The translations under genes were made by a program, and so were the position numbers. Shown here piece after piece: positions 1 to 57,252 of a DNA stretch of 57,252 nt. Positions within the stretch are counted from its first letter, which is position 1; every line of letters begins with the position of its first letter. Where the stretch lies: positions 1-57,252 of the forward strand of contig QGON01000047.1 in the NCBI GenBank assembly GCA_003660235.1. Reading direction: 5' to 3'. Below the pieces are notes generated by a model. That model was not told the DNA's origin. It saw only the letters and a program-made list of their open reading frames with translations, and ran no database searches. The DNA is from a bacterium endosymbiont of Escarpia laminata (GTDB taxonomy: Bacteria > Pseudomonadota > Gammaproteobacteria > Chromatiales > Chromatiaceae).

Positions 1-314
1 AGCATGGCATCCCGAGACGTGTAATAACGCTGAAAACCGGCCACGGTACGCTGTCGGCGCCGTATCTTTCCGGTCTTGCGGTACTGTGCCACCAGGCGGG
101 TGACGGTCTGGCGTGAATAGCCACTGACTCGTCCCAGATAACGCAGTATGAGTCCTCGCTCAGCCCGGCCAAGGGAGAAATAGCGGAACCTGACCAATGT
201 TGCCTGAATCCACCGATAGCGCTCATCTTTCCCTTCAATTGCAAATTCTATCTCCGCCGTCCCTTCCAGAAAGGCGCGGATATCGTCCAGGGTCTGGATC
301 TTCTTGTCGTTCAT
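1..314 (-). CDS. Transposase N-terminal fragment (integrase-core/IS481-like), cut by window edge
   Basis: A reading frame starts with ATG at 314 (MNDKKIQTLDDIRAFLEG) and stays open to base 1, about 104 codons. It carries a helix-turn-helix region around residues 58-75 (RYLGRVSGYSRQTVTRL) of the kind that precedes an rve/DDE integrase core. The catalytic part lies outside the window. Together with the repeated terminal motif at 362-418 it marks the end of an insertion sequence that has entered the 3' end of the NACHT gene at 456-3317. Assignment to IS481 rather than another rve-type family is from memory and uncertain. Confidence 0.75.
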   Translation of the reverse strand, partial: MNDKKIQTLDDIRAFLEGTAEIEFAIEGKDERYRWIQATLVRFRYFSLGRAERGLILRYLGRVSGYSRQTVTRLVAQYRKTGKIRRRQRTVAGFQRYYTSRDAM

Positions 315-361
315 GTAAGTCACCATAGGTAACCTATCATGAACAGGAACTTCCGCCGCGT

Positions 362-418
362 CAGACTCATTTCACGTTGGAATTGAGCCCTTCGTTCAGA
401 CTCATTTCATATTGGACA
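362..418. repeat. Insertion-sequence end with two tandem terminal motifs
   Basis: On the minus strand the motif TGTCCAATATGAAATGAG (from 418) is followed about 35 bp further in by a second copy, TTCCAACGTGAAATGAG, both ending in TCTGA. The outer copy starts with TG and abuts the interrupted reading frame of the NACHT gene, so 418/419 is taken as the element boundary. Two spaced copies of a terminal motif suggest a transposase binding array. The other end of the element is outside the window, so the target duplication cannot be checked. Confidence 0.65.
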
Positions 419-455
419 AGGCTCCCCCTTGTTGTATATTGGCTGGATCGTCATA

Positions 456-3317
456 CTAGTTTAGACACCACTCCCAGACGTTTCCAGCAAGATCCGATAC
501 CCTTTGCGCAGAGTCCCCCTGCGGATAGATACCCACGGCCGTGGTTCGGCGCAGATAGTGAGAACCTGCACCTCTTACAGTCTCATCAATGTTGGCCCGC
601 CCGCTTTCGTACTCCGAACCCCAAGGGTAGTCCTGACCCGGATTGCCGCTGGTGGCGGCATGCTGCCACTGCCACTCTGTCGGTGGACTCACCCGGTAAC
701 CCAGCCGGTCGGATAGCCAGGCACAGAAGGCCATCGCCTCGTACCAGGAGACCGTTTCACGGGGATGGTTGTCTTCCTTCCATCGTGAGGACCAAGATTT
801 GTCCGGTTCCACCTCCAAGTCTGCCCACCACTCAGGATTTTTATACCCCTTGTCATCATCGATAAAGGCCTGGAACTGGGCGTTGGTGACGGGGTAGCGG
901 GAGAGGCGGAAGGTCTCTACCGGGAAAGCGCCCGCATTGCCGGACAGGGTGACTTCACCTGCTGGAATATCCTGCCAAGCGATATCGGGCAGGCCATTTT
1001 CATCCAGCCCCACACCGGGGCGATCATCGAGACCGGCTGCACCCAGTGCGCGAAACAGTGCTTCACGATGTTCCGGGTTCTCTACCACTTCCAGTGCGGC
1101 ATAACATGTCTGGCGATAGATCCTGCTCCACTCGCCTATCTCTCCCCGTGCCTGGGCAATTTCCAAACAGTCACCCAACAGAATGGCGGGGCGCGGGTTT
1201 TGGCGCAGTGAATCCCGGTCAAGATAATCCCCCAGTACCGAGAAACGCTCCAGGGCGGTATCCAGATCCTCCCGGCTGGTGAGCCGCGCAAAGAGAAACA
1301 GCAGGGTCTGTCGCCACTGGGAGGTGCCCGCATGGGAGGCGACCAGGTCCTCCACCGATTGCCCAGAACGGACAAAACGCTCTGCAGCGAGGAAATCCTG
1401 GAAGCTGAGGTGATAGAACTCCGCCTGATTGTTCTCTGTCGGCAGTAACAGACCGGAGCGCGAGAGCAGGTCTTCCCGCTTGTCCGCCGCCTCGTCCTCA
1501 CCGCCCTCATCGTGGGGTTTGGAACGGGCATAGTCTATCAATACCCCCTCGATCTCCTCTTCGTGGATCTCTGCGTCGGGTACGCTGCGTTGTTTACCTG
1601 CCAGATCGCCGCTGTGCATCTCCCAGGCGATGACCCCCAGTCGCCGCCGTACCTTCGCCACCTCATGCGCCCGGTCAAGATAGCGGTTGTGCAGTACCTG
1701 GTTTATCACCGCGCTGTAGAGATCGTGGATATCTTTGGGCAGCCTGCTCCCTTCGTCATACTTCACGCAGAGGGCGGTCAGCAGCATGGGGTTGGTACGA
1801 AACTCGTTAAGGTCGGGGCGGGCGTCGAGTTGTTGCAACAGCCCCACGGCCTTTATTTTGCCTTTCTCTCTGTCCGCTGCATGGAACCAGCGCTGAACGA
1901 AGAGCCGTTGCAGGTCGCCAGTGAGAGCGGAGATCTCACTTTCTGCAAGGCCCAGCCCCTGACGCTCACCCGGATTCAGGCCGTAGGGGCGACTGGTGAG
2001 CAGGATGCGGTTGCCGGTTTCGATCCAGTGAGGCAGCGCCTTCTTCAGGCCGGAGAGCAGGGCGGCGCGGGGGTATTCGACGTGGCCGTCGTACTCACGG
2101 CTTGGCGGGACTTCATCAAAGCCGTCGATGATCAGCAGGCAGTTACCCTGTTTCAGATGCTCCAGAAAGAGGGTTGAAGTCAAGCCGTCAGGTTTTTTCT
2201 TGTCGAGCCAGTTGCAGAGGGCTGTCTCAAGTTGGGCGCGGGTCCAGTCGCCGTTGTCCTTCCGGCATGTCATGTGTCCCCAGAATTCGCGTAATCGGCA
2301 GAGGATGGGCAGACGGCCCAGCAGATCTTGTGGCAGTTCTTCCCGGTACTCAGCGGCCAGTTCGTGGTCGTCGCCGGGGATGGCGCCGCTGGCCACAACC
2401 CAACAGACCCAGTTGCAGAAGGTGGTTTTGCCCCTGCCTGGTGCTCCCGGCAGATAGAGGGAGTCTTGGTTCAGCCGCGTCAGTAACAGATCATGGCCTC
2501 CGCGTTCCATATTCCAGGGGGCTTTTTTCTCTTCCCCTTCCTCTGCGGGCGTTGGAGTGATTGCCGGGACGTAGACCTGCGGCAGGCGGACGTTGTGGGC
2601 CTCTTTGTTGTCTAGCCCGAGCAGAGAGATATCGCTGGCTTTGTGTCTGAGCCAATTCAGGTAGCTGCTGGGGATGGACAGCGGCTGATCGATTTTGGGT
2701 TTATCCGGTTGTGCGGGTGTTTTGAGCAGTCGATTGACCAGGGCAGTGAGGTCTTTCTCCAGGCGTGTTTTGAAGTCGTCGTCTGTTTTATGTTTGTGGT
2801 AGTCGCCAGTGAAGGTTTTGCCCTCTTTGGTGTTTTTTTCAATGAAATCATCCACAAGTTCCAGTTGTTCAAACGCCTCTCTTCTCTTTTTTCGGTCAAC
2901 ACCGGCTTCAGCTGAGAACTTCATCATGCGCCGATAGAGCAGGATCTGTGGTGGTGTTTCAGCACCGAGTGCGCCGTAGAACTCATACTCGGTGCCGGTG
3001 GGCTGGCGGCCTTCGTCTTCCAGAGGGTCGAAACTTTCGTCCAACGGCGTACCCAGACGATGGCAGAGTATGAAGACGCAGATATCGTACTCTGACATCT
3101 TTGGCAGGCTGGTTTCGATGTCGGTTTGTGGTGAGTTGGTGATCAGTTTTGGGTAGTGGGTGTTGTCCCAGCCGTAACCCTTTACCGCAATGTTGCGGGG
3201 TCGCCAGTGGTGGCTGTTCAACCGATCTATGACCTCAAAGGCGGCCTCGCGCTCCTCTTCCACATCACCGGGTGAGCCGACGAAGATGCGGATGATCGAT
3301 TTTACTTCTTTTTTCAT
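456..3317 (-). CDS. DUF4062-NACHT-FGE-sulfatase protein, 3' end lost to amber codon and IS
   Basis: A 953-residue multidomain NTPase. Residues ~8-200 match the DUF4062 N-terminal domain (RIFVGSPGDVEEER). A NACHT/STAND ATPase follows with P-loop LPGAPGRGKTTF near 287-298 and Walker B LLIIDGFDEVP near 392-402. An FGE-sulfatase/SUMF1 fold starts near 777 (PAGEVTLSGN, RLSRYPVTNAQF, GNVWEWCLN). The frame stops at TAG (456-458), but the following codons still read like the family (YDDPANIQQGGA) up to the IS boundary at 418. The last part of the FGE fold, usually ending in RGGSW and GFR motifs, is therefore missing. Families of this kind are found in conflict or signalling systems; activity of this copy is doubtful. 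The start ATG at 3317 is the natural one. Confidence 0.85.
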   Translation of the reverse strand: MKKEVKSIIRIFVGSPGDVEEEREAAFEVIDRLNSHHWRPRNIAVKGYGWDNTHYPKLITNSPQTDIETSLPKMSEYDICVFILCHRLGTPLDESFDPLEDEGRQPTGTEYEFYGALGAETPPQILLYRRMMKFSAEAGVDRKKRREAFEQLELVDDFIEKNTKEGKTFTGDYHKHKTDDDFKTRLEKDLTALVNRLLKTPAQPDKPKIDQPLSIPSSYLNWLRHKASDISLLGLDNKEAHNVRLPQVYVPAITPTPAEEGEEKKAPWNMERGGHDLLLTRLNQDSLYLPGAPGRGKTTFCNWVCWVVASGAIPGDDHELAAEYREELPQDLLGRLPILCRLREFWGHMTCRKDNGDWTRAQLETALCNWLDKKKPDGLTSTLFLEHLKQGNCLLIIDGFDEVPPSREYDGHVEYPRAALLSGLKKALPHWIETGNRILLTSRPYGLNPGERQGLGLAESEISALTGDLQRLFVQRWFHAADREKGKIKAVGLLQQLDARPDLNEFRTNPMLLTALCVKYDEGSRLPKDIHDLYSAVINQVLHNRYLDRAHEVAKVRRRLGVIAWEMHSGDLAGKQRSVPDAEIHEEEIEGVLIDYARSKPHDEGGEDEAADKREDLLSRSGLLLPTENNQAEFYHLSFQDFLAAERFVRSGQSVEDLVASHAGTSQWRQTLLFLFARLTSREDLDTALERFSVLGDYLDRDSLRQNPRPAILLGDCLEIAQARGEIGEWSRIYRQTCYAALEVVENPEHREALFRALGAAGLDDRPGVGLDENGLPDIAWQDIPAGEVTLSGNAGAFPVETFRLSRYPVTNAQFQAFIDDDKGYKNPEWWADLEVEPDKSWSSRWKEDNHPRETVSWYEAMAFCAWLSDRLGYRVSPPTEWQWQHAATSGNPGQDYPWGSEYESGRANIDETVRGAGSHYLRRTTAVGIYPQGDSAQRVSDLAGNVWEWCLN

Positions 3318-3467
3318 GGTCTCCGTTCCGGGCGCTTTCGCTTGGTTCTGCGTCAGTATTCAGCCGAACCCCGTTCTGATGGTACGACCATGATTCCATA
3401 ACTTTGGTAAACGGTACAGGCCTGAAGCAGGAGAGTCGTCAGCTACACTATGTTCTGTTTATTTAGA

Positions 3468-3501
3468 AACGCCCGATCCGCTAGGCTTGATCGTGCCTAC
3501 G
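3468..3501 (-). repeat. Small hairpin repeat, family A (copy 1)
   Basis: Read on the minus strand: GTAGGCACGATC, loop AAGCCTAGCG, GATCGGGCGTT. It is nearly identical to copies at 9034-9067 and 41214-41247, and structurally equivalent to those at 9074-9106, 14570-14603 and 41170-41203. The stem is CGATC/GATCG. It lies between the NACHT gene and the GFA gene, in no reading frame. Confidence 0.75.
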
Positions 3502-3577
3502 CCAGTTCGGCAATTCAACTGTGAAAATTGGCTAGTGGAGAAGGCCAGAATTAGCTCAGGTCGGATTAAGAGCGCAT

Positions 3578-3994
3578 CTATCTGCCTGGCTCATAGGAGT
3601 CGTATTGAGGTAGATCATCGGACAACGTTTCCCAGTTCGCTTTTGATGTGACGAAAATATGCGCGATTGGCCTTTCGCGTATATCTGATTCGATGGTGCC
3701 AAGACGAACCCGCACTTTGTTCGGGAATGATTCGTTTTTGCTGATGATTGGCGAACCACAGTGTTTGCAGAAATATTTTGTTTGCCCTGGTGACGATTGG
3801 TAACCTGTCAGCTCGTCCTCACCCGATATAAAATTAAATTCTTCTACATCTACATTCCCATTTGTTGCAAACGCGCTGCCTTGTGCTTTTCGACACTGTG
3901 AGCAGTGGCAATAGATGATGTTCTCTATTTCGCCGGTTATTTCAAAACGGACTCTGCCGCAAAGGCAACCGCCTTTATAGGTATTCGTGCTCAT
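3578..3994 (-). CDS. GFA / CENP-V family zinc-binding protein
   Basis: A 138-residue protein of the glutathione-dependent formaldehyde-activating (GFA/Mss4-like) family. It shows the ordered cysteine motifs GGCLCGRVRFE (residues ~9-19), CHCSQCRKAQGSAF (~30-43) and KYFCKHCGSPI (~73-83), which bind two zinc ions in the family. Length is normal. Members are soluble and mostly of unknown substrate; S-hydroxymethylglutathione synthesis is established only for a few. It stands alone between a repeat-bearing gap and the HBM receptor gene, all on the minus strand. Function beyond zinc binding is not inferred. Confidence 0.88.
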   Translation of the reverse strand: MSTNTYKGGCLCGRVRFEITGEIENIIYCHCSQCRKAQGSAFATNGNVDVEEFNFISGEDELTGYQSSPGQTKYFCKHCGSPIISKNESFPNKVRVRLGTIESDIRERPIAHIFVTSKANWETLSDDLPQYDSYEPGR

Positions 3995-4137
3995 TATTCT
4001 TCATAATATCGCGCGGTAACAAACTGACTCATTTGATAGATTCGAAAGCAAGATTTTCCATAGGAGAGGAGGACCTCCTATGACCGGTTTGTTCATATCC
4101 CCCGAGCGACTTGGGAAGCCATCGCTTTTACCGGAAA

Positions 4138-5838
4138 TCACACCGCAGTCCGTTTTTGATTCTCCTGGAAGGCAACCATTTCAAGAATATTCTGCATTGA
4201 GTGGCACGAGTATCGGATGGTGTTGATGCTGATCTGGGTCTCTCCTGAGTGTCCCTCCTTCTGCAGCGCCTCCGCCTGTTCGATAACCGCCCCGTTCAGG
4301 ACGTGCAGTTTGTGATATTGCTGGAACAGCAGTTCGTGACGAGCCGCCAATGCATTTCTGAACTCCCGCTCAGCTTCATCCCTTTCCGGCTTGTCTGACG
4401 TTTGTTGCAGAATGGTTTCTAGATTCTCGCAGGCGTCAGCCTCGCGCATTGAACTTTTCCACCAGGCAATGAAACGTGATTTGTTGTCGGCCATGGTATT
4501 GACCGAGCCGGCCATTGCGTTGACTTCATCTCTTGCGCTTGGATAGAAGGGCAGACGCTCGGTGGTCTCTTCGTAGGCAAGCTGGTCCAGCATGCCGGCC
4601 ATCGACCGTAGCGGGCGAACGATACGCAGGGTGATGGAAATAGCAAAAACAATACCCAACAGTGTGGCCACGGCAACCGACCAGAGCATGAAGTGCTCCT
4701 TTTGATCCGATGAGATGTTGATCTCTTTTTCCATCTGCGCCATGACCTGATTGGCGGTCGCGACATTCTCCTTGACCAGTAACGTGATTTCAGACACCGC
4801 CCTCTGCATCTCCCAGGCCATGCGGTCAATATGGTCATTCTGTTCGACCAATGCAGTGAAGTCCCGGCGGTAGTTTTTCAAAAGACTCAGGAAGAGGGTT
4901 TTCTGTTCGGCGGTGATGGCCGACGGTTCAACCCGCGCGTGGATTCGATTCAGTTCCTGCAGGGCCATATCGACGTACTTCTTGTCATGCCTTAGCAGGT
5001 AGTCCTTTTCGCGCCGTCTCAATTGAAGAATATTATTTGCCAGCTCGGGAATGTGGTGGTTGTTCAGTATCGCCTCTATCCTATGGGCCGCCTGACGGAA
5101 AGGTCCCTTGCCGCCATGAATGTCCTCGTCGGAGAGCACCGTTCGGGCATAGGTTTCGAATGTCTCTCGATAGGTCTCTATCTCATGAAACAGCCGGGTT
5201 TTTACCCCCACCTCGAGTTGCGACTCCGCTGTTTTTCTCTCGAACTCCTGGATGAGATCGAGTACCCGCGCCAGGTATTGTTGTTCCCGCCTTAGCCCCA
5301 AGTCCTTCTCACTGCGGCGGATCTGGAGCAACTGCAGATAGAGGCGGTCTACCCTGAGGTGTCCGGCCATCGCCTCCAACTCATGGGCTGCATCACGAAA
5401 CGTACCCTGAAGGCCCGAATTGTGATCCAGTCCCATCTTGCGCCAGTCGAGCACCGTCGCCTGAAATTTCTGCTGATAGATTTTGAGCAGTTCGGTAATC
5501 CGCTCTGCAATATGAATCGACTCCGGGTCGATCCTGCCCAGATCGGCGGCGGCGAGCAGGGCTTGCTGCAACTGGCGATCCACTTCCCCGGCAAACGCCT
5601 CGTCCCGGTAGAGGAGGAATTCCTTTTCTGCCTGGCGCGCTCCCCTCATGCTGCTTTCGATTGACAACATATCGACTTTCTTGGCAACAAAGATATTCTG
5701 GAGCTGTTGATAGTCGCCCAGCGATTGCCGCAGGGTATCGTGATACTGCCAGATCACAATGAGAAAAATCAGACCGACAAGCCCAAAGCCGAAACCAATT
5801 TTTTCGCCTATGCGAAAGCTCCTGGTTAGTTTGCTCAT
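4138..5838 (-). CDS. Membrane receptor with helical bimodular-type sensor and HAMP, no output domain
   Basis: About 566 residues. A transmembrane helix near 14-34 (IGFGFGLVGLIFLIVIW) is followed by a ~340-residue helical periplasmic region with two similar modules (LRRSEKDLGLRREQQYL-type and LRRREKDYLLRHDKKYV-type segments), as in HBM sensors of chemoreceptors. A second membrane helix lies near 383-403 and a HAMP-like segment follows (RIVRPLRSMAGMLDQL). The remaining ~120 residues are helical, and I see no methyl-accepting hairpin, kinase, GGDEF or phosphatase domain. ATG at 5844 lies only 3 nt from GGGAG, whereas ATG at 5838 has 9-nt spacing, so the latter start is preferred. Sensor class is fairly sure, ligand unknown. 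Confidence 0.75.
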   Translation of the reverse strand: MSKLTRSFRIGEKIGFGFGLVGLIFLIVIWQYHDTLRQSLGDYQQLQNIFVAKKVDMLSIESSMRGARQAEKEFLLYRDEAFAGEVDRQLQQALLAAADLGRIDPESIHIAERITELLKIYQQKFQATVLDWRKMGLDHNSGLQGTFRDAAHELEAMAGHLRVDRLYLQLLQIRRSEKDLGLRREQQYLARVLDLIQEFERKTAESQLEVGVKTRLFHEIETYRETFETYARTVLSDEDIHGGKGPFRQAAHRIEAILNNHHIPELANNILQLRRREKDYLLRHDKKYVDMALQELNRIHARVEPSAITAEQKTLFLSLLKNYRRDFTALVEQNDHIDRMAWEMQRAVSEITLLVKENVATANQVMAQMEKEINISSDQKEHFMLWSVAVATLLGIVFAISITLRIVRPLRSMAGMLDQLAYEETTERLPFYPSARDEVNAMAGSVNTMADNKSRFIAWWKSSMREADACENLETILQQTSDKPERDEAEREFRNALAARHELLFQQYHKLHVLNGAVIEQAEALQKEGHSGETQISINTIRYSCHSMQNILEMVAFQENQKRTAV

Positions 5839-5959
5839 GTTCATGCACTCCCGAAGACTGGTTCTGTGCCCGGCGGCTCACCGAAACGCCACAGGAAATT
5901 TAAGGTTATCTGAGTGTGTCAGCTCAGTCCATATCTGCTTGCTTGATTAGATCCACCAT

Positions 5960-6694
5960 CTACCCTATTGCTGCCGCTGCAACAAGCAAAGCCGCTTCGC
6001 AAATCTCCACCAGTGCACCGGCGGTGTCTCCGGTGGTTCCGTCGATACGGGAGAGCATCATCTTCTGCAGTAGAAGCAGGGTGGCAATGGCGGTAAATAA
6101 CAGTGTTATCCCATCCCAGCCCCAGCCGATCAATGTCAGCAACGCGGTCAGCCCGTACACTACGAGACTTGCCTTTTCCGGTAGGTGTTGGACCAGAACC
6201 GATCCCAGTCCGTCTTTGCGCACGTAGGATGTGGTGAGAAAGAGCAGTAGCAGTTGTGCCCGGGCGATAAACGGGATCAGCAAGAGATAGCTCCAGTCCG
6301 ATTGCTGGATGATGACAGTCAAAGCGGCGAACTTGATCAGCAACAGCAACACCAGGATCACCACCGCAGCGGGACCGCAGTAGGGGTCCTTCATGATCGC
6401 CAGGGTGCGTTCCCGGTCTCCCGCGCCACCGATCCAGGCGTCGGCGCTGTCGGCAAGTCCATCCAGGTGCAGGGCGCCGGTGACCAGGGTCCAGAGAGAC
6501 AGCAGCAGAGCAGCGCTCAACATGGGGTCGATACCGGCCGTGAGCCATGTGGTGATCAACAACAGGATGCCGATGACCAGTCCCACCAGTGGGTAGTGGA
6601 GTAGAGAACGGCCAATTTCCTGTTCTGTGAGTTCAGGGTAGCGTGGGCTGGGCAGACGGGTCAGAAACTGCAGGGCAATGAAAAAGGGTTTCAT
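5960..6694 (-). CDS. cobS: Adenosylcobinamide-GDP ribazoletransferase (cobalamin synthase)
   Basis: A 244-residue integral membrane enzyme that joins adenosylcobinamide-GDP to alpha-ribazole(-phosphate), the last assembly step of cobalamin. Family motifs are clear: ALQFLTRLP at the N-terminus, GALHLDGLADSADAW (~92-106) with the acidic metal-binding cluster, and DPYCGPAAVV. Several hydrophobic helices follow. The ATG overlaps the cobC stop as ATGA, which indicates translational coupling. It is the last gene of the cobO-U-T-C-S string. Confidence 0.95.
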   Translation of the reverse strand: MKPFFIALQFLTRLPSPRYPELTEQEIGRSLLHYPLVGLVIGILLLITTWLTAGIDPMLSAALLLSLWTLVTGALHLDGLADSADAWIGGAGDRERTLAIMKDPYCGPAAVVILVLLLLIKFAALTVIIQQSDWSYLLLIPFIARAQLLLLFLTTSYVRKDGLGSVLVQHLPEKASLVVYGLTALLTLIGWGWDGITLLFTAIATLLLLQKMMLSRIDGTTGDTAGALVEICEAALLVAAAAIG

Positions 6695-7311
6695 TCCTGG
6701 AGGCTCCGGTTGTGGAAAACCAGGGAGGGGTAGAGGGTGCCGCTTGTATCGCGGCTGACCCGTATCCGGCTCAGGGCGGCGTGAGGTAACTCCAGACGCA
6801 GCAGGTTTTCCATCGGTAAACCCAGCGCCACCGCCAGGATGAGACGAATCGGTCCGCCGTGGGCGATCACCAATAGTCTCCCGCTTTCATGTTCATTGAG
6901 TAGTTGTTGCCAGCCGTTGAGCACCCGTTGCCGGAATTCTGCGAAGGGTTCGCCACCGGGTGGTGTCTGTGTCATTGGATTCTGCCAGAAACGGCTGAGG
7001 GTGTCCGGCTCGCGCTGCATCAGATCGCTGATGGTTTGTCCCTCCCACCTGCCGAAGTCCATCTCCCAAAAATTGTTGTCGAGCCGCAGGGGTACATCCC
7101 GTTGGTTGGCAAACGATGTCGCAAAATCGGCACAGCGTTTTGCCGGAGAGCTGATGATTTGACGCCAGGATTGTTGCTGGCTAACCGCTTGCTCCATCTG
7201 TGACCATCCCTTGGTGGTCAGTGGGTCATCGGTGCGGCCCCGTAGAGGGTTCCCGCCCTGGGTCTCCCCATGGCGCAGCAGATCGATTTGCAGTTCGCCG
7301 GGTTCAGTCAT
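6691..7311 (-). CDS. cobC: Alpha-ribazole phosphatase (histidine phosphatase family)
   Basis: A 206-residue phosphoglycerate-mutase-like phosphatase that removes the 5'-phosphate of alpha-ribazole or adenosylcobalamin phosphate. The catalytic RHGE motif ([10 protein letters not shown]) is near residue 13, and the second histidine is in [10 protein letters not shown] near 155. The frame is open further upstream, but the real start is the ATG at 7311, where family homology begins. This start overlaps the cobT end by 8 bp. The gene also overlaps cobS, so cobT, cobC and cobS are most likely translated together. Confidence 0.93.
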
Positions 7312-8374
7312 CCTTTTCTGATACCCCGGCTTCCCCGAAGGTCGCCATGCCGGCGTGCAGGGCGCAGGCGAGGCGCAGCAGCGGTACAGCGACCGCCGCG
7401 CCGCTGCCTTCGCCCAGCCGCATGCCCAGATCCAGCAGAGGTCTCGCTGGTAACGCCTGCATGACGGTTTTGTGTCCCGGTTCGGCAGACGCGTGGGAGA
7501 AGAGGCACCAGTCGGCCACATCCGGGTTGTGCCGGATGGCAATCAGTGCGGCGACCCCGGCGATGAAACCGTCCACCGCAACCGGCAGGCCCTGTTGCGC
7601 GCAGGTCAGATAACTGCCGGTGAGGGCGGCTATCTCGAATCCACCCAATCGACGCAGGCACTCCAGTGGATCGGTGAGATGGGGGCGATGCAGTGTGAGA
7701 GCCTTCTCTATCACTGCCGCCTTGTGGGAAACGCCGTCTGGATCGAGTCCGGTGCCTGGGCCTGCCAGCCGATCTGCAAGAGTTTTCAGCAAGGCGCAGG
7801 CCAGTGCCGTCGCTGAAGTGGTGTTGCCTATGCCCATCTCGCCGCCGATGAAGAGTTGTGTGCCGCTCTCTTTGGCTTGTATGACGGCTTCCCTGCCAGT
7901 GTCGAGGGCGGCCTGCAGTTGTGCCTGCTTCATGGCTGGACCGTGGAGGAAATTGGCGGTGCCTGCGGCGATGCGCCGGTCGGTCACCTGTCCCTGAATT
8001 TCCGGGGGAGATGGGTCAATGGTGCCGAGGTTGATAACCTCCAGGTCGGCTTCAAGCGCTCTTGCCAGGACGCAAATCGCGGCACCTCCACACGCAAAGT
8101 TGCGCACCATTTCGAGGGTGACGGCTTGGGGAAAGGCGGATACCCCTTCCGCAACCACGCCGTGGTCGCCGACGAAGAGGGTGATCTGGACTCGCTCGAT
8201 AGTTGGGCAGACGCTGCCTTGCAGACTGGCCAGGCGGATGGCGATTGTCTCCAGCTGACCCAGTGCGCCGGGTGGTTTGGTCAGTTGGGCCTGTCTTGCT
8301 TCGGCGGCCTCTTGGGCGTTTGTATCCGGTTTTGCGGCAGGGGCATGAACCCAATCAGAATATTCTTGTTTCAT
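7304..8374 (-). CDS. cobT: Nicotinate-nucleotide--dimethylbenzimidazole phosphoribosyltransferase
   Basis: A 356-residue enzyme that makes alpha-ribazole-5'-phosphate from dimethylbenzimidazole and nicotinate mononucleotide. Family hallmarks are [12 protein letters not shown] (~30-42), FVGDHGV, the glycine-rich [12 protein letters not shown] (~180), and the C-terminal [11 protein letters not shown] with its catalytic glutamate. A TTG five codons further upstream (8389) is in frame, but neither candidate has a strong Shine-Dalgarno, so the ATG at 8374 is taken. A long palindromic repeat (8402-8470) fills the gap to cobU. Confidence 0.94.
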
Positions 8375-8401
8375 TGTCTGTTTTGCCAATCATTCAAGTG
8401 T

Positions 8402-8470
8402 GTAGGATGTGGTGAGCCTGCGAACCGCATCGCTCGCGATTGATGCGGTTCGTCCCTCACCACATCCTAC
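8402..8470. repeat. Long palindromic repeat, family C (copy 1)
   Basis: An almost perfect 69-bp inverted repeat. GTAGGATGTGGTGAG (8402-8416) pairs with CTCACCACATCCTAC (8456-8470), and the inner arms GCGAACCGCATC and GATGCGGTTCG pair as well. It occupies the cobU-cobT gap. A related copy with a decayed left arm lies at 40823-40891. It is not a classical terminator because no T-run follows. Confidence 0.85.
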
Positions 8471-8476
8471 CTGCTG

Positions 8477-8998
8477 TTATTGTTCAGGTTGCTTTAGAAC
8501 ATGAGGCAGCCCAGCGACCGTGAGCACCACCCTGTCACAGCGTTGTGCGATTGCCTGATGCAGCATGCCAGCTTCATCGCAGAAACGTCGGCTCAACTCG
8601 CCCATGGGCACCACGCCCAGCCCTGTCTCGTTGGTCACCAGGATTATCTCCCCAGGCAGGGTCGGCAGCAGCGCCAACAGCGCGCGCTTCTCCTGCGCCA
8701 GCCGTTGTGCATCTTCATCCAGCAGAAGATTGGTCAACCACAAGGTCAGACACTCCACCAGCAGGCAGCGGGAGGGGGCGGCGTGGGTTAGCAGTGTCTC
8801 CGCCAGGGCCAGCGGTTCCTCCACCAATAACCAATCAGCGGGACGGTGGTTGCGATGCTGTTCGATGCGCTGCAGCATCTCATCGTCCTCCGCGCGGGCG
8901 GTGGCGATGTAGGAGACCGGCAGTCCTGAGTCAAGTGCACACTGTTGCGCCAGCCGACTTTTTCCTGAGCGCACGCCGCCGAGAATCAGTGTTTTCAT
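8477..8998 (-). CDS. cobU: Adenosylcobinamide kinase / adenosylcobinamide-phosphate guanylyltransferase
   Basis: A 173-residue bifunctional enzyme that phosphorylates adenosylcobinamide and then activates it with GMP. The P-loop GGVRSGKS is at residues 7-14. The family pattern RIEQHRNHRP (near 45-54, with the guanylylated histidine region) and VTNETGLGVVP (~121-131) are present. Length is typical. It lies between cobO and cobT on the same strand; the flanking gaps carry hairpin repeats at 9034-9106 and 8402-8470 that may influence mRNA stability. No cobalamin riboswitch was seen upstream. Confidence 0.95.
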   Translation of the reverse strand: MKTLILGGVRSGKSRLAQQCALDSGLPVSYIATARAEDDEMLQRIEQHRNHRPADWLLVEEPLALAETLLTHAAPSRCLLVECLTLWLTNLLLDEDAQRLAQEKRALLALLPTLPGEIILVTNETGLGVVPMGELSRRFCDEAGMLHQAIAQRCDRVVLTVAGLPHVLKQPEQ

Positions 8999-9033
8999 TT
9001 GGGATGTTTAGGGATGTCCTGATTGTTTTAGGT

Positions 9034-9106
9034 GTAGGCACGATCAAGCGTAGCGGATCGGGCGTTTTATAGGGTTGCCGGTTCCGCTGCGCTTGAACCG
9101 GCCTGC
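9034..9106. repeat. Composite of two inverted hairpin repeats (family A, copies 2 and 3)
   Basis: First unit 9034-9067 reads GTAGGCACGATC AAGCGTAGCG GATCGGG. The second unit, 9074-9106, is in opposite orientation with stem CCGGTTC/GAACCGG. The whole ~73-bp pair recurs in reverse orientation at 41170-41247. It sits between cobO and cobU. Stem sequences differ between units but keep pairing, with the loop AAGCGyAGCG conserved, which is typical of REP/BIME-like elements. Confidence 0.8.
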
Positions 9107-9119
9107 TTTTTTATATGGG

Positions 9120-9656
9120 TCAAAACTCCATGCCCTGTTCCGCCTCGATGCCGCTATCGAAGGCATGTTTTAACGGGGTCATGCTGGTGGCGGTATCTGC
9201 GACTTCGATCAGTTCCGGCGGCGCGTTTCTGCCGGTGAGTATCAGGTGCATCCAGGCAGGTTTATGCTCGCGGATGAAGTCCGCGATCTCCGTTCCGCTG
9301 ATCCAGTCGTAGCCGCAGCAGTAGTTGATCTCGTCGAGCACTACCAGATCGAACTTACCACTGCGAATCTTCTCCTGACTGAAGGCCCAGATCTCCCGAC
9401 TGGTCTTGCGATCCTGCTCCGGGTTCTCTGTATCCCAGGTGAATCCATCCCCGAGGGCATGCCATTCGATATTGTCGAAACGCTGTGCGGCCTGCTGTTC
9501 TCCGGTCTTCCAATTTCCCTTGATGTACTGGATCACGCAGACCTTCATGCCCCATCCGGCGGCACGGAAGACCACACCGAATGCACTGGATGATTTGCCT
9601 TTGCCGTCGCCGGTATTTACCAGGGTGATGCCGTGACATTTTTCCCTGGGCTTCAC
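9120..9656 (-). CDS. cobO: Cob(I)yrinic acid a,c-diamide adenosyltransferase
   Basis: About 178 residues. It transfers the 5'-deoxyadenosyl group from ATP to cob(I)alamin precursors (BtuR/CobO/CobA family). The P-loop is in LVNTGDGKGKSSSAFG near the N-terminus, and the family motifs VVLDEINYCCGYDW and LTGRNAPPELIEVAD follow. The N-terminus is short compared with typical CobO. The frame opens at TTG 9665, overlapping the upstream stop, but a CGGAG lies 9 nt before the GTG at 9656, which is the preferred start. It is the first cob gene of the string and follows the MscS gene directly. Confidence 0.92.
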   Translation of the reverse strand: MKPREKCHGITLVNTGDGKGKSSSAFGVVFRAAGWGMKVCVIQYIKGNWKTGEQQAAQRFDNIEWHALGDGFTWDTENPEQDRKTSREIWAFSQEKIRSGKFDLVVLDEINYCCGYDWISGTEIADFIREHKPAWMHLILTGRNAPPELIEVADTATSMTPLKHAFDSGIEAEQGMEF

Positions 9657-9661
9657 AAAAA

Positions 9662-10738
9662 TCAACTCCGGGAAGGCATCTCTTTGATGTAGACGTCCTG
9701 TTTGGCATAGGGGATTTCAACCCCTTCACGATTGAAGCACTTGTAGATTTCGGTTAGCAGTTGGTCGATCACCCGGCCCCGCAGACTCGGTTCATCAACC
9801 CAGCAGAGGAGCTGTAAGTCGAGGCTCGATGCTCCAAGGGCACGGAACCGGACTCGTGGCTTCGGATCTGCGCAGACACTTTGGGAATCGATGGCAATCC
9901 CCATCAGCAGCTCCTTTACCTGATCGATGTCCGAGCCATAGGCGACCCCAACCGGTATCCGGATGCGGTATTTTTCGTGAGGACCACCGGTTTCGTTGAT
10001 CACCTTGGAGTTGCCCATTACCGCGTTGGGAATGGTCAGCTCCACATCGTCCCGGGTCAACATGCGGGTGCTGCGGATGCCGATATGAGTCACCTCTCCG
10101 CGCTCCCCTGAGTCGAGCACGATGTAATCGCCGATCTTGTAAGGCGTGTCGGCAAGGATGAAGACGCCGGAAAAGAGATTCGACAGAGTGTCCTTGGCGG
10201 CGAAACCCACGGCGATGCCGACGATACCGGCGGAGGCGAGCCAGGCGCTCATGTCGATGTGCCAGGCATCGAAGATCAGGTAGATCGCAATGGCGATGAT
10301 GACAAGCAGTGCCAGATTCTGGAACAGAGGCAGGGTCTGGGTCTGGACGAACTGTAAGCGGTTACTGTCTGTCGCCAGACTTTTCAGGCTGGCTTTGGAA
10401 ATCGTGATGAAGAATCGCATCCAGACGAAGATGCCGATCGATCGCAGGATGGCAATGACTGTATCCTGCACTTCCAGGCTGACCGGCAGCAAGTGGTCTG
10501 CAATGGAGAAGCCCACCATGATGATGGTGTAGAAGATAGGGGTATAGAGTGCCTGGACGATGACGTCATCCAGTCGTGCAGTGGTGAGCTTGGTCAATCT
10601 TTGGAAGATGCCGAGTACGAACCAGGTGATAAGCTTGGCCAGCATGAGGGTAAGCATCACCACCAGGGCTGACTGGATATAGGGTTGGCCCGCAAAAAGA
10701 TCCAGCAGCGGCTGGATTTCAGACTCGATGAATTCCAT
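9662..10738 (-). CDS. MscS-family mechanosensitive ion channel
   Basis: A 358-residue small-conductance mechanosensitive channel. Four to five hydrophobic helices precede the pore-lining glycine/alanine-rich helix ASAGIVGIAVGFAAKDTLSNLFSG (residues ~188-211 as given by position), then the beta domain (DYIVLDSGERGEVTHIG) and the alpha/beta cytoplasmic domain (EIPYAKQDVYIKE at the end). It would release solutes from the cytoplasm on hypo-osmotic shock. The stop overlaps the frame of cobO, so the two may share a transcript, although there is no functional link. SD is weak at ATG 10738. Confidence 0.9.
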   Translation of the reverse strand: MEFIESEIQPLLDLFAGQPYIQSALVVMLTLMLAKLITWFVLGIFQRLTKLTTARLDDVIVQALYTPIFYTIIMVGFSIADHLLPVSLEVQDTVIAILRSIGIFVWMRFFITISKASLKSLATDSNRLQFVQTQTLPLFQNLALLVIIAIAIYLIFDAWHIDMSAWLASAGIVGIAVGFAAKDTLSNLFSGVFILADTPYKIGDYIVLDSGERGEVTHIGIRSTRMLTRDDVELTIPNAVMGNSKVINETGGPHEKYRIRIPVGVAYGSDIDQVKELLMGIAIDSQSVCADPKPRVRFRALGASSLDLQLLCWVDEPSLRGRVIDQLLTEIYKCFNREGVEIPYAKQDVYIKEMPSRS

Positions 10739-10785
10739 TTTTATTCCATGTTGTTTGCTGACATACCGGGCAATACTCCATCCTT

Positions 10786-10851
10786 GCAGGAGCCGCGCCC
10801 TCGCGGCGAATGCTCGATATTACGCCCAGCCGCGGCGCCGCTCCTACATAA
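10786..10851. repeat. GC-rich palindromic repeat, family D
   Basis: An imperfect inverted repeat begins TGCAGGAGCCGCGCC and ends GGCGCCGCTCCTACA. The inner arms TCGCGGCGA and CCGCGGC surround a short AT-rich centre. It lies in the mltD-mscS gap. Its TGTAGGAGCGGC-type ends resemble REP elements of many gammaproteobacteria. Only one copy was found in this window. Confidence 0.65.
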
Positions 10852-10859
10852 TGTACGAT

Positions 10860-12542
10860 TTAAAGTGTCTGAGCAGTGATGTCCACGTAGAGTTTCAGCC
10901 GTTGCCCTGGTTGTAGATATTTTTTTGGCAGACTGTTCCAGCGTTTAAGATCCGCCACCGTCACATTGAACCGGCTGGCAATGCGTGACAGGGAGTCACC
11001 CTTGCGTACCCGGTAGTTCACCGTGCTTTGGATGCCGGCAGGCTGTGTGTCGGGAAAAGAGACCCTGGATATTTTCTTCTGAGGAAGCCAGAGTACCAGT
11101 TTCTGTCCTGGGCGAATCGGATCACCCGGCGCCATGCCGTTCCATTTCGCCAGTTTTTTGTGGTTGACCTTAAAAGTCCGGGCGATATCCCAAAGATTGT
11201 CTCCCGCTTTTACCGTGTAGTTCTGTTTGCTGCCGCCACGGTTTTTATTTTGGATCTTTGCCTTGCGTTGCGTTGAACTCAGGGCGTAGTGGTTGAGCTT
11301 CTTGGTGGATACGGGAATCAACAGGTGTTTGCCTGCGCGGATATTATTCCCCCGCAGCTTGTTGACCTGCCGCAGGATTTTCGCAGTGGTGCCATGTTTT
11401 CTGGCGATCACGCTGAGGCTATCGCCGTTACGGATCTTGTAACGTTTCCAACGCAGACGCTTATCCGCAGGTAACTGGTTCAGCTGTGCCAGAAAATCAT
11501 CGATCTTGTCCAGCGGCAGTTGCAGTTGATGCGGGCCGTCCGGGTCGGTGGCCCAACGGTTGAAGCCGGGGTTGAGCTGGTAGAGATCCTGGATCGACAG
11601 GTCCGCCATCTCAGCGGCCAGGGCGAGGTCCAGTTGAGACTCGATTTCGATGGTCTCGAAGTAGGGGCTATTCGGAATCGGTTGCAGAGCGATGCCGTGG
11701 CTGTCGGGATCTGCAAACAGGGTGGCGATGGCCAACAGACGGGGTACGTAGCTGCTGGTCTCCTTGGGCAGTTTAAGCGACCAATAGTCGGTGGGTTTGC
11801 CCTTCTTGCGGTTGCGCTTGATCGCCTTGCGAACGGTGCCGCCGCCGGAATTGTAGGCTGCCAGAGCCAGCTCCCAATCGCCGTCGAACTGGCGGTTCAA
11901 AACCTGCAGATAGTCCAGGGCCGAGCGGGTGGAGGCGACAATGTCGCGGCGGCCGTCATACCACCAGTTCTGCTTCAGGCCATAGTAACGGCCCGTCGAG
12001 GGGATGAACTGCCAGATGCCGGCAGCCCTGCCGGGGGAGTAGGCGAAGGGTTGGAAGGCACTCTCCACGGCAGGCAGCAGGGCAAGCTCCGCCGGCATGC
12101 CGCGTTTGTCGATCTCTTCCAGAATGAAGTAGATGTAGGGTTCGGCCCGTTGCTGGATACGGTCGATATAGTCAGGGTGTTTGCGGAACCAGTTGATCTC
12201 CTGAGTAACCCTGGGGTACTGAGGGACCGTCAGGGTGAAACCGTCCCGCATTCGGCTCCAGGCATCTGTGGGTGGCTGGGGAGGTTGTGGGGAGACGGCT
12301 TCCATGGGCGTTGCGGAAGCGCTGCGCGGAAGCAGCTCAATAACTGCTTCATCCGACTTCAGAATGGGAAGTTCAGATACGGCGTTGCCCGCAATTATGA
12401 CCGGCTGTTCGGAAATAACCTCTGTCTGCCCGACTGGCTCAGGGGTATTCTCCGGCGATTTTTCCGGCAGAGAGTTGCAGGCTGTGAAAATTCCAACCAG
12501 TGGAGCGAGCAGAAAAAAGCGACTCAGTTTATAGTTCAACAT
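10860..12542 (-). CDS. mltD: Membrane-bound lytic murein transglycosylase D with three LysM domains
   Basis: About 560 residues. A lipoprotein signal with lipobox cysteine at residue 22 (GIFTAC) predicts an outer-membrane anchor. The SLT goose-lysozyme-like domain covers ~130-290 with catalytic glutamate in PAVESAFQP and the motifs GIWQFIPSTGRYYG and ALAAYNSGGG. Three LysM peptidoglycan-binding repeats follow (KIRNGDSLSVIARKHG, TVKAGDNLWDIARTFK, RVRKGDSLSRIASRFN). It cleaves glycan strands during wall turnover. The frame also opens at TTG 12551, but ATG 12542 starts the signal peptide. Confidence 0.93.
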   Translation of the reverse strand: MLNYKLSRFFLLAPLVGIFTACNSLPEKSPENTPEPVGQTEVISEQPVIIAGNAVSELPILKSDEAVIELLPRSASATPMEAVSPQPPQPPTDAWSRMRDGFTLTVPQYPRVTQEINWFRKHPDYIDRIQQRAEPYIYFILEEIDKRGMPAELALLPAVESAFQPFAYSPGRAAGIWQFIPSTGRYYGLKQNWWYDGRRDIVASTRSALDYLQVLNRQFDGDWELALAAYNSGGGTVRKAIKRNRKKGKPTDYWSLKLPKETSSYVPRLLAIATLFADPDSHGIALQPIPNSPYFETIEIESQLDLALAAEMADLSIQDLYQLNPGFNRWATDPDGPHQLQLPLDKIDDFLAQLNQLPADKRLRWKRYKIRNGDSLSVIARKHGTTAKILRQVNKLRGNNIRAGKHLLIPVSTKKLNHYALSSTQRKAKIQNKNRGGSKQNYTVKAGDNLWDIARTFKVNHKKLAKWNGMAPGDPIRPGQKLVLWLPQKKISRVSFPDTQPAGIQSTVNYRVRKGDSLSRIASRFNVTVADLKRWNSLPKKYLQPGQRLKLYVDITAQTL

Positions 12543-12613
12543 AACAGACAATTATTGTTTCTTCCCAAGCGGAAAATAATATCAAATCTGAGTATGATTT
12601 CCATCTTAATGAA

Positions 12614-13414
12614 ATGAGGTCGGACCTGTTTAGAATTATGGGCGTTGGAAACGGGGAAAAACTGGGAACCAGCACACAAAACCAACTGGCGCATTGGTTC
12701 AGGGGGTGTCCGGGTGTCTTCCTGTCGGAACAGGAGCAGGCGTGTCTGGATAAGCGGGTAGCCTCCCTGTTCGGGCATCACATTGTGCAGATCGGTTGTA
12801 CCAATCCCACTGCTGATTTGCTGCAGAAGAGTCCGGCGCGGCATCATGCCGTGCTGGGCAAATCGTTGAGGGGGGGGCACCCGGAGTTGGATTTATGCGC
12901 GGATCCCGCGCTACTGCCCTTTGCCACAGACAGTGTGGATGCGGTGGTGCTGCCCCATACCCTCGATTTCTCCAGTCATCCCCATCAGGTACTGCGTGAG
13001 GTGGAGCGGATCCTGATTCCCGAAGGGCGGCTGTTGATCATCGGTTTCAATCCCTGGAGTCTGTGGGGGGGCTGGCGGCTGCTGCGACGTCGCAGTGGGG
13101 TGTCGCCCTGGAATGGCCGTTTTTTTACTACCTGGCGAATCCATGACTGGCTCACGCTGCTGGGCTTTGATCTGGAATCCTGTGATCAGTTGATGTATCG
13201 CCCGCCCCTGAGAAACCCGGCGCTGATGCAACGGCTCGAGTTTCTTGAAGGTATGGGGCAGAGGTGGTGGCCGGTGATAGGGGGTGTGTATGTATTGCAG
13301 GCAGTCAAGCGAACCGTCACGCTGACGCCGATACGTCCCCGTTGGCGGATGGGAAAACGGGTCTTGCCTGCCAATGCAGTGGAGCCTACAACGAGAACCA
13401 AATGGACGAACTGA
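12614..13414 (+). CDS. Class I SAM-dependent methyltransferase upstream of rnhA
   Basis: A 266-residue Methyltransf_11-type protein. The SAM-binding region is atypical ([16 protein letters not shown]), and the second motif is [24 protein letters not shown], followed by [23 protein letters not shown]. Proteins of this type commonly lie directly upstream of rnhA in gammaproteobacteria; their substrate is not established. The 3' end overlaps rnhA by 13 bp, so rnhA is probably co-translated. No good Shine-Dalgarno supports the ATG at 12614; another ATG at 12638 is possible. It is divergent from mltD. Confidence 0.8.
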
Positions 13415-13842
13415 TTGATATCTATACCGACGGCGCCTGTAAAGGCAATCCCGGCCCCGGCGGCTGGGGGGCGCTGTTACGCTATGGTAAACATGAGAAA
13501 AAACTCTGTGGCGGCGAGCCTGAGACCACTAACAATCGAATGGAACTGTTGGCGGTGATCGAGGCGCTCGGGGCGCTGAAGCGACGCAGCCGGGTGCGTG
13601 TCACCACTGATTCCAAATATGTGAAAAACGGCATTACCCAGTGGATTTTCAACTGGAAGCGGAACGGTTGGAAAACCGCGGCGAGGAAGCCGGTAAAGAA
13701 TGCCGATCTTTGGCAACGTCTGGATAGCGCAGTAGCGGCCCACGACGTTGAGTGGGCCTGGGTCAAAGGACACAGTGGTCATGCGGAAAATGAATTGGCC
13801 GACCAGCTCGCCAATCAGGGCATAGAGGAACTGAATCTATGA
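13402..13842 (+). CDS. rnhA: Ribonuclease HI
   Basis: A 146-residue endonuclease that degrades RNA in RNA-DNA hybrids. The catalytic carboxylates are visible: D in [17 protein letters not shown] (~7-23), E in [13 protein letters not shown] (~45), D in [12 protein letters not shown] (~66) and the final D in NELADQLAN. Length is that of E. coli RnhA. The ATG at 13402 matches the family start, although the frame is open upstream inside the methyltransferase gene. Its stop overlaps dnaQ as ATGA. Confidence 0.97.
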
Positions 13843-14549
13843 CGCGCTTGATCGTACTGGATACAGAAACCACCGGCCTGGAGCCGGCGCAGGGTCATCG
13901 CATCATCGAGATCGGTTGTGTGGAGATGATCGAGCGCCGTCTTACCGGCAACAACTTTCATCAATATCTTCAGCCGGACCGGATGATCGATGCCGCGGCG
14001 ATCGACGTACACGGCATCACCAACGAGTTTCTCGAGGACAAGCCCCGCTTTATAGATGTTGCGGCTGACTTCCTGGAATATGTGCGTGGCGCAGAACTGA
14101 TTATCCATAATGCCCCCTTCGATGTCGGATTCCTTGATCATGAGCTGCTGAGACTGGATGAGGATTCGCCTCGCATTGCGGATCTCTGCGCGGTCACCGA
14201 TACCTTGGTGATGGCAAAGAAGAAACACCCGGGGCAGCGCAACAGCCTGGATGCGCTCTGTAAGCGTTACGATATCGATAACGCTCACCGTGAACTCCAT
14301 GGCGCTCTGCTCGATGCTGAGATCCTGGCCGATGTCTATCTGCTGATGACGGGCGGACAGACTGCCTTGTTTCTGGACAGCCGGGGGGCGGAGGGTAATG
14401 AGGCTGGGGCGGCATCAAATATTCGCCGTCTGTCCGGCGAACGGCCCCGGCTGAAGGTAGTGCGGGCCAGCGGGGAAGAGTTGGCTGTGCATGAGGCGCA
14501 GCTGCAGAAGATGGGCGATGGTTGCGTCTGGCTGCGGGAAGAGGACTAG
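13839..14549 (+). CDS. dnaQ: DNA polymerase III epsilon subunit, 3'-5' proofreading exonuclease
   Basis: A 236-residue DnaQ/DEDDh exonuclease. ExoI motif is [10 protein letters not shown] (residues ~7-16), ExoII is [16 protein letters not shown] and ExoIII is [18 protein letters not shown] with its histidine and aspartate. The C-terminal tail, which contacts the polymerase alpha subunit, is present. The rnhA-dnaQ pair is classic; here they overlap by 4 bp (ATGA) on the same strand. It is followed by a gap with a hairpin repeat, convergent with fnr. Confidence 0.96.
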
Positions 14550-14569
14550 TCCGAATCGCTCACCAACTT

Positions 14570-14603
14570 CGTAGGCCTGATCAAGCGTGGCGGATCAGGC
14601 AAA
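14570..14603 (+). repeat. Small hairpin repeat, family A (copy 4)
   Basis: GTAGGCCTGATC AAGCGTGGCG GATCAGGC. The stem CCTGATC/GATCAGG is a perfect 7-bp variant of the family seen at 3468, 9034, 9074, 41170 and 41214. It lies between the convergent dnaQ and fnr genes, where such elements may limit read-through. Confidence 0.75.
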
Positions 14604-14672
14604 TGGCTTGTCGCAACAATGGTGTTTGCCGGTTCTGCAGGCTAGGTTTGCGGCCGGATCAGTGTCATGAAA

Positions 14673-15431
14673 TTACAGATGGCCCTGGCGTGATCGGCCG
14701 TTTTCGTTGCCATATACGATAGTGGCGAGGCGTGGCAGGTCCAGCAGCTGTACATGCTTGCGTTCTACATGCAGCAGTCCCTCTTCCTGAAAGCGGGTGA
14801 AAAGCCGACTTACGGTCTCAACCGCCAGGCCCAGATAGTTGCCGATCTCATGCCGCGACATGCTGAGAAAAAAATCGGTGGCGGAAAAACCGCGTTTTTT
14901 GAAACGCTCCGAGAAACTCAACAGAAAGGTTGCGAGGCGCTCTTCCGCGCTCTTTTTACCCAGCAGAGTGAGCATCTCCGAATCCTGGCCGATCTCCCGG
15001 CTTAGCAACCGGTACATCTGATGTTGCAGGCTGGGCATGCTGCTGCTGAGTTCTTCCAGATTGTGGAATGGGATCTCGCAGACTGCGGTGGTTTCTAGCG
15101 CCTTGGCGGAGCAGGCGTGACACTCGTTTTGGATGGCGTCAAGACCGATCAGCTCTCCCGGCAGATGAAAGCTGAGAACCTGCTCGCCGCCGTCCTCACT
15201 GGGGGTGAAGGTTTTTACCGACCCACTGGTGATGACCCGCAGGCTGTGTAAGTTATCGCCTTCACGAAACAGATGGTCGCCACGATGAAACGGCCTGCCG
15301 CGTTTGACGATACTGTCAAGACGCTCCATGTCCTCAGGGGAGAGTCCCATGGGGAGACAGAGTGTTGCCAGACTGCAGTTCTTGCAGGCGACTTTGATAT
15401 TCTCAAAGGAAACTACGTTCCGGTTTGTCAA
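14673..15431 (-). CDS. fnr: FNR-type oxygen-sensing transcriptional regulator
   Basis: A 252-residue Crp/Fnr-family regulator. Three N-terminal cysteines (C16, C19, C25 in ACKNCSLATLC) plus C118 (TTAVCEIPF) match the four [4Fe-4S] ligands of E. coli FNR in spacing and context. A cyclic-nucleotide-binding-like beta-roll follows. The C-terminal HTH has the recognition helix LAVETVSRLFTRF, with the E-x-x-S-R pattern that reads TTGAT half-sites. It should switch anaerobic or microaerobic gene expression. A near-consensus FNR box lies 54 bp upstream (15485-15498), suggesting autoregulation. Confidence 0.94.
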   Translation of the reverse strand: MTNRNVVSFENIKVACKNCSLATLCLPMGLSPEDMERLDSIVKRGRPFHRGDHLFREGDNLHSLRVITSGSVKTFTPSEDGGEQVLSFHLPGELIGLDAIQNECHACSAKALETTAVCEIPFHNLEELSSSMPSLQHQMYRLLSREIGQDSEMLTLLGKKSAEERLATFLLSFSERFKKRGFSATDFFLSMSRHEIGNYLGLAVETVSRLFTRFQEEGLLHVERKHVQLLDLPRLATIVYGNENGRSRQGHL

Positions 15432-15484
15432 AATACAGCTCCAGTCCGTATGAATCGAGATGGAGTTCCATTTTCCAATTTGTA

Positions 15485-15498
15485 TTGAGCTTGATCAA
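15485..15498. promoter_or_regulatory. FNR box upstream of fnr
   Basis: TTGAG CTTG ATCAA matches the TTGAT-N4-ATCAA consensus at 9 of 10 half-site positions. It is centred about 60 bp before the fnr start codon and downstream of the sulfur globule gene terminator. Autoregulation by FNR is the natural reading. Confidence 0.7.
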
Positions 15499-15561
15499 GT
15501 GTTTTTACGCATTAATTGCCGCAATTGGTTTGAAAATTGCCTGAATTATTTTGTTTCAGAC

Positions 15562-15593
15562 AAAAAAAGCCGCGCCCAAGGACGCGACTTTTT
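15562..15593. terminator. Rho-independent terminator after the sulfur globule protein gene
   Basis: The 7-bp stem AGCCGCG (15568-15574) / CGCGACT (15583-15589) has one G-T wobble and an 8-nt loop. An A7 run precedes it and a T5 run follows, so it can work on the minus strand for the sulfur globule gene and possibly in both directions. Confidence 0.8.
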
Positions 15594-15618
15594 AGCTACT
15601 GCGTGTATCTAACCTGCT

Positions 15619-15942
15619 TTATTTGGCAGGTGCAGCAGGTGCAGCAGGTGCAGCCGGGTAGCCGTAAGGAGCACCGTAGCCGCCGCCATAAGGAGCACCG
15701 TAGCCGCCGCCATAAGGACCATAGCCATAGCCACTGCGGTAGTCGTTGTAACCACGACCGTAACCGCGGCCGCTGCCGCTACCGCTACCGCTCATACCGA
15801 AGCTGAAGTCACCAGAACCGTCGCCCCAGCCGCTGTTGTCCCAACCACGGTTGCCATAACCAGGACCGCCCCACCAGGCAGAAGCGGTGGAAGAGACAGC
15901 AATCAGGGCTGCAGCGCCCAGTAACATAGAAATCTTACGCAT
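15619..15942 (-). CDS. Sulfur globule protein (glycine/tyrosine-rich, exported)
   Basis: A 107-residue exported protein. The signal peptide is [18 protein letters not shown] with cleavage after STASA. The mature part starts [12 protein letters not shown] and continues with [22 protein letters not shown] and repeated GGGYGAPYG units, ending in [12 protein letters not shown]. This composition and the FGMSGSG...GRGYGRGY core match the envelope proteins of intracellular sulfur globules (SgpA/CV1 type of Allochromatium), which line periplasmic sulfur deposits. The ATG at 15942 follows an AGGAA by 7 nt. Two DNA repeats are visible inside: a 24-bp unit twice (~15666-15713) and a 9-bp unit three times (~15629-15655). 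Confidence 0.88.
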
Positions 15943-20105
<4,163 letters not shown>

Positions 20106-20149
20106 GTCCTCCTGGAACGGGTGGCATCTGGGCCGAGAGAGTTGATCAT

Positions 20150-20440
20150 ATGAGAATTCTAGTTGCCATCCTGTTTTTACTGCTGTTCTTCCTGCAATAC
20201 CGTCTCTGGGTCGGTGAGGGGAGTCTGGCGGAAGTGAACAACCTGGAAAATGAGATAACCCGCCAAGAGGCGGCACTGGTCGATCTGAAGAAGCGCAATC
20301 GTGCGTTGCAGGCAGAGGTTGAAGATCTGCGCAGCGGCAGTGCGGCACTTGAAGAGCGGGCTCGCAGTGAATTGGGCATGATCAAGGAGGGTGAGATCTT
20401 CTACCAGGTGATCGATCAATCCCAGATCACGACCCAATGA
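20150..20440 (+). CDS. ftsB: Cell division protein FtsB
   Basis: A 96-residue bitopic protein. A single membrane helix (LVAILFLLLFFLQYRLW, ~4-20) is followed by a coiled coil (NNLENEITRQEAALVDLKKRN) and a globular tail with ARSELGMIKEGEIFY, the family signature. It forms the FtsQLB complex at the septum. The eno-ftsB-ispD order is as in E. coli. The stop overlaps ispD as ATGA. Confidence 0.95.
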   Translation: MRILVAILFLLLFFLQYRLWVGEGSLAEVNNLENEITRQEAALVDLKKRNRALQAEVEDLRSGSAALEERARSELGMIKEGEIFYQVIDQSQITTQ

Positions 20441-21144
20441 GTGATCGCTTTTGGGCGGTGGTTCCCGCCGCAGGCGTTGGCAAACGAATGGCCAGCGCGG
20501 TGCCGAAACAGTATATTCCTCTCTTGGGCCGTCCCCTGATTGAGCAGACCCTGTCACGATTGTTGACGCACCCCAAAATCTCAGGCGTTTTCGTGGCGCT
20601 TGCAGAAGAGGATGGCTGGTGGTCCTCAACCTCGTTCGCGGATGATCCAAGGGTGGTCCGGGTCAGAGGCGGCGAGGAGCGCTGTCACTCCGTGCTCAAT
20701 GTTTTGCAGGCCATGGGGGAACAGGCAGAAGAAGCTGATTGGGTCTTGGTACACGACGCGGCGCGTCCCTGTATCCATCGAGAGGATCTGGATAACCTGA
20801 TGGATCAGCTCGACGATGATCCTGTTGGTGGCCTGCTCGGCGTGCCGCTACACGATACGGTGAAATCGGTCGAGACAGGAGAGCGGGTCGTGGCAACGAT
20901 TCCGCGGGAGCATCTATGGCGCGCATTCACGCCGCAGATGTTTCGGCTGGGCATGTTGCGTCAGGCACTGAGTGATGCGCTTGAAGGCGGCAAACGGGTG
21001 ACCGATGATGCCAGCGCCATGGAACTGGCCGGGTTTCAGCCCAGGATGGTGGAGGGTCGAAGCGATAACATAAAGGTTACCTGTCCCGAAGATCTTGCCC
21101 TGGCAGCCTTCTTCCTGGACCGCCAATCATCCTCCGATGAGTAG
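20437..21144 (+). CDS. ispD: 2-C-methyl-D-erythritol 4-phosphate cytidylyltransferase
   Basis: A 235-residue enzyme of the non-mevalonate isoprenoid pathway. The CTP-binding loop PAAGVGKRMASAVPKQY is at the N-terminus. VHDAARPCI and TDDASAMEL are family motifs, and the DNIKVTCPEDLALA stretch closes the fold. It is translationally coupled to ftsB by a 4-bp overlap. The last 18 bp overlap the 3' end of the convergent HDOD gene. ispF, normally adjacent, follows after that inserted gene. Confidence 0.96.
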   Translation: MSDRFWAVVPAAGVGKRMASAVPKQYIPLLGRPLIEQTLSRLLTHPKISGVFVALAEEDGWWSSTSFADDPRVVRVRGGEERCHSVLNVLQAMGEQAEEADWVLVHDAARPCIHREDLDNLMDQLDDDPVGGLLGVPLHDTVKSVETGERVVATIPREHLWRAFTPQMFRLGMLRQALSDALEGGKRVTDDASAMELAGFQPRMVEGRSDNIKVTCPEDLALAAFFLDRQSSSDE

Positions 21145-22383
21145 TTGCTGCATCTCCCGGATATCGCTTTTTGCCCGCTCGATGATACCCAGTGAGCAAC
21201 TTGGCGTGAGTTTACCCAGCGCCAGCTTGTGAAATGAGGGGGTCAGGTCCATGCGCGGCAGGGAACGCATCATAGGTGTGCCGATATAGACATGTAACTG
21301 GGCGACCCTCACAAGGTCGGCATAGTTGGGTTGATCGCCGTCATCCGCCATCCAGTCCTCCGCATGTAGCGCCGCCTGAACGAACTCGTCCGCAAACCCC
21401 CATTTTCTCAATACCATGGCGCCAACTTCCGCCTGCAGGTTGTTGATCACCTGATCCAGCAATTGTGGATTCTCGGATATCTCCGGGTGGCTTCTGCCGG
21501 CACTGATGATCGGTAGTGCGCCGATATCATGCACCAGGCCGCTGAGCAACGCCCGGTCCGGACTGAGTCCAGGGGTGACCCTGGCCAGTTCATGACAGAT
21601 CGGCGCCACCTGGCAGGCGTGTTTCCAGCTGGAGATCATGCGCCGCTGCAGGTGTTTCGAACGACTTTTAAAGAGGGAGCCCAAGGCGAAGCTGATCACC
21701 AGATTGTGCGTGACATTGCGCCCGAGGCGGGTCACTGCTTCCGGCAGGTCACCGATTTTGTCCTGTCCGCGGTAGGCGGCGCTGTTGACGACGCTGATAA
21801 CCCGTGCAGCGATCGTTGGATCGGCCTGTATCACGCGGGCAATGTCGTCGCTGTCCGTTGAGGGGTTGTTGACCACTTTTGCGATTCGGGTAGCGACATC
21901 CGGCATGCTGGGCAGCTCGATGTGCCCATCTTTCATTGCTTCGTGAAACTCCCAGTAGAGACGGGCCTCAGGGCCGCCAGTCTCCTTCAACTCTATCGAT
22001 TGTGAATCCCGCCCGGACTCATCGGCGGGTAGAGAGGCGATGCCCTGGATGATCTCCCGTGGCATCTTCAACAGGATGACTGCACTTTTTGCCGTGACAT
22101 TACAGGCGTGAGGCTGCTTCACCGAGAGTGGGTAGGTGCTGCGGTTCGATTCCGCCTTGAGGTTCAGGTGGGTGCCATCGCTGCAGTCGATATCCACTTC
22201 GCCATGCATCAGGTAGCTGACAAATGGGTCCTTTGTCCCCTGTGTAACAACCTGGATACCACTACTGAAGTGCTCCACCGTGCCGAAGGTGGCGACATAC
22301 TCCAGAACACGCGCAGGAAGCTTCCTGATTGGATTAAAGCGCAGAATTTCACTGGCAGTGGCTGTTACAACGTTGTGACTCAT
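21127..22383 (-). CDS. HDOD-domain protein with N-terminal cyclic-nucleotide-binding-like domain
   Basis: 418 residues. The first ~150 residues resemble a cNMP-binding beta-roll (FGTVEHFSSGIQVVTQG, YLMHGEVDIDC), without a clear ligand cassette. An HDOD domain spans ~185-390 (IELPSMPDVATRIAKVVNN, VIQADPTIAARVISVVNSAAYRG, LLSGLVHDIGALPII). HDOD proteins act in signalling and lack the full HD phosphohydrolase activity. The ATG at 22383 has GAG upstream; the longer frame is not used. It interrupts the usual ispD-ispF neighbourhood on the opposite strand. Partner unknown. Confidence 0.85.
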   Translation of the reverse strand: MSHNVVTATASEILRFNPIRKLPARVLEYVATFGTVEHFSSGIQVVTQGTKDPFVSYLMHGEVDIDCSDGTHLNLKAESNRSTYPLSVKQPHACNVTAKSAVILLKMPREIIQGIASLPADESGRDSQSIELKETGGPEARLYWEFHEAMKDGHIELPSMPDVATRIAKVVNNPSTDSDDIARVIQADPTIAARVISVVNSAAYRGQDKIGDLPEAVTRLGRNVTHNLVISFALGSLFKSRSKHLQRRMISSWKHACQVAPICHELARVTPGLSPDRALLSGLVHDIGALPIISAGRSHPEISENPQLLDQVINNLQAEVGAMVLRKWGFADEFVQAALHAEDWMADDGDQPNYADLVRVAQLHVYIGTPMMRSLPRMDLTPSFHKLALGKLTPSCSLGIIERAKSDIREMQQLLIGG

Positions 22384-22532
22384 CTGTTTTTTCTCAACTT
22401 GCGCTGGATAAGGTTTGCGCTTTTCCTGTTGGGTTCCACAGCGGGGATCGTTAGAATTCACCGATGCTCTCTGACTGGTTAGCGTCCGCAGAGGCAAACT
22501 CTTTAGATTCCTTTTCTGTCGAGGAGAAAGTG

Positions 22533-23012
22533 ATGCGCATTGGCCAGGGCTATGATGCCCACCGTTTTGAAAGTGGAAAACGACTGCTGTTGGGCGGCGT
22601 GGAGATAAAGCACGATCAGGGTCTCGAGGCGCACTCTGACGGAGATGTGCTGATTCATGCGCTTTGCGATGCGTTACTGGGTGCCGCCGGGATGGGGGAT
22701 ATCGGCCGCCACTTCCCGGATAGCGCCAATGAATATGCCGGGATCGACAGCCGCCGGCTGTTGCAGCGAGTGGTGAAACTGGTACAGGACGCAGGTTTGC
22801 GTGTCGGCAACGTGGACCTTACCGCAGTGGCGCAGCGGCCTAAACTCGCACCCTATATCGATACCATGCAGGCGCGACTGGCGAGTGATCTGCAGGTCGA
22901 ACCGGCCAGGGTCAATGTGAAGGCAACCACTACCGAAGGCATGGGATTCACGGGGCGGGGTGAGGGCATCGCAGCCTATGCCGTAGCGCTGCTGGTGGAG
23001 GGATCAGCGTGA
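22533..23012 (+). CDS. ispF: 2-C-methyl-D-erythritol 2,4-cyclodiphosphate synthase
   Basis: A 159-residue trimeric zinc enzyme of the non-mevalonate pathway. The signature [11 protein letters not shown] carries the zinc-binding D and H, and [19 protein letters not shown] and [14 protein letters not shown] follow. AGGAGA lies 5 nt before the ATG at 22533; the longer frame upstream is not used. The stop overlaps truD as GTGA, so the two are coupled. Confidence 0.97.
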
Positions 23013-24076
23013 CCGGCCAGACCTGGCAACGACTCGATGAGATGCCGTTTGCACACGGCGGGCCGGTGGGGGCCGGCCTGATTCGCGGCTCGGCGGAGGA
23101 TTTTCAGGTGGAGGAGGTCCTCGGCTTCTCTCCGGATGGTGAGGGCGAACATGTATTGATCCAGCTGCGCAAACGGGACACCAACACTGTCTGGCTGTCG
23201 CGCCAGCTGGCAAAGTTTGCCGATGTGCCTGCCAGGGATGTGAGTTACGCGGGCCTTAAAGACCGGCATGCAGTGACGACCCAGTGGTTTTCCGTGCGCT
23301 TGGCCGGTCGGTCGGAACCCGACTGGGAGGCGTTTAACTCTGAGTTGGTCGAAGTACTTGTCCACGAGCGGCATCGCAGGAAGCTTAAACAGGGCGCCCT
23401 GCGGGGCAACCGTTTTCGCCTCTTGGTGCGCGGGATTGATGCCGATACAGAGTTGTTGGAACAGCGTCTGCGGCAGCTTCGGGCGCTGGGTTTTCCTAAC
23501 TACTTTGGAACACAGCGATTTGGTCACGACTACGGCAATCTGGCACAGGCCGACCTGTTTTTTTCCGGTCAAAGCGGACGAATCGACCGTAAACTGCGCG
23601 GGTTGTTGATCTCCGCAGTAAGGTCGCAACTATTCAATCAGGTACTGGCAGAGCGCATTCGTCGGCAGGATTGGGATCGAATTCTGCCCGGAGAACGTGC
23701 TTCGCTGGATGGCTCCCGCTCCGGGTTTAACGTGGAGGAGATCGATGAAGAGATCCAGCGTCGCTGCCATGAGAAGGATATCCACCCCAGCGGCCCTCTC
23801 TGGGGGCGGGGTCGATTGCCGGTCGAAGGGGAAGTTCTGGCGCTCGAAGAGCAGGTATTGGCCCCCTTTGCTGAATGGCGCAACAGTCTGGAACACGTTG
23901 GATTGGAGCAGGACCGCCGTGCCCTGCGGATCGGTGTGGATGGTCTGGAGTGGGCGTTTTCCGAATCGGGTGTATTACAGTTGAGCTTTTCTCTTCCGGC
24001 AGGCTGCTATGCGACGGTAATGTTGCGGGAGCTGCTGCGGGTCAGTGAGCCTTCTCTATTCCGGAATAGCAAATAG
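23009..24076 (+). CDS. truD: tRNA pseudouridine(13) synthase
   Basis: A 355-residue pseudouridine synthase that modifies U13 in tRNA-Glu. The active-site motif [14 protein letters not shown] (residues ~75-88) contains the catalytic aspartate. [21 protein letters not shown] and the insertion domain are typical. It begins with GTG inside the ispF stop. In most relatives surE follows directly; here a ~3.5 kb accessory block intervenes. It is convergent with the PhoX-like gene, with only 1 bp between stops. Confidence 0.95.
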
Positions 24077-24077
24077 G

Positions 24078-25796
24078 TTATCGGCTTTGCTGGCCGGCTG
24101 TAGTATCGGTGGGAAAGGGTCCGATGTAGCCCGTAATCGAAGCTGCATCCAGTGGATGTTGGATCACGCTGAAAAGATAATCCCAGCCGTTGACGTCGGG
24201 GAAATGGTAGGCGCCGGTGATCTCTGCGCCGAGCGGGGCGGTTTGGATGCGGGTCAGTTCTCCACTGCTGACCTGGTAGCCCCAGAGCGCATTGTTGCGG
24301 TGGCCTTTAGAGGAATCCTCGGCAATGATCAGGGTGTCCTGACCCTGGATGAAGGTCAGGTTATCGGGGTTGGCGATGCCGGCGGTATCGCAACGATTAT
24401 CCGGGTCGCCGTTGACTGGACGCCCGGTCACCAGCGCCCGCATGTTGTGGGCCACATACGCTTCGTCCAGTTCCAGAGTGTAGACGGCACCACAGGGATT
24501 GTAGGGCAGGCGGATATGGTTGGGACCACCCCGGTCCCACCGGTCGTTGGGAAGATTTTTCTTTCGGTTGTCCTCCATCCCTTTCGATAGCGATGTCATG
24601 GCGACATAAAGTCGGTTGGTTGCCGAATCGTAGGTCACCCCCTCCATCTTGCTGAATTCAGTGGTCGCCCCCAATAGGGCCGCGTAACGGCGGCTCTCCA
24701 AGCGGGACGCGACCTGTGCCATGCCTGGCCGGAGCCGCAGACACTCGTGTTGCCAGCGGGTATTGATGGCCCGGTAACCGTTGGGGCATTCGTTACCCAG
24801 ACCGGGATGGCTATAGCGGAATATCTCATCAAAATCGATGCGCCGGTCGATCTGCTTTTTTATCGTCGCATCATCGGCATGTCCCAGTGGAATCCAGTCC
24901 AGTTTTGCGCTGCCCCCATTGCTACGGCTGGTCTGGATCCAGCGTGCGGCGAAGAGCCTCCCGCTGGAGAGGTCTCCGGCCCGGTCGGCCACAAAGCGGA
25001 ACAGTGCGGTGTTGTTGCCGTCATCGGTGATATAGACGGTTTTGCGGTCGGGCATCACGATGCCGGCTTCCGGGGAGAAACGCCCCATCGCGTAGTGCCG
25101 GGTGAGTTGGACCTGATCGAACGAGTCGACGCGGGCCTCCAGTTGCCAGCCGTAGTCGTAGGGGTTGAGTTGAGCCGGATCTCCACCCGTATAGCTGGCC
25201 ATCGACTGATAGGAACGATCGGGAATGTCATCGACGACCGCTGCGTTGGGTTCGTACTCCTCCGATGCGAGGTGTGTGCTCCAGGGCGTGACACTGCCTG
25301 CACAGAGATTCCAGGCCCCGTTGAGTGGCGACAGATCGAGTGGCCGGGTGCGTTTTACCTTCAGAAGACCGGTTTCGGCACTCTGCTGGAGTTCGCTGAG
25401 ATAGATTCCAGCGGGCATGTCTTCGAATTGAGAGAGCAGGAAAATTTGCCCGTCTACCTGCAACAGGGAGGAGAAGTCGTTGCTGTTGGAAATTCGTGGG
25501 CTGCCATCCTCTTTTTTCAGAGGCTGGCCGCGAGAGTCGTACAGCAGGCCGAAGGTCTCATCACCAAAACGATCCCCATTGCGGAAGAGCGGGTGATAGC
25601 TGATGGCAACTGTCTCTTCCCCCAAGTCGACCGCTGGAGAGGTGCGGGTCAGTTGTTGTGCCTCCGCTGTCACAGGTAGCGGAATAGTGTGAAAATGCAG
25701 CTTTGGGGCAGCCAGAGAGGGGCGCGTTATGCAGAACCAGCAGGACAATCCCGCCAGAAACCACCGCCTTAAAGATTTCAGCCGCAAAGATGTCAT
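24078..25796 (-). CDS. PhoX/DUF839 family secreted phosphatase-like protein
   Basis: 572 residues. The N-terminus SLRRWFLAGLSCWFC has a twin-arginine and a hydrophobic core, consistent with Tat or Sec export, with cleavage near SLAAPK. The body matches PhoX/DUF839 beta-propeller proteins: SYHPLFRNGD, LCAGSVTPWSTHLASEEY (~165-182, with the conserved cysteine and glutamate pair), ITDDGNNTALFRF, KMEGVTYD and NPDNLTFI. PhoX enzymes are calcium/iron alkaline phosphatases acting in the periplasm; whether this member hydrolyses phosphoesters is inference. Its ATG overlaps the smr stop (ATGA). Confidence 0.8.
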   Translation of the reverse strand: MTSLRLKSLRRWFLAGLSCWFCITRPSLAAPKLHFHTIPLPVTAEAQQLTRTSPAVDLGEETVAISYHPLFRNGDRFGDETFGLLYDSRGQPLKKEDGSPRISNSNDFSSLLQVDGQIFLLSQFEDMPAGIYLSELQQSAETGLLKVKRTRPLDLSPLNGAWNLCAGSVTPWSTHLASEEYEPNAAVVDDIPDRSYQSMASYTGGDPAQLNPYDYGWQLEARVDSFDQVQLTRHYAMGRFSPEAGIVMPDRKTVYITDDGNNTALFRFVADRAGDLSSGRLFAARWIQTSRSNGGSAKLDWIPLGHADDATIKKQIDRRIDFDEIFRYSHPGLGNECPNGYRAINTRWQHECLRLRPGMAQVASRLESRRYAALLGATTEFSKMEGVTYDSATNRLYVAMTSLSKGMEDNRKKNLPNDRWDRGGPNHIRLPYNPCGAVYTLELDEAYVAHNMRALVTGRPVNGDPDNRCDTAGIANPDNLTFIQGQDTLIIAEDSSKGHRNNALWGYQVSSGELTRIQTAPLGAEITGAYHFPDVNGWDYLFSVIQHPLDAASITGYIGPFPTDTTAGQQSR

Positions 25797-26341
25797 CGCC
25801 GGTTTTTTTTTGGATTGCGCAGCAGAACATAGACGGCGCCGGTGCCGCCGTCGCGCTGGGTGGCGGAGCTGAAGGCAAGTACATCCTCGCGCTGACGCAG
25901 CCAGAGGTTGATCTTCTGTTTCAGCACCGGCTGGCGGTCCTCAGAGCCATAACCCTTGCCGTGGATGATGCGGGCGCAACGGATATGCCGTTGCTGACAC
26001 TCGGTCAGGAAGATCCCCAGATTCTCCCGCGCATAAGCGACGGTAAGTCCGTGCAGATCGAGTTCAAGGCCGATTTCGAACCGTCCCCGGCGCAGATCGC
26101 GGATCACACGATCCTGTACCCCCGGACGGCTGAACAGCAGTTCATCGGTGGCTTCGATCTCGGTGTCGGAGTAGTGGTCGGTAGCGGAAAAACCGTCGTC
26201 ATCCTCATCTTCCAGATCAAGGGGTCTGGGAGGTAGACGCTTCTTATACGGTTCGGTCCTGTCCTGGGGAAGCGGACTGGTATCGTCCAGCGAATCCCGA
26301 AACAGATTTGACTCCTCTTTCTGGTTGGATTTTTTACCCAT
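25793..26341 (-). CDS. Smr-domain protein (SmrA-like)
   Basis: 182 residues. A charged, probably disordered N-terminal ~90 residues precedes a Smr (small MutS-related) domain: LELDLHGLTVAYARENLGIFL (residues ~93-113) with the DLHG motif, RIIHGKGYGS and GAVYVLLRNP. Smr domains bind nucleic acids and may nick or cleave RNA or DNA. Overlap with the downstream PhoX-like gene suggests one mRNA, without an evident functional link. A MITE-like element lies just upstream. Confidence 0.9.
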   Translation of the reverse strand: MGKKSNQKEESNLFRDSLDDTSPLPQDRTEPYKKRLPPRPLDLEDEDDDGFSATDHYSDTEIEATDELLFSRPGVQDRVIRDLRRGRFEIGLELDLHGLTVAYARENLGIFLTECQQRHIRCARIIHGKGYGSEDRQPVLKQKINLWLRQREDVLAFSSATQRDGGTGAVYVLLRNPKKNRR

Positions 26342-26370
26342 GATCTCAGTTGTCAGTGCGTCAGGTCCTA

Positions 26371-26532
26371 GGAGGCTGTCGGGTTTATCCGTTTGATGCG
26401 AAAATCACTGGGGGCGAATCAAATCAGTTTATCGAACGAGGCGAATAGTGGACCTATTTAACGAGTTCGAGAAGCTGAGTTGATCGTCATCCAGGGATTT
26501 GCAGCCAAACAGTGTTAAACCCGACAGTCTCC
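26371..26532. mobile_element. MITE-like element with 17-bp terminal inverted repeats
   Basis: The left end GGAGGCTGTCGGGTTTA (26371-26387) and the right end TAAACCCGACAGTCTCC (26516-26532) are inverted repeats with one mismatch in 17. The 162-bp interior encodes no protein. It occupies the whole gap between smr and the DUF3820 gene. A target duplication is not clear. Mobility and relation to an autonomous transposon cannot be tested here. Confidence 0.65.
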
Positions 26533-26572
26533 CAGTGTAGGGAGGAATCCGCCCTTTCTCAAACCGGCTGCC

Positions 26573-26794
26573 CTACCTGAGCGGTTTTATCAGATACTCC
26601 AGACCGTTGATCTTTATCTCCAAAGTCAGCTGCATCAACATACCGAGTCGACCCGGTGGAAATCCTTTGCCTGAAAACCAGAGCAGATAGGGCTCAGGCA
26701 GGTCAATGAGTGGTCGGCCCTTGTATTTGCCGAAAGGCATCTGCATGCTTGCAACTGAGATAAGATCCTCTTTTTCAAACAGGGTGGTAGTCAT
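26573..26794 (-). CDS. DUF3820 family protein
   Basis: A 73-residue protein matching the DUF3820 pattern: MPFGKYKGRPLIDLPEPYLLWF (given by position, residues ~19-40) followed by GFPPGRLGMLMQLTLEIK. Many members are annotated as quorum-sensing or exonuclease-associated small proteins, with no proven role. It is divergent from the next gene with only two bases between the start codons. Its Shine-Dalgarno is weak and lies inside the neighbour's coding sequence. Confidence 0.85.
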   Translation of the reverse strand: MTTTLFEKEDLISVASMQMPFGKYKGRPLIDLPEPYLLWFSGKGFPPGRLGMLMQLTLEIKINGLEYLIKPLR

Positions 26795-26796
26795 TG

Positions 26797-27576
26797 ATGT
26801 TCGGTTTCCTGAAAGATAAACCTGTCCTCGACGAAACGTCGATCGAGTGGCTGTTTAGCCTCTATGCCTGGGCACTGAGAAATTTTGATGCCGGGGTTTT
26901 TTACCACGAAACGATCCTGGTTGTACCCTCTAACGAGCATTTTCCCGGCAGGGAGAGCTCGCTTCATGGGATGGCGAATCTGATTTTCGAACAGGCCAAG
27001 GGATATGCGGGGATGGCGCATTGGCCAACCCGGCTGATCGATCAGAGTAGCTGCCACATCATGGCGCCGCCAAAGCTGCAGATCGGGGGCGCTCTGCGCG
27101 GGTTACAGGGTAGTGTTCCCGATTCCGTCGATGAGGTGAACCGATTGACCATCACCTACGATCCCGCCCTGGTGAACAATCCCGAAGCGCTTATCGCCAC
27201 ATACGCCCATATGCTGGCCCACTACCTGGGGTCTGCCGCCCAGGAGCCACCGCCGGGTGGGGAGCAGAACTGGCCCCACTGCACTGAGGTGCTTGCGGTG
27301 TTCCTGGGATTTGGACTGATGTTTGCCAATAGTGCCTCTCGTTTTAAGGTCAGTTCATGCGGCAGTTGTGGCGGTGCTCAGGCAGAGCGCTCCAACTATC
27401 TGTCTCAATTCGATATTACCTACGCGCTGGCGATGTTTGCGGTCTTGAAAGAGATGCCTGACAAGGTGGTGCTGCGCCACCTCAAGAAATCTCTGCGGAG
27501 CTATTACAAACAGGTGGCGAGGGATGTTCGGAGACGGGAGGAGATGTTGTCGCGGCTACGCGGTATCGGTGTCTGA
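26797..27576 (+). CDS. Conserved zincin-like protein with degenerate HExxH motif
   Basis: 259 residues, soluble, no signal peptide. The segment IATYAHMLAHYLG holds H138-M-L-A-H142, the place where related hypothetical proteins appear to carry HExxH. A downstream E164 in CTEVLAVFLGFGLMFANSA would be the third metal ligand. A CGSCGG pair (C188, C191) follows. With methionine replacing the catalytic glutamate, protease activity is unlikely. The family is not one I can name. ATG 26797 is preferred over a TTG one codon earlier; AGGGTGG lies 9-10 nt upstream. Confidence 0.7.
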   Translation: MFGFLKDKPVLDETSIEWLFSLYAWALRNFDAGVFYHETILVVPSNEHFPGRESSLHGMANLIFEQAKGYAGMAHWPTRLIDQSSCHIMAPPKLQIGGALRGLQGSVPDSVDEVNRLTITYDPALVNNPEALIATYAHMLAHYLGSAAQEPPPGGEQNWPHCTEVLAVFLGFGLMFANSASRFKVSSCGSCGGAQAERSNYLSQFDITYALAMFAVLKEMPDKVVLRHLKKSLRSYYKQVARDVRRREEMLSRLRGIGV

Positions 27577-27668
27577 AGTGTGGAATTAAAGGGTTCGAAT
27601 GCGGCGGGTGATGCGTTTATAAATTAAGGTGTTACCGCAGGCTATTTCCAGTATATTTACCCTCCAAT

Positions 27669-28415
27669 ATGAAGATCCTGCTGAGCAATGACGATGGCTA
27701 TCAGGCGCCCGGGCTGCAGGCGCTGGCAGAACGTCTTTCCGAATTGGGAGAGATTCTGGTAGTGGCGCCCGAGCGGGACCGTAGCGGTGCCAGCAACTCT
27801 CTCACCCTCGATCACCCATTGCGCCCGCGAACCATGGACAATGGTTTTATCCGTGTCGATGGCACGCCGACGGATTGTGTGCATCTTGCCATCACTGGTT
27901 TGCTGGATGAAGAGCCGGACATCGTGGTGTCGGGGATTAATTCCGGTGCCAATATGGGGGATGACGTGCTCTATTCAGGCACTGTGGCGGCGGCAACCGA
28001 AGGGCGTTTTCTCGGTCTGCCGGCTGTTGCTGTCTCGATGAACTCCCATGACCCTGAACACTATGAGACCGGAGCGCAGGTGGCGCTGGAACTGGTGCAG
28101 CGACTTTGCGAGAAACCGCTCACAACGGATGTGATCCTCAACGTGAATGTACCGGATCTGCCCTATGACTCGTTACAGGGTTTTCGCACCACCCGGCTTG
28201 GTCACCGCCACAAGGCGGAGCCCGTGGTGAAGACCGAGGATCCCCGTGGCAAGACTATCTACTGGGTCGGACCCGCTGGTGCGGAGCAGGATGCAGGGCC
28301 AGGAACAGATTTTCATGCAGTGCGGGAGGGTTTTGTTTCGGTCACCCCTCTGCAGGTGGATCTGACCCGGCATGACGCCTTGGACAGCATCAAAGACTGG
28401 CTGGTGCAGACGTGA
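27669..28415 (+). CDS. surE: 5'/3'-nucleotidase SurE
   Basis: A 248-residue metal-dependent survival-protein phosphatase. The N-terminal [15 protein letters not shown] holds the DD metal ligands. [24 protein letters not shown] and the loop [21 protein letters not shown] are conserved. It dephosphorylates nucleoside monophosphates and polyphosphate. The surE-pcm-yqaA-nlpD-rpoS order is preserved and the surE stop overlaps the pcm start. Confidence 0.97.
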
Positions 28416-29074
28416 TGCGTCCCGAGCATCAGGGTATAGGTATGACCTCCCCACGTACCCGGGAGCGCCTGATTCAACGCCTCAGGCAGAACGGTATCCA
28501 CGATCTGCGTGTCCTCGAAGCGATGCGCAATACGCCGCGGCACATCTTCGTCGACGAAGCCCTGGCCAGCCGGGCCTACGAAGATACTGCGCTCCCGATC
28601 GGCCATGGCCAGACCATATCACAGCCCTACATTGTGGCCCGCATGACGGAAGCCCTGTTGGAGGGTGGAGAGATGGATAAGGTGCTTGAGATCGGGACCG
28701 GATCGGGTTATCAATGTGCGATTCTTGCACAGCTGGTATCCCGTGTGCACAGCGTTGAACGAATCGGCGCCTTGCAGGAGCGCGCCCGGATACGGCTACG
28801 TGATATGGGTTTGCGCAATATTCGCCTGAAACACAGTGATGGCGGTATCGGCCTGCAGGAGTATGCCCCTTTTGACGGTATCCTGGTCACCGCCGCGCCC
28901 GAGGGTATCCCCCGTGCTCTGCTGGATCAGCTTAATCCTGGCGGGCGTCTGGTATTGCCGAGCAAATCAGAAGGTCGACAGATCTTGTTACGGGTGACCC
29001 GTACGTCACGCGGTTTTGAACAGGAACAACTCGAAGCGGTCAACTTCGTACCCTTGCAAGGAGGGGTGCTTTAA
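28415..29074 (+). CDS. pcm: Protein-L-isoaspartate O-methyltransferase
   Basis: About 219 residues. It repairs isoaspartyl residues using SAM. Motif I is [38 protein letters not shown] and VTAAPEGIP are typical. The ATG at 28415 overlaps the surE stop (TGATG), and a GTG one codon before is less likely. E. coli Pcm aligns from the ATG at 28442 ([10 protein letters not shown]), which has an AGGGT upstream, so that start cannot be excluded. Its stop overlaps the next ATG (TAATG). Confidence 0.95.
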
Positions 29075-29652
29075 TGCGTCTATTCTCGTCCCTTTACAGT
29101 CGCACCATGCAGTGGTCGCGCCATCCTCATGCGCCGCGCTATCTGGCAGGCCTGAGTTTTGCTGAGTCTTCGTTCTTCCCTATCCCCCCCGACGTGATGT
29201 TGGCCCCGATGACGTTGGCGAACCCTGCGCGCGCCTGGTATTTTGCCGCGCTGACTACCGTTGCATCAGTGCTGGGGGGGCTGCTGGGCTATGCCATCGG
29301 CGTCTTTTTCTTCGACCTGCTGGAACCCCACCTGCACGACCTGGGGTATTGGGATCGCTATCTGCAGGCCAAGGTCTGGTTCGGCGAATGGGGATTCTGG
29401 GCGATATTTTTGGCGGGTTTTTCGCCGATCCCCTACAAGATTTTTACCATTACGGCGGGGGTCATCTCCATGCCGCTGCTGCCGTTTACCCTGGCGTCTC
29501 TGATTGGCCGTGGAGCCCGTTTTTTTCTGGTGGCCGCTCTGATGGCCTGGGGCGGTGAGCGCATGGAGGCGGCACTGCACAGGTATATCGACCGAATTGG
29601 TTGGGCGCTGGTGGTGGTGTTTATTGTTGCCCTTGTGCTCCTGAAGGGGTAG
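29074..29652 (+). CDS. YqaA-type VTT/DedA-like membrane protein
   Basis: A 192-residue inner-membrane protein. The motifs FAESSFFPIPPDVMLAPM and FLAGFSPIPYKIFTITAGVI match the SNARE-associated/VTT (DedA-like) YqaA subfamily; four to five hydrophobic segments are visible. Related proteins translocate lipids or support membrane potential, but this subfamily's role is not established. Genes of this type sit between pcm and nlpD in many gammaproteobacteria, as here. Confidence 0.9.
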   Translation: MRLFSSLYSRTMQWSRHPHAPRYLAGLSFAESSFFPIPPDVMLAPMTLANPARAWYFAALTTVASVLGGLLGYAIGVFFFDLLEPHLHDLGYWDRYLQAKVWFGEWGFWAIFLAGFSPIPYKIFTITAGVISMPLLPFTLASLIGRGARFFLVAALMAWGGERMEAALHRYIDRIGWALVVVFIVALVLLKG

Positions 29653-29683
29653 CCAGGCTCACTATTGGAGGCAAGGCGTCACA

Positions 29684-30514
29684 TTGAAACCGCTCAGAAT
29701 CAGCTTGTCCAAATGGATGACGGATGGTCTGTTGGTGATCGGTTTTGCCTGGCTGGCAGGAGGGTTGACGGCCTGTGGCTCCACCAGTGGGGGTGCGCCG
29801 GTCTCCAGTCGTACTGCGGAACACAAAGTTGTAAAAACTACCGGATACTACAAGATCCGGCCTGGAGATACGCTCTACGCGATCGCTTGGCGACAGGGCC
29901 TGGACTATCATCGGTTGGCGGCATGGAACGGTATCAGAGGTCCGAAATACCGTATCTATCCGGGTCAGAGGCTGCGCCTGACACGACCTCCAAGCAGAAA
30001 TACGGCGCCTGCTAAGCCCAAGAGATCGCAAAGCCAGCCCAAGGTAACCCCAGCAAAGAAGAGGGTGAAGGTAGAGCCAATTGTGCCAAAACAGGCCAAA
30101 ATGGGAACGGCGCCAAAGATCGGCAAAGAATCGGTCAAGTTAAGCTGGCGCTGGCCGACAAATGGCAGAGTGGTGCAGACTTACTCCTCCAGGGACCGGA
30201 ACCGCAAAGGAATTCGCATTAGTGGCCACCCCGGCCAGCCGGTGAAAGCGGCGGAAGCGGGCAGGGTGGTCTATAGCGGCAGTGGACTTGTCGGCTATGG
30301 AAACCTTATTATCATCAAACATAATAAAAAATTTCTAAGTGCCTATGGGTACAATCGAAAACTCCTCGTAAAAGAGGGGGACAAAGTGGCAAGAGGCGAC
30401 CGTATTGCGGCTATGGGATTGCCTCGAAAGGGAGCGGAACCCCTACTGCATTTTGAGATCAGAAAACAGGGTAAGCCGGTGAATCCCTTGGGACTTTTGC
30501 CACGCAACCGATAG
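29684..30514 (+). CDS. nlpD: NlpD-type amidase activator (LysM + degenerate M23), lipoprotein
   Basis: 276 residues. A lipoprotein signal ends in GGLTAC at about residue 31. A LysM domain ([16 protein letters not shown]) spans ~58-104, then a basic linker, then a LytM/M23 domain ([55 protein letters not shown]). The zinc ligands of true M23 peptidases are not intact (GIRISG in place of HxGxD), as in NlpD, which activates the amidase AmiC at the septum. The start is TTG 29684 with GGAGG about 12 nt upstream; an ATG at residue 12 is an alternative. Confidence 0.92.
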
Positions 30515-30539
30515 TCGATGTCTGAGTGGAGGACGATGG

Positions 30540-31541
30540 ATGAGCGAAGGTGGGAGCGATGAGACGGCGCTGATGGACGAACCCAATGATGCAAAGACGG
30601 CTGGCGAAGGCCCGGTGTCAAGCGACAAACCTGAAGTCTCCTCCGCACCGGAGACAGTCAAGGCGCTGAAGAAACCCAAAGCACCTGCTGGGCGGGAGCC
30701 CAATGATGCGCAGATGGATGCCACCCGGCTCTATCTCAACGAGATAGGCATCTCCAAGTTGTTGACGGCGGAAGAGGAGGTCTACTTCTCCCGATTGGCC
30801 CAAAAGGGGGATCACTCTGCCCGCCAGCGCATGATCGAAAGCAATCTCCGGCTGGTGGTGAAGATTGCCCGCCGTTATATGAATCGCGGTCTGGCGCTGC
30901 TGGATCTGATTGAAGAGGGGAATCTCGGGTTGATCCGCGCGGTGGAGAAATTTGATCCTGAACGGGGCTTTCGCTTCTCCACCTATGCTACCTGGTGGAT
31001 ACGTCAGACCATTGAGCGTGCGATCATGAATCAGACCCGCACCATTCGCCTCCCCATCCATGTGGTCAAAGAGATCAATGTCTATCTGCGGGCTGCGCGA
31101 AAATTGGCGCAGACCCTTGATCACGAGCCCTCATCAGAAGAGATCGCGGATCTGCTCGACAGGCCCATCGGTGAGGTCAAACGTATGCTCGGACTCAATG
31201 AGCGGGTGACCTCTGTCGACACCCCCTACGGAAAAGATGCGGATAAACCGTTGCTGGATACCATCCCCGATGAACGGGCCAGTGATCCCACAGTCGATAT
31301 TCAGAATGATGGATTAAATGCCAATCTGGACAGATGGTTGGAGAAACTTAATGATAAGCAGCGCGAAGTTGTCGAGCGGCGTTTTGGGCTGCATGGTTAC
31401 GAGAACTCCACACTTGAGCAGGTGGCGAACGAGTTGGGTGTGACTCGTGAACGGGTGCGGCAGATTCAGATGGATGCCTTGCGGCGTTTAAGGGATATTC
31501 TGGAACGTGACGGTTTTTCCGTGGATACTATATTTAAGTAG
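30540..31541 (+). CDS. rpoS: RNA polymerase sigma factor RpoS
   Basis: A 333-residue stationary-phase sigma factor. Region 1.2 ([19 protein letters not shown]), region 2 ([63 protein letters not shown]), region 3, and region 4 with the [22 protein letters not shown] are complete. ATG at 30540, 25 bp after nlpD. In relatives the main rpoS promoter lies inside nlpD; I did not locate it. Confidence 0.97.
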
Positions 31542-31564
31542 GAACCTACGGCGGAAACCTTATT

Positions 31565-32317
31565 TTGAACAGTGTCTCTCCATGTGTTTGCCGGACTCAG
31601 CAGTGTTTGGCGGAAAGCCCACTCGAAGTGGAGTGCGATGCCTGCGGCCTTGATCCCATCTGTCAGGTGCTTGATTATGCCGAGGTGGGCAGCGGGGTGC
31701 CCGAGGGCGTCCTGTTGCGCCGGCAGCCGGTGGCCAGAGGTGAGACACTGTTTCAAGCCAACGGGGTCTTCAGCTCCATCTATGCAATCAAATCCGGCTC
31801 CTTTAAGACTTTTATTCCCTCCCCTGGGGGTGGCGATCGGGTGATCGGTTTCCATCAGCCTGGCGAGTTGATCGGCGTCGAGGCGGTCTCCAGCGGCAGC
31901 TACCCCTGCACGGCGCGGGCGCTGGAACCCAGTAGTGTATGCGAACTGCGGATTTCCCGATTACCGGAGGCGGGTCGTCCCAATGAGGTCGTCCAGCAGG
32001 CGCTGATCCAATTGCTCGGCAGCGAAGTGGCCTTCAGCCATATTGTCACCACCGCGCTGATTCAACAGAATGGCGAGCAACGACTGGCTGCGTTTCTACT
32101 GAATATCTCCCACCGCCGTTTAGAGCGTGGATTGCCGGAGAGCGAATTCAACCTGCAGATGTCCCGCGCCGATATCGCCAACTACCTCGGCTTGGCCAGC
32201 GAGACGGTAAGTCGACTGTTGACCCGGTTTCAGAATCATGGGTTGATTACCCTGCGGCGAAAGCAGGTTCTGCTTCGGGACCACCTCGGGCTGATGTCGA
32301 TCATAGAGCCCAACTAA
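31565..32317 (+). CDS. Second FNR-like Fe-S regulator upstream of cco operon
   Basis: 250 residues, Crp/Fnr family. It has C24, C27, C33 (VECDACGLDPIC) with the same C-x2-C-x5-C spacing as FNR, and C126 in SSVCELRIS where FNR has its fourth ligand. The HTH recognition helix LASETVSRLLTRF is nearly that of the FNR at 14673-15431. The first ~20 residues contain three further cysteines (C7, C9, C14). The start TTG has only a weak Shine-Dalgarno, so the N-terminus is uncertain. Placed directly before ccoN, it may control the oxidase. Confidence 0.85.
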   Translation: MNSVSPCVCRTQQCLAESPLEVECDACGLDPICQVLDYAEVGSGVPEGVLLRRQPVARGETLFQANGVFSSIYAIKSGSFKTFIPSPGGGDRVIGFHQPGELIGVEAVSSGSYPCTARALEPSSVCELRISRLPEAGRPNEVVQQALIQLLGSEVAFSHIVTTALIQQNGEQRLAAFLLNISHRRLERGLPESEFNLQMSRADIANYLGLASETVSRLLTRFQNHGLITLRRKQVLLRDHLGLMSIIEPN

Positions 32318-32624
32318 AGTCATTCTTTCCTCTTGCCGGCAGGCTTGTTTTTTGTGTAATGACACAAAAAACATACGGAAATTCAATTAGTTTATTAATG
32401 ATTCCTTTGTCTTGGATCAATCAAATAATAATAAAAAATTTAATGTTAGGATAATCAACGACTAAGAATGCTATACGGCGGCCTTGATCGATGCATTGGA
32501 TCTTGACATTTATCAGGATTGAGAGTGAGATATGCCACGCCTCATTGTGTGATTTCACATAGTGGGCGATTGGGGTTTCCCGAAAATTCACGCAACGTTC
32601 AATAATCTGTAAAGAGGGGGGTTC
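32318..32624. other. ccoN upstream region
   Basis: No gene in 307 bp. The first part is AT-rich (32345-32460). It contains an FNR-like box at 32503-32516 and the Shine-Dalgarno AGAGGGGGG before ccoN. A CACATAGTGG stretch follows near 32556. No convincing -35 was found, as expected for an activator-dependent promoter. Confidence 0.5.
32503..32516. promoter_or_regulatory. FNR/ANR-like box upstream of ccoN
   Basis: TTGAC ATTT ATCAG matches TTGAT-N4-ATCAA at 8 of 10 half-site positions. The centre is about 115 bp before ccoN. FNR/ANR activation of ccoN operons is well known. A -10-like CATTGT lies about 33 bp downstream, compatible with class II activation. Confidence 0.55.
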
Positions 32625-34058
32625 ATGGACGCCGTAGCAGAACAGAAGTACAACTATGCCGTTGTGCGATGGTTCACCGTCATGGCAGTAGTCTACCTGG
32701 TGGTGGGCACTCTGGCAGGGACATACATCGCCTCAGAACTGGCATGGCCGTTTCTGAACTTTGATATTCCGTATCTCACATTTGGACGCTTGCGTCCGCT
32801 CCACACCAACGCAGTCATCTTCGCCTTTGGCGGGTGTGCGTTGATGGCAACGTCTTACTACAGCGTTCAGCGCACCTGCGGTGTTCGTCTGTGGAGTGAC
32901 AAACTGGGTTGGTTTGTCTTCTGGGGTTGGAACCTGGTCATCGTCGCCGCTGTCATCACTCTGCCCCTGGGTATCACCCAGGCTAAAGAGTATGCTGAGC
33001 TGGAGTGGCCGATTGATCTTCTCATTGCCGTGGTCTGGCTCGCCTATACGTTCAACTTCATCATGACCCTGGCGACGCGGAAGAGTTCTCACATCTACGT
33101 CTCCAACTGGTTCTTCCTGGGCATGATGGTGATGATCACCTATCTGCATGTGGTCAACAGCATGGCTATTCCCGTCAGCCTGTTCAAATCCTACTCACTG
33201 TTCGCCGGCGTACAGGACGCCATGATCCAGTGGTGGTGGGGTCATAATGCGGTGGGTTTCTACCTGACTGCCGGTTTTCTGGGCATCATGTACTACTTCG
33301 TGCCCAAGCAGGCGGGCCGTCCGGTCTACTCCTATCGTCTGTCAGTGATCCATTTCTGGGCGCTGATGTTCGGTTATGTCTGGCTGGGTGCGCATCATCT
33401 GCAATACACCGCTCTGCCTGACTGGACCGGTTCTCTGGGAGCGGCTGTCTCCATCGCAATGATCATCCCTTCCTGGGGCGGTGCAGTGAACGGCATGATG
33501 ACCCTCTCCGGTGCATGGGACAAACTGCGTACTGACTATGTCCTGCGCTTCCTGATCGTGTCCCTGGCCTTTTACGCCATGTCGACCTTCGAAGGTCCGA
33601 TCATGTCGATCAAGACGGTTAATGCTCTCTCCCACTATACAGACTGGACTGTTGGTCACGTTCACTCAGGTGCGTTGGGCTGGGTTGCCATGGTTGCCAT
33701 CGGCGCCATCTACCACATGATGACCCGTACCTTCCACACCGAAATGTGGTCTACCAAGTTGATCAACGCTCACTTCTGGACTGCTACCATCGGTACCGTG
33801 GTCTATGTGGTGGCTATGTGGGTATCCGGCATCATGCAGGGTCTGATGTGGCGTGCTTATGACGAATACGGCACCTTGGCCTACACCTTCGCAGAATCTG
33901 TTGAAGCGATGCATCCCTATTACGCAATGCGTGCCATTGGCGGCATGATCTTCGTGACAGGTGCCGTGCTGATGCTTATCAACGTGCTGATGACGGTCCG
34001 CAAGGCCGCCAGCGAAGGCAGTATACGTGCGGCTTCCACAGCTGCCGTTAGCGCTTAA
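32625..34058 (+). CDS. ccoN: Cytochrome c oxidase cbb3-type subunit I
   Basis: A 477-residue catalytic subunit with about twelve membrane helices. It contains the haem b, b3 and CuB histidines of the family ([58 protein letters not shown]). It reduces oxygen with high affinity and pumps protons. The start is ATG 32625 with AGAGGGGGG upstream. It leads the ccoNOQP operon and lies 18 bp before the ccoO start codon. Confidence 0.98.
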
Positions 34059-34076
34059 TTGAGGGGGTTTGTCAAA

Positions 34077-34790
34077 ATGGCGAATAATAATGAAACAGTC
34101 GGTTTTCAGGAGAAGATGGAAAAAAACGTCTGGATGTTCCTGTTCTTCCTGGCTCTTGCACTGTCCGTCGGTGGTCTCGTGGAGATCGTTCCGCTGTTCC
34201 TGATGGATGATACATACGAGCACAACAAGGCGCCTGAGCTTGTCTGGCAGCGCCAAGCAGGCCAGACCCTGGCTGATCACAAGCCGGGTGACGGGATGCG
34301 TCCGTATACCGCTCTTGAACTTGCGGGTCGTGACATCTATCAGCGGGAAGGGTGCTATCTCTGCCACTCCCAGATGATTCGTCCGTTCCGTGATGAGAAG
34401 GAGCGTTATGGTCACTACTCGCTGGCTTCTGAGTCGATGTACGACCATCCGTTCCAGTGGGGCTCCAAGCGTACCGGTCCTGACTTTGCCCGTCTCGGCG
34501 GCAAATACTCCGATGACTGGCACCGCAAGCATCTGCGTGCGCCTCGCTCGGTTGTGCCTGAGTCTGTCATGCCTAACTATCCCTGGTTCCAGGAGAACTC
34601 AGTGGAGGGTGTGGACATGGAGATCCGGTTTAGCGTCATGAGGCTGATGGGTGTTCCTTATACTGATGAGGACATCTCCAGCGCAAATGCTGAACTGGCG
34701 GGCAAGAGCGAGGAAGACGCGATGGTTGCCTACCTTCAGGTATTGGGCACCATGGCCAAGCTGGACGATAGCAAGGCTTATCGTGAATAG
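34077..34790 (+). CDS. ccoO: Cytochrome c oxidase cbb3-type subunit II (mono-haem)
   Basis: 237 residues. One membrane helix near the N-terminus ([19 protein letters not shown]) is followed by a periplasmic haem c domain with C93-x-x-C96-H97 ([15 protein letters not shown]). [13 protein letters not shown] and SVMPNYPW (axial methionine) follow. It passes electrons to CcoN. ATG 34077 has GAGGGGG upstream; the frame opens earlier at TTG 34059. The 3' end overlaps ccoQ. Confidence 0.97.
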
Positions 34791-34995
34791 TTTGGCTGAG
34801 TACTTTCATACCGATTGGGAGGCAATGACCACCAATGACTGGGTAGGCCTGGTTATGACGGTGGTTACTTTCCTCCTGATGGTAGGTCTGTATTTCTACG
34901 CATTACGTCCAAAAAATCGGGATAGGCTGGAGAAGAACCGGTTTATCCCGATGGATGAAGATCGAATAGATAGCGGAGATAAAAATGGCGGATAA
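34783..34995 (+). CDS. ccoQ: Cbb3 oxidase small subunit CcoQ
   Basis: About 70 residues. Residues [20 protein letters not shown] are followed by a membrane helix ([14 protein letters not shown]) and a basic/acidic tail ([12 protein letters not shown]). The sequence before the first ATG (34825) is conserved-looking, and GTG 34783 has AAGG 6 nt upstream, so GTG is preferred, giving an 8-bp overlap with ccoO. TTG 34792 is a second choice. It overlaps ccoP by 11 bp. CcoQ stabilises or regulates the complex in studied species. Confidence 0.85.
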
Positions 34996-35836
34996 CAATC
35001 CATATCCGGGTGAAAACAATACCGGACATATCTGGGATGACAACATTCGAGAACTTGATAACCCAGTGCCAGGCTGGTGGATGATAGCCTTCTGGGCCTC
35101 CATCATCTTTTTCTTTGGTTATGGTGTGCTCTATCCCATGTACCCGATCGGCCAGAAGCCGACTCAGGGTGTTTTGGGCTGGACCCAAATCAAGGAGTAC
35201 CAGGAAGGTCTTGATGAGGTCATGGCGGTTCGTGCCGAGTTTGAAAATCAGCTGAAGGAGATGACTGCGCAAGAGATCCTGGCCAATCCTGGGCTGGCTG
35301 ACTACACCGAGGCTTCCGTCAGGGTGCTGTTTGGTGACAACTGCGCGCCATGCCACGGCGGCGGTGGTCAGGGTGGTCCAGGCTACCCTGTTCTGGCTGA
35401 TGATGACTGGCTTTTCGGCGGTACTGTCGAAACTATCCAGCAGACCATCACCATGGGTCGGAAAGGTATCATGACTGCACACGGCAAGATCCTTTCCGAT
35501 GCAGAAGCCGATAAACTTGTTGATGCGATCGTGGCGGGTGACCCCCAGTCGGATCCTAACTTCCTGCAGAAGGGCTGCATCGCCTGTCACGGCATGGATG
35601 GTAAAGGTATGCAGATGTTGGGTTCGGCTAACCTGACTGATGGCATCTACCGCTTCGTTCCGGGAGAAGGCCAGTCCATCAAGGACAGCGTCAAGCAGAC
35701 CATTCTGCATGGTGTCAACGATGTGACTGATCCGCAGACCCGTGAGGCGGTAATGCCTTCATTTGGTGATCGTCTGTCAAAAGACGAGATCAAAAAACTG
35801 GCCGTCTTCGTCTACAAGTTCGGCGGCGGTCAGTAG
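34985..35836 (+). CDS. ccoP: Cytochrome c oxidase cbb3-type subunit III (di-haem)
   Basis: 283 residues. An N-terminal membrane helix (WWMIAFWASIIFFFGYGVLY) is followed by two class I cytochrome c domains with CxxCH at 120-124 (DNCAPCHGGGG) and 198-202 (KGCIACHGMDG). It accepts electrons from soluble cytochromes. The start lies inside ccoQ. The stop is followed by a strong hairpin at 35860-35889, then a small membrane ORF. Confidence 0.97.
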   Translation: MADNNPYPGENNTGHIWDDNIRELDNPVPGWWMIAFWASIIFFFGYGVLYPMYPIGQKPTQGVLGWTQIKEYQEGLDEVMAVRAEFENQLKEMTAQEILANPGLADYTEASVRVLFGDNCAPCHGGGGQGGPGYPVLADDDWLFGGTVETIQQTITMGRKGIMTAHGKILSDAEADKLVDAIVAGDPQSDPNFLQKGCIACHGMDGKGMQMLGSANLTDGIYRFVPGEGQSIKDSVKQTILHGVNDVTDPQTREAVMPSFGDRLSKDEIKKLAVFVYKFGGGQ

Positions 35837-35859
35837 TAAGGGCCTTGTTTCCTTGTAAG

Positions 35860-35889
35860 CGCGCGTGACGGTGTATTCCGTCACGCGCG
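35860..35889. promoter_or_regulatory. Perfect 12-bp hairpin between ccoP and small ORF
   Basis: CGCGCGTGACGG (35860-35871), 6-nt loop, CCGTCACGCGCG (35878-35889). The stem is perfect and GC-rich. No T-run follows, so it is probably not a terminator; an mRNA-processing or 3'-end-stabilising role is likely. The Shine-Dalgarno of the next ORF comes about 10 nt later. Confidence 0.75.
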
Positions 35890-35911
35890 GCAATAATTTA
35901 AGGGGTATGTT

Positions 35912-36037
35912 ATGCATTGGGATGCGGTAACGATAGGTTCGATTGTTGCGGTGGTGATCTGTATTGTGATCTTTGTTTTTGTCATTATTAAGGTCGGCGC
36001 CTTGATGAAGAGTGATGCGGAGAAACACAAACAGTAA
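35912..36037 (+). CDS. 41-residue single-helix membrane protein after ccoP
   Basis: ATG 35912 with AAGGGGT upstream. The sequence starts MHWDAVTIGSIVAVV, continues with a membrane helix (residues ~9-31) and ends in a charged tail (KSDAEKHKQ). Its position between ccoP and the operon terminator, its size and its topology resemble CcoM-like accessory subunits of cbb3 oxidases (known from Pseudomonas stutzeri). I cannot show homology; the assignment as an oxidase-associated microprotein is inference. Confidence 0.7.
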   Translation: MHWDAVTIGSIVAVVICIVIFVFVIIKVGALMKSDAEKHKQ

Positions 36038-36061
36038 TAATCGGTGATTGTTTAGTTAGAG

Positions 36062-36089
36062 AAGGGGGGATTAATCCCCCCTTTTTTTT
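36062..36089 (+). terminator. Strong Rho-independent terminator of the ccoNOQP operon
   Basis: AAGGGGGGATT / AATCCCCCCTT forms a perfect 11-bp inverted repeat (36062-36083) running into T8 (36082-36089). It ends the transcription unit ccoN-O-Q-P-small ORF. Confidence 0.92.
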
Positions 36090-36235
36090 GGGTATGTATC
36101 GTAGTTCATCGTAGGCATAGATAAACACCATTGTTGTATCCGTTTTGACAAATCGCATTGGTTCATGTGCTAGTTTTAAGAATAATGTTACGTAGAATCC
36201 TGCGACGACAAATATTTTAACGTGAGGTATCCACC

Positions 36236-37663
36236 TTGAGCGCCGAACAGAAATCCCCCCAACAGTCTGCGATAGATGAACTCTACGATGAGGCGGAACA
36301 CTGGAATCTGAATACCGGTGAGGAGACCATTCATGCGAAACGCATGGGTGGTACCTGGCGAAAAATAAAATGGCTGTCAGCCTCGGTTTGGATCCTTTTA
36401 TTTATCGTTCCCTATCTCAGAATTGGTGATCGTCAGGCGATTCTTTTTGATATCCCCAACCGTCAGTTCCACATCCTGAATATGACGATCCTGCCACAGG
36501 ATTTCTGGATGCTCTCTCTGCTGCTCTTGTTTTTCGCTTTACTGCTGGCAGTTTCAACCGCATTGGTAGGGCGGGTCTATTGTGGATATTTCTGCTTTCA
36601 GACTGTTTGGACCGATGTCTTTACCTGGCTGGACGAGAAACTGGAAGGTACACCGCCGAAGCGCCGGAAACTGGACAAGGCTAAACTGGACTTCACCAAA
36701 TTCCGTATCAAGTTCACCAAGCATTTTATCTGGTTGTTGATCTCTGTGTTGACCGGTATCAGTTTTGTTGCCTGGTTTTATGACGCATATGATCTCTGGT
36801 CGGATATTTTTAGCCTGCAAGCGGGATCTACGGCATACGGTACCATCGCACTTTTTACTGCGGGCACCTATGTACTGGCTGGTTATATGCGCGAACAGGC
36901 CTGTTTCTGGCTCTGTCCCTATGCCCGTATTCAGGGCGTTATGGTGGACAATACCACCTTGGTTCCCACTTACGATTTCAAACGGGGTGAGCCTCGTGGT
37001 CGAATTGTAAAAGGGCAGTCCGAGGATGAGCGTACTACCGGCGACTGCGTCGATTGTAAGCAGTGCATTGCAGTCTGTCCCACTGGAGTCGATATTCGTC
37101 ACGGTCAGCAGGAGGGCTGTATTACCTGCGGTCTGTGTATCGATGCCTGCGACCTGGTTATGGAAAAAATTGACCGGCCCAAGGGCCTTATTCGCTACGA
37201 ATCCCTTGATGTGCTTGAAGGCGGCGAGAATCGTCCGCTGTTCAAACGTCCACGTGTTTGGGTTTATGGATTGATCATGTCAGTCGCTCTGGCCGGAATC
37301 GGCTATGGACTTAGCACGCTCGATGCGTTGGAACTGAAGGTGATCCATGCCAGGCAGCCGCTCTTCGTGCTGCTGAGCACCGGTTCGATTCAGAACAAAT
37401 ACACCCTGAAAGTGCTCAACAAGATGACCAAGGATGTGCCGGTGACGATTACTGCAACCGGGCCTGAGGGACTGATTCTCGTTGATGCTGACGGCATTAT
37501 CGCCAAGCACGGCAAGGTAACGCCGAGAACGGTGTTTTTGCGGGTTCCCAAGTCGAATCTGAAAGGGGAAAATACCCCGATCATCTTCCAGGTCGAGGGT
37601 GAAATGAGTGGTGAGGTGTTCATGGGCACACGTATGAGTGTCTTTATCGGACCAAAGTACTGA
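36236..37663 (+). CDS. ccoG: Cbb3 oxidase accessory ferredoxin-like protein CcoG
   Basis: 475 residues. Several membrane helices contain GRVYCGYFCFQTVW and REQACFWLCPYARIQG. Two [4Fe-4S] motifs start at C271 (CVDCKQCIAVCPTG and CITCGLCIDACD). A C-terminal Ig-like FixG domain follows. CcoG reduces Cu(II) for oxidase assembly. The start TTG 36236 has TGAGGT about 8 nt upstream. It begins a second unit after the terminator at 36062-36089. Confidence 0.96.
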   Translation: MSAEQKSPQQSAIDELYDEAEHWNLNTGEETIHAKRMGGTWRKIKWLSASVWILLFIVPYLRIGDRQAILFDIPNRQFHILNMTILPQDFWMLSLLLLFFALLLAVSTALVGRVYCGYFCFQTVWTDVFTWLDEKLEGTPPKRRKLDKAKLDFTKFRIKFTKHFIWLLISVLTGISFVAWFYDAYDLWSDIFSLQAGSTAYGTIALFTAGTYVLAGYMREQACFWLCPYARIQGVMVDNTTLVPTYDFKRGEPRGRIVKGQSEDERTTGDCVDCKQCIAVCPTGVDIRHGQQEGCITCGLCIDACDLVMEKIDRPKGLIRYESLDVLEGGENRPLFKRPRVWVYGLIMSVALAGIGYGLSTLDALELKVIHARQPLFVLLSTGSIQNKYTLKVLNKMTKDVPVTITATGPEGLILVDADGIIAKHGKVTPRTVFLRVPKSNLKGENTPIIFQVEGEMSGEVFMGTRMSVFIGPKY

Positions 37664-37669
37664 TATAAT
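37661..37669 (+). promoter_or_regulatory. Extended -10 promoter overlapping the ccoG stop
   Basis: TGATATAAT is a perfect extended -10 (TGnTATAAT). The TGA is also the ccoG stop codon. The -35 region is weak (TTTATC at ~37643). It would give ccoHIS a separate start. Sequence match only. Confidence 0.45.
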
Positions 37670-37684
37670 CCCTGTCGCATGGAG

Positions 37685-37710
37685 GGGGTGGGCTGAGAAG
37701 TCCGCCCCTT
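37685..37710 (+). terminator. Hairpin with T-rich tail between ccoG and ccoH
   Basis: GGGGTGGGCT (37685-37694), loop GAGA, AGTCCGCCCC (37699-37708) with wobble pairs, followed by TTTACTATTT. It may terminate part of the ccoG transcript, or attenuate RNA begun at the extended -10 at 37661-37669. Confidence 0.55.
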
Positions 37711-37748
37711 TACTATTTGTGGTTTTGGCCTCTTAACGATTTGATTTG

Positions 37749-38258
37749 ATGAATATGGCAAACAAAAATTCTGCTTGGAGAAGTCCCTGGGTCATCGGCT
37801 GGGTGGCTATGGTGGCCATCTTTTTTACCATGAACTTGATCATGATCTTTTTGGCAGTGAATAATGAGTCCGGGCTGGTCGTAGAAGATTTCTATGAGCG
37901 TGGCCAGGATTATGAAAAGAACATGCTCAAGCGTCAGGCACGGGATCCCGGTTGGCAGATGGAAGTGCAGTTGCCAAAAAAGATCGAGATCAATCAGTCT
38001 GTCCTCTGCCGTTTCGTGGTGAAAGACAAGACGGGGAAGGCGGTAACGCCAGACGCGGTTATCCTTTATGTCTATCGTCCTTCCAGCGTCAAGCAGGATT
38101 TCTCCCTACCGATGAAAGCGGTTGAGCCCGGCGTCTACGAAACCCAGGTGGCTTTCCCGCTTATCGGCGCTTGGGATATGCTCGTCAGCGCCAAACTTGG
38201 CGAAGATGAATACAATACCCCTAAACGTGTCGGGGTTGGTATCGACTGGCAACCCTGA
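37749..38258 (+). CDS. ccoH: FixH family protein (CcoH)
   Basis: 169 residues from ATG 37749; an ATG at 37755 is equally possible and no Shine-Dalgarno decides. A membrane helix ([21 protein letters not shown]) is followed by a periplasmic beta domain ([47 protein letters not shown]). FixH/CcoH binds CcoN and stabilises the oxidase complex. It is directly upstream of ccoI. Confidence 0.93.
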
Positions 38259-38266
38259 GTCGTATC

Positions 38267-40765
38267 ATGACAGAGTTGAGCGCGGAGCGGCACTGCTTCC
38301 ACTGTAACCTGCCGGTCCCCCCGGCGGATGAGATCATTGCCGAGATCGAGGATGAGCAGCAACATTTCTGCTGTAATGGCTGCAAGTCGGTCTGTGAAGC
38401 GATCTATCAGGCAGGACTCGAAGGTTTCTACCAGCGAACCCCGGAAGATGCGTCACTGGCGCCGCCGCCGGATATTCCCAAGGAACTTGCGCTCTACGAT
38501 CTGGATGAAGTTCAGGAAGAGTTCGTCGGTGATTTGGGCGAGGCCCGGGATATCCATCTCCTGGTGGAGGGGATTCACTGCGCTGCCTGCGTCTGGCTCA
38601 TCGAACATAGCCTCAACGCCATGTCCGGCATTATCGAGGCGCGGGTCAATCTCTCGGGCAAGCGGCTGCATGTCAAATGGCACAACGGACAGGTCGCGCT
38701 CTCAGCCATCATCAGCCGCTTGGGGCAGATCGGTTATGCAGCGGTGCCCTATGATCCTGAGGTTGCCGAGGGCAAGCTGAAGCAGCAGAACCGCAACCTG
38801 TTGTATCGGATGGCATTTGCCGGCTTCGGCATGATGAATCTGATGTGGATCTCCATTGCGCTCTATTCCGGAGCGGATGAGGGAGAGTTCCGCGGTCTGT
38901 TTCACTGGGTCGGCTTTATGCTGGCAACCCCGGTACTGCTCTATTCAGGCTTTCCGTTTTTCAAGGGTGCCTGGTCGGGAATAAAGAACTTTCACCTGGG
39001 CATGGACCTGCCTATCGCCATCGGCGCCGGCATCACCTACCTCTATTCAGTCTATGTTACCGTCACTGGGACTCAGACGGGTGAGGTTTACTACGATACT
39101 GTCGTCAACTTTCTTTTCGTCATTCTGGTGGGACGCTATCTGGAGGCGATCTCCAAACGGCAGGCAGTGGCGGCGACCCAGCGTCTGCTCGACCTGCAAC
39201 CGCGGGTGGCGACGGTCATCCGTGATGGTGAGGAGAAGATTGTACCGATCCGGGCTGTGGCCGTCGATGAGACGGTGCTCGTCAAACCGGGTGTGCGCAT
39301 CCCCGTCGATGGCACGGTGATCGAAGGGCAGAGTGTTGTGGATGAGGCGATGCTGACTGGTGAAGCGCAGCCCGTACCCAAGAGGGTTGGGGCTTCCGTC
39401 TCCGCCGGTACCATCAACGGCCACGGAATGCTGCAGCTGAAGGTGGTCAGTTCACTGAAGGATACGGCGTTGGGGCGGATCATCCGCCTGGTGGAGGAGG
39501 CGCAGGCCTCGAAGGCGCCGATTCAGTGTATGGCGGACCGGATCGTCCCCTGGTTCGTTATGGTGACCCTGGGCCTAGCCACCGCCACCTTCCTCTGGTG
39601 GGTGGGGACCGACCTGGAGATCGCCCTGCTGGCCGCAACTTCCGTCTTGATCATCACCTGCCCCTGCGCTTTTGGCCTGGCCACCCCCATGTCGATCGCC
39701 GTCGCTTCGGGTCTGGGGGCGAAGTACGGCATTCTGGTCAGGAATGGCGAGGTACTGGAGACGCTCTCATCCATCAACCATGTTGTCTTCGATAAAACCG
39801 GTACCCTGACTGAGGGAAAAATGCCCGTTGTCTCGGTACAAATGGAGAGCTGTGAATGGCATGGAACCGATGGCGAGACAGTATCTGCCGAAATCGAAGC
39901 ACTTATGACGAAGCTGGCGGCCCTGGAACGCTACTCAGAGCATCCCACGGCGCTGGCAATCTTGTCCTGGATCGAGTCACAGGGGTTGAACTTTCGCTCG
40001 ATCACGACCGCGGACTTCGAGAACAGACCGGGATTTGGCATCCGCGGTCATGTGGAGGGCGCATTGCTGCTGGCCGGTAACAGTAGTTGGCTGCAAAATA
40101 ATCGAATCGACTTGCAGGCTTCTCTGGAGCAGCGGGCAACAGAGATTGATCAACAGGGCATCAGTTTTATCCGGATTGCACTGGGTGGCAAAGAAGTGGC
40201 GTTGATCGGTATCGAGGATCGGATTCGTGAAGAGGCGCCTGCACTGATTCGCGATCTCAAGGCGGAGGGCATGGAAGTGACTCTGCTGAGCGGCGACCGG
40301 CGTCAGACGGCCGAGGCGATCGCCCGGCGTCTGGGGGGCATGGAGGTGATAGCTGAGGTGCTGCCTGAGGAGAAGGATCAGGTCATCCAATCGCTACAGG
40401 CAGGAGGGAGAAAGGTCGCCATGGTGGGCGATGGTGTAAACGATGCACCAGCGCTGGTGCGGGCTGACGTGGGGATCGCCATGGGGTCCGGCACGGATGT
40501 CTCTATCGCCAGTGCCGATATCGTTTTGATGAGCAATGAACTTGAAAAGGTTCGTCTGGCCGCCGGACTCTCGCGGCGGACCCTGAAAACCATCCGGCAG
40601 AATATTGGTATCTCCATTGTCTACAATCTCATTATGGTGCCGTTGGCGATGGCTGCAATCGTGACGCCCCTGGTGGCTGCGATCTCGATGCCCCTGAGTT
40701 CACTGGCAGTGATCGGGAACTCTGCCCGGATTCGCACCCTGTTCCGGGGCATCAAAGCCCGGTAA
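38267..40765 (+). CDS. ccoI: Copper-transporting P-type ATPase for cbb3 assembly
   Basis: 832 residues, P1B-type ATPase. An N-terminal cysteine-rich region ([18 protein letters not shown]) precedes an HMA domain ([14 protein letters not shown]). The membrane metal site is C465-P-C467 ([11 protein letters not shown]), the phosphorylated aspartate is D509 ([10 protein letters not shown]), and [14 protein letters not shown] closes the P domain. It exports copper for the CcoN active site. It matches the CcoI/FixI subfamily and its place in ccoGHIS confirms the role. Confidence 0.96.
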
Positions 40766-40822
40766 AATTAAACGGTCCTGTAACTATTTCAGTCAGCAGT
40801 CTGATGGGCGACTTGTCAGCGC

Positions 40823-40891
40823 AATGATGCAGGTGAGCTTGCGAACCGCATCATTCACGATCGATGCGGTTCGTTCCTCACCACATCCTAC
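40823..40891. repeat. Long palindromic repeat, family C (copy 2)
   Basis: The right half, ATCGATGCGGTTCGTTCCTC then ACCACATCCTAC, closely matches the right half of 8402-8470, and the inner arm GCGAACCGCATC is intact. The left outer arm has decayed (GATGCAGGTGAGC). It sits in the ccoI-ccoS gap. Confidence 0.8.
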
Positions 40892-40918
40892 TCACTCTGA
40901 TCTTTACGGAGCACGGTT

Positions 40919-41122
40919 ATGGAAGTCATTTATGGTTTGATTCCGGGTATGATCCTGCTCGGTCTGGCGGCGGTTGCAGTACTCTTCTGGGCTGCCCGCA
41001 GTGGTCAGTTTGATGATCTGGAAGGTGAGGCCCACCGGATTCTTATGGATGATGATATTGTTGTTAAAAAGAAAAAACCAAAAACGATGATGCCCGATGC
41101 CGAAGATCAGGATAAGCATTGA
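40919..41122 (+). CDS. ccoS: Cbb3 oxidase maturation protein CcoS
   Basis: 67 residues. One membrane helix (LIPGMILLGLAAVAVLFWAA) is followed by SGQFDDLEGEAHRILMDDD, the CcoS signature, and a basic tail. It is needed for haem/copper insertion in some species. It closes ccoGHIS and is separated from ccoI by the repeat at 40823-40891. ACGGAG lies about 7 nt before ATG 40919. Confidence 0.95.
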   Translation: MEVIYGLIPGMILLGLAAVAVLFWAARSGQFDDLEGEAHRILMDDDIVVKKKKPKTMMPDAEDQDKH

Positions 41123-41169
41123 AGCATACTGTTCCAGTTTCTTACGGAAAATCCTGAACATAACTTAGT

Positions 41170-41247
41170 CGTAGGCCGGTTCAAGCGCAGCGGAACCGGC
41201 AATCGCACTCAATAACGCCCGATCCGCTATGCTTGATCGCGCCTACG
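41170..41247. repeat. Composite of two inverted hairpin repeats (family A, copies 5 and 6)
   Basis: The unit at 41170-41203 has the stem CCGGTTC/GAACCGG, and the unit at 41214-41247 has GATCCGC...GATCGC. Taken together this is the reverse complement of the 9034-9106 composite, with the same unit spacing. It lies in the 213-bp gap between the convergent ccoS and 41336-42022 genes. Confidence 0.8.
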
Positions 41248-41335
41248 CAATGAACTTTCGTGTACAACCCCCATTGATACCAGCAGCAGGGGGTTATCTA
41301 CGGCCTTGGCCTGTGTTGAAACCCGGCAACAACCG

Positions 41336-42022
41336 TCAGTTTACAACTCTCTCCTCTTTCGCGGCCTCGTTGAGTCGGTCGATCAATGCGTCGATCTCTT
41401 TTGGCGGCACATATTGAAAGATCTCTTTGCCCTCGGGATTCAGACCGATGCTCAACCCAATGTCGGGATAGATCCAGTGCACCACACCGGTTTCAGCTTC
41501 CGGAATCCTCTGTAGGGGTTCTCCAAAACGGCTGCTCAACAGTTCTGCTTCCAGGTTCGCCTGGGGAATATAGTTGATCAGTTTTATGGGAAAAGTTGCT
41601 ACCAGAAGCTGATCTTCAGTGGCAATCTCCACCTTTCGGGTGATCTCAGTGGTGCGGCTGATGCGGCTGCCCCGATCATGGATCTGCTGCAGGATCTCTT
41701 CATCGCCCTCAAGCACCAGGACGAAATCGGCCTTAAGACCGCTGAGAAAGATACGCTCAAAGTAGGCTTCAATCTCAGGCTTTCCTCCTTTGGTGACAAA
41801 CAAGCTGACCTTCCCCTGGTCACGCAGGATATCCCTGGCTTCCTGCAGAGTGCTGCTGCCAAGTTTCAAGCCGAATACCTCGGAACCACCTGCTCCATCC
41901 ACCTTAATGTCCCAGGGTAGTTTGGGGTTGGGATCCGGTGCGCGTCCTCCAGGTAGGATCAGGGCAAGCGCCAATGCGACGAGGGTGAGGGAAAGCACCC
42001 ACAAAAAGATCTTTTTTTCCAT
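41336..42022 (-). CDS. Hypothetical membrane-anchored protein
   Basis: 228 residues from ATG 42022, the start of a hydrophobic N-terminal helix (KKIFLWVLSLTLVALALALIL). The rest is predicted to lie in the periplasm. It has an alternating polar region (VFGLKLGSSTLQEARDIL) that resembles a short substrate-binding-like fold, then HWIYPDIGLSIGLNPEGKEIFQYV. I do not recognise the family. The open frame extends to 42091 but lacks a membrane start there. It is convergent with ccoS; divergent small gene at 42118. Confidence 0.75.
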   Translation of the reverse strand: MEKKIFLWVLSLTLVALALALILPGGRAPDPNPKLPWDIKVDGAGGSEVFGLKLGSSTLQEARDILRDQGKVSLFVTKGGKPEIEAYFERIFLSGLKADFVLVLEGDEEILQQIHDRGSRISRTTEITRKVEIATEDQLLVATFPIKLINYIPQANLEAELLSSRFGEPLQRIPEAETGVVHWIYPDIGLSIGLNPEGKEIFQYVPPKEIDALIDRLNEAAKEERVVN

Positions 42023-42117
42023 CGGATATGAACCTTGGGGTAATTGATAAAACACATCGTAGCGTGTGGAGTTCGGCGCTAAGATGAACAAATGTTCAGC
42101 AAAGTGGGGATTCTACA

Positions 42118-42261
42118 ATGGGAAACGGTCTTTGGCTTATAACAATTCTCAAAGAACAGCCTTGGATTGGGTTGGTTGTCGGTTTCGCCCTCTTTCTGGC
42201 GCTGTTTGGACTGAAAAAATGGCTGTTCGCCAAGATGGATAGCAACAGAGAGTCTCCCTGA
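42118..42261 (+). CDS. 47-residue small membrane protein
   Basis: Starts MGNGLWLITILKEQP, has a membrane helix (WIGLVVGFALFLALFGL) and a basic end (KKWLFAKMDSNRESP). The ATG at 42118 follows AAAGTGGGG by about 10 nt. It is close to a 176-residue membrane protein and downstream of ccoS. I know no family name. It reads as a real short gene because it has a Shine-Dalgarno and a clean amphipathic pattern. Confidence 0.6.
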   Translation: MGNGLWLITILKEQPWIGLVVGFALFLALFGLKKWLFAKMDSNRESP

Positions 42262-42336
42262 AGAGATGCATTTGGTTTCGTCTGGTGGTAACGTCTGTGG
42301 CTTTGTATCCCTGCCATTGACCCAGAGTCTGTTCAG

Positions 42337-42867
42337 ATGAAATTCGAGATTGCCGAAGAAGTGGCCAGCAAGGCCAAGATTCCCCACGAAATTTTCCTTA
42401 CCAATCTGATTGGCAACCATATCCTCTGGTTCGTGGCGGCCTTGGGTCTGGCCAACTCCTACTGGCAGCCTGTTGCAATGGTCCCCTTCATCTCCTTAGG
42501 TGTTCTGGCTTACACGATCTGGCGTGCGCGCCGCTCGAAGGCGATCGATGGCTGGTACGTGATGTGTCACTGGCAGATTTGTGCCGCCCGCAGTCGAATC
42601 TTCATCTACATGCTGTTGCTGGGGCTGATTGTATCTCTGTTGGGTTGGGCGGGTTATACCTACTTCGGCATGATGGAGGTGGCGGTCTACGCACTGATCG
42701 GTGGTATAGGCGGACTGCCGATCATGGTCACCGTGCTGGTGTTGATCCTGATGGAGTCAGATGCACTGCATCAGTCGATGTTGCACAAACTGCCGGATCG
42801 TCTGGTCGAGAAGTACCCGCCGCCGGATGATATCGTGGTAGTGGAAGAGGTCGTGTACGACCATTAG
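42337..42867 (+). CDS. Conserved multi-pass membrane protein near cco genes
   Basis: 176 residues with about four hydrophobic segments (NHILWFVAALGLANSYW, VPFISLGVLAYTIW, FIYMLLLGLIVSLLGWAGY, GGLPIMVTVLVLILME) and an acidic end (PPPDDIVVVEEVVYDH). Proteins like this occur near the cbb3 genes of sulfur-oxidising gammaproteobacteria, to my recollection; function unknown. The start ATG has no strong Shine-Dalgarno. Convergent with the Mth938-like gene. Confidence 0.7.
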   Translation: MKFEIAEEVASKAKIPHEIFLTNLIGNHILWFVAALGLANSYWQPVAMVPFISLGVLAYTIWRARRSKAIDGWYVMCHWQICAARSRIFIYMLLLGLIVSLLGWAGYTYFGMMEVAVYALIGGIGGLPIMVTVLVLILMESDALHQSMLHKLPDRLVEKYPPPDDIVVVEEVVYDH

Positions 42868-42882
42868 TTGGCGCTTAGTGCG

Positions 42883-43251
42883 TTATATCAGCAGGGCCGC
42901 TGCAACCCTGCGTCCCTCTGACATCAGAATATTATAGGTGCGGCAGGCTGCGGCGGTGGTCATCGACTCGACGCCGATGCCCAAGTCCGCCAGCGGTTGC
43001 AGAAGTGACGGCTGGGGGAATCGATGGGTGGCGCCGGTTCCCAGTAGCAGAAGTTCTGGCGCCAACTCAGCGATCTCCGAGAAATCCTCTCTGGTCAGGG
43101 TATCGAAGGAGTCCGGGCGCCAGTGTTCGATGATCTGCCTTGGTAGCAGAATCAGACTGTCGTGATAGTCTTTGCCGTTGATAGCGATCCGCCCATTTTC
43201 GTAGGCGTGGATCACATACCCCTGGGATTGATCATCCTGAGTAAATTTCAT
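42883..43251 (-). CDS. Mth938-like (DUF498/NDUFAF3-type) protein
   Basis: 122 residues from ATG 43251. Motifs AYENGRIAINGKDY, LILLPRQIIEHWRP, LLLLGTGATHRFP and ESMTTAAACRTYNILMSEGR match the Mth938 fold. Human NDUFAF3 is an assembly factor for complex I; bacterial members are soluble and of unknown role. The longer frame to 43290 is less likely. It is divergent from alaC with ~136 bp between starts. Confidence 0.92.
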   Translation of the reverse strand: MKFTQDDQSQGYVIHAYENGRIAINGKDYHDSLILLPRQIIEHWRPDSFDTLTREDFSEIAELAPELLLLGTGATHRFPQPSLLQPLADLGIGVESMTTAAACRTYNILMSEGRRVAAALLI

Positions 43252-43387
43252 AGACAGAAGATACCGTATTCCTGAGGCTGAAAAAAGCACAGCTTCAGGG
43301 CAAGTTTATGTGCTGCGAAATTGATATTTCACTGTCTGTCGGTTACCTTTATCCCTTTTGCCGACTCTAAATAGAGCAGAGGTATTC

Positions 43388-44614
43388 GTGTCTACGTCCG
43401 AGATGGAAAAGTTCCGCAGAATCGAGCGGTTGCCGCCCTATGTGTTCGCCATTGTGAATGAACTCAAGGCAGCAGCGCGAGCGCGGGGCGAGGACATTAT
43501 CGACTTCGGCATGGGCAACCCGGATCAGCCGACCCCTCAGCACATCGTCGACAAGCTCTGCGAGGCGGCCAATCGCAAGGATACCCACCGCTACTCCATG
43601 TCCAAGGGTATTCCACGGCTACGGCGGGCCATGAGTCGCTGGTACAAGAATCGTTACGACGTGGATCTCGATCCGGAGACCCAGGTCATCACCACTATCG
43701 GTTCCAAAGAGGGCCTGGCTCATCTGGCTTTGGCCTGCATGGGGCCGGGGGACTCGGTGCTGGTACCCAATCCGGCTTATCCGATCCACCCCTATGGATT
43801 CATCATCGCGGGTGCTGATGTACGCCATGTACCGATGATCGACGGTGTCGATTTTTTTGAGGAGTTGCAGCGCGCGATCAACGACTCCTGGCCCAAACCC
43901 AAGATGTTGGTGCTGAATTTTCCTGGTAATCCGACCACCCATTGTGTCGAACTCGATTTTTTCGAGAAGGTGGTGGAGATTGCCAAAGAGCATAATATCT
44001 GGGTGATCCATGATCTGGCCTATGCGGATATCGTCTTCGATGGTTACAAGGCGCCGTCGATACTGCAGATACCTGGCGCGGAAGAGATCGCGGTGGAGTT
44101 TTTCTCGCTCTCGAAGAGTTACAATATGCCCGGCTGGCGTGTTGGTTTTATGTGCGGTAACAAGACCCTGGTGGCAGCGCTTGCGCGCATCAAATCCTAC
44201 CTCGATTATGGCACCTTCACCCCCATTCAGGTGGCGGCGATCGCTGCACTTGAGGGCCCCCAGGAAGCCGTGGAAGAGATACGCGATATGTATCAGAATC
44301 GGCGCGATACACTTTGTGATGGCCTCAATAATATCGGTTGGCAGGTGACTAAGCCCAAGGCGACCATGTTCGTCTGGGCGCCGATCCCTGAGTTTTATCG
44401 CCAGAAGTACAAGGATGAAGAGGGGGGTGTATCCCTTGCCTTCTCCAAGAAACTGCTGCAGGAGGCGAAGGTGGCGGTCTCTCCCGGTATTGGTTTTGGG
44501 GCGCATGGCGACGATCACGTACGCTTCGGGCTGATCGAAAACGAACATCGCACCCGTCAGGCGGTACGCGGCATTCGCGACATGTTTCGTCGTGATGGCC
44601 TTATCAGTAACTAA
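43388..44614 (+). CDS. alaC: Alanine transaminase (class I PLP aminotransferase)
   Basis: 408 residues. PLP lysine in [17 protein letters not shown] (~240), [26 protein letters not shown] and NFPGNPTTH. It is the AlaC/YfdZ type; alanine or a similar substrate is known of the family, not shown here. GTG 43388 has CAGAGG about 5 nt upstream and is preferred; the frame is open from 43358 and an ATG at 43403 is possible. The next gene, hom, follows after 12 bp, forming a likely operon. Confidence 0.9.
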
Positions 44615-44626
44615 GGAGAAAAAACG

Positions 44627-45940
44627 TTGAATCCGGTCAAAGTTGGTTTGTTGGGGCTGGGCACTGTGGGTGGCGGCACGCTGAATGTGTTGACCCGCAA
44701 TGCACAAGAGATTGCCCGTCGTGCCGGACGCGGTATCCAGATCACACATGCGGCAGCCAAGTCCTACGATCCAGAAGGTCTGCTCGGGCTGGATCGGGTC
44801 GAGGTCTGTGATGATGCCTTTGCGGTGGTGGACAATCCGGAGGTGGAGATCATCATCGAACTGATCGGGGGTTACTCCCCGGCCCGGGAACTGGTGCTCA
44901 AGGCGATCAAAAACGGCAAACATGTGGTAACCGCCAACAAGGCCCTGATCGCATTGCACGGCAATGAGATTTTCGCAGCGGCGCAGAAGCAGGGCGTCAC
45001 CGTCGCCTTCGAGGCCGGTGTGGCTGGTGGTATTCCGATCATCAAGGCGGTGCGTGAAGGGTTGGCGGCTAACCGCATCGAGTGGATTGCCGGCATCATC
45101 AACGGCACCGGTAACTTCATTCTCACCGAGATGCGGGACAAGGGGCGTGATTTCGACGACGTGCTGAAAGAGGCTCAGGAGTTGGGTTATGCCGAGGCCG
45201 ATCCCACCTTCGACGTGGAAGGCATAGATGCCGCCCATAAGCTGACTATCCTGGCATCCATCGCGTTCGGCGTACCGTTGCAGTTCGACAAGGTCTATAC
45301 AGAAGGGATCGCCAGAATCGAACGGCAGGATGTGGAGTATGCGGAGGAGCTGGGATATCGCATCAAACATCTGGGCATGACCCGCAAGACAGAGACGGGT
45401 ATCGAGCTGCGGGTTCATCCCACCATGATTCCCGAGCGGCGACTCATCGCCAATGTGGACGGTGTGATGAACGCCGTGTTGGTGATGGGTGATGCCGTGG
45501 GTCCGACCCTCTACTACGGCGCCGGTGCGGGCGCTGAACCGACTGCCTCGGCAGTGGTGGCGGATGTGGTGGACATCGTGCGCGCGCTCACCACCGATCC
45601 TGAGAACCGGGTGCCGCATCTGGCCTTCCAGCCCGATGAGCTTTCCGACCATCCGATTCTGCCGATGGAGGAGGTGCAGACCGCCTACTATCTGCGTATG
45701 ACCGTGGATGACAAGCCGGGTGTGGTGGCGGCTATTGCCGGTATCCTCGGTGATGCTGGGATCAGCATCGAGGCGATCCAGCAGAAAGAGCCCGCAGAAG
45801 GGGAGACCCGCGTGCCGCTGGTGATGTTGAGCCATCGCGTGGAAGAGCGGCAGATGAATCAGGCCATCGAGTTGATTGAGGCCCTGGATGCCGTGGCCGG
45901 AGAAGTGATGCGCATTCGTGTGGAGCAGTTGGACGGCTGA
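44627..45940 (+). CDS. hom: Homoserine dehydrogenase
   Basis: 437 residues. An NAD(P)-binding domain starts KVGLLGLGTVGGGTLNVL. The catalytic domain holds ANKALIALHG, FEAGVAGGIPIIKAVREGL, NGTGNFILTEM and AHKLTILASIAFG. A C-terminal ACT domain (MTVDDKPGVVAAIAGILGDAGISIEAI) suggests allosteric control, commonly by threonine. It commits aspartate semialdehyde to threonine and methionine. The start TTG 44627 is well supported by AAGGAG 8 nt upstream. Confidence 0.96.
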   Translation: MNPVKVGLLGLGTVGGGTLNVLTRNAQEIARRAGRGIQITHAAAKSYDPEGLLGLDRVEVCDDAFAVVDNPEVEIIIELIGGYSPARELVLKAIKNGKHVVTANKALIALHGNEIFAAAQKQGVTVAFEAGVAGGIPIIKAVREGLAANRIEWIAGIINGTGNFILTEMRDKGRDFDDVLKEAQELGYAEADPTFDVEGIDAAHKLTILASIAFGVPLQFDKVYTEGIARIERQDVEYAEELGYRIKHLGMTRKTETGIELRVHPTMIPERRLIANVDGVMNAVLVMGDAVGPTLYYGAGAGAEPTASAVVADVVDIVRALTTDPENRVPHLAFQPDELSDHPILPMEEVQTAYYLRMTVDDKPGVVAAIAGILGDAGISIEAIQQKEPAEGETRVPLVMLSHRVEERQMNQAIELIEALDAVAGEVMRIRVEQLDG

Positions 45941-45967
45941 TTGGTGTAACGCCACGGCCTGCTACTG

Positions 45968-46996
45968 ATGGCGGTAACCCTGCATCTGCTGATACCCGGT
46001 CTGCTCGGACCGATGCCGTCGTTCAAGGCGGCGGGGTGCGAGGTGGGTGTTCCGGCACTGGAACGGATTCTGGCACGCGCTGATCAGGAGAAGACGCCTG
46101 GACACGATCTGTCAACCACCCTGTTTTCCCTATTCGGCATGACGGCCCAGCCAGGCCGGGATCTGCCCGAGGGCGCGGTCAACCACCTTGGGAGCGGCGG
46201 CACCCCGGGTGAAACCTGCTGGCTGCGTGCCGATCCAGTACACCTGCGTCCGGATCGGGATCGCCTGCTGCTCTTCAACCCGGAGCTGCTCGATGTGGAA
46301 CAGGCTGAGGCAGATGAGATTGCCGGCCTGATCAATGCGCATTTTGCCGAAGATGGTATTCGTCTGGAAACACCGTTACCGGCGCACTGGTATCTGCACC
46401 TGGAAAAATGTCCCGATCTGGTTACCTCAAGTTTGGAACAGGTGGTGGGTCGGAATATCGACTCTTTCCTGCCGAATGGCCCAGATGCAGCAAAATGGCG
46501 TGCCCTGAGCAACGAAATCCAGATGCTGCTCTTTAATGTGCCGTCGAATCAGCAGCGTGAAGCGGAGGGGAGACCGAGCATCAATGGTCTCTGGTTCTCC
46601 GGGGTGGGATTTCTACCCAGCCTGAAGAGTATTCCCTTTGAGCGGATCATTGGCGACGATCTCACCAGCAGGGGATTGGCGCTGCTGGCAGGTATGCAAC
46701 CCCAAACGATCCCGGAAAATATTGCAGATGTCTGTCTTCCAGAAGGTGAGGCTTTGTTGACCGTCACCGATCTGCTGTCGCCGGTACTGAATGCAGATCC
46801 CTTTCGCTGGGTTGAGCAATTGGCCGCGTTGGAAAAGAAGTTGCAGCAGCTGACAGAATCGCTGAAAGCACGGAAAAATGCCCGAATCCACATCTACCCC
46901 TGCAATGGAAAACGCTACACTTTGCAGAAAAAACACCGCTATCGTTTTTGGCGGCGTAGCCGCCCACTGGCTGGATTTTTGGACAGGAATCAATAA
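45968..46996 (+). CDS. RpfE-like conserved protein (phosphoglycerate-mutase-like region)
   Basis: 342 residues. It starts AVTLHLLIPGLLGPM and includes AHWYLHLEKCPDLVTSSL, LSNEIQMLLFNVPSNQ, GRPSINGLWFSGVGFLP. This matches a family often named RpfE or archaeal-type phosphoglycerate mutase in gammaproteobacteria. The catalytic residues of the mutase are not visible to me, so the enzyme name is not used. The C-terminus is basic (KKHRYRFWRRSRP). It is followed by a VOC gene with overlap TAATG. Confidence 0.8.
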   Translation: MAVTLHLLIPGLLGPMPSFKAAGCEVGVPALERILARADQEKTPGHDLSTTLFSLFGMTAQPGRDLPEGAVNHLGSGGTPGETCWLRADPVHLRPDRDRLLLFNPELLDVEQAEADEIAGLINAHFAEDGIRLETPLPAHWYLHLEKCPDLVTSSLEQVVGRNIDSFLPNGPDAAKWRALSNEIQMLLFNVPSNQQREAEGRPSINGLWFSGVGFLPSLKSIPFERIIGDDLTSRGLALLAGMQPQTIPENIADVCLPEGEALLTVTDLLSPVLNADPFRWVEQLAALEKKLQQLTESLKARKNARIHIYPCNGKRYTLQKKHRYRFWRRSRPLAGFLDRNQ

Positions 46997-47379
46997 TGGG
47001 TGAACTGATCAATGGTATGCACCACGTCAGCCTGATTGTCGCCGATACATCCAGGGCGCTCGGCTTCTACCGCGACCTGTTGGGCCTCGAAGTGGATGGC
47101 GGCCGTCCCGATCTGGGCTATCCCGGCGTCTGGCTGCAGGTGGGCAGGCAACAGATCCACCTGCTGGAATTGCCCAATCCTGATCCCCTGGAAGGAAGAC
47201 CTGAGCACGGTGGCAGAGATCGTCATCTGGCGCTGATTGTCAGCGATATCGACCGGTTGAAATCCCAACTCGATCAGGCGGGCATAACCTACACCGTAAG
47301 CCGCTCCGGAAGGCGGGCGCTCTTTTGTCGAGATCCCGACCAGAATGCCCTGGAGTTTGTCGAGACGCCTTTAGTCTGA
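46996..47379 (+). CDS. VOC family (glyoxalase-like) metalloprotein
   Basis: 127 residues. Two beta-alpha-beta-beta-beta modules: GMHHVSLIVADTSRALGFYRDLLG and RHLALIVSDIDRLKSQLDQAG. Candidate metal ligands are the H in MHHVSL, the H of IHLLE and E in ALEFVE. Substrate is unknown. It shares a 1-bp overlap with the upstream RpfE-like gene, so co-translation is likely. Convergent with pdsS 46 bp downstream. Confidence 0.9.
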   Translation: MGELINGMHHVSLIVADTSRALGFYRDLLGLEVDGGRPDLGYPGVWLQVGRQQIHLLELPNPDPLEGRPEHGGRDRHLALIVSDIDRLKSQLDQAGITYTVSRSGRRALFCRDPDQNALEFVETPLV

Positions 47380-47425
47380 CGTTCCGGGGGATTCTGTCCC
47401 TCGAACCTGCAGCGCTCCATCGCGG

Positions 47426-49498
47426 CTACGGGTTCGCTGCCAATACAAGGCTCACCGAGACCCCATCCCCGGACTTCAGGTTTTCGGCGCTGGCACACCC
47501 CTGGTGAAACTCACCGATCAATCGCACTAGATAGAGACCCAGGCCGAGATGGGTCTGATCGCCGGCATGGGGACGGACAGAAACCATGGAGTCGAAGAGA
47601 TGGCGTTGCATGGTCTCAGGCAGGGGTGGTCCCTGATTGATGACGCTGAGACGAACCCTGTCAACGGTCTCCTGCGTCACCGCGAGTGTCAGAGACGTAC
47701 CTGACAGGTGGAAATCCACTGCGTTGCTGACAAGCTTGTCCAGGGCCTGCACGATGAGTTCCGGAGCGGCGTTGATTACCACCGGATTGTCTGGGAGTCG
47801 GGCTTCGATGGTGACTTCAGGATAGGTGACGGCATAATTGTTCCGCATCACCCGCACCAGTTCCACCAGATCCAGGGGCGTTTTTTCCGCCTGCTGCAGG
47901 GTCTGCTCAAGCCGGGTCGCCTCACGCATGCGGTCGAGAATCAGGGTCAGTCTGTCGATACCCTCTGTGGCGCGTGACAGATAACGTGTCCGGGCCGCTG
48001 GATCCTCATCATGCTGCAGGTTCTCCAGGGACGATTTCACCATTGCCAGCGGGGTGCGGAATTCGTGTGAGAGCCGTGATGCCATCGCCTCGAGGTAGCG
48101 GTTGTACTCTTGTAACCGCTCCAGCACGCTGCTGAAACTGCGTCCGAGATCGCCGATCTCATCCGCTGTTTTTTCATGCCTGAGACTGTGCAAAATGCGC
48201 CCGTCAGGACTGACGGCATCCTCCACCTGGTTATGCAGGCGACGGATGCGTCCGGTGAGAAGAGTGGCAAACCCGAGCAGTAGACCGCCGGTGATCAGGA
48301 ACAGAATCAGGGTAATCTGGAATACCTCCTTCAGGGCCTGTTGCTGCATTGTGAGGATGCGCTGGGTGGTCTGCTCCATGATGACTGCACCGATCACTCT
48401 GCTGTTACCTTTGATCGGGTAGGCGGCTGAAAGTACCACTGTCGACGCATCACCGGCGCGGCGTCGATGCACAGCCGGATTGCCCAGAAGTGCCTGGCGG
48501 ATTTCAGGGCCATCCAGTCTCGCGGCATACTCCTGGTCGTCCAGGAAGTCGCTATCGGGTAGTGGCAGGATCAGGTTCAATATGCCGGTAAGCAGCCCTT
48601 TATGTTGGGTGTTTGGTGTTCTCCCTGGGGTGAGGCGGCCATTCTGTCCGATTATCCACCGTTGCCGGTTGATGACACGGATGCGGCTCTCCTGATAGAC
48701 GAAGCCGGCCAGCAGCGTTTCCACATCTTCATATGACGTGACGACAAAAGCCAGAGACTCGGGGTGCATCAGACCGGAGGTGGAGGCGATAGTTGCCAAT
48801 GTCCCATCCGCCTCCCCATCCCGATCAAACAACGCCAGAGAGAGGCGCTGTTTGAACAGGCTGTGTGGGATGCGCAACTCGAGGTTGTAACCTGTTTTCG
48901 TCTCCTGCCACTCCCCCCTGATGAGAGGCTGGCGGGGGGCGCCAGCCAGTGGTTCAGCCGTCACCCAGCCAGGGGCGGCTGTGCTGACCTGGAAATTTGC
49001 GATCTCTCCATCATCACCGATGAGGGCGATGCGCAGGTGGTCTCCCTCGTCTATGCGATTACCGGTGGGGGATGGGTAGATCACGGTGTCGTCCTTTATC
49101 TGCAGCATCAGATAGAGATCGCCCTCATAGATGCCCATCAGCAGGGAGAAAGCAGCGGCCTCCGGGTCTGTCTCACTGGAGCGGAAATAGCGCTTCTGCT
49201 CCAGCAGGGTTCTCCAGTCATCTGTGTAACCGTCAAGCAGGATCGGCTGTGTGAGGCGATGAGCGTAGAGCATCGAAACGGGATTTTGCGGGTCTGCGGG
49301 AATGGTTGGTAAGTTGGAAGATTGACTGAGCTGATTGGCAATGAGTTCGGCCCGGCCCAGTAGCACCTCTTCCTGGGAGGCGCGGAGAAAGGACTCGGTC
49401 TCTATGACATAGCGGTAACCAGCCCAGGGGATGGCCAGCAGGGTGAGGGAGATGAGCAGCAGTTTGAAGCGCAGTCCCTGATAGAATCGCCGCCGCAT
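47426..49498 (-). CDS. pdsS: PdsS-type histidine kinase (dedicated sortase system)
   Basis: 690 residues. A transmembrane helix (KLLLISLTLLAIPWAGYRYVI) precedes a ~350-residue periplasmic region (EQKRYFRSSETDPEAAAFS; DEGDHLRIALIGDDGEIANF), a second helix, HAMP and kinase core. The H box is ASRLSHEFRTPLAMVKSS (His near 477), N box LDKLVSNAVDF, G box GLGLYLVRLIGEFHQG. Length and N-terminal pattern match the TIGR03785 family, the kinase of the proteobacterial dedicated sortase system. The response regulator is 6 bp upstream. No sortase gene is in this window. Confidence 0.85.
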   Translation of the reverse strand: MRRRFYQGLRFKLLLISLTLLAIPWAGYRYVIETESFLRASQEEVLLGRAELIANQLSQSSNLPTIPADPQNPVSMLYAHRLTQPILLDGYTDDWRTLLEQKRYFRSSETDPEAAAFSLLMGIYEGDLYLMLQIKDDTVIYPSPTGNRIDEGDHLRIALIGDDGEIANFQVSTAAPGWVTAEPLAGAPRQPLIRGEWQETKTGYNLELRIPHSLFKQRLSLALFDRDGEADGTLATIASTSGLMHPESLAFVVTSYEDVETLLAGFVYQESRIRVINRQRWIIGQNGRLTPGRTPNTQHKGLLTGILNLILPLPDSDFLDDQEYAARLDGPEIRQALLGNPAVHRRRAGDASTVVLSAAYPIKGNSRVIGAVIMEQTTQRILTMQQQALKEVFQITLILFLITGGLLLGFATLLTGRIRRLHNQVEDAVSPDGRILHSLRHEKTADEIGDLGRSFSSVLERLQEYNRYLEAMASRLSHEFRTPLAMVKSSLENLQHDEDPAARTRYLSRATEGIDRLTLILDRMREATRLEQTLQQAEKTPLDLVELVRVMRNNYAVTYPEVTIEARLPDNPVVINAAPELIVQALDKLVSNAVDFHLSGTSLTLAVTQETVDRVRLSVINQGPPLPETMQRHLFDSMVSVRPHAGDQTHLGLGLYLVRLIGEFHQGCASAENLKSGDGVSVSLVLAANP

Positions 49499-49504
49499 TT
49501 TTGA

Positions 49505-50203
49505 TCAGCTGCCTGGTTGATGCCAGCGGTAACCGGCGCCGTAGACAGCTTCGATAGCATCGAACTGGTCATCCACCTGCTGAAACTTGCGGCGAATGCG
49601 TTTGATGTGAGTGCTGATGCTGCTGGCGTCCACCAGGATGTTGGCGTCATCCATCAGTTGATCACGGTTACGTACATGACCGGGATGACGTACCAGAGAG
49701 TGGGTAAGCCAGAATTCCGTGACGGTCAGGTCGACCGCTTGCTCCTTCCACGCTGCGGTCAGGCGATCTATATCCAGTTGCAGATCCCCGCGTTGCAGAA
49801 CCTGGTTTTCAGCCACCGGCTTCTCCATGGCGCGCATGCGGCGGAAGAGGGCAGCGATGCGGGCCGACAGGTGGGGCAGGCTGATCTCTTTGGTGAGGTA
49901 GTCGTCGGCGCCCAGACGTAATCCTGCAACTGTATCGAAGTCGTCATCCCGGGCGGTGAGGAAGATGATCGGCAGCGTCGATGAGCGGGCACGCAGTTCA
50001 CGGCAGAGTTCAAAGCCGCCATCGATCTCATCATTGAGGCCGATATCGAGAATGACCAGATCGGGCAAACGGTTTGCAAACGCAGTTGAGGCCGTCTGCC
50101 GGGAATCGAACCCCGTTACCTGATAGCCCTGCCGGGAGAGAAAGTCGACATAGTTGTCCCGGATGACGGCTTCATCTTCGACGATGGCGATCTGTTTTGG
50201 CAT
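49505..50203 (-). CDS. pdsR: PdsR-type response regulator (dedicated sortase system)
   Basis: 232 residues, OmpR type. Receiver with acidic pocket IAIVEDEA, phosphoacceptor D53 (VILDIGL) and LTARDDDFDTVAG. The C-terminal winged helix contains the recognition segment DASSISTHIKRIRRKFQ. The sequence closely matches, from memory, the TIGR03787 regulator of the dedicated sortase system. It is the first gene of the pair with pdsS. Target genes cannot be told from this window. Confidence 0.85.
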   Translation of the reverse strand: MPKQIAIVEDEAVIRDNYVDFLSRQGYQVTGFDSRQTASTAFANRLPDLVILDIGLNDEIDGGFELCRELRARSSTLPIIFLTARDDDFDTVAGLRLGADDYLTKEISLPHLSARIAALFRRMRAMEKPVAENQVLQRGDLQLDIDRLTAAWKEQAVDLTVTEFWLTHSLVRHPGHVRNRDQLMDDANILVDASSISTHIKRIRRKFQQVDDQFDAIEAVYGAGYRWHQPGS

Positions 50204-50331
50204 CTGTTTTTCGGCCTTAGGTGATTACCAATGGAGGGTTGGGTTATTACGCATGGACATCCTGACCTGAAAATATATCCTGATTAATAGGGCTTTCGGT
50301 AATAAAAAAGATATCACGAAAGCGTGTACTA

Positions 50332-50368
50332 CAGGCTCCTGACGAAACTATCTTCGTAGTGGAGCCTG
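50332..50368. promoter_or_regulatory. Hairpin leader before the 62-residue ORF
   Basis: CAGGCTCC (50332-50339) pairs perfectly with GGAGCCTG (50361-50368). An inner ACGAA/TTCGT pairing around 6 nt closes the structure. It ends 3 nt before the Shine-Dalgarno AAGGGG (50372-50377), so it could affect translation of the 50387 ORF. Confidence 0.6.
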
Positions 50369-50386
50369 AATAAGGGGATCCTCGAC

Positions 50387-50575
50387 ATGATTGAACAAAC
50401 CAACGGTCATCAGGCATCGGTATATTGGGTCAGCTCGCTCTTTGCGGATGCAGGCTGGTATTTCAAGGAGGATGGCAGTCCAAGCCACGGGCCGTATATC
50501 GATGAGGCTCATGCGTTGGAGGCGGCCCATGAGGATGAAGCCTCGTCCGATTCGGCCCCGCCAACTAACGTCTGA
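50387..50575 (+). CDS. 62-residue hypothetical protein
   Basis: ATG 50387 with AAGGGG about 9 nt upstream. It includes YWVSSLFADAGWYFKEDG then SHGPYIDEAHALEAAHEDE, with an acidic tail. A WYF-x-EDG pattern followed by GPY recalls small proteins that show single-sheet folds, but I do not assign a family. It stands alone between divergent pdsR and convergent yajD. Its regulated-looking leader supports a real gene. Confidence 0.6.
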   Translation: MIEQTNGHQASVYWVSSLFADAGWYFKEDGSPSHGPYIDEAHALEAAHEDEASSDSAPPTNV

Positions 50576-50619
50576 CGGCGCGGGATATATCAGGGTTTTC
50601 GTGCGGGTGAGACGGGATG

Positions 50620-50988
50620 TTACTCCCGCTCTTTGAGCATGGCTGCCAAGTCCGCAAATGGGTTATGGGTGGTGCTGCGCGTATTCGTGTCGTTCGAGGT
50701 ATCACCGTATTCTGAATCGATGTGGCGTGAATGTTCGTTGTCATGGCAATAGAGGCAGAGCAACTCCCAGTTGCTGCCGTCCAGCGGATTATTGTCGTGA
50801 TTGTGATCGCGGTGATGAACCGTCAGTTCCCGCAGATTTTCGCGGGTAAACTCACGCGTACAGCGGCCGCAAATCCAGGGATACAATTTTAGCGCTCTCT
50901 CGCGGTAACCCTTCTCCCTCTCTTCCCGGGCACTGCGGGCCTGTGCAACGATGCGGTCAAGTTTGTCCGAAGAATTTTCTGATGTCAT
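50620..50988 (-). CDS. yajD: YajD family HNH nuclease
   Basis: 122 residues. It closely follows E. coli YajD: ALKLYPWICGRCTREF, ELTVHHRDHNHDNNP, SNWELLCLYCHDNEHS and the C-terminal NPFADLAAMLK. The HNH site is HH...N...H with two CxxC pairs for zinc. Its biological role in E. coli is not established. Standing at the edge of the accessory island, it appears to be core genome by sequence. Confidence 0.95.
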   Translation of the reverse strand: MTSENSSDKLDRIVAQARSAREEREKGYRERALKLYPWICGRCTREFTRENLRELTVHHRDHNHDNNPLDGSNWELLCLYCHDNEHSRHIDSEYGDTSNDTNTRSTTHNPFADLAAMLKERE

Positions 50989-51554
50989 GGTCGCGGTCCA
51001 AAAAAAGATGATTTCTGTTACAGCCTCAAATAGAGTTTGTGGCTCCTTTCAGATTTCGTCAAGCAGAACCTCATAGTCACCAAACTACTATCACCCCCTG
51101 ATATTCAACCGCCAGACGGGAGGAGTGACTAACCCCGATTGAGACAAATCCAGGGATGGAATAGTTCGGCAGGTTAATCTCCTGCAATTTAATACGCGGC
51201 TCTAGTCAAATGTACGCCCTTAGTACCCCGCCAGCGAAGTCTCCAAAAGAGCAGTGCCCTACTGCCACTTTCCTACCATTTTTTGTCATGGCTTTGCCGG
51301 TTTTCTGCAATCGGCCTGACTGACGGTGTCAGGTTTCGATCCATTTTCGTCTAGGCACGATTTCTTATTGATGACTAACCGGTGAAAGCGGGCAATCACT
51401 TCTCGAATAATTATGGCTCTTCGTTTCAATGCTTTTCCTCAAGAGATTTGAGTGTTGCTCAATCCGGTGGGTCAGGATATCCGTAAAGCCATAAACTTGT
51501 CGTTTACCACAATATTGTTTACTACTATGAGTAAATTTACTCAGTATCTTAAGT
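50989..51554. other. 566-bp gene-free junction before the NTPase island
   Basis: No supported gene on either strand. Composition shifts toward AT from about 51060. Short open frames here carry no Shine-Dalgarno or recognisable protein. It could hold the decayed edge of a mobile element, but no inverted repeat or att-like site stands out. The last 30 bp contain the palindrome at 51528-51543. Confidence 0.5.
51528..51543. promoter_or_regulatory. Perfect 16-bp palindrome upstream of the DUF4143 ATPase
   Basis: TGAGTAAATTTACTCA, a perfect dyad, ends 11 bp before the ATG at 51555. A TACTAT overlaps its left side as a possible -10. Upstream half-sites GTTTAC (51502 and 51517) repeat the core. Placement over the start region fits an operator for autorepression. 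Confidence 0.7.
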
Positions 51555-52814
51555 ATGGATTTTAAACGCAATCAAATCAACGTATTACTGCAACGTCTCA
51601 GCGAGTCGCCACGCTTCATGATTGTGGTTACTGGTCCACGACAGATAGGCAAAACCACAATGGTCCGCCAGGCACTTGATCCCGCCAGATCGACTTTCAT
51701 TGCAGCCGATCAACCATTGCCTGGTACCACCGATCCTTTTAGTGCGCAAGCGGAAAGTACATCACAATACATAGCTTCTGCCGGGGCACTGCCGACCGCC
51801 GAGTGGTTGGCACATCATTGGACACAGGCCCGTGCCAGGGCAAAAGCACTTCCAACTGGAGAGCAATATGTGCTGGCAATTGATGAAGTTCAAAAGATCC
51901 CACGATGGTCAGAACTGGTTAAAGGTTTGTGGGATGCTGACCGTGCCGATGGTCTGCCACCGCATATAGTCTTACTTGGCTCATCACCCTGGCTGGTGCA
52001 AAGAGGTTTAACGGAGAGCCTTGCTGGTCGATATGAGCCAATTCGCATGACACATTGGTCCTATCATGAGATGCAAAGCGCCTTCGACTTCTCCCTTGAA
52101 GAGTATGTATATTTTGGTGGTTATCCAGGCAGCGCAGATATTATCCGGGATGAATCACGTTGGCGGGAATATGTGCGGGGAGCCTTGATCCATCCGAACA
52201 TCGAAAAAGATATTCTCCAGATGACACGGGTCGACAAGCCAGCTTTGCTGAAGAGATTGTTTGAGCTGGGATGTGGCGCCTACTCTGGACAAATCATCTC
52301 CTATACCAAACTTCAGGGACAGTTACAGGATGCTGGCAACACAGTAACGCTTGCTCACTATCTCGATCTGCTTTCCCAGGCAGGATTGCTTACAGGGGTT
52401 TCAAAATACGCCGGGCAGAAACACCGACAACGGGCCTCCAGCCCTAAATTGAATGCCCTCAACACGGCATTGATTTCGGCACTGGCCGGATATACCTTCC
52501 AGGAAGCACAAAATGATCGAACCTTTTGGGGAAGACTGGTAGAAAGTGCCGTAGGAGCACATCTCATTAATACAGCATCTGATAACTGTACTATTCACTA
52601 TTGGCGCGAAAGTCCAGACGAAGTTGACTTTGTACTGAGTAATCTCCGTGGGCTCGTAGCCATCGAAGTAAAAAGCGGAGCTACTTTTTCTACGCCCAAA
52701 GGATTAAATGTCTTCACTACAAAATTCAAAGCGGCACGCCAGCTCATTGTCGGAGAGGGTGGAGTTCCTCTAGCAGAGTTCCTGTCACACCCTGCGGATG
52801 ATTGGATGGACTAA
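51555..52814 (+). CDS. AAA_14/DUF4143 ATPase
   Basis: 419 residues. P-loop VTGPRQIGKTTMVRQ (residues ~25-39), Walker B VLAIDEVQKIPRW (~110-122), LLGSSPWLVQRGLTESLAGRYEPI (sensor region) and C-terminal DUF4143 with ESAVGAHLIN, YWRESPDEVDFVL and AIEVKSGATF, the last resembling a PD-(D/E)xK-like fold. Such proteins are frequent in accessory DNA, with unknown cellular roles. No Shine-Dalgarno precedes the ATG. The end overlaps or abuts the next gene, so both form one unit. Confidence 0.88.
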   Translation: MDFKRNQINVLLQRLSESPRFMIVVTGPRQIGKTTMVRQALDPARSTFIAADQPLPGTTDPFSAQAESTSQYIASAGALPTAEWLAHHWTQARARAKALPTGEQYVLAIDEVQKIPRWSELVKGLWDADRADGLPPHIVLLGSSPWLVQRGLTESLAGRYEPIRMTHWSYHEMQSAFDFSLEEYVYFGGYPGSADIIRDESRWREYVRGALIHPNIEKDILQMTRVDKPALLKRLFELGCGAYSGQIISYTKLQGQLQDAGNTVTLAHYLDLLSQAGLLTGVSKYAGQKHRQRASSPKLNALNTALISALAGYTFQEAQNDRTFWGRLVESAVGAHLINTASDNCTIHYWRESPDEVDFVLSNLRGLVAIEVKSGATFSTPKGLNVFTTKFKAARQLIVGEGGVPLAEFLSHPADDWMD

Positions 52815-55800
52815 GGCCATGCTGTTAGTTCCCCGTCACGTTCGAAAAATAGACGATTCCGAAGGCTACCCTTTAGAGAATCCGCTCAAGGCGTTGGACG
52901 AATTTCGGGATCAAATCGCCTGGGTATTGTTAGGCGAGCCCGGAGCAGGCAAGACCGAAGCATTTAAAAAAGAAGCCAAAGATTCCGACAGTCAATATCT
53001 CACTATTTCCGAATTTATCTACACCGACGTGATTAGCCAATGGCAGGGAAAAACCCTGTTCCTCGACGGGCTGGATGAGGTTCGTGCAGGTTCTGACAGC
53101 GGCAGTGTTCTGGTGCAGATTCGGGGCAAGCTCAGGCATCTTGGTAATCCGAGGTTTCGTATTGCCTGCCGTGCAGCAGATTGGTACGGCTCGACAGATC
53201 ATGATGACATCAAAGACGCATCACCCGACGGTCAGGTTTTACGATTGCTGCTCGAGCCCCTCACCACGGTTGAGATAGTCGCCATCCTGCACGAAAATCA
53301 CAAAGTTAAAAAGCCAAGTGCCTTTATCGATAGAGCCCAAACACTGGGTGTGGATAACCTGCTGGGCAACCCTCAAACTCTTGGGTTGCTGGCCAAGGCA
53401 ATTCGAGACAGTCAATGGCCGGCAACACGCAAGGAGACATTCCAGCTCGCTTGCGAAACACTTGCCGAAGAATCGAATAAACGGCATCGTAATATTAAGC
53501 GCAACCGACCATATTCCACAGACAAATTGCTGGATGCAGCAGGACAGCTTTGCGCAGCAATGCTTTTGTCCGACAAGACAGGCGTTGCACTCGATTCGGA
53601 GCAGGCCGACGAACGTTTTCCTCATCTGGATGAGTATGCGCCTCCCGAAAGAGACATGGCGTATGAAGCCGTGCGCAGGCCACTTTTCCACCAGGAAAAA
53701 GAAGAGTGTTTTGTGCCAAGTCATCGCAGTATTGCGGAGTATCTCGCGGCACGCTGGCTGGCCACACGCATTGATGGTTACGGACTTCCCTTGGGACGCG
53801 TCCTGAATCTGATGCTGGGCAGAGATGGCCGGACGGTTGCCAGCCTGCGCGGACTCTACGGCTGGCTCACTCTACACTGTCAGGCAGCGCGTAACCGCTT
53901 GATTGAAGCCGATCCACTAACCGTTGTTGTCTATGGCGACGCCAAACCCCTATCTCCAACGGACAAACGCCATATCCTCACGGGGTTGAAGCGGGAAGCC
54001 AAACGATACGCTGCCTTTCACTGGGGTACCTCCTCCTCTCATTCTCTCGGCGCACTTGCTGAGCCGGAACTGGCGGAGGATTTCATTACAGCTTTGGAAT
54101 TGCCGGAACGCGACAACGCAACCCAGTCATTCACCGATTGTATTCTCGATATTATTTTCCAGGGAGAGGCCATACCCCAACTTGCCGCAGTTGTAAAAAA
54201 TGTCGCCACAGACGATTCTCGTTGGGGCAGAGTGCGAATGACCGCACTTCAGGCGTGGCTGAAGCTAGAGACAACATCTCATGAAGCACTCGCCATGCTC
54301 GATGCCATCACAGAGGGTCAAGTGAATGACCCTGATGACGAATTGGCTGGCCTGCTGCTTCTCCACCTCTATCCAGGGAGCATTGCTCCCGAGACTTTAT
54401 TTCGCTACTTGCACACTCCAAAACACTCCAGTTTATCGGGACATTTCGTCTGGTTTTGGGAACATGAAATGCCATCAAACGCTCCCGAATCCCATCTATC
54501 CACACTTCTCGACAAGCTTGCTGCCCGAGCCGATCCTTACCCCATATTCAACATCTACGAATTCCATCTCAGCGGAATGGTTGGCGCGCTGCTAGTTCGT
54601 GGCATCCAGCTGCAGGATGAACAGATAACCAATGAGCGCCTGTTTGCTTGGCTAGGTATTGGCGCCGACGAATTCGGCGAAATCCAGCGAGAAGATTCCC
54701 AGAGAATACAAATTGCTAATTGGCTTGAGGCTCATCCAAAACGCTACAAGGCGTTGCTACTACTCTGTTTCAACCAGTGTGACAAAGATGATCATCCTGG
54801 TTACTGCATTCAAATATGCGGGCACCGCTTGCATGGCGCGGCAAGCCCTAAAAATATTGGGCATTGGCATCTTGAACAAGCATCTTTAACAAGTCATGAC
54901 ACGCTTGCACAGATCCATCTTTCAGAAGCAGTAAACACCCTGATGTACCCATTGGGTAATAGTGCGCTTACGCTGGAACAAATTGAAGACTGGGCTAATA
55001 ACTATCCAGACAGAATGCGGTGGCTACAATCGCTGCTCGTTTGGGATATTCCAGAATGGCGATTGGAGCGAGCCGAGAAAGCAAGAGGTCGCAACCAACA
55101 GCGCGCCAACGATAGACGGGATCGTACTATTCATATTAGTGAGTATATCTCTAACATTAAGACAGGAACGGCCAGTACAAATATCATGCATCATTTAGCG
55201 GGCATCTGGAAAAATCATTACATCGATATTCGGGGCGAATCACCATCTGAACGTTTCGATAACTATTGTGAAAACGGGCAGGAAGTCCTTACCGCTGCTG
55301 AATCCGGTTTTCTCCATTGCCCTGTACGGACTGATCTACCAACCGTTGCCGAAATCATTGGTCTTGCCATTAATCAGCGAGAGCACTACATACGCATGCC
55401 GTGCCTGATCGGCATGGAGTTGCGATGGCAGCAAGGGTCATCGCAAATTCACTCTCTTTCAGACGATGCCCTACGCTGTATGGTCGCCTTCCGGCTAACC
55501 TATGGTGCGGACAATACGCCTGATTGGTTCACTCATCTCGTCGTCGAGCACCCGACCCTGGTCGCTGAAGTCCTCATCGACTATGCTGGCGCAGTTCTGA
55601 AAACCCAGCAACTGCACATCGATTCTATCTATCAGTTCGAACACGATCCAGACTATCGCATGGTTGCCCTCATTGCAGTACCAATAATATTGAAGCATTT
55701 TCCAGTCCGTTCCAGAGCCGACCACCTACGCCATTTGGAATACTTACTAAAAGCGGCCTTGCGCTATCACATTGACCAGTTACCAATGCTCTTGAAGAAA

Positions 55801-56886
55801 AAGATGGCTTTGAAAAGCATTGATGTTGCCCAAAAGATTTACTGGCTGACAGCAGGTATGCTGTTTGACCCCGGACAGTACGAAGCCACTCTCTGGCAAT
55901 ACATCGGTAAATCATGGACACGCGCCAAGCATCTGTCTGGATTCCTGAGAGGAGATTTCCGCGGTATGAGCACCAATTACCGCCTATCGGCAAGCACTAT
56001 TGGCAAACTCATTGAGTTGCTCGCACCGCACGCCGAACTGGAATGGCCACGTGGAGGCGGTGTGGTCAGCGAGACAATGCGGCGAGGCGATCATATCCGC
56101 TCTTTGGTCAATCGACTTGGAGCGTCAGGTACGGAAGAGGCTGCCGGGGAAATAGAGAGGCTACTCGGAGTCCCTGTCCTGAAAAAACTGAAGTTTGCGC
56201 TGGAAGAGGCTCAACACCAATTGCGTTTGAAACAGCGCGAAAGCGAGTTCCGCTATCTTCCTCTCAAGGGAGTCGCCAAAATCCTCGCTAACGCAGAACC
56301 AGGCAACACCCCCGACCTTGCCGCTCTCGTATTGGATTATCTGAGTGAAATTGCCAGGGAAATCCGACAAGATAATGATGATGGGTATAGGTTATTCTGG
56401 ACCGAAGCTGATCCAAACTGTCCAAAGAAAGAGAATAGTTGCCGTGATGCCCTGCTTACCAAGCTGCGGCCTCGTCTTACCCCCTTTGGCATTGGCTGCC
56501 AACCAGAGGTGGATCATGTCAATGACAAACGAGCCGATATTCTCGTGTCATACGACAATCGGTTAGAATTGCCAATTGAAATCAAACGAGACAGTAATAA
56601 GACGCTCTGGATTGCACTGCGCTCTCAGTTGATAGAGCAATACTCAATTGCCCCAAAAGCTGCGGGACATGGCGTGTACCTCGTATTCTGGTTCGGGGGT
56701 GAACATATTCCCAGTGCTACTGACGGCGGGAAAAAACCACGTACTCCGGAAGAACTGAAAAGCCGATTAGAAGACCAACTTACCCCCACGGAACAGCGGC
56801 AAATATTCGTTCGTGTATTGGACGTAAGTTGGCCAGCGCCAACTGGTGTGAAGACATTGACATCGGCTATTTGTTCAAAAGAATAA
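52798..56886 (+). CDS. NACHT-like NTPase with C-terminal PD-(D/E)xK nuclease
   Basis: 1362 residues from ATG 52798 (overlapping the upstream gene by 17 bp), or 1355 from ATG 52819, which follows the upstream stop by 4 bp. The NTPase core is near the N-terminus: WVLLGEPGAGKTEAF (~42-56) and TLFLDGLDEVRAG (~91-103), then CRAADWYG. A long helical-repeat-like middle spans ~250-1180. The C-terminal domain has D1247 in RADILVS and E1261-x-K1263 in LPIEIKRDSNK, then LRSQLIEQYS: a PD-(D/E)xK nuclease pattern. STAND proteins with nuclease effectors are antiphage; here the effector is C-terminal. Role inferred. Confidence 0.8.
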   Translation: MIGWTKAMLLVPRHVRKIDDSEGYPLENPLKALDEFRDQIAWVLLGEPGAGKTEAFKKEAKDSDSQYLTISEFIYTDVISQWQGKTLFLDGLDEVRAGSDSGSVLVQIRGKLRHLGNPRFRIACRAADWYGSTDHDDIKDASPDGQVLRLLLEPLTTVEIVAILHENHKVKKPSAFIDRAQTLGVDNLLGNPQTLGLLAKAIRDSQWPATRKETFQLACETLAEESNKRHRNIKRNRPYSTDKLLDAAGQLCAAMLLSDKTGVALDSEQADERFPHLDEYAPPERDMAYEAVRRPLFHQEKEECFVPSHRSIAEYLAARWLATRIDGYGLPLGRVLNLMLGRDGRTVASLRGLYGWLTLHCQAARNRLIEADPLTVVVYGDAKPLSPTDKRHILTGLKREAKRYAAFHWGTSSSHSLGALAEPELAEDFITALELPERDNATQSFTDCILDIIFQGEAIPQLAAVVKNVATDDSRWGRVRMTALQAWLKLETTSHEALAMLDAITEGQVNDPDDELAGLLLLHLYPGSIAPETLFRYLHTPKHSSLSGHFVWFWEHEMPSNAPESHLSTLLDKLAARADPYPIFNIYEFHLSGMVGALLVRGIQLQDEQITNERLFAWLGIGADEFGEIQREDSQRIQIANWLEAHPKRYKALLLLCFNQCDKDDHPGYCIQICGHRLHGAASPKNIGHWHLEQASLTSHDTLAQIHLSEAVNTLMYPLGNSALTLEQIEDWANNYPDRMRWLQSLLVWDIPEWRLERAEKARGRNQQRANDRRDRTIHISEYISNIKTGTASTNIMHHLAGIWKNHYIDIRGESPSERFDNYCENGQEVLTAAESGFLHCPVRTDLPTVAEIIGLAINQREHYIRMPCLIGMELRWQQGSSQIHSLSDDALRCMVAFRLTYGADNTPDWFTHLVVEHPTLVAEVLIDYAGAVLKTQQLHIDSIYQFEHDPDYRMVALIAVPIILKHFPVRSRADHLRHLEYLLKAALRYHIDQLPMLLKKKMALKSIDVAQKIYWLTAGMLFDPGQYEATLWQYIGKSWTRAKHLSGFLRGDFRGMSTNYRLSASTIGKLIELLAPHAELEWPRGGGVVSETMRRGDHIRSLVNRLGASGTEEAAGEIERLLGVPVLKKLKFALEEAQHQLRLKQRESEFRYLPLKGVAKILANAEPGNTPDLAALVLDYLSEIAREIRQDNDDGYRLFWTEADPNCPKKENSCRDALLTKLRPRLTPFGIGCQPEVDHVNDKRADILVSYDNRLELPIEIKRDSNKTLWIALRSQLIEQYSIAPKAAGHGVYLVFWFGGEHIPSATDGGKKPRTPEELKSRLEDQLTPTEQRQIFVRVLDVSWPAPTGVKTLTSAICSKE

Positions 56887-56893
56887 TGATGCC

Positions 56894-56917
56894 GAATTAA
56901 TCCTTTGCGATTAATTC
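56894..56917. terminator. Hairpin after the nuclease-NTPase gene
   Basis: GAATTAATC (56894-56902), loop CTTTGC, GATTAATTC (56909-56917), a perfect 9-bp AT-rich stem 8 bp after the stop codon. No T-run follows, so terminator activity is uncertain. Confidence 0.4.
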
Positions 56918-57006
56918 TACTTTGTCAGATTACACCATGACGTAACTAGCTGAATAATATAAAATATATGTCGTGAAACTCATAAACGATTATTGAAGGG
57001 AAGAGG

Positions 57007-57034
57007 TCAAATGACAACCGCCAAGGTCATTTGA
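57007..57034. repeat. 9-bp inverted repeat near a transposon end
   Basis: TCAAATGAC (57007-57015) and GTCATTTGA (57026-57034) with a 10-nt loop. It lies 50 bp before the transposase reading frame. Such hairpins near IS ends can block incoming transcription; the element's real end is not seen. Confidence 0.45.
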
Positions 57035-57083
57035 ATTACCTAATAGATGCATAAGCAGTATTGATTATATTGCGAAGCGATTC

Positions 57084-57252
57084 GTGAATTTTCAGCACCG
57101 TTTCGAATCGCATTTTCGAAGCAAAACGAGGTCCGTCTTCCAACCAGCGACACATTACCTAAAAGGCCTGATGCAAGCGCAGAAAAAGAACATGGAACGC
57201 ATGGAGGAAGTCGTTGTAGAAGCGGATGATCAACGTCTGCAACATATGCTCA
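57084..57252 (+). CDS. Transposase N-terminal fragment (IS701-like), cut by window edge
   Basis: The frame HFRSKTRSVFQPATHYL, KGLMQAQKKNMERMEEV and ADDQRLQHML stays open to the last base. It resembles the start of IS701-type DDE transposases (FRTKTRS...HYL.GL.Q..KKNMERMEE). GTG 57084 is one possible start; upstream an ATG at ~57048 is out of frame, so either a non-ATG start or a frameshift is involved. The catalytic region is outside the window. It bounds the accessory island on the right. Confidence 0.75.
   Translation, partial: MNFQHRFESHFRSKTRSVFQPATHYLKGLMQAQKKNMERMEEVVVEADDQRLQHML

Follow-up and report, generated by a model that had tools for sequence, protein, structure and literature searches.

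According to the excerpts of PMC12169576, bNACHT proteins carry the effector at the N-terminus and the sensor at the C-terminus. Clade 6 (bNACHT25/32) is NLR-like and likewise combines NACHT with a PD-(D/E)xK nuclease, but its effector is N-terminal in those excerpts, whereas the nuclease of EruA is C-terminal (PMC12169576). The NCBIfam family NF058535 is named "antiphage protein EruA"; the original description was not found in the literature, and the antiphage role is known from the family name. HyoA (NF058534) is a related NACHT antiphage protein. DUF4143 ATPases are represented in PADLOC by PDC-S01, a name that we take to denote a single-gene system. In the excerpts of PMC12988326, PDC-S01 ranks fourth in frequency among prokaryotic defences; these excerpts add that most PDCs still await experimental validation, and neither these nor the excerpts of PMC13356809 mention a partner gene or a palindrome. 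The excerpts of PMC4406477 report that a Thermus DUF4143/HTH gene is up 6.6-fold when a plasmid is present. Here we describe a conserved operon of an EruA gene and a DUF4143 gene together with its palindrome; the operon and the palindrome are new, and each of the two protein families is already catalogued.

The window, the whole stretch of 57,252 nucleotides that was analyzed, contains two open reading frames on the forward strand, one at 51555–52814 encoding an AAA_14/DUF4143 ATPase of 419 aa (PDC-S01, model PDLC04791) and one at 52798–56886 encoding an EruA-family NACHT protein of 1362 aa. The genes overlap by 17 nt when the first ATG of EruA is used and are separated by 4 nt when translation starts at the second (52819, residue M8), in agreement with the first-pass annotation of this DNA, which had described two same-strand frames either overlapping or 4 bp apart. 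Its remark that the region is richer in AT than its neighbours also agrees with the GC content, which is 0.47–0.54 at 51–57 kb versus 0.57–0.60 at 45–50 kb. Downstream, where the first-pass annotation saw a transposase, the contig ends inside a repeat (56960–57252, forward strand) that is probably an insertion sequence and occurs at 7 places in the genome.

The large protein scored 1087.1 bits with NF058535 (cut-off 1000), its residues 27–1344 covering model positions 12–1318 of 1318, which places it in the EruA family. The same model was matched at E 1e-10 by all 35 members scanned, that is, the window protein and 34 paired relatives. When six paired members besides the window were scored singly, L348, L085 and L100 exceeded the cut-off of 1000 and L111, L117 and L128 fell below it (967, 911 and 928). 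The two highest-scoring EruA proteins of the class sample, L046 and L047, are encoded without DUF4143, unlike the window pair. HyoA was matched by 34 of the 35 members, but the window protein, at 192 bits, stayed below the HyoA cut-off of 1200. The system had been proposed as undescribed, which does not hold for its components, because the NACHT protein passes the EruA cut-off and the ATPase is PDC-S01.

Pfam left the large protein unmatched at E values up to 1, so that the NACHT assignment rests on NCBIfam and structure prediction; sequence searches of the PDB returned nothing useful and PHROGs had no match. The P-loop GEPGAGKT (residues 46–53, 52933–52956, forward strand) and the Walker B motif LDGLDE (residues 89–94, 53062–53079, forward) are strictly kept at G49, G51 and K52 and at D90, D93 and E94, respectively, in 68 of 68 sequences, a count that leaves out L078. 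H309 and E314 are equally invariant (68/68) within HRSIAEYLAA (53722–53751, forward), which resembles the motif of the NACHT-associated winged helix. The model of the N-terminal half matched NLRC4 and NLRP3 confidently, but with a low TM-score (0.27–0.40 by query). Together with the P-loop and Walker B, the predicted NACHT fold marks this end of EruA as an NLR-like NACHT STAND NTPase, as modelled.

The middle of the protein (53785–56367, forward strand, limits approximate) is predicted to form an alpha-helical solenoid, a candidate sensor, with weak structural matches of importin/catenin type. It is followed by a predicted PD-(D/E)xK nuclease domain (56398–56832, forward), assigned from the predicted topology of the core fold and the conserved E…D…ExK residues (E1212, D1247, E1261 and K1263, together with Q1277). 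The motif D1247…E1261-x-K1263 had been picked out earlier, and all three residues are conserved in the EruA alignment. SfsA was matched with a probability of 0.99 but an E value of 0.13, and the structure search with the C-terminal half gave no match with E ≤ 0.001. PADLOC gave a weak match to the Lamassu nuclease LmuA at residues 1209–1276 (E 1.9e-05), limited to 68 residues round the nuclease core; the partner of LmuA is LmuB, and here the partner is DUF4143. Structure prediction and residue conservation thus uphold the proposed order of N-terminal NACHT, helical middle and C-terminal nuclease. With the P-loop already at residue 46 and the nuclease at about 1201–1345, the protein departs from the N-terminal-effector, C-terminal-sensor layout.

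The DUF4143 and AAA_14 domains of the first protein exceeded the Pfam cut-offs, and PDLC04791 spanned residues 1–418 (E 9e-165), so that the protein matches PDC-S01. Start codons of the DUF4143 genes were placed from the alignment, 4 residues ahead of the conserved R5, and in one analysis mechanically; the residue counts leave out L144, L102 and L104. The listed positions of Walker A (G27–T35, 51633–51659, forward strand) are kept in 58–61 of 61 rows, and those of Walker B (D110 and E111, 51870–51887, forward) in all 61. A PD-(D/E)xK signature (E330, D358, E371 and K373, 52542–52673, forward) is kept in 63–64 of 64 rows, indicating a second intact nuclease signature, predicted from sequence, besides that of EruA. 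A stretch at residues 236–275 (52260–52379, forward), containing NTVTLAHYLDLL, was assigned by eye as winged-helix-like and probably binds the palindrome.

A genome-contig scan with the single EruA protein as query had found no relatives. When an alignment was used with one peptide pattern near the C-terminus, 231 relatives were found in the genomes of 84,980 species, and the best 80 of the 231 were examined. DUF4143 lies directly upstream on the same strand in 67 of these 80, including L086, where it is broken, and L102 and L104, where remnants persist; of the others, 10 lack it and 3 are cut. The pairs span 12 phyla, which supports the proposal that the two genes form a unit. Divergence among the EruA proteins follows that among their DUF4143 partners (Mantel r 0.79 over 60 pairs; reached in 0 of 1000 permutations), with a value of about 0 for host phylum. 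In 54 of 59 junctions, the window not among these, EruA could start at a codon that overlaps the stop of DUF4143 by 4 nt. The 10 lone genes, among 77 assessable loci of the best 80, have upstream sequence present, and one of them, L083 (44%), has the highest identity in the genome-contig scan. These loci, the DUF4143 remnants, and L046 and L047 indicate that EruA does not need DUF4143 everywhere. From the other side, 2 of the 15 PDLC04791-type genes in 369 genomes adjoin EruA and 3 more are cut by the contig end, and the EruA alignment applied to viral contigs gave four loci, none with DUF4143. In L144, one of the 67, both genes lie in one frame; this was not taken as evidence for a complex, because a single indel in the MAG suffices.

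The perfect 16-bp dyad noticed earlier, TGAGTAAATTTACTCA, is confirmed at 51528–51543, 11 nt before the ATG of the DUF4143 gene. It is the sole match in the window at up to 3 mismatches, one being present in 9 of 100 shuffles, and its core has no other exact copy in the 4.25-Mb genome. Palindromes of this arm length alone are not rare, since the window has three gapless ones with arms of at least 8 versus 0.93 expected, the expectation for the 120 nt before the DUF4143 gene being 0.003. A palindrome with up to 2 mismatches precedes 53 of 59 assessable pair loci (shuffles 0.04), a count that leaves out six cut loci and two with degraded DUF4143; of the other six, five have it at 3 mismatches and one at 6. 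Its centre lies mostly at −24 to −30 and nearer the start in the window, where the core is kept and the full outer arms only partly. It precedes none of 20 lone EruA genes. In contrast, of 14 further PDLC04791-type loci, 8 have it and 6 lack it, four of the eight having no EruA within the sequence examined. It also precedes 2 of 4 DUF4143 genes that come from plasmids and a gut phage and have no EruA. The palindrome therefore goes with DUF4143. Eleven exact cores occur in the 369 genomes, six of them not near DUF4143. An autoregulated operon would be expected to carry such a conserved palindrome shortly ahead of its first gene, and the operator proposed in the first-pass annotation is kept here as a putative one. 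The match between recognition helix and palindrome is imperfect, with other helices in L106, L108 and L188, and such covariation was rejected as proof, being broken by these loci and confounded by descent.

The palindrome could instead be an RNA hairpin or the site of a host factor. Its outer arms vary and yet stay complementary (507 Watson-Crick cells versus 357 expected at offsets 9–20, 0 of 1000 shuffles), and G-T cells (62 versus 72 expected) are less depleted than A-C cells (43 versus 62) or other mismatches (132 versus 253), a weak lean towards RNA. This lean is small and not decisive, however, and half-sites recur in several DUF4143 upstreams, as expected for a bound protein; a host factor fits poorly with the same site following DUF4143 through many phyla. 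We regard this explanation as quite unlikely. A toxin-antitoxin-like pair, in which DUF4143 would inactivate EruA by contact, repress the operon and be destroyed upon infection, agrees with the regulator-then-effector order, the palindrome and the gene overlap, but the persistence of EruA in 10 loci without DUF4143 and in L102 and L104 with remnants speaks against it; we consider it still less probable.

The lone genes also agree with EruA being a complete one-gene defence, with DUF4143 as an independent accessory that only shares its transcript (with a regulon of its own, or as a second defence or an addiction gene). L046 and L047, which score highest in the class sample, stand alone, no NCBIfam model names a DUF4143 partner, and 2 of 15 PDLC04791-type genes lie beside EruA. 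Against this stand the co-divergence, the frequent 4-nt overlap and retention across 12 phyla, and we consider the one-gene explanation unlikely. That the pair serves housekeeping or mobile-element maintenance and not defence appears highly improbable. With PADLOC, 150 of 208 flank ORFs, compared with 150 of 184 control ORFs, showed no clear excess of matches among the families listed (the first 25, out of 42 for the flanks and 43 for the controls), which would fit such ATPases and led us to reject defence-island counts as proof. The EruA annotation and the NLR-like fold speak for defence, as does the nearest pair, L348 (67%/43% identity), whose contig, from a phage or prophage, carries tail genes and, beside the pair, type I RM (HsdMSR), a CBASS patatin and cyclase, and WYL. 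On placement in defence islands, the earlier test of the defence reading, the outcome is mixed.

We favour, with a probability of about 0.6, a self-contained, self-regulated two-gene NLR-like antiphage module. Of this, the analysis shows operon conservation, co-divergence, conserved active-site signatures, predicted folds and the tie of the palindrome to DUF4143; the suggestion that the DUF4143 protein is a partner or regulator stands as the best reading. The ATPase would bind its own promoter at the palindrome and hold the operon low until infection, with the EruA gene probably translationally coupled to the DUF4143 gene. Upon infection, the solenoid of EruA, alone or with the ATPase, would recognize a phage signal, the NACHT domain would oligomerize, and the PD-(D/E)xK DNase would degrade DNA, leading to cell suicide or phage arrest. 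More tentatively, the TGAGTAA-type DUF4143 (PDC-S01) ATPases may be a new class of DNA-reading sensor-switch, STAND-like with a winged helix and a nuclease of their own, which would read a cross-phylum palindrome in their own promoter, be released by foreign DNA, and in this clade have captured an NLR-like nuclease as dedicated effector.

A conserved operator in one PDC-S01 subfamily would offer a concrete and cheap handle, since a shift assay would need no more than a 16-bp DNA. The pair also ties an NLR-like immune protein with a predicted C-terminal nuclease to a likely regulator that travels along between phyla, so that how such proteins stay silent becomes directly testable.

The DUF4143 ORF of the window (P0001; 51555-52814, + strand, 419 aa) and the EruA ORF (P0002; 52798-56886, + strand, 1362 aa) overlap by 17 nt from the first ATG and are separated by a 4-nt gap from the second, which bears out the first-pass annotation of two same-strand genes overlapping or lying 4 bp apart. 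The palindrome before P0001, TGAGTAAATTTACTCA (51528-51543), and the AT-richness of the region compared with the DNA to its left were also confirmed, and the right end of the region is a repeat found at seven places in the genome. The first ORF listed left of the module (50620-50988, - strand) resembles by eye a small HNH-type endonuclease, and another perfect palindrome, of 22 bp (AAGGGGGGATTAATCCCCCCTT), is located at 36062-36083.

P0001 matched Pfam AAA_14 and DUF4143, and a PADLOC PDC-S01 match spanned its full length; P0002 had no match in Pfam and scored over the NCBIfam NF058535 (antiphage EruA) cut-off. The Walker A lysine of DUF4143 was present in 61 of 61 rows, E330 and D358 in 64 of 64, and E371 and K373 in 63 of 64. 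Among the 68 EruA rows of the pair clade, including the window, P-loop residues G49, G51 and K52, Walker B residues D90, D93 and E94, and D1247 and K1263 were invariant, and E1261 was found in 67. These conserved residues indicate that each protein combines an NTPase with a PD-(D/E)xK signature at its C-terminus.

P0002 was modelled in two parts. The model of residues 1-640 (mean pLDDT 88.8) gave 16 PDB matches at E ≤ 0.001, consisting of NLRC4, NLRP3 and NLRP14 entries and two mouse oocyte cytoplasmic lattice entries, with TM-scores by query of 0.27-0.40. The model of residues 641-1362 (mean pLDDT 87.7, pTM 0.59) is helical to about residue 1230, followed by three strands, one helix and a further strand; E1212 lies in the last long helix, D1247 in the second strand, E1261 and K1263 in the third, and Q1277 in the next helix. 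Foldseek found nothing at E ≤ 0.001 for this part; SfsA, a protein of the PD-(D/E)xK fold, matched its end with probability 0.99 but an E value of 0.13, and the other matches listed were mostly weak alpha-solenoids. The predicted order of N-terminal NTPase, helical middle and C-terminal nuclease residues is thus seen in the models and in the conserved P-loop and D1247/E1261/K1263. Compared with the usual tripartite scheme of the bacterial NACHT proteins described in PMC12169576, the window EruA has the inverted order, a real difference that is common to the EruA relatives aligned here.

The EruA alignment scan (one peptide pattern; six rows, namely the paired window, four lone and one cut) covered one genome per species in 84,980 species and detected 231 relatives, of which the 80 best were kept. 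Of these best 80 (of 231), 67 had DUF4143 immediately upstream and in the same orientation, 10 lacked it and 3 could not be assessed, so the two genes do co-occur as had been anticipated. Among the 67, the DUF4143 gene was broken in L086 and reduced to remnants in L102 and L104; in one, L144 (3988-9432), DUF4143 and EruA share one open frame without a linker, either a real fusion or an indel artefact. The hosts of the 67 pairs belonged to 12 phyla (42 Pseudomonadota), and in the independent class sample of 369 genomes the pair was found in the window and one other genome, G273, where the ORFs overlap by 16 nt, similar to the window. At 54 of 59 junctions, a possible EruA start codon overlaps the stop of DUF4143 by 4 nt.

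On a FastTree phylogeny of 94 EruA rows, of which 69 were paired, 20 lone and 5 of unknown state, pairing required 6 changes versus 18.4 in shuffles, and a single clade of 82 rows held all pairs and 10 lone genes. DUF4143 and EruA distances correlated (0.79, 60 pairs; reached by 0 of 1000 permutations), whereas host-phylum difference did not correlate with either (-0.01 and 0.05); the two genes therefore seem to travel jointly between phyla. The pair forms a unit.

The pair most closely related to that of the window (67% and 43% identity) is on an IMG/VR contig, where the EruA ATG directly follows the DUF4143 stop and the order is lambda-like tail genes, type I RM (HsdM, HsdS, HsdR), CBASS patatin and cyclase, a WYL gene and the pair. 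The flanks of the 67 pair loci were surveyed with PADLOC (150 ORFs, and 150 control ORFs), and the matches listed included BrxL, PglZ, C3a187, PDC-S24, PDC-M05A and PDC-S01; since 43 families were found in the control and 42 in the flanks, no general enrichment was seen there. For the proposed defence-island location the picture is mixed: the nearest pair lies beside defence genes, and the flanks at large show no clear excess among the families listed. By eye from the ORFs, lone EruA genes lie next to restriction genes (L155), in a phage-like setting (L163) or in integrase-bearing ones (L047, L150).

Within 70 nt upstream of the start of DUF4143, 53 of the 59 pair loci that could be assessed carried the core TGAGTAANNTTACTCA at two mismatches or fewer (none in 25, one in 19 and two in 9), compared with 0.04 in shuffled upstreams; it was present both in Pseudomonadota (34/37) and elsewhere (19/22). 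No such core was found around any of the 20 lone EruA genes (4 mismatches at best), and one of the 20 random control regions had it at the two-mismatch threshold. Eight of 14 further loci of the PADLOC PDC-S01 model (PDLC04791) had the core: four without EruA in the available stretch, G273 with EruA, and three cut after DUF4143. Among four plasmid or phage DUF4143 genes without adjoining EruA, those of Bacteroides and Collinsella had it with one mismatch and those of Thermus and a gut phage with three. The exact core occurred at 11 places in the 369 class genomes versus 6 for the reversed control; four were directly before DUF4143, a fifth was cut by a contig end, and six were elsewhere. The consensus over 62 sites was TTAcnnTatTGAGTAAatTTACTCAntAgngTAA. 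This distribution indicates that the palindrome goes with DUF4143.

Additional cores were observed at several loci. Just past EruA, an exact core in L138 (5038) and one with a single mismatch in L136 (10121) each lie about 55 nt before a plus-strand ORF (5109-6092 and 10190-11284, respectively), which suggests a third gene under shared control. Five loci (L119, L124, L127, L137, L156) have two exact cores centred near -30 and -96, and one more is found about 730-750 nt upstream in L124 (one mismatch) and L156 (exact).

DUF4143 contains a winged-helix-like stretch, and the core preceded 55 of 66 genes with a T[TV]TLA helix versus 8 of 47 others; these eight were three truncated proteins and five with other or near-variant helices, and the remaining 39 had at least four mismatches. 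Among Pfam-found DUF4143 genes, 28 with other helices had at least four mismatches and one with a T[TV]TLA helix had three. In L188, a distant DUF4143 with a different helix, an exact core precedes the reading frame by about 40 nt. The association of helix and core fits binding by DUF4143, but is confounded by descent. The outer arms vary yet remain complementary up to some 20 nt away from the centre, as would be expected of a dimer-read site or of a hairpin, and the mismatch types do not discriminate decisively between these; the window palindrome retains the core and only part of the arms.

A DUF4143 that is 38% identical, with helix TDLVKHYL (L075), has an analogous but different upstream near-palindrome, CTAGTAAAATAACTAG. 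In G588, a genome with 15 DUF4143 matches, a gene of another subfamily (L224) has a 51-bp palindrome of different sequence (25-nt arms, 1-nt centre) close before its start. Palindromic sites may be more general across the DUF4143 family. PMC4406477 reports that a gene of Thermus thermophilus carrying AAA 14, DUF4143 and HTH motifs, located downstream of a CRISPR locus, was 6.6-fold up when a plasmid was present.

A search of largely open-access papers found none on antiphage EruA or HyoA, and an E. coli regulator also called EruA is unrelated; PDC-S01 was named in three papers, DUF4143 in one (PMC4406477), and COG or Pfam accessions of DUF4143 in eight. The view of an undescribed defence system is not supported for the components, since EruA and PDC-S01 are known names; within that literature, neither the pairing nor the palindrome appears to have been described. 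We infer every step of the most likely mechanism: DUF4143, which may also contribute to sensing or cut DNA itself, would repress the operon at the palindrome, infection would lift this repression, the EruA solenoid would sense a phage signal, the NACHT domain would oligomerise, and the C-terminal nuclease would cut DNA.
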